34,669 bases of DNA from Marivivens sp. GTDB taxonomy: Bacteria; Pseudomonadota; Alphaproteobacteria; Rhodobacterales; Rhodobacteraceae. The DNA is taken from the NCBI GenBank assembly GCA_024642145.1, contig JAHEBS010000005.1, forward strand, positions 1-34,669. Reading direction: 5' to 3'. This document shows, in pieces, positions 1 through 34,669 of the stretch; the stretch's first letter is position 1, and the number at the start of each line of letters is the position of its first letter. The notes below the pieces were generated by a model. It did no database searches and was not told the DNA's origin. It was given only the letters and a program-made list of their open reading frames with translations. The position numbers were made by a program, and so were the translations under genes.

Positions 1-2
1 CC

Positions 3-179
3 GACGTGACCGGCACCGTGAACCTGCCGGAAGGCACTGAAATGGTGATGCCCGGCGACAACCTGAAGTTCGAAGTCGAACTGATCGCGCCGATCGCCAT
101 GGAAGAAAAGCTCCGCTTCGCTATCCGCGAAGGCGGCCGCACCGTCGGCGCAGGCGTCGTCTCGAAAATCATCGCGTAA
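3..179 (+). CDS. tuf: Elongation factor Tu, C-terminal fragment (5' truncated by window)
   Basis: Open frame ...[58 protein letters not shown], the typical EF-Tu C-terminus, directly upstream of rpsJ. Confidence 0.95.
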
Positions 180-197
180 TTACGCGGTTGCAATTCC

Positions 198-225
198 GCG
201 GGGCGGGCTTTATTGCCCGCCCCGC
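198..225 (+). promoter_or_regulatory. Strong hairpin in tuf-rpsJ intergenic region (terminator/attenuator-like, no U-tract)
   Basis: GCGGGGCGGGC-TTTATT-GCCCGCCCCGC, perfect 11-bp stem, 6-nt loop. Confidence 0.7.
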
Positions 226-309
226 AACTCTTGAAGTTCCGGATTCGATGTGGGTCTGGCAATTCCGCCAGATCGACCTCTCAATCTGTAGCCGCGAAAG
301 GCAATGATA

Positions 310-624
310 ATGGCCGCACAAAGCCAAAACATTCGCATTCGGCTCAAGGCTTTCGATTACCGCGTTCTGGATGCGTCCACCGCCGAGATCGTAAGCACTG
401 CGAAACGCACCGGCGCCTCTGTGCGCGGTCCGATTCCGCTGCCGAACAAGATCGAAAAATTCACGGTTCTCCGTGGTCCGCACATCGACAAGAAGTCGCG
501 CGACCAGTTCGAGATCCGCACGCATATGCGTCTTCTGGACATCGTTGACCCGACTCCGCAGACCGTGGACGCGCTGATGAAGCTCGACCTCGCCGCCGGC
601 GTTGACGTCGAGATCAAGGTCTAA
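310..624 (+). CDS. rpsJ: 30S ribosomal protein S10
   Basis: [23 protein letters not shown]...; start could also be the ATG at 304. Confidence 0.97.
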
Positions 625-634
625 GGAGATAGCC

Positions 635-1366
635 ATGTTGCGTACTGGTGTTATCGCCAAGAAGGTGGGCATGACCCGCCTGTTCATGGAAGACGGCCGT
701 CAGGTTCCTGTGACCGTTCTTCAACTCGACAACCTGCAGGTCATCGCGCAGCGGACCGCCGACAAGGATGGCTATACCGCCGTTCAGCTCGGCGCGAGCA
801 ACGCGAAGGTCAAGCGCGTCTCGAAAGCCATGCGTGGTCACTTTGCGACCGCTCAGGTCGAGCCCAAGCGTAAGGTCGCGGAATTCCGGGTTGCCCCGGA
901 AAACCTGATCCCCGTGGGTGCCGAGATCGCTGCAAACCACTACTTCGACGGCCAGTTCGTCGACGTGTCGGGCATCTCGATCGGTAAAGGTTTTGCCGGT
1001 GCGATGAAGCGTCACAACTTCGGTGGTCTGCGTGCTTCGCACGGCGTGTCGGTCTCGCACCGCTCGCACGGTTCGACCGGTCAGTGTCAGGACCCCGGCC
1101 GCGTGTTCAAGGGCAAGAAGATGGCCGGTCACCTTGGTGCCGTCCGTGTGACCACCCAGAACCTGCAGGTCGTCCGCACCGACGTCGAGCGCGGCGTTAT
1201 CATGGTCAAGGGCGCTGTCCCTGGTTCCAAGGGTGGCTGGGTCACCGTCAAGGACGCCGTGAAAAAGCCCACCGCTGAGAGCACCGTTTACCCGGCTGCC
1301 CTCAAGTCCGCCGCGACCGCCGCTGTCGCAGATGCCGTTGAAGGAGGCGAGAACAATGAAGGCTGA
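635..1366 (+). CDS. rplC: 50S ribosomal protein L3
   Basis: [17 protein letters not shown]...; RBS AAGGAG upstream. Confidence 0.97.
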
Positions 1367-1976
1367 AGCCATCAAGCTTGACGGCAAAAAAGCCGGCGCT
1401 GTCGAACTCGACGACGCCATCTTTGGCCTCGAGCCCCGCGCCGACATCCTGCATCGCGTCGTCCGTTGGCAGCGTGCCAAGGCTCAGGCCGGTACGCACT
1501 CGACTCTCGGCAAATCGGATGTGAGCTACTCGACCAAGAAGATCTACCGCCAGAAGGGCACCGGTGGCGCACGTCACGGTTCCCGCAAGGCCCCGATCTT
1601 CCGTCACGGTGGCGTCTACAAGGGCCCGCAGCCCCGTAGCCATGCACATGACCTGACCAAGAAGTTCCGCGCTCTGGGTCTCAAGCACGCCCTCTCGGCC
1701 AAGGCCAAGGCTGGCGAGCTTGTGATCATCGACGCTGCCGTGATGGATGAAGTGAAGACTTCGGCCCTCGCCAAGCAGGTCGCCAGCCTCGGCTGGAAGC
1801 GTGCGCTGATCATCGACGGTGCTTCGGTCAACGAAGGCTTCGCCCGTGCAGCCCGCAACCTCGAAAACCTGGACATCCTGCCCTCGATGGGCGCGAACGT
1901 CTACGACATCCTCCGCAGTGACACGCTTGTGCTCACCAAGGCGGCTGTCGAAGCTCTGGAGGCCCGTCTGAAATGA
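1356..1976 (+). CDS. rplD: 50S ribosomal protein L4
   Basis: [29 protein letters not shown] motif; overlaps the rplC 3' end. Confidence 0.96.
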
Positions 1977-2269
1977 GCGCGAAAGCTGAACACTACGACG
2001 TGATCCGCAAGCCGGTCATCACCGAAAAGGCAACCATGGCTTCCGAAGCCAATGCTGTTGTCTTTGAAGTGGCGATGTCGGCCAACAAGCCGCAGATCAA
2101 AGCCGCTGTCGAAGCTCTCTTCGGCGTCAAGGTGAAGTCGGTCAACACGACCATCACCAAAGGCAAGGTCAAGCGTTTCCGTGGCCAACTCGGCACCCGG
2201 AATGACGTGAAAAAGGCCTATGTCACCCTCGTCGAGGGCAACACCATCGACGTGTCGACCGGTCTCTGA
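1973..2269 (+). CDS. rplW: 50S ribosomal protein L23
   Basis: [18 protein letters not shown]...; ATGA overlap with rplD. Confidence 0.96.
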
Positions 2270-2292
2270 TCGGCCACAAGGCACCAAGGATC

Positions 2293-2324
2293 GGCCCCGG
2301 ATGCGCAAGCGCCCGGGGCCTTTT
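2293..2324 (+). terminator. Intrinsic terminator after rplW
   Basis: GGCCCCGG ... CCGGGGCC followed by TTTT. Confidence 0.8.
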
Positions 2325-2374
2325 CATTTGGCGACAGGCGGGTAGGGTGGGATAGTTCTGCAAAAGGGTCGGTC

Positions 2375-2728
2375 ATGAACATCAACGAACGCATCTACAA
2401 GATGACCTTTGCCAGCGTTTACCCCGCCTATGTGGCCAAGGTGGAACGTAAGGGTCAGACGCGGGCGCAGCTTGATCAGGTGATATCGTGGCTTACGGGT
2501 TATGATGCTGCCGGTATGCAGGACCAGATCGAACGCAAGACCACGTTTCAGGACTTTTTTGCCAGCGCACCTGCGATGAATCCGGCGCGGTCGCTGATTA
2601 CAGGCACGATCTGCGGCGTCAAACTGCACGAGATCAAAGATCCGCTGATGCTGGAGATACGCTATCTCGACAAGCTGGTGGACGAGATCGCAAAGGGTCG
2701 GCCCATGGAAAAGGTGCTGCGCGCCTAG
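2375..2728 (+). CDS. DUF2200-like conserved hypothetical protein
   Basis: [24 protein letters not shown]...[43 protein letters not shown]; resembles the DUF2200 family from memory. Confidence 0.8.
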
Positions 2729-2755
2729 ACAAATCGGGGCGAGGGCGTAGAACCC

Positions 2756-2784
2756 TTGACCATTCCCCCGCGCTTCACTATCAG
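2756..2784 (+). promoter_or_regulatory. Putative sigma70-type promoter for rplB segment
   Basis: TTGACC (2756-2761), 17-bp spacer, TATCAG (2779-2784). Confidence 0.6.
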
Positions 2785-2966
2785 GCCCCATCTGCCCGGT
2801 CCCGGATTCGTCCGGGGCTGATGTTTTTATGGGGTCGTGATTCGTTGCGGCACCGGAAAAAGGCGGAAATGGCGCGCTGAATGCGCCGTGATCTAATCGG
2901 GGACCTTCGGGGCCCTTCAACGAAGAGCCGGGCTAACGCCCGCAAAGCAACGGAAGACAGAAAAGC

Positions 2967-3806
2967 ATGGCACTTAAGTCGTATAAGCCGACGACGCCTG
3001 GCCAGCGCGGGCTGGTGCTGATCGACCGTTCGGAGCTTTGGAAAGGTCGTCCCGTCAAAGCCCTCACCGAGGGTTTGACCAAAACGGGTGGCCGGAACAA
3101 TACCGGACGTATCACGATGTGGCACAAAGGTGGTGGCGCGAAGCGTCTCTACCGCGTGGTGGATTTCAAGCGTCGTAAATTCGATATCCCGGCGATCGTC
3201 GAGCGTATCGAATATGACCCCAACCGTACCGCCTTTATCGCGCTTGTGCGTTATACCGACGGCGAGTTGGCCTACATCCTCGCTCCGCAGCGTCTCGCTG
3301 TTGGCGACCAGGTGGTCGCTGGTGCGAAGACCGACGTAAAGCCCGGTAACGCGATGCCCTTCTCGGGCATGCCGATCGGTACGATCGTCCACAACATCGA
3401 AATGAAGCCCGGCAAAGGCGGCCAGATCGCCCGTGCCGCCGGCACCTACGCGCAATTCGTCGGTCGCGACGGTGGCTATGCGCAGATCCGCCTTTCGTCG
3501 GGCGAGCTGCGTCTGGTCCGTCAGGAATGCATGGCCACTGTTGGCGCCGTGTCGAACCCCGACAACTCGAACCAGAACTTCGGCAAAGCCGGTCGTATGC
3601 GCCACCTTGGCATTCGTCCGACCGTCCGCGGTGTTGCCATGAACCCGATCGACCACCCCCACGGTGGTGGTGAAGGCCGGACCTCGGGTGGCCGTCACCC
3701 GGTCACGCCTTGGGGCAAGGGCACCAAGGGTAACAAGACCCGCAACCGCAAGAAGGCTTCGTCGAAGCTCATCCTGCGTTCGCGCAATGCGAAGAAAGGC
3801 CGTTAA
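2967..3806 (+). CDS. rplB: 50S ribosomal protein L2
   Basis: [15 protein letters not shown]...[22 protein letters not shown]... Confidence 0.97.
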
Positions 3807-3809
3807 TCC

Positions 3810-4088
3810 ATGGCTCGTTCTATTTGGAAAGGTCCCTTCGTTGACGCTTACGTCCTGAAAAAGGCCGAAGCGGCGCGCGAAGCGAACCGTAATGAAGTGA
3901 TCAAGATCTGGTCGCGTCGTTCGACGATCCTGCCGCAGTTTGTCGGCTTGACCTTCGGCGTCTACAACGGTCAGAAACACGTTCCGGTCAATGTGACCGA
4001 AGACATGATCGGTCAGAAGTTCGGTGAATATTCGCCGACGCGTACCTACTACGGTCACGCAGCCGACAAAAAAGCCAAGAGGAAGTAA
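3810..4088 (+). CDS. rpsS: 30S ribosomal protein S19
   Basis: [20 protein letters not shown]... Confidence 0.97.
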
Positions 4089-4091
4089 GCC

Positions 4092-4472
4092 ATGAGCAAG
4101 GAAAAGAATCCGCGCCGCGTGGCCGACAACGAAGCGATGGCAAAGTCCAAAATGCTTCGCACCTCGCCGCAGAAACTGAACCTCGTTGCCGCTATGATCC
4201 GCGGCAAGAAGGTGGAACGCGCCCTCGCGGACCTCACCTTCTCGAAAAAGCGTATCGCTGACGACGTGAAGAAGTGCCTGCAGTCGGCTATCGCCAACGC
4301 CGAGAACAACCACAATCTCGATGTGGATACGCTCGTCGTCGCCGAAGCATATGTCGGCAAGAACCTTGTGATGAAGCGTGGCCGTCCGCGTGCGCGCGGT
4401 CGCTACGGCAAAATCATGAAGCCGTTTTCGGAACTGACAATCAAGGTTCGTCAAGTCGAGGAGCAAGCCTAA
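4092..4472 (+). CDS. rplV: 50S ribosomal protein L22
   Basis: [29 protein letters not shown]...[13 protein letters not shown]. Confidence 0.96.
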
Positions 4473-5188
4473 TGGGTAACAAAGTCAATCCCGTCGGGAT
4501 GCGCCTTCAGGTCAACCGCACCTGGGACAGCCGCTGGTACGCCGACAACAAGGAATACGGCAACCTTCTGCTCGAAGACCTCAAGATCAAGGACTTCGTG
4601 AAGAAAGAAGCCAAGCAAGCCGGCGTCAGCCGCGTGATCATCGAGCGTCCGCACCGCAAGTGCCGCGTCACGATCCACGCCGCCCGTCCGGGCGTCATCA
4701 TCGGCAAGAAAGGCGCGGACATCGAAACGCTCCGCAAGAAGCTTGCTGGTCTGACCAAGTCGGAACTGCACCTCAACATCGTTGAAGTGCGCAAGCCCGA
4801 GCTTGATGCTGCTCTGGTCGGTGAATCCATCGCCCAGCAGCTCGAGCGTCGTGTGTCGTTCCGCCGCGCCATGAAGCGCGCGGTGCAAAACGCCATGCGT
4901 ATGGGTGCGCTCGGTATCCGTGTGAACGTCGCAGGCCGCCTCGGCGGTGCTGAGATCGCACGTACCGAATGGTACCGTGAGGGCCGTGTGCCGCTGCACA
5001 CGCTCCGCGCCGACATCGACTATGCGCTGTCTGAAGCCATGACCCCCTATGGTATCATCGGGATCAAGGTCTGGATCTTCAAAGGCGAGATCATGGAGCA
5101 TGACCCCCAGGCCCGCGACCGTAAGGCCGCAGAAGCCCAGGACGTCCCGGCTCCGCGCGGCGCGCGTCCCGAGCGTCGTGAGCGTTGA
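4472..5188 (+). CDS. rpsC: 30S ribosomal protein S3
   Basis: [30 protein letters not shown]...; start trimmed from the ORF track. Confidence 0.96.
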
Positions 5189-5201
5189 GGAGTAACTGAA
5201 G

Positions 5202-5615
5202 ATGCTGCAACCCAAGCGCACAAAATTCCGCAAGGTGCACAAGGGCCGGATCCATGGCGAAGCCAAGGGCGGTTCTGACCTTAACTTCGGTTCCTTCGGC
5301 CTCAAGGCCACGCAACCCGAGCGCATCACGGCGCGCCAGATCGAAGCGGCTCGCCGCGCGATCACGCGCCACATGAAGCGTCAGGGCCGTGTCTGGATCC
5401 GCGTGTTCCCGGACGTTCCGGTGACCTCGAAGCCTACCGAAGTCCGTATGGGTAAAGGTAAGGGTTCGGTCGATTACTGGGCCTGCCGCGTCAAGCCCGG
5501 CCGGATCATGTTCGAGATCGACGGCGTTTCGGAAGAAATCGCCCGCGAGGCCCTGCGCCTCGGCGCGATGAAGCTGCCGATCAAGACCCGCACCGTTCAG
5601 CGCGAAGACTGGTAA
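5202..5615 (+). CDS. rplP: 50S ribosomal protein L16
   Basis: [30 protein letters not shown]... Confidence 0.97.
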
Positions 5616-5640
5616 GCCCGTCCTCGCCGCGAGACAAGGA

Positions 5641-5666
5641 AACCCCCGCCCGAAACGGCGGGGGTT
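5641..5666 (+). terminator. Intrinsic terminator after rplP
   Basis: AACCCCCGCC-CGAAAC-GGCGGGGGTT, then TTCGTTTG. Confidence 0.85.
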
Positions 5667-5828
5667 TTCGTTTGTGGCGCTGGCTTGTTGCGGCGACACC
5701 GGAAATCGCCTTACGGCTTATGCCAGCTTCGGCTGTTGTGCTGTCACCTTGTGGTAAGCGTAATGTGAATTGGTGAACGCAGGGGCGCACCCCATATCGG
5801 GTCTGACGTTCCAAAGGAGGGGAGAGAC

Positions 5829-6266
5829 ATGACCTACGCCAAGACCGAAGATGCCATCGCCAAACTGACGCCCGAGCAGTATCGAGTGACCCAGCAAAGC
5901 GGCACCGAGCGGCCCTTTACCGGCGAATACGATCATCATTTCGAGCCGGGTATTTACGTCGATGTGGTTTCCGGCGAGCCGCTCTTTGCCTCGTCGGCCA
6001 AGTTCAATTCGGGCTGCGGCTGGCCTTCGTTTTCCAAGCCGATCGACAATGTGACGGAACATGCTGACACCACCCATGGGATGCGGCGGGTCGAGGTGCG
6101 CTCAAAGCACGGCGACAGCCATCTGGGCCATGTTTTCCCTGACGGCCCGCGCGACATGGGCGGGCTGCGCTACTGCATCAACTCGGCCAGCCTGCGTTTC
6201 GTGCCCAAGGCCGAGATGGAGGCGCAGGGCTATGGCCAGTATCTGGATCAGGTCGAGGGCCGCTGA
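5829..6266 (+). CDS. msrB: Peptide-methionine (R)-S-oxide reductase MsrB
   Basis: [37 protein letters not shown]; strong RBS AAGGAGGGGAGAG. Confidence 0.93.
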
Positions 6267-6318
6267 ACCAACGCAGGGACGCCGAATACCCGCCCATAAA
6301 GACCGCGCATGAAATTGG

Positions 6319-6344
6319 ACCCCTGCCCGAAACGGCAGGGGTTT
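6319..6344. terminator. Hairpin between convergent msrB and RidA-family gene
   Basis: ACCCCTGCC-CGAAAC-GGCAGGGG-TTT. Confidence 0.75.
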
Positions 6345-6356
6345 CCTTGTTCGGGG

Positions 6357-6761
6357 CTACGCCTCGGCAATCACCGCATCGACCTCAATCTCGACCAGCC
6401 ATTCGGGGTTCACAAAACGGTTGATCGCCATGATCGTGTCGACAGGGCGCGCGTCACGACAATAGGCCTTGCGCGCCTCGATGGCCCGTTTCCAATTGTC
6501 GATGTCGGTCAGGATCACCCGTGTGCGGACGATATCGTGCAGGCCGGATCCGGCGGCGATCAGCGCGGCCTCGATGATTTCGAAACAGCGGGTGGTCTGG
6601 GCAAAGACATCGCCGACCCCAACGGTCTTGCCGTTGGTATCGACAGGCGCAGTGCCGCCCACCGCGATGAAGGGCCCGACGCGCACCGCGCGGCTAAAGC
6701 CCACAATTTCCTCCATCGGATTGCCGTTCGAGACCCGTTGGCGGTCCATCTCCATCCGCAT
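6357..6761 (-). CDS. RidA/YjgF family protein
   Basis: VGFSRAVRVGPFIAVGGTAP...VRTRVILTDIDNW...NPEWLVEIEVDAVIAEA. Confidence 0.85.
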   Translation of the reverse strand: MRMEMDRQRVSNGNPMEEIVGFSRAVRVGPFIAVGGTAPVDTNGKTVGVGDVFAQTTRCFEIIEAALIAAGSGLHDIVRTRVILTDIDNWKRAIEARKAYCRDARPVDTIMAINRFVNPEWLVEIEVDAVIAEA

Positions 6762-6811
6762 CTCCCTTTGCCCAGAGGGTCAGGTTAACACGGATTGGCC
6801 GGTCCGTCGCC

Positions 6812-7771
6812 CTAGGCCTGCGCCGCACCCGAGGCATCGGCCAGTTCGCCCGTTACCCAAGTCATGATGAACCGGTAGGTGATCAGCAAGACCAAGGGCG
6901 TCGCTATGGCCAAAGCGCCATAGGTGCCAAATACGGCGGGGGCGCCCAGACCCTTGGCCACGGCCAGCGTCTGCACCAGCAAGAAAGCCGTCGCGGGAAA
7001 GGTAAATGCCGACCACAGCGGCGACCAGCCACCGCGCATCATCCATGGACCCAAGGGGACCAAGGCCAAGGCGATGGCGCAGGATGTCCAGTAAAAGAGG
7101 TGGAACGCCCAGTCGACGTTCAGCAAGCCAAAGCTTGTGGCAAAAAGACAGTTCGGGGCCAGATAGATCGCCAAGGTCGGGCGCAACATCACCGGCAGTC
7201 CGCGACGCAGCGCGCCCAAGGCAAAGCCCAGCGTTATGATCACATAGGGCACCAGTGCTGCGGCTGTCAGCACGCGGCTTTCCCAAAGGTGGCCCAAGGG
7301 GATGCCAGCAATCGGCCCGACGACGGGGCCGACAAAGGTCAGGTATTGAAAGGTGGTAAAGCCGCGCGTTTCACCAGGATCACGCCAGATGGCGTAACAA
7401 CCAATTCCGCTCGCACCGATTTGCAAAATGACACCGGTCCACCACACCGCGGGCACGTGCAGACCAAAGGGCAACAGCGCCGCAGCCAAGAGCATCATCG
7501 ACATGGCCGCGGCGGATAGGCCGGCGCGGGCAGGGGGGCTTTGCACCTCGTCGATCAGCACCGACGGGCGGGCGATGACCTTTCGCAGGTAGAAGGCAAA
7601 GAAATACAGGAAAAACGCCGTGGCAAAGGCCAGCAGCAGATCGCCGATCTCATGCGCCACGGGCAAAACATCGGCCGCATTGCGCCAACCCAGCCCAAGC
7701 CCGAACAACCCCAGACTGACCGGAAAAACCGCAGGCGGGGTGCGCCGCCAGAGGGCCGTCCTGATTTGCAT
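6812..7771 (-). CDS. TDT/SLAC1-like (TehA-related) transporter
   Basis: Multi-TM protein: WRRTPPAVFPVSLGLFGLGLGWRN...YLTFVGPVVGPIAG...APNCLFATSFGLLNVDWAFHLFYW. Confidence 0.75.
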   Translation of the reverse strand: MQIRTALWRRTPPAVFPVSLGLFGLGLGWRNAADVLPVAHEIGDLLLAFATAFFLYFFAFYLRKVIARPSVLIDEVQSPPARAGLSAAAMSMMLLAAALLPFGLHVPAVWWTGVILQIGASGIGCYAIWRDPGETRGFTTFQYLTFVGPVVGPIAGIPLGHLWESRVLTAAALVPYVIITLGFALGALRRGLPVMLRPTLAIYLAPNCLFATSFGLLNVDWAFHLFYWTSCAIALALVPLGPWMMRGGWSPLWSAFTFPATAFLLVQTLAVAKGLGAPAVFGTYGALAIATPLVLLITYRFIMTWVTGELADASGAAQA

Positions 7772-7891
7772 GTGCTAAAATTTACCCCAAACACAGGTTA
7801 ACATTGGCCCCAAGCTAGCCTTGCCAAAGGCCGCCGATCAACTGTTGCGCACCGCGGCCAGTGGGCGCAGCCGACGCCGCCAAACTTGTCC

Positions 7892-7920
7892 TTGCCCTTT
7901 ATGGACCCCTCCCGTATAGG
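7892..7920 (+). promoter_or_regulatory. Putative promoter for rpmC-rpsQ-spc segment
   Basis: TTGCCC (7892-7897), 17-bp spacer, TATAGG (7915-7920). Confidence 0.6.
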
Positions 7921-8035
7921 GTCCCATCTCGCGGATTCCGGGGCGACTCGGGATTCGCTTGTTTGTCATTCATCCACCAGGTCACGGGTGACCCTTCAAC
8001 GGGGGCCTTCTGGTGATGTCGAAAGGAAAAGGCGA

Positions 8036-8242
8036 ATGAACGCCAACGAACTTCGCGCCAAGACGCCGGACCAGCTCCGCGACGATCTGGTTGCGCTCAA
8101 GAAAGAGCAGTTCAACCTGCGCTTCCAGCAGGCCACTGGCCAGCTCGAGAATACCGCCCGCATGCGCTCTGTCCGTCGTGACGCTGCCCGCGTGCTGTCG
8201 ATCCTGAACGAAAAGGCGGCTGCTGCCGCTTCGGAGGCCTAA
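8036..8242 (+). CDS. rpmC: 50S ribosomal protein L29
   Basis: [57 protein letters not shown]; start trimmed from ORF 7886. Confidence 0.96.
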
Positions 8243-8246
8243 GACT

Positions 8247-8477
8247 ATGCCCAAGCGTATCCTTCAGGGTGTTGTCACCTCGAACCAGAACCAGCAGACC
8301 GTGACCGTTCTGGTTGAACGCCGCTTCAAGCACCCGCTGCTTCAGAAGACCGTGCGTAAGTCGAAAAAGTACCGTGCTCATGACGAGCATAATGCTTTCA
8401 ACGTCGGCGATAGCGTTCGCATTCAAGAATGTGCGCCGAAGTCGAAGACCAAACGTTGGGAAGTTATCGCTGAATAA
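8247..8477 (+). CDS. rpsQ: 30S ribosomal protein S17
   Basis: [42 protein letters not shown]... Confidence 0.96.
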
Positions 8478-8506
8478 GGCGATCACTGAACAATCAATCG
8501 AAACCC

Positions 8507-8534
8507 TGGGGGATAGGGCGCTGCAGCCCCCCCA
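8507..8534 (+). promoter_or_regulatory. Hairpin in rpsQ-rplN gap
   Basis: TGGGGG ... CCCCCA inverted repeat in a 75-nt intergenic gap. Confidence 0.45.
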
Positions 8535-8552
8535 AAGGTCGGGAGTAACCAA

Positions 8553-8921
8553 ATGATCCAGATGCAGACCAATCTGGATGTTGCTGATAACTCTGGCGCT
8601 CGCCGAGTTCAGTGCATCAAGGTTCTGGGTGGCTCGCACCGTCGCTATGCGTCGGTGGGCGACATTATCGTCGTCTCCGTCAAGGAAGCCATTCCGCGTG
8701 GTCGTGTGAAGAAGGGTGACGTCCGCAAGGCCGTTGTCGTTCGCACCGCCAAGGAAGTCCGTCGCGAAGACGGGACTGCCATTCGTTTTGACCGCAACGC
8801 CGCGGTGATCCTCAACAACTCGGGCGAGCCTGTCGGCACCCGTATCTTCGGGCCGGTCGTTCGCGAACTGCGCGCCAAGAACTTCATGAAGATCATCTCG
8901 CTTGCTCCGGAGGTGCTGTAA
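8553..8921 (+). CDS. rplN: 50S ribosomal protein L14
   Basis: [28 protein letters not shown]... Confidence 0.97.
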
Positions 8922-9226
8922 TGGCTGCGAAACTCCGTAAAGGCGACAAGGTCGTCGTGCTCACCGGCAAGGACAAGGGCCTGAAGGGCGAGATCGTTTC
9001 GGTCGACCCCAAGGCCGGCAAGGCCGTGGTCGAGGGCGTCAACGTGGCCATCCGCCACGTCAAGCCCACCCAGACCAATCAGGGTGGCCGTCAGCCCAAA
9101 GCGATGCCGATCGATCTGTCGAACCTCGCCATCGTTGATGCCAACGGCAAAGCAACCCGCGTCGGCTTCCGTGTGGAAGGCGAGGCCAAGGTCCGCTACG
9201 CCAAGACCACTGGGGAGGCGATCTGA
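8921..9226 (+). CDS. rplX: 50S ribosomal protein L24
   Basis: [25 protein letters not shown]... Confidence 0.96.
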
Positions 9227-9789
9227 TGCTTGACGCTGCAACCTACACCCCGCGTCTGAAGTCCCATTACAAGGACGCCGTTCGCGCCGCGCTCAAAGAA
9301 GAGTTCGGCTACAAGAACGACATGCAGATCCCCCGTCTCGACAAGATCGTGCTGAACATTGGCTGCGGTGCAGAAGCCGTCCGTGATAGCAAAAAGGTCA
9401 AGTCGGCTCAGGAAGACCTGTCCACGATCGCCGGTCAAAAGGCAGTCATCAACAAGGCCAAGAAGTCGATCGCCGGCTTCCGCGTCCGTGAAGAGATGCC
9501 CCTCGGCGTCAAGGTCACCCTCCGTGGCGACCGGATGTACGAATTCCTCGATCGTCTGATCACCGTTGCAATGCCCCGTATCCGCGACTTCCGCGGCGTG
9601 CCGGGCAAGTCCTTTGACGGCCGTGGCAACTATGCCTGCGGCATCAAGGAACACATCGTATTCCCGGAAATCAACTTCGACAAAGTCGACGAAGTCTGGG
9701 GTATGGACATCGTGATCTGCACCACCGCGAAGACCGACGCGGAAGCCAAGGCGCTGTTGAAGCAATTCAACATGCCCTTCAACTCGTGA
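9226..9789 (+). CDS. rplE: 50S ribosomal protein L5
   Basis: [20 protein letters not shown]...[28 protein letters not shown]. Confidence 0.97.
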
Positions 9790-9810
9790 CGCGCGGGAGG
9801 AGATAGAAAT

Positions 9811-10116
9811 ATGGCTAAGAAATCCATGGTCGAGCGCGAAGTGAAGCGCGAAAAGCTGGTGGCCCAGTACGCCACCAAGCGCGCTGCTCTCAAAGCGATC
9901 ATCAATGACCAGACGAAACCCGTTGAAGAGCGTTTCAAGGCGAGCCTCAAGCTGGCTCAGCTGCCGCGCAACTCTTCGGCCACCCGTCTTCACAACCGCT
10001 GCCAGCTGACCGGTCGTCCCCACGCGTACTACCGTAAGCTCAAGATCAGCCGGATCATGCTGCGCGAGCTTGGCTCGAACGGCGAGATCCCCGGCCTGGT
10101 CAAGTCAAGCTGGTAA
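9811..10116 (+). CDS. rpsN: 30S ribosomal protein S14
   Basis: [28 protein letters not shown]...[40 protein letters not shown]. Confidence 0.96.
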
Positions 10117-10130
10117 GGAGGGTTAGATAA

Positions 10131-10523
10131 ATGAACGATCCTATCGGTGATATGCTGACCCGTATCCGCAACGCGCAAATGCGCGGCCGTTCGACGGTTG
10201 ACACGCCCGCCTCCAAGCTTCGCGCTTGGGTGCTGGATGTGCTGGCCGACGAAGGCTACATCCGCGGCTACGAGCCCAGCACTGATGCCAACGGCCACGC
10301 GGCCCTGACCATCAGCCTCAAGTACTTCGATGGCACCCCTGTCATTCGCGAAATCAAGCGGGTCTCCAAGCCCGGCCGTCGCGTCTACATGGGCGTCAAG
10401 GACATTCCGTCGGTCCGTCAGGGCCTGGGTGTGTCGATTGTCTCCACCCCCAAGGGTGTGATGTCGGACGCGAATGCACGCGCTGCCAACGTTGGTGGCG
10501 AAGTGCTTTGCACCGTGTTCTAA
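10131..10523 (+). CDS. rpsH: 30S ribosomal protein S8
   Basis: [38 protein letters not shown]... Confidence 0.96.
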
Positions 10524-10536
10524 GGAGGCGCGCACA

Positions 10537-11070
10537 ATGTCTCGTATTGGCAAAAAGCCGGTTGAGCTTCCCCAGGGCGTAACCGCCGCCGTTTCGGGCC
10601 AGACCATTGAGGTCAAAGGTCCCAAGGGCGTGCTCAAGTTCGCCGCGACCGACGATGTCACCATCGCGGTTGACCAGAACATGGTTTCGGTCAGCCCGCG
10701 TGGCACCTCCAAGCGTGCGCGTCAGCAGTGGGGCATGTCCCGCTCGATGATCCGCAACCTCGTGACCGGCGTCACCGCCGGTTTCAAGAAAGAGCTCGAA
10801 ATCAGCGGTGTTGGTTATCGTGCGCAGATGCAGGGCAACACCCTGAAACTCGCGCTCGGCTATAGCCACGACGTGAACTTCGAGGTCCCCGCCGGTGTGA
10901 CTGTTACCACGCCCAAGCAGACCGAAATCGTCATCGAGGGCATCGACGCCCAACTCGTCGGCCAGGTTGCGGCTAACATCCGCGAATGGCGTGCTCCCGA
11001 GCCCTACAAGGGCAAAGGGATCAAGTACAAAGGCGAGTATATCTTCCGCAAGGAAGGGAAGAAGAAGTAA
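10537..11070 (+). CDS. rplF: 50S ribosomal protein L6
   Basis: [31 protein letters not shown]...; start trimmed. Confidence 0.96.
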
Positions 11071-11081
11071 GGATCGCAAAC

Positions 11082-11441
11082 ATGGCAAATACGAAACGAG
11101 AACTGTTTCTGAAGCGCCGCATGCGCGTCCGGAACAAGCTTCGCTCGGTGAACGCCGGCCGCCTGCGGCTGTCTGTGCACCGGTCCAGCAAGAACATCAG
11201 CGTCCAGCTGATCGACGACGTGAACGGCGTGACCGTAGCTTCGGCTTCTTCTCTCGAGAAGGATCTGGGCGTGGTTGGCAAGAACAACATCGAAGCCGCG
11301 AAAGTGGTCGGTGTGGCAATCGCGGAGCGCGCCAAAAAGGCGGGCGTCGAGGCTGCTTACTTCGACCGTGGTGGTTTCCTGTTCCATGGCAAGATCAAAG
11401 CTCTTGCCGACGCCGCTCGTGAAGCCGGCCTGAAGATCTAA
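11082..11441 (+). CDS. rplR: 50S ribosomal protein L18
   Basis: [39 protein letters not shown]...; start trimmed. Confidence 0.96.
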
Positions 11442-11453
11442 GGAGACGAGAGA

Positions 11454-12011
11454 ATGGCAGAACGTGAGAACCGCCGCGAACGCCGCGAGGAAGCCGCGCC
11501 GGAATTCGCCGATCGTCTCGTGGCGATCAACCGTGTGTCCAAGACCGTGAAGGGCGGCAAACGCTTTGGCTTTGCAGCGCTCGTCGTGGTCGGCGACCAG
11601 AAGGGCCGCGTAGGCTTTGGCAAAGGTAAAGCCAAGGAAGTGCCGGAAGCGATCCGTAAGGCCACTGAACAGGCCAAGCGCTCGATGATCCGTGTGGCGC
11701 TTCGTGATGGCCGCACCCTGCACCACGACATGGAAGGTCGCCACGGCGCCGGCCGCGTCGTGATGCGCACCGCCGTCCCGGGTACCGGCATCATCGCCGG
11801 TGGTCCGATGCGCGCTGTGTTCGAGATGCTCGGCATCCAGGACGTGGTCGCCAAGTCGATGGGTTCGCAGAACCCCTACAACATGATCCGCGCCACGCTG
11901 GACGGCCTGCGTAACGAGCAGTCGCCCCGCGCCGTGGCTCAGCGTCGTGGCAAAAAGGTTGCTGACATCCTGCGCAAGCCGGAAGAAGCCACCGAAGCCG
12001 TCGAAGCCTAA
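11454..12011 (+). CDS. rpsE: 30S ribosomal protein S5
   Basis: [45 protein letters not shown]. Confidence 0.96.
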
Positions 12012-12023
12012 GGAGTTCGGAAC

Positions 12024-12218
12024 ATGGCAACGAAGAAAACCATCGTGGTCAAGCAGGTCGGTTCGCCGGCTCGCCGCCCCGACGTCCAGCGCCGCACCCT
12101 CATCGGTCTCGGCCTGAACAAGATGCACAAAACCCGTGAGCTCGAGGATACCCCCTCGGTGCGCGGCATGGTCAATGCGATCCCCCACCTTGTGGAGATC
12201 ATCGAAGAGCGCGGCTAA
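12024..12218 (+). CDS. rpmD: 50S ribosomal protein L30
   Basis: [59 protein letters not shown]. Confidence 0.95.
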
Positions 12219-12243
12219 TCCCGCCCTTTGAGACCTGAGATAG

Positions 12244-12273
12244 CGCCCCGGCCCGAAACGGCCGGGGCGTTTT
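12244..12273 (+). terminator. Intrinsic terminator after rpmD
   Basis: CGCCCCGGCC-CGAAAC-GGCCGGGGCG-TTTT. Confidence 0.85.
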
Positions 12274-12280
12274 CGTTTGT

Positions 12281-12775
12281 TCAGATGAACGGATCATAGG
12301 CCCATTGCAGCAGCGCCTGCCGCTGGCGCGGACGGCACCAGATGTCACCTTCGCGGCAATTGGCGCGGATCTGTCCGGCATGGCGGGCAAAGGCGCGCCA
12401 ACGGCGGATCTGGACGGCGTCGGTCTCTGACAGGCGGCGGCCCATCCAATAGCGGCAATACCACTGGAACCAGCCGCGCGGATCGGGGCCGTAAATCCAG
12501 CCCTTTTCGCGCCAGACCGCCAAGGGTTGTCGGCTTTTGATGCCAAAATAGTTGCAGGCGGGGTCGGGGCGGTCCGCGAGACGCGCATTGGCAAACCAGT
12601 CTGCCGGAAACTCGGCACGGCAGTCATTGAGGTATTTGCCTTCAAAGACCCCCATCGCCAGCATCTGTGCGGGCGACAGCTGTGGCGAAAACGCCGGATC
12701 AAAGCCTTCGCCCTGCGACGCCTCGCGCGCGTAGCTGTAATTCTGCTGGTAGTGGTCATTGACGGTGATGATCAT
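12281..12775 (-). CDS. Conserved hypothetical protein (family of unknown function)
   Basis: GVFEGKYLNDCRAEFPADWF...NYFGIKSRQPLAVWREKGWIYGPDPRGWFQWYCRYWMGRR...IWCRPRQRQALLQWAYDPFI; Trp-rich conserved-looking motifs. Confidence 0.75.
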   Translation of the reverse strand: MIITVNDHYQQNYSYAREASQGEGFDPAFSPQLSPAQMLAMGVFEGKYLNDCRAEFPADWFANARLADRPDPACNYFGIKSRQPLAVWREKGWIYGPDPRGWFQWYCRYWMGRRLSETDAVQIRRWRAFARHAGQIRANCREGDIWCRPRQRQALLQWAYDPFI

Positions 12776-12818
12776 GCCAGCGAATTAGGTCGCGGCGCTT
12801 GGCGGACAAGCCCGGCCC

Positions 12819-12847
12819 TTGCGTCACATGGCCCGACCGTCTATAGG
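12819..12847 (+). promoter_or_regulatory. Putative promoter for rplO-secY-adk segment
   Basis: TTGCGT (12819-12824), 17-bp spacer, TATAGG (12842-12847). Confidence 0.55.
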
Positions 12848-12941
12848 CCCACGATGGCCCAAATCATGGGTCAAGAATCATTGATAAGCCGTGTTTGTCC
12901 TTCTGATCGCTCGGAGGGCAGTTCCGGCAAGGAGAAGCGAT

Positions 12942-13415
12942 ATGAAACTGCATGAACTCCGCGACAACGACGGTGCCGCGAAAAAGAAAAAGCGCGTTGC
13001 GCGTGGTCCCGGTTCGGGCGTCGGTAAGACTGCCGGCCGTGGTATCAAGGGTCAAAAGTCGCGTTCGGGCGTGGCTCTGGGTGGTTACGAAGGCGGCCAG
13101 ATGCCGCTCTACCGCCGCCTGCCGAAGCGTGGCTTCAGCAAGCCCAACCGTAAAGAATTCGCCGTCGTTAACCTCGGCCTGATCCAGAAGTTCATCGACG
13201 AAGGCAAGATCGACGCCAAGGTCGAGATCACCGAAGACGCGCTGCTGGCCTCGGGCATCATCCGTCGCAAGCTGGACGGCGTTCGCGTGCTGGCCAAGGG
13301 TGAATTCAAGGCCAAGGCCACCATCACCGTGACCGGCGCTTCCAAGGGTGCCATCGAAGCTGTCGCCGCCACCGGTGGCGCTCTGAACGTGGCTACCGCG
13401 ACTGCGGCGGAATAA
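12942..13415 (+). CDS. rplO: 50S ribosomal protein L15
   Basis: [55 protein letters not shown]; start trimmed. Confidence 0.96.
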
Positions 13416-13420
13416 CCGGT

Positions 13421-13446
13421 TGTAGGCGGCGCTTTCGCCGCTTACA
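13421..13446 (+). promoter_or_regulatory. Intercistronic hairpin 1, rplO-secY
   Basis: TGTAGGCGGCG-CTTT-CGCCGCTTACA, 11-bp stem with one G-U. Confidence 0.6.
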
Positions 13447-13464
13447 TCTTCCACGAGTTTTCCC

Positions 13465-13499
13465 AACGCCGCCGTCCCGGGGAACCGGTCGGCGGCGTT
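13465..13499 (+). promoter_or_regulatory. Intercistronic hairpin 2, rplO-secY
   Basis: AACGCCGCC ... GGCGGCGTT with inner CCGG/CCGG. Confidence 0.55.
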
Positions 13500-13520
13500 T
13501 GCATGAAAAGAGATATCTTA

Positions 13521-14885
13521 ATGGCATCTGCTGCTGAACAAATGGCCGCGAATCTGAGCTGGGGCGCCCTTGGACGGGCAACCGAGCTTCGCCAGCGGAT
13601 TTTCTTCACGATCGGTCTTCTGATCGTGTTCCGCCTTGGCACCTATATTCCGGTCCCCGGCATCAACACCGACGCGCTCCGCAGCTTTATGGATACGCAG
13701 GCCACGGGCCTTGGCGGCATCCTGACCATGTTCACCGGTGGCGCGCTCAAGCGGATGGGCATTTTTGCCCTCGGCATCATGCCTTATATCTCGGCATCGA
13801 TCATCATTCAGTTGGTCGCGTCGATGTATGAGCCCTGGAAGCAGCTTCGCAAGGAAGGCGAGCAGGGCCGCAAGAAGATCAACCAATACACCCGTTACAG
13901 CACCGTGGTTCTGGCCTCGTTTCAGGCCTATGCGCTGGCGGCCAGCCTCGAGGCTGGTGACATGGTCACCGATCCGGGCATGTTCTTCCGCCTTTCGGCG
14001 GTGATCACCATTGTCGGCGGCACCTTGTTCCTGATGTGGCTGGGCGAACAGATCACCTCGCGCGGCATCGGCAACGGCACCTCGCTGATCATCTTTGTCG
14101 GCATCATCGCTGAAATGCCTGCCGCCGCGGTGCGTTTCCTGAGCCAGAGCCGTGAAACCAATAGCTGGGGCACGGTGCTGATTGTCATGGCGCTGGTGGC
14201 CGTGGTGCTGGGCTTTGTGGTGTTCATGGAGCGCAGCCTGCGCAAGATCCACATCCAGTATCCCCGCCGTCAGGTGGGCATGAAGATCTATGACGCCGGT
14301 TCGTCGCACCTGCCGATCAAGGTCAACCCGTCGGGCGTCATTCCCGCGGTCTTTGCCTCGGCGCTCTTGTTGCTGCCCAACACGCTTTCGGCCTTTGCCA
14401 GCTCGGGAACGACCGGTTCGATCATGTCGACGATTCTGGCCTATTTCGGCCCCGGTCAGCCGCTCTATCTGGTGTTCTTCACCGTGATGATCGTGTTCTT
14501 CAGCTACTTCTACACCCACGAAGTCGCCTTCAAGGTTGATGAAGTTGCCGACAACCTGAAGAACCAGAACGGTTTCGTTCCCGGCATCCGTCCCGGCAAA
14601 AAGACTGCCGAATATCTGGAATACGTGGTCAACCGCGTGCTGGTTCTGGGTTCGGGCTATCTGGCGCTGGTCTGTCTGCTGCCTGAAATCCTGCGTTATC
14701 AGCTCTCGGTTCCGTTCTACTTTGGCGGCACCTCGATCCTGATCGTGGTTTCGGTCGGCATGGATACGATCCAGCAGATCCAGTCGCACCTTCTGGCCCA
14801 TCAGTACGAGGGTCTGATCGAAAAATCGCAGCTGCGTGGCAAGCGCGGCGGCGCCAAGAAACCCAGGGGAGCCTTCCGTAAATGA
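13521..14885 (+). CDS. secY: Preprotein translocase subunit SecY
   Basis: [49 protein letters not shown]...; in-frame ATG at 13503 is an alternative start. Confidence 0.96.
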
Positions 14886-15532
14886 ACATAATCCTTCTTG
14901 GACCGCCCGGTGCCGGCAAAGGCACCCAAGCACGGCTTCTCGTCGAGAAGCGTGACATGGTGCAGCTCTCGACCGGCGATATGCTGCGAGACGCGCGCAC
15001 GAGCGGTACCGAGATGGGTAAAGTTGTTGCGGAAGTCATGGACAAGGGCCACCTCGTTACCGACGAGATCGTGATCGGCCTGATCCGTGAAAAACTGGAA
15101 AGCGGCAAAGCCGGCGGCGGCTATATCTTCGACGGCTTTCCGCGCACGCTGGCTCAGGCGGATGCCTTGGGCAGTCTGCTGAGCGAACTTGGCCAAAAGC
15201 TTGACCGTGTGGTCGAGATGCAGGTCGATGACGAGGCGCTTGTCGCGCGCATCACTGCGCGCTCGACCTGCGGCAATTGTGGTGAGGTCTATAATGACAA
15301 CACCAAACCGATTCCGGCCGATCATGTCTGCAGCTCGTGCGGGAAAAAGGCGGAATTCAAGCGCCGCGCGGACGACAACGCGGATAGCCTCAAGACCCGT
15401 CTTCTGGCCTATTACAAGCAGACCTCGCCATTGATCGGCTACTATTATGCCAAGGGTCGCCTCACCAGCATCGACGGCCTTGCCAGCATGGCCAAGGTCG
15501 AGGCCAGCATGGCCGCCGCGCTGGACGCATAG
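14882..15532 (+). CDS. adk: Adenylate kinase with Cys4 (zinc-type) LID
   Basis: [23 protein letters not shown]...; CGNC...CSSC in LID; ATG overlaps the secY stop. Confidence 0.95.
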
Positions 15533-15549
15533 CCCAATAATCTAAGGGG

Positions 15550-15578
15550 TTGACGATTTGGTGGTCCACCCCTAGACA
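15550..15578 (+). promoter_or_regulatory. Putative alpha-operon promoter (rpsM)
   Basis: TTGACG (15550-15555), 17-bp spacer, TAGACA (15573-15578). Confidence 0.6.
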
Positions 15579-15585
15579 GCCCCAT

Positions 15586-15613
15586 CCCGTAAAGGGAATC
15601 ACGGGTTGATTCC
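15586..15613 (+). promoter_or_regulatory. Pseudoknot-compatible or mutually exclusive pairing in rpsM leader
   Basis: CCCGT (15586-15590) pairs ACGGG (15601-15605); GGAATC (15595-15600) pairs GATTCC (15608-15613); the two pairings interleave. Confidence 0.45.
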
Positions 15614-15654
15614 GGCATCCGGCCAGAAAAAGCCCATTACCTCGAATGACTGCG

Positions 15655-15677
15655 GCCCGAAGGCTCTGCCCTCGGGC
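15655..15677 (+). promoter_or_regulatory. rpsM leader hairpin
   Basis: GCCCGA-AGGCTCTGCCC-TCGGGC, 6-bp stem. Confidence 0.45.
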
Positions 15678-15693
15678 TTCCGTTGTGAAAAAA

Positions 15694-15713
15694 GGTTCCG
15701 GTATTACGGAACC
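15694..15713 (+). promoter_or_regulatory. rpsM leader hairpin adjacent to RBS
   Basis: GGTTCCG-GTATTA-CGGAACC, 7-bp stem. Confidence 0.6.
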
Positions 15714-15733
15714 GCAACAAAAGGATAGAACAC

Positions 15734-16102
15734 GTGGCACGTATCGCCGGCGTAAACATCCCGACTGCAAAGCGGGTCCCCATCGCCCTCCAATATATCC
15801 ATGGTATCGGCCCCGCCGTTGCCGACAAGATCTGTGAAGCCGTCAAGATCGACGCGACCCGTCGTGTGAACGAGCTTTCGGACGCCGAAGTCCTCGCGAT
15901 CCGCGAGTACATCGATGCCAACGTCACCGTCGAAGGCGACCTTCGCCGCGAAGTGACGATGAACATCAAGCGTCTGATGGACCTTGGCTGCTACCGTGGC
16001 CTCCGTCACCGCCGCAACCTGCCCGTCCGCGGTCAGCGCACCCACACCAACGCTCGTACTCGCAAAGGCCCCGCAAAGGCCATTGCCGGTAAGAAGAAAT
16101 AA
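15734..16102 (+). CDS. rpsM: 30S ribosomal protein S13 (GTG start)
   Basis: (M)[35 protein letters not shown] start with AAGGATAG upstream. Confidence 0.96.
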
Positions 16103-16117
16103 GGGAGGGTTTGACCA

Positions 16118-16510
16118 ATGGCTCGTGATACCCGCCGTGGTGGCAAGAAAAAGGTTTCCAAGAACATCGCCGCTGGCGTTGCTCATGTGAACTCTTCGTT
16201 CAACAACACCAAGATTCTGATCTCCGACGTGCAAGGCAACGCCATTTCGTGGTCGTCCGCCGGCACCATGGGCTTTAAAGGCTCGCGGAAATCGACCCCC
16301 TACGCCGCTCAGATGGCCGCTGAAGACGCGGGCAAAAAGGCGCAGGAACATGGCGTCAAGACGCTGGAAGTCGAAGTGCAGGGCCCCGGTTCGGGCCGTG
16401 AATCGGCTCTGCGCGCGCTGGCTGCTGTCGGCTTCAACATCACCTCGATCCGTGATGTGACCCCGATGGCGCACAACGGCTGCCGCCCGCCCAAGCGCCG
16501 TCGCGTCTAA
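16118..16510 (+). CDS. rpsK: 30S ribosomal protein S11
   Basis: [50 protein letters not shown]. Confidence 0.97.
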
Positions 16511-16522
16511 GCAATCGAACTC

Positions 16523-16552
16523 ATCGGGGCCTTGCTTTTGCAAGGTCCCGAT
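16523..16552 (+). promoter_or_regulatory. Strong hairpin rpsK-rpoA
   Basis: ATCGGGGCCTTGC-TTTT-GCAAGGTCCCGAT, 13-bp stem with one G-U, 4-nt loop. Confidence 0.75.
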
Positions 16553-16618
16553 TCGTCATTTTTGAACCTCGGGCGTCCGCCGTTTGGACATGGCAGGCGG
16601 ACTGGTATGGAGGGACAC

Positions 16619-17635
16619 ATGATCCACAAGAACTGGGCTGAACTGATTAAGCCGGCGCAACTCGATGTCCGTCCGGGCAACGATCCCATGCGTCAGGCGA
16701 CGCTGGTCGCCGAACCGCTGGAGCGTGGCTTTGGCCTGACGCTCGGCAACGCGCTGCGCCGCGTGCTGCTCTCGTCGCTTCAGGGCGCCGCGATCACCTC
16801 GGTGCAGATCGACAACGTCCTGCACGAGTTCTCGTCCGTCACGGGCGTCCGTGAAGACGTGACCGACATCGTCCTTAACCTCAAGGGCGTGTCGATCAAG
16901 ATGGACGTCGAAGGCCCCAAGCGCCTCACCGTTCAGGCCAAAGGCCCGGGCGTTGTGACGGCTGCCGACATCTCGGAATCGTCGGGCATCGAGATCCTGA
17001 ACAAGGATCACGTGGTCTGCCACCTTGACGACGGCGCGGATCTTTACATGGAACTGACCGTTGCGACGGGCAAAGGCTATGTCGCGGCTGACAAGAACAA
17101 GCCCGAGGATGCCCCGATCGGCATGATTTCGATCGATGCGATCTACTCGCCGGTCAAGAAAGTCTCGTACGAAGTTCAGCCCACCCGCGAAGGGCAGGTT
17201 CTGGACTACGACAAGCTGACCATGAAGATCGAAACCGATGGCTCGCTGACCCCCGAGGACGCCGTGGCCTATGCCGCCCGCATCCTGCAGGACCAGCTGG
17301 CGATCTTCGTCAACTTTGACGAGCCCGAAAGCGCGTCGTCCTCGTCGGCTGATGACGGCCTCGAGTTCAACCCGCTGCTCTTGAAGAAGGTTGACGAGCT
17401 TGAACTGTCGGTCCGTTCGGCCAACTGCCTCAAGAACGACAACATCGTCTATATCGGCGATCTGATCCAGAAAACCGAAGCCGAGATGCTCCGCACCCCG
17501 AACTTCGGCCGCAAGTCGCTGAACGAAATCAAGGAAGTGCTCTCGGGCATGGGCCTGCACCTCGGCATGGAAGTCGAAGAGTGGCCGCCTGAGAACATCG
17601 AAGAGCTGGCCAAGAAGTTCGAAGACCAGTTCTAA
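16619..17635 (+). CDS. rpoA: DNA-directed RNA polymerase subunit alpha
   Basis: [60 protein letters not shown]; start trimmed, RBS GGAGGG. Confidence 0.97.
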
Positions 17636-17642
17636 GCCAATT

Positions 17643-17667
17643 CGGGAGGCGTCAACCACGCCTCCCG
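17643..17667 (+). promoter_or_regulatory. Strong hairpin rpoA-rplQ
   Basis: CGGGAGGCGT-CAACC-ACGCCTCCCG, perfect 10-bp stem, no U-tract. Confidence 0.75.
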
Positions 17668-17751
17668 CAATACCCGGGCATTCCGCCCCAAGGAGAGTAG
17701 CCGCTACGCACGGCTGCCGGACAAAGTAAAAACGCTACTTAGGAGACCATC

Positions 17752-18177
17752 ATGCGTCACGCTCGCGGATACCGCCGCCTGAACCGGACCCACGAACACC
17801 GTAAGGCCCTCTGGGCCAACATGGCCGGTTCGCTCATCGAACACGAACAGATCAAGACCACCCTGCCGAAAGCGAAAGAACTCAAGCGCGTCATCGACAA
17901 GCTGATCACGCTCGGCAAGCGTGGCGACCTGCATGCCCGCCGTCAGGCTGCGGCGCAGTTGAAAGAAGACAAGGACGTTGCCAAGCTCTTTGAAGTGCTG
18001 GGCCCGCGTTACCAGGACCGTCAGGGCGGCTACTGCCGCGTGCTGAAGGCCGGTTTCCGCTATGGCGACATGGCGCCGATGGCGATCATCGAACTGGTGG
18101 ACCGCGATCCGGCCGCCAAGGGTGCCGCCGACAAGGCCCGTCTGGCCGCCGAAGAGGCGATGGCCGACGCAGAATAA
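17752..18177 (+). CDS. rplQ: 50S ribosomal protein L17
   Basis: [56 protein letters not shown]. Confidence 0.96.
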
Positions 18178-18202
18178 GATCCTTCGAGGGTCTGCAAACT
18201 TG

Positions 18203-18231
18203 AAAAGCCCCGCCCTACGGCGGGGCTTTTT
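18203..18231. terminator. Bidirectional intrinsic terminator after rplQ
   Basis: AAAAGCCCCGCC-CTAC-GGCGGGGCTTTT, perfect 12-bp stem, symmetric A/T tracts. Confidence 0.9.
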
Positions 18232-18240
18232 CATTTTGGC

Positions 18241-18423
18241 CTAGTTCGCGTTGACCTGCGCGCTGACGGGGCCTGCGGGAATCGGGCGCGGGTGGTTGGC
18301 GCAGGGCTGGTCCTCGCCAGACAGGTCGTTTGGCTGGGGTTGCAGGAACCGCAACAGGGCGCCCAGTTGCCCAGGTTCCAGCGTGCGCAGTCGGTTCACA
18401 AGGTCGGGGTCGGGGAATCGCAT
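18241..18423 (-). CDS. Small hypothetical protein (60 aa), divergent from luxR
   Basis: MRFPDPDLVNRLRTLEPGQLGALLRFLQPQPNDLSGEDQPCANHPRPIPAGPVSAQVNAN; RBS AAGGA about 6 nt before the ATG; ends just before a bidirectional terminator. Confidence 0.55.
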   Translation of the reverse strand: MRFPDPDLVNRLRTLEPGQLGALLRFLQPQPNDLSGEDQPCANHPRPIPAGPVSAQVNAN

Positions 18424-18464
18424 TCTCTATCCTTGTATTAGTCCCTCGTGCATACAATTTATGG

Positions 18465-18493
18465 TTGACGAGATTTCTGACAACTTGTCTAAA
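18465..18493 (+). promoter_or_regulatory. Putative luxR promoter with embedded palindrome
   Basis: TTGACG (18465-18470), 17-bp spacer, TCTAAA (18488-18493); GACAACTTGTC at 18479-18489. Confidence 0.5.
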
Positions 18494-18498
18494 AAGGT

Positions 18499-19110
18499 AT
18501 GTCTGTTCGGTCTGGTATTGATCTGTTCACCAACAAATTGGCCCAACTTGCGCCGGGCGGGTTCTTCTTTGCCCTGCACATCCGCTTTGCTCTGCCGCTC
18601 TTGCACCACCAGACCTATCCGCAAGGTTGGACCGATCTTTACACAGAGGAGGCCTATGCGCTCCGCGATCCGATTATAGCTTGGGGGTTCAGTCGGCTCG
18701 GCACATCCAGATGGAGCGAAATCGACATTCCAGACCCGTTCGACATCATCGGACAGGCGCGGGAGTTCGATATGGTGTATGGGGTCGCCATCTCTTGCGG
18801 CCCGATGAAATCGCGCACGATTGCCTCGGCATCGCGCGCGGATCGTGAATTCACGGATGATGAGATCGCCAAGATCGCGCGGATCATCGAACAGCTCCAT
18901 AACATCACGGAGCCCCCGAAATCTTTGACAAAAGCCCAAATCGAGGCCCTGAAGTGTATCGCGTCAGGGGATCGTCATGCAGCTGCCGCAGCACGATTGA
19001 AGATTTCGGAAAGCGCCCTGAAAGCGCGCCTATCCTCGGCCAGAACTGCCCTTCTGGCGAGGACAACTGCCGAAGCCATACAGCGAGCGAGGGACTATAG
19101 GCTGATGTGA
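18499..19110 (+). CDS. LuxR-family autoinducer-binding transcriptional regulator
   Basis: AHL pocket residues W..Y, RDP, RWSEI; C-terminal HTH SLTKAQIEALKCIASGD...ISESALKARL. Confidence 0.9.
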   Translation: MSVRSGIDLFTNKLAQLAPGGFFFALHIRFALPLLHHQTYPQGWTDLYTEEAYALRDPIIAWGFSRLGTSRWSEIDIPDPFDIIGQAREFDMVYGVAISCGPMKSRTIASASRADREFTDDEIAKIARIIEQLHNITEPPKSLTKAQIEALKCIASGDRHAAAAARLKISESALKARLSSARTALLARTTAEAIQRARDYRLM

Positions 19111-19169
19111 CGTCCCCTCCGGATTCGACTTCTGGGTGATCTGCTCAACCCTGAAAGCTGGAGGCCAAA

Positions 19170-19760
19170 ATGCACAGCACGACAATTTCGTTCGCCAACA
19201 TGCACAACCATGGCGAGTTATTTGCTAATATTCTTCGCGCAAGGCGGGAATCTTTCATCGTCAAGAACCGCTGGGACCTGCCCGAAACCATGGGTATGGA
19301 ATTCGACCAGTATGATACTCCGGTTTCGCGTTGGCTGGCGGTGCATGACAACACGGGCCGCGTCATGGCGGGCGTCCGGCTGACCCCCACGACCGCGCGC
19401 TGCGGGATCTATAGCTACATGATCCGCGACGCCCAGCGTGGTCTGCTGGAGTCGATCCCGCAGGATCTGCTCTACACCGAGGCCCCTGTCGAAGAAGGCA
19501 CATGGGAGGTCACACGCGGTTTCGTGGCCCAAGGCATTCCCGCCGGCATCCGCCATCGTGTGCGGATGCGTCTGGTCATGCAGATGATGCGGACCTCACG
19601 CGAGGAAGGCATCCGGCGGATGCTGGCGCTCTTGCCGTCAAACTGGGGGCGGTGGGCGGCGCGCTGCAGTCTGGACATGGGCGCAGCGGGGCGAAACATG
19701 AATATGGGTGGCATCGACTATCAGGCGGTCTGGATCGATTTCTCCAGCCAGCTGCACTGA
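19170..19760 (+). CDS. LuxI-family acyl-homoserine-lactone synthase
   Basis: RARRESFIVKNRWDLP...EFDQYDTP...GVRLTPT...WEVTRGFV contains the conserved R/F/W/D/R/E/R positions of LuxI proteins. Confidence 0.9.
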   Translation: MHSTTISFANMHNHGELFANILRARRESFIVKNRWDLPETMGMEFDQYDTPVSRWLAVHDNTGRVMAGVRLTPTTARCGIYSYMIRDAQRGLLESIPQDLLYTEAPVEEGTWEVTRGFVAQGIPAGIRHRVRMRLVMQMMRTSREEGIRRMLALLPSNWGRWAARCSLDMGAAGRNMNMGGIDYQAVWIDFSSQLH

Positions 19761-19797
19761 CCTTTCCAAGCGCGGGGGCAACCCTTACCTTGGCGCC

Positions 19798-21126
19798 ATG
19801 CCGGACCTGTTCGACAATTTTTCAGGCGATGGAGCGGTTGGGGCTGGGCCCCGACCGCTGGCTGACCGTTTGCGCCCGAAAAAGCTGGACGAGGTCATCG
19901 GTCAGGAACAAATCCTCGGCCCCGAGGGGCCTTTGGGCGTCATGCTGGCCTCGGGGTCTCTGTCGTCGCTGATTCTCTGGGGGCCGCCTGGCGTGGGCAA
20001 GACCACCATCGCGCGGCTGTTGGCGGACGAGACGGATCTGCATTTCGAGCAGATCAGCGCGATCTTTTCCGGCGTGCCCGAATTGCGCAAAGTGTTCGAG
20101 GCCGCCAAACTGCGTCGCCGCCAAGGGCGCGGCACCTTGTTGTTCGTGGACGAGATCCATCGTTTCAACAAGGCACAGCAGGACGGGTTCTTGCCGCATA
20201 TGGAGGACGGCACGATCCTGCTGGTCGGCGCCACGACCGAAAACCCTTCGTTCGAGTTGAACGCCGCGCTTCTCAGCCGCTCGCAGGTTCTGGTGCTGAA
20301 CCGTCTTGGCCTTGCCGATCTGGAACGGCTGGCGCAACGGGCGGAAAAGGAAATTGGGCGTGCGCTGCCGTTGGATGGACCGGCGCGCGAGGCGCTTTTG
20401 TCCATGGCCGATGGTGACGGGCGGGCGCTTTTGAACCTGATCGAACAGATCGCGGCATGGAAAGTTGAAGGCAAGCTGGCCACCGCAGCATTGACCCAGC
20501 GGCTGATGCGACGCGCCGCGAAATACGACAAATCGGGCGAGGAACATTACAACCTGATCTCGGCCCTGCACAAATCCGTGCGCGGCTCGGACCCCGACGC
20601 GGCTCTTTATTGGCTGGCGCGCATGTTGGAAGGCGGTGAAGACCCGCGTTTTCTGGCGCGCCGCATCACACGCATGGCGGTCGAGGATATCGGCCTTGCC
20701 GACCCACAGGCCCAAGGCATCTGCCTGCAGGCTTGGGAAACCTACGAAAGGCTGGGCAGCCCCGAAGGCGAACTGGCCTTGGCGCAGGCGGTGGTCTATC
20801 TGGCGCTCGCCCCGAAATCGAATGCGGCCTATGCGGCATTTGGTGCCGCTTGGGCAGCGGCGAAAAAGACCGGATCGGAGCCTCCGCCCAAACATATCCT
20901 CAACGCACCCACGCGCATGATGAAAGATCAGGGATACGGCGCGGGATACGCCTATGACCACGACGCCGAAGACGGTTTTTCAGGGCAGAACTATTTCCCC
21001 GAAACCATGCGGCGCGGCATCTTCTATCAACCCGTCGATCGCGGTTTCGAGCGTGAGTTGAAGAAGCGGGTGGATTATTTCGCGGGATTGCGTGCGAAAC
21101 GGGGCGGAAAAGACCGCTCTGATTGA
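19798..21126 (+). CDS. rarA: Replication-associated recombination AAA ATPase RarA/MgsA
   Basis: PLADRLRPKKLDEVIGQEQILGP...LILWGPPGVGKTTIARLLA...FVDEIHRFNKAQQDGFLPHMEDG. Confidence 0.92.
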   Translation: MPDLFDNFSGDGAVGAGPRPLADRLRPKKLDEVIGQEQILGPEGPLGVMLASGSLSSLILWGPPGVGKTTIARLLADETDLHFEQISAIFSGVPELRKVFEAAKLRRRQGRGTLLFVDEIHRFNKAQQDGFLPHMEDGTILLVGATTENPSFELNAALLSRSQVLVLNRLGLADLERLAQRAEKEIGRALPLDGPAREALLSMADGDGRALLNLIEQIAAWKVEGKLATAALTQRLMRRAAKYDKSGEEHYNLISALHKSVRGSDPDAALYWLARMLEGGEDPRFLARRITRMAVEDIGLADPQAQGICLQAWETYERLGSPEGELALAQAVVYLALAPKSNAAYAAFGAAWAAAKKTGSEPPPKHILNAPTRMMKDQGYGAGYAYDHDAEDGFSGQNYFPETMRRGIFYQPVDRGFERELKKRVDYFAGLRAKRGGKDRSD

Positions 21127-21157
21127 CTTCCTGCGCCAGAGGGGCCAAGGGAGCCGG

Positions 21158-21535
21158 ATGTTGAACACGCTTATCTCTGTGGCCCTTGGCGGGGCCATCG
21201 GCGCCTCGGCGCGCTACCTCGTCAATATTGGCGCGGGGCGGCTTTTGGGGCTGAACTTTCCTTGGGGCACGCTTGCGGTAAATATCGTCGGCTCGTTCCT
21301 GATGGGCGTGATCGCAACCTATTTCGGGCTGCGCGGCGGGCACCGTCTGGCACCCTTCATGATGACCGGCATCCTTGGCGGCTTCACCACGTTTTCGGCC
21401 TTTTCGCTGGATGCGGTGACGCTGTTTGAACGGGGCGAGTTCATGCAGTCGGGCGCCTATGTCGTGGCCTCGGTGGTGCTGAGCATCGGGGCGCTGGTGG
21501 CAGGCCTAATTTTGACGCGGATGGTATTGGCATGA
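21158..21535 (+). CDS. crcB: Fluoride channel CrcB/FluC
   Basis: LGGAIGASARYLVNI...FPWGTLAVNIVGSFLMGV...TGILGGFTTFSAFSLDAV. Confidence 0.93.
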   Translation: MLNTLISVALGGAIGASARYLVNIGAGRLLGLNFPWGTLAVNIVGSFLMGVIATYFGLRGGHRLAPFMMTGILGGFTTFSAFSLDAVTLFERGEFMQSGAYVVASVVLSIGALVAGLILTRMVLA

Positions 21536-22587
21536 GCAAGGTAGAACTACGCACTGTGGCCGAGGGCGAGGGCGATCAGCGTCTCGACCGCTGGCTGAAA
21601 AAGCAGTTCCCGCACCTCAGCCAGATCCGCATCGAAAAGATGTGCCGCAAGGGCGAGATCCGCATTGATGGTGGCCGCGTCAAACCGGGCGATCGCGTGG
21701 CGGACGGCCAGCAGGTGCGCATTCCGCCCCTTGCCCCTGAAGACAGCCGCCCGATCGAGGAATCGACGCCCCGCAACCGCGCCGCCAAATACATCAAAAG
21801 CGATGTCGAGATGATCCAGTCCGCGGTTCTGTGGATGGATGACCATATCATCGCCTTGAACAAACCCGCCGGCCTGCCGAGCCAAGGTGGCTCGGGGCAG
21901 GGCGACCGTCATGTTGACGGGCTCTCGTCGGCTCTGATGTTCGGCTACAAAGACAAACCCAAGCTGGTGCATCGTCTGGACAAGGACACATCGGGTGTTT
22001 TGCTGTTGGCCCGCACCGACCGCGTGGCCCGCGCCCTGTCCGAAGGTCTGCGTCACCGCAATGTGCGCAAGATCTATTGGGCGGCGGTCGCAGGGCGGCC
22101 TGAACCGCGCATGGGCTCGATCAAGTTCGGACTGCTCAAGACCGGCGGGCGGGGCGAGAATGAAAAGATGCGCTGCATCCACCCCCGCGAGGTCGACAAG
22201 ACCGAGGACGCCAAACGCGCCCACACCGACTATGCCGAAATCGAAAGCGCGGGTGGCCGGATGACATGGGTCGCGCTGGTCCCGATCACGGGTCGGACCC
22301 ACCAGTTGCGCGCGCATATGGCCGAGATCGGGCATCCGATCATTGGTGACGGCAAATACGGCGGATCGAGTCAGGAAAACTTGGGTGACGGTTGGGGCGC
22401 GGGCATTGGTGGCGACATCAGTCGCAAGCTGCACCTGCATGCACGCTCGATCAGTTTCGAGCATCCGATCACCAAGAAGATCATCACCCTGACCGCGCCC
22501 CTGCCGGACCACATGCAGCGCACGTGGGATTTCTTTGGCTGGAATCCGGCCGAGGCCGAGGCCGACCCCTTCAACCCCGAAGACTGA
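21532..22587 (+). CDS. RluA-family 23S rRNA pseudouridine synthase
   Basis: S4 domain GDQRLDRWLKKQFPHLS...; PKLVHRLDKDTSGVLLLARTD; ATGA overlap with crcB. Confidence 0.92.
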   Translation: MSKVELRTVAEGEGDQRLDRWLKKQFPHLSQIRIEKMCRKGEIRIDGGRVKPGDRVADGQQVRIPPLAPEDSRPIEESTPRNRAAKYIKSDVEMIQSAVLWMDDHIIALNKPAGLPSQGGSGQGDRHVDGLSSALMFGYKDKPKLVHRLDKDTSGVLLLARTDRVARALSEGLRHRNVRKIYWAAVAGRPEPRMGSIKFGLLKTGGRGENEKMRCIHPREVDKTEDAKRAHTDYAEIESAGGRMTWVALVPITGRTHQLRAHMAEIGHPIIGDGKYGGSSQENLGDGWGAGIGGDISRKLHLHARSISFEHPITKKIITLTAPLPDHMQRTWDFFGWNPAEAEADPFNPED

Positions 22588-22643
22588 CCCCAGCGGTCAA
22601 GCCGCTCTGCCCCTGTCGCACGAGCGTCCTAGTGGAGAGCCTT

Positions 22644-23357
22644 ATGTCCGGCTGGAAAGCGAAACGGTTCTGGAAAGAAGCCAAGCCCGTGCTGCAAGAC
22701 ACGGGCTATGCCGTTCAACTGGATGGCCGTCCGGTTCGCACGCCCGCCAAGACGCCGCTGATTCTGCCGACATTGGCGCTGGCCGAGGCCGTCGCCGCCG
22801 AATGGGATGCACAGGACGGCGAGGTCAAACCGCTGAGCATGCCGCATACGCGCAGCGCCAATGCCGCCCTCGACAAGGTGCGCCCGCAACATGGCGCCGT
22901 GGCGGCGATGCTGTCTGAATACGGCGGCAGCGATCTGCTGTGCTATCGCGCAGTCGGCCCCGAGGCGCTGGCCGCACGCCAAGCCGCCGCATGGGACCCG
23001 CTCTTGGACTGGGCGCAGGGCAGATTCGGCGCGCGGCTTTTGACTGGCGCGGGCGTGATGCACATTGCGCAGGACCCCACGCTGTTGGCACGCTTTGACG
23101 CCGACGTTGCGGCCATCGACGATTTCGGCCTTGCCGCGTTCCATGACCTTGTTGCGATCTCGGGATCTCTGGTTGTGGGATTCGCGGTGATCGAGGGCAA
23201 ACTGGACAGCGCCGAGGCATGGGCCATCGCGCGGATCGACGAGATCTGGCAGGTCGAAACATGGGGCGAGGACGAGCTTTTTGCCGAATCCGAAGCGGCA
23301 AAGAGGGTCGCGTTTGACCATGCGGCAAGGTTCTACAACCTTAGCAGACCGACCTGA
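22644..23357 (+). CDS. ATP12 family F1-ATPase assembly chaperone
   Basis: MSGWKAKRFWKEAKPVLQDTGYAVQLDGRPVRTPAKTPLILPTLALAEAVAAEWDAQ; start trimmed. Confidence 0.9.
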   Translation: MSGWKAKRFWKEAKPVLQDTGYAVQLDGRPVRTPAKTPLILPTLALAEAVAAEWDAQDGEVKPLSMPHTRSANAALDKVRPQHGAVAAMLSEYGGSDLLCYRAVGPEALAARQAAAWDPLLDWAQGRFGARLLTGAGVMHIAQDPTLLARFDADVAAIDDFGLAAFHDLVAISGSLVVGFAVIEGKLDSAEAWAIARIDEIWQVETWGEDELFAESEAAKRVAFDHAARFYNLSRPT

Positions 23358-23379
23358 GCGTCATTTATCGCAAGTAACG

Positions 23380-23401
23380 GTCGATCTGACGTCGATCAGA
23401 C
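23380..23401. repeat. Tandem 11-bp direct repeat upstream of aapJ
   Basis: GTCGATCTGAC followed immediately by GTCGATCAGAC (10/11 identical). Confidence 0.7.
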
Positions 23402-23506
23402 CAAATTGAAAGGGGCGATGGACTTGACCTGCCCCCAATAATCTTCGCATTCTTCGAGTTAGAAGGTAAAACTTCATCCGCCGGCCCAACCGGCAAAACA
23501 AAAGGC

Positions 23507-23523
23507 CCGCCCATAAAGGGCGG
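23507..23523 (+). promoter_or_regulatory. Hairpin in aapJ 5' UTR
   Basis: CCGCCC-ATAAA-GGGCGG just upstream of the RBS GGGAGAG. Confidence 0.5.
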
Positions 23524-23541
23524 ACATAGGGAGAGATACAT

Positions 23542-24564
23542 ATGAAAAAATCCGTATTCCTCGGCGCAGCAACCGTAGCCGGTCTGCTCGCGGTCGCGGT
23601 TTCGGCTCAGGCTTCGACCCTTGACGACGTCAAGGCCCGTGGCGAGCTGATCTGCGGCGTGAACACCGGCCTGACCGGTTTCGGCGCCCCTGACGCCAAC
23701 GGCAATTACCAGGGCTTCGACGTGGCAATTTGCCAGGCCGTCGCCGCTGCCGTTCTGGGCGACCCCGCTGCCGTCAAGTACGTCCCCACCACTGGTGAAA
23801 CCCGTTTCACCGCCCTCGCTTCGGGCGAAGTGGACATGCTGGCCCGCAACTCGACCTGGACCTTCTCGCGCGATAACGACCTCAAGCTCGATTTCGTCGC
23901 CGTCAACTACTACGACGGTCAGGGCTTCATGGTGCACAAGGACCTCGGCGTTTCGTCGGCCAAAGAGTTGGACGGCGCCACGATCTGTATCCAGACCGGC
24001 ACCACGACCGAACTCAACCTCGCCGACTTCTTCAAGGCGAATGGCATGAGCTATACGCCGGTTACCGTGGCTGACGACTCGGAGGCCCAGCGCCAGTACC
24101 TCGCCGGTGCTTGCGACGCCTTCACCACCGACGCTTCGGGCCTTGCCGCTACCCGCGCAACCCTGCCGGATGCCGAAAACCACATCATCCTTCCGGAAAT
24201 CATTTCGAAAGAGCCCCTCGGCCCGGTCGTTCGCCATGGCGACAACAACTGGGGCGACATCGTGCGCTGGACCTACTACGCGCTCGTGACTGCTGAAGAA
24301 AAAGGCATCACCCAGGCGAACCTCGACGAAACCGCTGCGACCAGCACCGACCCGGAAACGCGTCGTCTGCTCGGCGTTGACGGCGACCTCGGCGCCATGA
24401 TGGGCCTCGACGCCGAATGGGCCAAGCGCGCGATCGCCGCTAACGGCAACTACGGCGAGATCTTCGCTTCGACCATTGGTGAAGCGACCCCGATCGGTCT
24501 GGCCCGTGGCCTGAACGCACTGTGGACCCAGGGTGGTCTCCAGTACGCTCCGCCCTTCCGTTAA
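23542..24564 (+). CDS. aapJ: General L-amino acid ABC transporter substrate-binding protein
   Basis: Signal peptide MKKSVFLGAATVAGLLAVAVSAQAS; VKARGELICGVNTGLTGFGAPDANG...LARNSTWTFSRD. Confidence 0.92.
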   Translation: MKKSVFLGAATVAGLLAVAVSAQASTLDDVKARGELICGVNTGLTGFGAPDANGNYQGFDVAICQAVAAAVLGDPAAVKYVPTTGETRFTALASGEVDMLARNSTWTFSRDNDLKLDFVAVNYYDGQGFMVHKDLGVSSAKELDGATICIQTGTTTELNLADFFKANGMSYTPVTVADDSEAQRQYLAGACDAFTTDASGLAATRATLPDAENHIILPEIISKEPLGPVVRHGDNNWGDIVRWTYYALVTAEEKGITQANLDETAATSTDPETRRLLGVDGDLGAMMGLDAEWAKRAIAANGNYGEIFASTIGEATPIGLARGLNALWTQGGLQYAPPFR

Positions 24565-24577
24565 TACGATCCAAGTC

Positions 24578-24601
24578 AGGGCGCGTCGAAAGGCGCGCCC
24601 T
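24578..24601 (+). promoter_or_regulatory. Intercistronic hairpin aapJ-aapQ
   Basis: AGGGCGCG-TCGAAAGG-CGCGCCCT, 8-bp stem, no U-tract. Confidence 0.7.
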
Positions 24602-24695
24602 AATTGTCTTCGAATATAACGACCGGAACGGATCCGCGCATATGCCGATCAATCCGCGCCCGTAATTTGGACGGGTTATCGTTAGGGGGAACTCC

Positions 24696-25973
24696 ATGGC
24701 TATTGCTGCAACTACGCCGAAAGAGACCTTTCGGCTGAGCATGCTCATCTACGATACGCGATACAGGTCCTATACGATCCAGTTTGTCGTGCTCGTTTTG
24801 TTTGTGGCCTTTCTGGCCTGGCTTTTGAACAACACGATCATCAACCTCGCCGCCAAGGACAAGGACATCAATTTTTCCTTCCTGTTCCAGCGCGCTGGTT
24901 ATGATCTTGACCAACAGCTGATCCCCTATACGAACGACAGCACCCATGGGCGTGCCTTGTTCGTGGGTCTTCTCAACACCTTGATTGTTGCAGTGTTCGG
25001 TTGCTTCTTCGCGACCATCATCGGCGTGGTCGCCGGTGTTCTGCGATTGTCGCACAACTGGGTCGTCTCGCGATTGATGACGGTCTATGTCGAGACATTT
25101 CGCAACATTCCTTTGCTTTTGTGGATCATTCTGGCCTTTGTCATCCTGTCTGAAACCGCGCCTTCGCCGCGAGATTTCAAGGTCACGGATGAGATGGTGG
25201 CCGCCGGAACCGAACCCGCGGCGCATATGATCTTGTGGGATACTGTCGCGATCACGAACCGTGGCACCAACATCCCCATGCCCTATGTGGATCACCACAT
25301 CGGCACGCTGAATTTCCTTGATGTGCCCTTCAACCTGACGGTCGCGGTTGCCCTGCTGATCGTTCTGGCGGGCGGCTACGTCAATCGGATCATCAATCGG
25401 CGCGCGCAGGTTATACAAGAGACGACGGGCGTCAGGCCGACGACGTGGTGGCAATCAATCCTTGTCCTCTTTGGACCGCTGGTTGTTTACCTCTGGGCCA
25501 TGGGCCTGCATTGGGATCTGCCGGTTCTGGGCGGCTTCAACTTTGCTGGCGGTATCAACGTCGCGCACAGCTTTACCGCCTTGCTGATCGCCATTTCGCT
25601 TTATACCGGCGCCTTCATCGCCGAGGCGGTGCGGGGCGGTATTCTGGCCATCTCGCGCGGGCAGACCGAGGCCGCTTTTGCGCTGGGCGTCCGTCCTGGC
25701 CGCACCATGCAACTCGTGATCTTGCCGCAGGCCTTGCGGGTAATCATCCCGCCGTTGATCAGCCAGTATCTGAACCTGACCAAGAACACGACGTTGGGCA
25801 TGGCCATCAGTTACCTCGACCTCAAAGGCACGCTGGGCGGCATTACGCTGAACCAGACCGGTCGCGAGCTTGAGTGCATGCTTTTGATGATGGCGATCTA
25901 TCTGACGCTCAGCCTGATCATCTCGTCGATGATGAACGTCTATAACACCGCAATGAAGCTGAAGGAGCGCTGA
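24696..25973 (+). CDS. aapQ: General L-amino acid ABC transporter permease
   Basis: EAA-type loop YTGAFIAEAVRGGILAISRGQTEAAFALG...; position after aapJ. Confidence 0.9.
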   Translation: MAIAATTPKETFRLSMLIYDTRYRSYTIQFVVLVLFVAFLAWLLNNTIINLAAKDKDINFSFLFQRAGYDLDQQLIPYTNDSTHGRALFVGLLNTLIVAVFGCFFATIIGVVAGVLRLSHNWVVSRLMTVYVETFRNIPLLLWIILAFVILSETAPSPRDFKVTDEMVAAGTEPAAHMILWDTVAITNRGTNIPMPYVDHHIGTLNFLDVPFNLTVAVALLIVLAGGYVNRIINRRAQVIQETTGVRPTTWWQSILVLFGPLVVYLWAMGLHWDLPVLGGFNFAGGINVAHSFTALLIAISLYTGAFIAEAVRGGILAISRGQTEAAFALGVRPGRTMQLVILPQALRVIIPPLISQYLNLTKNTTLGMAISYLDLKGTLGGITLNQTGRELECMLLMMAIYLTLSLIISSMMNVYNTAMKLKER

Positions 25974-25974
25974 G

Positions 25975-27423
25975 ATGAGCAACAACAACGCCTCCTTTGT
26001 CCGCACCGAGATGCTCGGTTCGCAAGAACCGCCAACCTCGGAACGCGGCGCAATCAAGTGGGTGCGCGAGAACCTGTTCTCGTCAGCGCTCAACAGCATC
26101 CTGACCTTGTTGGGCGTGGCCGCGATCTATCTGATCATCAGCGGTTCGCTGCCTTGGTTCCTGCACGGGGTCTGGAATGCCAGTTCTATGGGCGAGTGCC
26201 GTCAGATTGTCGCTGACAACTACGGCGAAGGCGCATCAGGGGCCTGCTGGGCCATGATCCACGAACGTTGGCACCAGTATATGTTCGGCTTCTACCCGCG
26301 CGAGCTTTACTGGCGGCCGGTCACGGCCTTTGCCCTGATGATCGTCTCGCTGGCGCCGGTGCTTTACTACAACAACCGCCGCACCGACACGGTCATGACG
26401 GGCGTTGTATCGGTTCTGCTGATGCTGGCGCTCTGGGGCGTCAACACACCCGGCAGCGTCTTTGCCGCGGTGTTCTTGCTCTTTGCGGTCATCGTTGCCG
26501 TTGCCCGTGTTGCCCCCAAGTATCTGGTCTGGGTCACGATCCTTTTCCCTGCGGTCGGCTTCTTGCTGCTCTGGGGTGGATCGGTCTGGTCGCCTGTGGG
26601 CGCAATGGCCGGATTTGTCCTGATCGGCATCACCTACTCGCTGACCAAAGACCGCCTCGGCGTTCCGGTTGGCACGGGTGTAGGCGTGATCATCGCCTCG
26701 ATCTGGTGGCTGTTCATCCAGTCCCATGTGACCGGACCGCTGGCCAGCGCCATGAACCTTGGGTTCGAGAAGGTCGACAGCGATCAGTTTGGCGGCTTCC
26801 TTCTGGCCTTCGTCATCGGCGTGACCGCCATCTCGGCCTCGCTGCCGGTTGGCATCCTGCTGGCGCTTGGCCGCCGGTCGGATATGCCTTTGATCAAGGC
26901 GCTGTCGGTGGGCTTTATCGAGTTCATCCGCGGTGTGCCGCTGATCACGATGCTGTTTACCGCATCGCTTCTGCTGCAGTACTTCCTGCCGCCGCAGACC
27001 AAGTTCGACCTGATCTTGCGGGTTATCATCCTCGTGACGGTGTTTTCGGCGGCCTATATTGCCGAGGTTATCCGTGGCGGGCTCGCGGCGCTGCCAAAGG
27101 GCCAATACGAGGCAGCGGATGCGCTGGGTCTGGACTACTGGCAGGCGCAGCGGTTGATCATCATGCCGCAGGCCCTGAAAATTTCGATCCCGGGGATCGT
27201 CTCCTCGTTCATCGGTCTTTTCAAGGACACCACGCTTGTTGCGCTTGTGGGTCTTGCCGACCCGCTGCAAGGCATCACCAAGATCGTCCGTGCCGACATC
27301 AACTGGAAGGGTATCTACTGGGAACCCTACATCTTCGTCGGTCTCATCTTCTTCGTCGTCTGCTTTAGCATGTCGCGGTACTCGATGTACCTCGAGAACA
27401 AGCTCAAGCGCGATCACCGTTAA
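25975..27423 (+). CDS. aapM: General L-amino acid ABC transporter permease
   Basis: FSAAYIAEVIRGGLAALPKGQYEAADALGLDYWQAQRLIIMPQALKISIPG. Confidence 0.9.
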   Translation: MSNNNASFVRTEMLGSQEPPTSERGAIKWVRENLFSSALNSILTLLGVAAIYLIISGSLPWFLHGVWNASSMGECRQIVADNYGEGASGACWAMIHERWHQYMFGFYPRELYWRPVTAFALMIVSLAPVLYYNNRRTDTVMTGVVSVLLMLALWGVNTPGSVFAAVFLLFAVIVAVARVAPKYLVWVTILFPAVGFLLLWGGSVWSPVGAMAGFVLIGITYSLTKDRLGVPVGTGVGVIIASIWWLFIQSHVTGPLASAMNLGFEKVDSDQFGGFLLAFVIGVTAISASLPVGILLALGRRSDMPLIKALSVGFIEFIRGVPLITMLFTASLLLQYFLPPQTKFDLILRVIILVTVFSAAYIAEVIRGGLAALPKGQYEAADALGLDYWQAQRLIIMPQALKISIPGIVSSFIGLFKDTTLVALVGLADPLQGITKIVRADINWKGIYWEPYIFVGLIFFVVCFSMSRYSMYLENKLKRDHR

Positions 27424-27435
27424 GGAGGCTCCACT

Positions 27436-28230
27436 ATGTCGGACCCGCACGCAGTAACCCGCGAAATCAACCGCAGCCAAATGCAGGTGAGCGACGAAGT
27501 CGCCATCCAGATCACGTCCATGAACAAGTGGTATGGCGCATTCCATGTGTTGCGCGACATCAACATGACCGTGAACAGGGGCGAACGCATCGTCATCTGC
27601 GGGCCCTCGGGCTCGGGCAAATCGACGCTTATCCGCTGCATCAACCGTCTGGAAGAACACCAGTCGGGTCAGATCATCGTGGATGGCACCGAGCTGACCA
27701 ACGACCTCAAGAACATCGACAAAGTGCGCTCTGAGGTCGGCATGGTGTTCCAGCACTTCAACCTGTTCCCGCATTTGACCATTCTGGAAAACTGCACGCT
27801 TGCGCCCATCTGGGTGCGCAAGACGCCCCGTAAAGAGGCGGAAGAAGTGGCGATGCACTTCCTCGAGAAGGTCAAGATCCCCGAACAGGCGCTGAAATAT
27901 CCGGGCCAGCTTTCGGGTGGTCAGCAGCAGCGCGTGGCGATCGCCCGTTCGCTGTGTATGAAGCCGCGGATCATGCTCTTTGACGAGCCGACCTCGGCAC
28001 TCGACCCCGAGATGATCAAAGAGGTGCTGGATACCATGATCGAACTCGCGGAAGAGGGCATGACCATGCTGTGCGTGACGCACGAAATGGGCTTTGCCCA
28101 AGCCGTCGCCAACCGCGTGATCTTTATGGACCAAGGCCAGATCGTCGAACAGAACGAGCCCAAGGCCTTTTTCAACAACCCGCAATCGGACCGGACCAAG
28201 CTGTTCCTCAGCCAGATTCTCGGTCACTAA
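27436..28230 (+). CDS. aapP: General L-amino acid ABC transporter ATP-binding protein
   Basis: Walker [10 protein letters not shown], signature [15 protein letters not shown], Walker [15 protein letters not shown]. Confidence 0.94.
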
Positions 28231-28251
28231 GACGGGCAATGCAGAACCAAG

Positions 28252-28278
28252 AAAGGCCGCCGGAAACGGCGGCCTTTT
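28252..28278. terminator. Bidirectional terminator between aapP and convergent Mo hydroxylase gene
   Basis: AAAGGCCGCCG-GAAA-CGGCGGCCTTTT. Confidence 0.85.
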
Positions 28279-28284
28279 GCTTTG

Positions 28285-30516
28285 TCAGAGGATCAGATCA
28301 AAGGTCTTGATCAAGGGCAGTTCGCGCGCCCGCGTGCCGGTCAACGCAAAGAGCGCGTTACCAAGGGCCGGTGCCGCCGGCGGGGTCCCAGGTTCGCCAA
28401 CGCCGGACAGGCCGATCGCGTTTTGCAAGATCCGCACCTCAAAGGCCGGTGCATTGTGCATGCGCAAGGCGTCGTAGTCCCAGAAATTGCTTTGTTCGGC
28501 ACGGCCATCGGCAAAGGTAATCTCGCCCATCACCGCCGCCGAAAGACCATAGAGGCAGCCGCCAAACATCTGCGCCTCGATATTGCGGGGGTCCAGCGCC
28601 ACGCCCGGATCGCAGGCGATCCAGACCTTGTCGATGCCGATCCCGCTGCCGCGCTGTGAAACCTGAATGACTTGCGCCACAGGCGTGCCGAAAGAATAGG
28701 TAAAGGCCACGCCCTGCGCCGTGCCCTGCGGCAGCGCGCTACCCCAGCCTGACATCTCGGCAACCGTTTCCAGCAGCTTGGCCGAGGGTTCATGCTCGGG
28801 GCGGATCAGGTCCAGCCGGAACGCCAGCGGGTCTGCGCCAGCGGCATGGGCCATCTCGTCGATGAATGTGTCGAAGAAAAAGCCGCCATAAGACGCGCCG
28901 ACCGACCGCCACGAGGCCGTCGGCACGCCCGTAAAGGTGCGGTAGGCCGCGACGCGAAAATTGGGGATGGCGTAAGGCTGGTCATGCATGCCGCCGACCA
29001 ATTCCTTGTCCTTCATGGGCGCACCGCCACCGCTGGCCTCCATCGCGTCCAGCGTGATCGAGGCCGAGGCGACATGGGCATCGTAAAGCACGGCCTTGCC
29101 GTCCCGCACGACACCCCGCATCCGCGCCATGGCTGCAGGACGGAAGTGGTCGCGGGCCACATCCTCTTCGCGCGTCCATGTCAGCTTGATCGGCGTGCCA
29201 GCCATTTCCTTGGCGATCCGCGCCGCCTGCACGACGTAGTCGGGCGTGGCGCGGCGACCAAAACCGCCACCCAAGAAGGGCACGATCACCGTTACATCCT
29301 CGGCAGCGATTCCTAGCGCCGCAGCACAGTTGTCGCGGGTGATGGCCATGGTCTGCACACCCGCCCAGACGGTCAGTTTGCCGTCTTTGAACAGGGCGGT
29401 GGCGTTCATCGGCTCCATGGTCGTATGCGCAAGGTAGGGTGCGCGGTACTCCGCGATCACCTCGGTGCCGTCTTGCGTCCTGTCGGCGTTGCCCTCATCG
29501 CGCGCAACGACATGCGGCTCGGCATCGAAACCCTCGGCCACTTTGGCCCAGAGGCTGGCGGTATCGGCGGGATAGGGGGCTGGGCCCCATTCCGGCTCAA
29601 CCGCCTCGGCGGCCTTGAAGGCCAGCCACGTGTTGCTGGCCACCACCGCAAATCCATCACCCAGATCGATGATGCGCTCGACGCCCGGCATGGACTGGGC
29701 CTTTGATTTGTCAAAGCCCACCATCTTGCCGCGACGCGGGCTCATGTGGACGGTGGCGTATTTCATGCCCTCAAGGCGCACGTCGATCCCGAATTCGGCG
29801 GTGCCCGTGACCTTGGCCACCATATCAAGCCGCGGCATATCGCGGCCCAGATAGCGCCACGTTGACGGGTCACGCAGGCCAACGCGCGGCGGGTCAACAT
29901 CTGCGGCAAGGGGCGCAATGGTTGCGTAGGACACACGTGTGCCGTCGCCCAGCACCACGTGACCGCCCTCGGTGGTCATCTGGGATACCGGCGTGCCGGT
30001 TTCGCGCGACAGGGCCAGTTTTAGCGTCTCGCGCGCGGTGGCGCCGGCAATGCGCAGGCGGGTATAGCCATCCCGTATCGAGCTGGAACCGCCCGTTACA
30101 TCAAGATCAAGGAGCTTGGCGGCCTTGCCCATGAACGCGGCGATCCCCTCGGCCACGGGGCCACGCCGATAATCAAGACCCGGCAGGGCCATGCCGAAAA
30201 GCCCTGCGTTGTAATAGGCGAGCGCGGCGGGCGAATGGACAACGCGGATCTGCTGCCAATCGACGTCCAGTTCCTCGGCCACCAAAGCGGCCCATGTGGA
30301 ATGCACGCCTTGCCCGAATTCGGACTTGGGGCAGATGACCGTAACGCCATCCGTGGTGATGACGACAAAGGCGTTCAGGGGCCACTCGCCCTCGCCTGGT
30401 TTCAGCGGATTGGGTGGGTCTTGGTTCAGTTTGTAGACGCCAAAGACCACACCGCCCGCGATGGCAGCCGTGCCGACCAGAAAGGTGCGACGGGCAATTT
30501 TTCCGATGCTGGCCAT
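28285..30516 (-). CDS. Xanthine dehydrogenase family molybdopterin-binding (large) subunit, isoquinoline 1-oxidoreductase beta-like
   Basis: MASIGKIARRTFLVGTAAIAGG (Tat-like); PFLGGGFGRRATPDYV...VGASYGGFFFDTFIDEMAHAAGADPLAFRL...GVGEPGTPPAAPALGNALFALTG; start trimmed. Confidence 0.9.
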   Translation of the reverse strand: MASIGKIARRTFLVGTAAIAGGVVFGVYKLNQDPPNPLKPGEGEWPLNAFVVITTDGVTVICPKSEFGQGVHSTWAALVAEELDVDWQQIRVVHSPAALAYYNAGLFGMALPGLDYRRGPVAEGIAAFMGKAAKLLDLDVTGGSSSIRDGYTRLRIAGATARETLKLALSRETGTPVSQMTTEGGHVVLGDGTRVSYATIAPLAADVDPPRVGLRDPSTWRYLGRDMPRLDMVAKVTGTAEFGIDVRLEGMKYATVHMSPRRGKMVGFDKSKAQSMPGVERIIDLGDGFAVVASNTWLAFKAAEAVEPEWGPAPYPADTASLWAKVAEGFDAEPHVVARDEGNADRTQDGTEVIAEYRAPYLAHTTMEPMNATALFKDGKLTVWAGVQTMAITRDNCAAALGIAAEDVTVIVPFLGGGFGRRATPDYVVQAARIAKEMAGTPIKLTWTREEDVARDHFRPAAMARMRGVVRDGKAVLYDAHVASASITLDAMEASGGGAPMKDKELVGGMHDQPYAIPNFRVAAYRTFTGVPTASWRSVGASYGGFFFDTFIDEMAHAAGADPLAFRLDLIRPEHEPSAKLLETVAEMSGWGSALPQGTAQGVAFTYSFGTPVAQVIQVSQRGSGIGIDKVWIACDPGVALDPRNIEAQMFGGCLYGLSAAVMGEITFADGRAEQSNFWDYDALRMHNAPAFEVRILQNAIGLSGVGEPGTPPAAPALGNALFALTGTRARELPLIKTFDLIL

Positions 30517-30517
30517 G

Positions 30518-30985
30518 TCAGACGCCCTCGCCCATACGGCGCGCGGCCTCGTGGATCGCGGCGCGAATGCGCGGATAGGTTCCGCAGCGGCAGAGGTTTC
30601 CCTGCATCGCATCATCAATATCGGCATCGCTGGGGGTGGCATTCAGGGCCAACAATTCTGCCGCCTGCATGATCTGCCCCGATTGGCAGTAGCCGCATTG
30701 CGCCACTTGTAACTCGGCCCAGACCGCCTGCAGGGTGGATAGCGTGTCTGGCGCGCCAAGGCCCTCGATAGTCGTCACCGGACCGCTGACATCGGCCAAG
30801 GCCACCTGACAGCTACGCACGGCCATACCGCCTATGTGGACGGTGCAGGAACCGCAGGCCGCTACGCCGCAGCCGAATTTCGTGCCCGTCAGTCCGACTT
30901 CGTCGCGCAAGACCCACAACAATGGCACGTCGTCCGGCAGGTCGATGAAATAGGACTGCCCGTTGACAGTGATTTGTTTGGCCAT
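30518..30985 (-). CDS. (2Fe-2S)-binding small subunit of Mo hydroxylase
   Basis: [19 protein letters not shown] and [16 protein letters not shown]...[11 protein letters not shown]; start [10 protein letters not shown] chosen, MTMAKQ possible. Confidence 0.9.
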
Positions 30986-31074
30986 GGTCATTTCCTGCTC
31001 TTGCCCAGTTCTAAAATTGGGCTCTTGGGCCAAAAGGCAAGGTTACCGCCACGAAAAGTCGGCAAAAATACCGC

Positions 31075-31572
31075 TCAGACCAGATCGGCAGGCGTGGCAA
31101 AGGCCTCGACATCGCCCTTGTCAATCAACGCCCAATCGGCGGCGTCGAACCGCAAGACCGTGGTGGCGGCGGTTGGGTAGTCGTCAAAGGCAGGGGCATC
31201 GGGTGCGCGGCGGGCCAGATATTGCGCCAACATGCCGACACCGGGGTTGTGGGCGACCACCATCACGCAGGGCGCCGTCGCTTTGGTCAAAAGCGAAAGG
31301 ATCGTGCCAGGGTCGGCATTATAGAGCGCGCGCGTGATCACCACTTCGACCGATGGCGGCAGCGCGCCGCGGATCGCATCCATGGTCTGACGCGTCCGCA
31401 GCGCATCCGAGCAGATGATCAGGTCGGGGACATGGCCTGTGGCCGCTAACCAGCGCCCGATCGCCGCGGCGTCGCTGCGGCCACGGGGTGCCAGATGCCG
31501 CGCATGGTCCGGCTCGCCCAGCCCTGCGCTTTCGGCCTTGGCATGGCGGGTGATGATCAGCTTGAGGCTCAT
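31075..31572 (-). CDS. SixA-like histidine phosphatase
   Basis: [17 protein letters not shown]...LAPRGRSDAAAIGRWL...DLIICSDALRTRQTMDAI; start trimmed. Confidence 0.85.
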   Translation of the reverse strand: MSLKLIITRHAKAESAGLGEPDHARHLAPRGRSDAAAIGRWLAATGHVPDLIICSDALRTRQTMDAIRGALPPSVEVVITRALYNADPGTILSLLTKATAPCVMVVAHNPGVGMLAQYLARRAPDAPAFDDYPTAATTVLRFDAADWALIDKGDVEAFATPADLV

Positions 31573-32195
31573 GGATGAAACATCCTCATGTGATAGGCGG
31601 ATTGCGCGGCGCTGCGACGGCCCGCGCCCACCGGACAGGCACGCCGCACCAGACAGCCCGACGCCAGACAATCGGCGCCTTCCGGGCGGTCGAGCCAGTC
31701 GTGACAGCGCGCAACGTCATAACCATCGGGGCCAAGCGCCCCGACCGGACAGGCCGCGCGGCAGGGTTGACCCGCACAGCTGTCACAAGGGCGCGGGGAC
31801 GCGGGCCTTGGTTCGGGGGGGCCAGACAGGCGGATCGCGCCGCGGAACGAGATGAACAGCCCCGCCTCCGCGTGGACCAGCAGCGCAACGGGCGAGGGCC
31901 ACGCCCGCCCGCTGGCCGTGGCCCAACTGTAAAAGGGCGGATAGGGCGGACCGTCCGAGGGAAAGATCGCCGTGCCGCCGACCTCTGCCGCAATCGAACC
32001 GATGACGCGCTTGGACCAGCGGTCGATCGGATCGGGCTGGCCGTCCGCGAATTCGGGGCTGTCGTTCACGACCAGCCAAAAACGCGGCTCATCCGGCGCC
32101 AAAAGCGCCACAGTGTCCCCATCCACCGCCCCCACACCCGCCAGCATCAGCCCAAAAGGGCCAGCCAGCGCGGCGATGGCGGCCTGATCGGTCAC
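31569..32195 (-). CDS. Ferredoxin-like Fe-S protein (GTG start)
   Basis: [19 protein letters not shown] ... [19 protein letters not shown], 4Fe-4S-type Cys motifs at the C-terminus. Confidence 0.75.
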
Positions 32196-33070
32196 TTGCG
32201 ACGGGGTTTGACGCGCGACTCGGTCGTTCGGATGATCGTGCCCGCGCCGTGTTCGGTGAACAGTTCCAGAAGCGAGGCGTTGGGCAAACGGCCATCCAGA
32301 ATGACCGCAGCGCGCACGCCGTCCTCGACCGCTTTTACCGCCGTTTCGACCTTGGGGATCATGCCACCCGAAATCGCGCCCGAAGCGATCATGCCGCGCA
32401 CGTCTTCGGGGGTCAGCTGGGTCACGATCGCGCCCGAGGCATCCTTGACGCCAGCCACATCGGTCAAAAGCAGCAGACGGTCAGCCTTGAGCGCCCCTGC
32501 AATGGCGCCTGCAGCGGTGTCGCCATTGACGTTGAAGGTTTCGTTCGGGTTCATGCCTGTGGCCACCGGCGCCACCACGGGGATGATGCCCGCGGTAAAG
32601 AGATCGCGCAGCACCTGCACGTTCATCTCGACCGGCTTGCCCACGAACCCCAGTTCGGGGTCGTCCGCCTCGCACACCATCATATCGTCGTCTTTGCCCG
32701 ACAGGCCAACCGCGCGGCCGCCTTCGTCCATGATGGCCTGAACGATGCGTTTGTTGACAAGGCCGGTCAGCACCATCTCGACCACCTCGACGGTGGGCTT
32801 GTCGGTCACGCGCTTGCCGCGCACGAATTCGGATTTGATGCCCAGTTTGCCCAGAAGGTCATTGATCATCGGGCCGCCGCCGTGGACCACGACGGGGTTT
32901 ACCCCAACCTGACGCATCAGCACGATATCGCGCGCAAATTCGGCCATTGCGGCCTCATCGCCCATGGCATTGCCGCCAAACTTGACCACGACAACCGAGC
33001 CCGCGTAGCGCTGCAGGTAGGGCAGCGCCTCGGACAGGGTGCGGGCGGTGGCGATCCAGTCACGGTTCAT
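32192..33070 (-). CDS. argB: Acetylglutamate kinase
   Basis: [38 protein letters not shown]...[18 protein letters not shown]; start trimmed. Confidence 0.95.
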
Positions 33071-33103
33071 ATTCTGTGTCCTCACGTTGACCCCCGATCA
33101 GGT

Positions 33104-33757
33104 TCAGTCGATCCCGGCAATGATGGCGCGCAGCGTTTCGATACCGTCGCCTTTTTCCGACGAGGTCAGCACGATTTCCGGATAAGCGGCGGGATGTTTG
33201 GCCAGTGCCGCGCGCGTCTGTTCGATGTTCTCCGCAAGCTCTTGTTTACTGACCTTGTCGATTTTGGTCATCACGGCCTGAAACGTCACCGCGGATTTAT
33301 CCAGCAAGGTCAGAATCTCTTCGTCGACTTTCTTGACGCCATGACGTGCATCGATCAACACGAATGCGCGGCGCAGCGTGGGCCGGCCCGAGAGGTAGGA
33401 TTTGAGCAGACGCTGCCATTTTTCCACCACGGCTACCGGTGCCTCGGCGTAGCCATAACCCGGCAAGTCGACCAGATAGCGGCTTTCGCCCATGGTGAAA
33501 TAGTTGATTTCCTGCGTGCGGCCAGGCGTGTTCGAGGCGCGGGCCAGCGACTTGCGGCCCGTCAACGCATTGATCAGAGACGATTTGCCAACGTTTGACC
33601 GCCCCGCAAAGCAGACCTCGGCACGGTCGGCGGGCGGCAGGCCCGACATGGCGACGACACCTTTGAGAAAATCCACCGGACCGGCAAACAGCAGCCGCCC
33701 TTTTTCGCGGGGTGCGGCGTCGGGCTCGGGGGCGATGTTGAAGGTGATCTTGGTCAT
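33104..33757 (-). CDS. engB: Ribosome biogenesis GTPase EngB (YihA/YsxC)
   Basis: [41 protein letters not shown]...[14 protein letters not shown]. Confidence 0.95.
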
Positions 33758-33824
33758 GCGTGCCTCTGGTCTTGGACGATCTTAGCCCGCGTTGCGCGGG
33801 GGGCAAGGCGCGGTTGCGCCCATG

Positions 33825-33859
33825 AAAAGGGGCCCCACAGCTTTTTGCTGCGGGGCCCC
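33825..33859 (-). terminator. Intrinsic terminator of yidC
   Basis: On the minus strand: GGGGCCCCGCAGC-AAAAA-GCTGTGGGGCCCC-TTTT. Confidence 0.8.
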
Positions 33860-33875
33860 GATCATTTCCGGCCTA

Positions 33876-34669
33876 TCAGCGCTTTTTCGGCGCTTTGGTC
33901 GAATTTGCGGCGGCAGGCTTGCGTTTAAAGCCCGACTTGATGTTGCCAAACAGATCCGGCGGGTGACCGTGGCTCCACATGATCAGATATTGCTGGGTGA
34001 AGGTGATCGTGTTGTTGGCGATCCAGTAGAGAACCAGACCGCTGGCAAACGACCCCAGCATGAACATGAAGATCCAAGGCATCCAGGCGAAAACGGCGGC
34101 CTGCGCGGCGTCGGTCGGGGCTGGGTTCAGCTTTTGCTGGAACCACATCGAGATGCCCAGCATGATCGGCAGGATGCCAAGCGACAGGATCGACAGCGCG
34201 CTACCTGCGTCCGGTGCTGCAAAGGGCAACAGGCCGAACAGGTTCAGGATCGAGGTCGGATCGGGGGCCGAAAGGTCATGGATCCAGCCAAGCCACGGTG
34301 CTTGACGCAATTCGATGGTGTTGAAGATCACCTTGTAGAGCGAGAAGAAGATCGGGATCTGCACAAAGATCGGCAGACAGCCCGAGGCCGGGTTGACCTT
34401 CTTGCGCTTGTAAAGCTCCATCACCTCTTTTTGCATGCCGGCGCGGTCGTCGCCAAAACGCTCTTTCAGCGCTTCCATCTCGGGCTGCAATTCCTTCATC
34501 CGCGCCATCGACACGTAGGACTTGCGCGCCAGCGGGAAGACGATGGCCTTGATGATCAGCGTCAGGCCGATGATCGACCAGCCCATGTTCCCGATGAGGC
34601 CATGGATCGCGTGCAAGAGCCAGAAGATCGGCTTGGTGAAGAAGAAGAACCAGCCCCAGTCGATCGAGT
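33876..34669 (-). CDS. yidC: Membrane protein insertase YidC, C-terminal part (5' end outside window)
   Basis: MGWSIIGLTLIIKAIVFPLARKSYVSMARMKELQPEMEALKERFGDD...; frame open to the window edge. Confidence 0.93.
   Translation of the reverse strand, partial: SIDWGWFFFFTKPIFWLLHAIHGLIGNMGWSIIGLTLIIKAIVFPLARKSYVSMARMKELQPEMEALKERFGDDRAGMQKEVMELYKRKKVNPASGCLPIFVQIPIFFSLYKVIFNTIELRQAPWLGWIHDLSAPDPTSILNLFGLLPFAAPDAGSALSILSLGILPIMLGISMWFQQKLNPAPTDAAQAAVFAWMPWIFMFMLGSFASGLVLYWIANNTITFTQQYLIMWSHGHPPDLFGNIKSGFKRKPAAANSTKAPKKR

Follow-up and report, generated by a model that had tools for sequence, protein, structure and literature searches.

Introduction

In the Alphaproteobacteria, most sigma70 promoters have no T at the last position of the -10 element; such promoters are found before translation genes and can be stimulated by CarD (PMC8407463). 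A CarD-activated promoter class, -7A/C/G, has been described in R. sphaeroides by Myers et al. (2021; PMC8407463), with reference there to Henry et al. (2020). In E. coli, GC-rich discriminators go together with unstable open complexes and with inhibition by DksA/ppGpp (PMC7822876, PMC9304144), and clearance of CdnL, a relative of CarD, in the course of the stringent response is reported for Caulobacter (PMC11034885). How scattered ribosomal protein (r-protein) operons are coordinated in the Alphaproteobacteria is little described in the literature that we searched.

We analyzed a 34,669-nucleotide stretch of DNA from a Marivivens sp. (the window), which is one contig (C72) of a 2.65 Mb assembly with 235 contigs and a GC content of 61%; among named genomes, its RplB protein is closest to those of Rhodobacteraceae, with 87-94% identity. 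A preliminary description of this DNA had proposed that promoters before rplB, rpmC and rpsM share one signature, in which the -10 element is directly followed by the octamer G[CT]CCCATC, and that they might form a coordinated element under stringent control. With a probability of roughly 60%, we read these sites as housekeeping-sigma (sigma70) promoters that restart r-protein segments, that belong to a class common to many r-protein operons of the Rhodobacteraceae, and whose output is tuned through CarD together with DksA/ppGpp.

Results

The r-protein cluster of the window is broken by unrelated genes, and independent restart promoters are therefore expected. A DUF2200 gene (2375-2728) lies between rplW and rplB; genes for a SelR methionine sulfoxide reductase and a SLAC1-family channel, along with other open frames, occupy 5829-7771 in the gap from rplP to rpmC; and rplO is preceded by a minus-strand frame (12199-12759) for which a Pfam search returned no match. 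Upon re-reading, the bases, coordinates, 17-bp spacers and -10 sequences that had been quoted for the rplB, rpmC and rpsM promoters proved correct (Table 1). Within the window, the pattern TTG-N20-TA-N4-G[CT]CCCATC had exact matches only there, with r-protein genes downstream of all three, as compared to a mean of 0.00 in 100 dinucleotide-shuffled versions. The same three sites were the only matches in the whole genome (reversed-pattern control, 0), which confirms the three-site signature as real. On both strands the window holds 12 TTG-N20-TA arrangements and 16 CCCATC words, and GYCCCATC occurs only at the three promoters, with ~4.3 occurrences expected by chance. A genome scan in which two mismatches were allowed had no discrimination, with 46 matches vs. 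45 in the control.

Table 1. Positions of promoters and RNA features in the window.
Feature	Position	Strand	Elements	Basis
rplB restart promoter	2756..2792	+	-35 TTGACC 2756-2761; 17-bp spacer; -10 TATCAG 2779-2784; discriminator GCCCC 2785-2789; predicted +1 A 2790	exact match
rpmC restart promoter	7892..7928	+	-35 TTGCCC 7892-7897; -10 TATAGG 7915-7920; discriminator GTCCC 7921-7925; predicted +1 A 7926	exact match
rpsM restart promoter	15550..15586	+	-35 TTGACG 15550-15555; -10 TAGACA 15573-15578; discriminator GCCCC 15579-15583; predicted +1 A 15584	exact match
rplO restart promoter	12819..12855	+	TTGCGT-17-TATAGG/CCCACGAT; GC-rich discriminator, without the CATC type	
Predicted 5'-terminal hairpin of the rpsM transcript	15585..15597	+	TCCC-GTAAA-GGGA	covariation
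L2-Alphaproteobacteria ribosomal protein leader (RF03142)	2899..2963	+		Rfam, 60.5 bits

All five bases directly 3' of the -10 element are G or C in the rplB and rpsM promoters and four of five in that of rpmC, while the second discriminator base is C in rplB, rpsM and rpsF (the last described below) and T in rpmC. Regarding the transcription starts that had been suggested, the one at 7926 falls on an A and can be kept, whereas 2791 and 15585 are each the T that follows the likely start A. Counted from the predicted start A, the leaders are 177 (rplB), 110 (rpmC) and 150 nt (rpsM) long. Orthologous promoters are present in relatives for all three: for rplB, for example, as TTGACC-17-TAAACG followed by ACCCCATCGG; for rpmC as TTGCCC-17-TATAGG followed by GACGCATCC, TATAGG followed by AACCCATCC and similar forms, with several relatives conforming to TTGCC-17-TA, a short discriminator and then CATC; and likewise for rpsM.

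The bases of the rplO promoter are also as previously quoted, and its discriminator is GC-rich, but its description as a looser relative of the signature did not hold: many relatives have a different discriminator and start in this region (12819-12870), TATACG followed by CCCCCGGTGG, which constitutes a separate conserved variant and not the CATC type, and we therefore rejected rplO as a member of the class. The comparison with rRNA promoters comprises one relative, as the search for 16S genes gave no match in this assembly or in most relatives; in that relative the 16S promoter, read by eye, is TTGCGG-17-TAGAAC followed by CCCCCTCACC, which is GC-rich and without CATC.

Elsewhere in the genome, the -10 element plus octamer (TANNNNGYCCCATC) had eight matches (control, 0), half of which are r-protein promoters, including the rplB, rpmC and rpsM sites. 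The fourth of these (C12:8925, minus strand; TTGCAC-18-TATAAG) starts the rpsF-rpsR-rplI operon, which is unlinked to the cluster in the window; no r-protein gene was recognized downstream of the remaining four matches. A relaxed pattern, TTGAC-N17..19-TA-N4..8-CCCATC, likewise had four matches, every one of them before an r-protein operon (rplB, rpsM, rpsL, and rplM). Among 19 additional r-protein and translation genes examined in this genome, a CCCATC promoter was present only at rpsL and rplM, with a close form, GATAAG followed by CCGCCATCC, at rplU; it was absent within the 420 bp examined for rpsB, rplK, rplJ, rpsO, rpsT and others, some of which may be operon-internal or may have their promoter farther upstream.

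We then applied the relaxed pattern to 61 Rhodobacteraceae genomes, one per genus, with the reversed pattern as the control, and classified the DNA downstream of each match with blastx, using proteins of E. coli and of the window as references. This resulted in 55 matches vs. 19 for the control, and 29 of the 55 stand directly before r-protein genes, namely rpsM (12), rplM (9), rplB (5), rpsL (2) and rpsD (1), with the matches of our own genome counted in. One further match precedes ffh, and the other 25, many of them inside reading frames, are near the number that the control predicts. The form RCCCCATC, searched in ten genomes of which most were already known to have a similar rplB promoter, was found before rplB in seven cases and before rpsM in one, each time as a promoter (control, 0). 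The preliminary description would have been refuted by a motif no commoner upstream of translation genes than elsewhere; in this genome as well as across the family the searches showed enrichment there, which gives good support to the idea that translation genes have a coordinated promoter element. The exact octamer is too narrow to serve as its unit; the spacing between the -10 element and CCCATC is not constant, with differences of a few bases from one operon to another, and the motif is present at some r-protein operons only. As a separate observation, a CCCATC-type pattern lies upstream of ffh and of a gene for a putative class A penicillin-binding protein in two relatives, which are possible non-ribosomal members.

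These searches also bear on whether the likeness arose by chance, or by copying of one promoter inside the cluster. The strict pattern was chosen after the three sites had been seen, which speaks for such an origin; the prospective searches, however, hit unlinked operons (rpsF, rpsL, and rplM) and orthologous operons in other genera, and the three sites show no sequence relationship in their spacers or leaders. Given the family-wide matches, this explanation is strongly disfavored, and we consider it extremely improbable.

In order to define the conserved unit, the best -35/-10 pair was chosen blind to the discriminator before rplB, rpsM, rplM, rpsL, rplU, and rpsF in relatives, and the resulting 140 r-protein promoters were compared with a background of promoter-like sites picked likewise in other DNA of the same genomes; this background is imperfectly clean and the orthologues are non-independent, such that p-values from the comparison are indicative only. 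The five bases after the -10 element are 84% GC in the r-protein promoters vs. 69% in the background, and C occupies the second position in 72% vs. 29% and the fifth in 75% vs. 49%. An A stands at position 6 after the -10 element in 44% of the r-protein promoters and at position 7 in 36%, and for CATC within 13 bases the counts are 53 of 140 vs. 10 of 82 background sites. The last base of the -10 element is T in only 7 of the 140, compared to 17 of the 82. The conserved unit is thus a GC-rich discriminator with a C-A start and then T-C, and the octamer seen in the window is its sharpest form.

The same figures can be held against the view that these are strong constitutive promoters, in which a GC-rich discriminator and CATC would give good initiation for this RNA polymerase with CarD, without a special ppGpp response, and would be shared by r-protein operons since all of these need high output. 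A GC-rich genome, in which these five positions already reach 69% GC at background sites, fits such a view, and in a genome of 61% GC a GC-rich discriminator alone is weak evidence for stringent control. The preference for C at the second base and the CATC start are, however, specific, r-protein operons are where the motif is concentrated, and matches elsewhere roughly equal in number those expected from the reversed control; we regard purely constitutive function as rather unlikely.

The start region of rpsM has an additional feature at the RNA level. In the Rhodobacteraceae, the 5' end of the rpsM mRNA is predicted to be A-UCYC-loop-GRGA, in which the stem begins one base past the start A and the loop is often of the GNAA type. 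Across 22 sequences, 95.5% of cells were paired, a value reached by none of 500 shuffles and compared to at most 66% in slid versions, and column pair 9/18 alternates between CG (12) and UA (9). The loop of this genome is one base longer and stands one column off in the alignment. This covarying stem-loop, like the C-A preference at positions 5-7 of the r-protein promoters, indirectly supports the predicted start A, and it means that in the rpsM operon CATC may owe its TC in part to a role in the RNA. CCCATC might be kept mainly for the RNA 5' end (AUC and a small hairpin, for mRNA protection or protein binding), or for a putative DNA-binding factor at the start site. The variable distance between the -10 element and CCCATC is what would be expected of a signal tied to the start site, and the rpsM stem, built from the bases after the A, does covary; against this, the covariation analysis covers rpsM only, the bases past CATC differ between operons, and the GC-rich stretch precedes the predicted start, which would place it outside the RNA. 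We consider this account improbable. A further and, in our view, rather doubtful suggestion is that, in r-protein operons across the Rhodobacteraceae, a C-rich discriminator is fused to a fixed CATC initiator and, in rpsM, to the covarying 5'-terminal mini-hairpin as a compound start signal. If true, a single short stretch would govern, in ribosome genes, the stability of the mRNA 5' end as well as the sensitivity of the promoter to CarD and DksA/ppGpp.

In an Rfam search the L2 leader was the sole match (Table 1); it lies within the rplB 5' UTR just before rplB, as a neighbor of the promoter and no part of it. The rplB leader also contains, in 2785-2835, a hairpin (CCCGGATTCGTCCGGG) that recurs in relatives and, a few bases beyond it, a T run; together they loosely resemble a terminator or attenuator. 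A pairing of GCCCCAT with ATGGGGT in this leader was considered as a shared explanation for the three sites and rejected, as the folds predicted for rpsM and rpmC contain nothing comparable; the predicted fold of the rplB leader is ordinary for its composition (z -1.1).

Discussion

Taken together, these results favor sigma70 promoters tuned through CarD and DksA/ppGpp. The class is described by TTGnnn, a spacer of ~17 bp, TAnnnn usually without a final T, a GC-rich discriminator whose second base is often C, and a C-A start after which TC is common. This architecture is conserved and strongly concentrated at r-protein operons; we infer the start at A, the instability of the open complex, and the responses to CarD and to ppGpp/DksA. 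A weak -10 element combined with a GC-rich discriminator would make the open complex unstable, and we propose that, because of this instability, output would need CarD for activation and would be readily lowered by DksA/ppGpp, such that the operons would be tuned together. Points against this reading are the many r-protein operons of this genome in which no CCCATC promoter was present within the 420 bp examined, the T at the second discriminator base of rpmC, a predicted start 6 bases past the -10 element instead of the 9 of E. coli rrnB P1, and the GC-rich 16S promoter of one relative, which has no CATC.

The regulators that this scheme calls for are encoded in the genome: a CarD protein (contig C142; PF02559, 51.9 bits) that is CarD-like over its full length, a DksA with the DxxDxA motif (contig C103), and a SpoT homologue (Rel/SpoT; contig C172) that is 49% identical to E. 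coli SpoT. In addition to the canonical DksA, the genome has a gene (C142:11737-11829) for another, short zinc-finger protein of the DksA/TraR family. All three promoters in the window have the TTG, the TA, the ~17-bp spacing and the lack of a final -10 T of the CarD class; the missing T, which the preliminary description overlooked, points to CarD. Stringent (ppGpp/DksA) control of the r-protein promoters, which it did put forward, is plausible from the sequence.

A start signal common to separate r-protein operons would probably allow joint tuning of ribosome production. A family-wide sequence signature makes the question of such coordination testable, and offers a computable predictor of growth-controlled promoters in uncultured Rhodobacteraceae.

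With respect to known systems, the L2-Alphaproteobacteria leader (RF03142) is an RNA element in the transcript leader that arises from the rplB promoter, over 100 nt past the predicted start. The r-protein promoters share a GC-rich discriminator and their genes with the rRNA and r-protein promoters of E. coli that are inhibited by ppGpp/DksA (rrnB P1 and others; Lemke et al., 2011, as cited in the literature consulted), and the C two bases past the -10 element in rplB, rpsM, and rpsF, though not in rpmC, resembles the C-7 of rrnB P1; DksA and a SpoT homologue are present in both settings. In contrast to E. coli, the -10 elements here lack the final T, CarD is present and CATC is fixed, the predicted start lies 5-8 bases after the -10 element as compared to 9 in rrnB P1, and a ppGpp/DksA response is suggested by sequence likeness. 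With the CarD class of R. sphaeroides, the promoters share the TTG of the -35 element, a TAnnnn -10 element without a final T and the association with translation genes. That published class is defined by the -10 element alone, and the word "discriminator" does not occur in the main text of the article (PMC8407463), whereas the r-protein subset described here has a GC-rich discriminator with a CATC start as an extra shared feature. Thus the promoter class itself was already known, and what is new is the shared C-rich start signal (...CCCATC) at r-protein operons.
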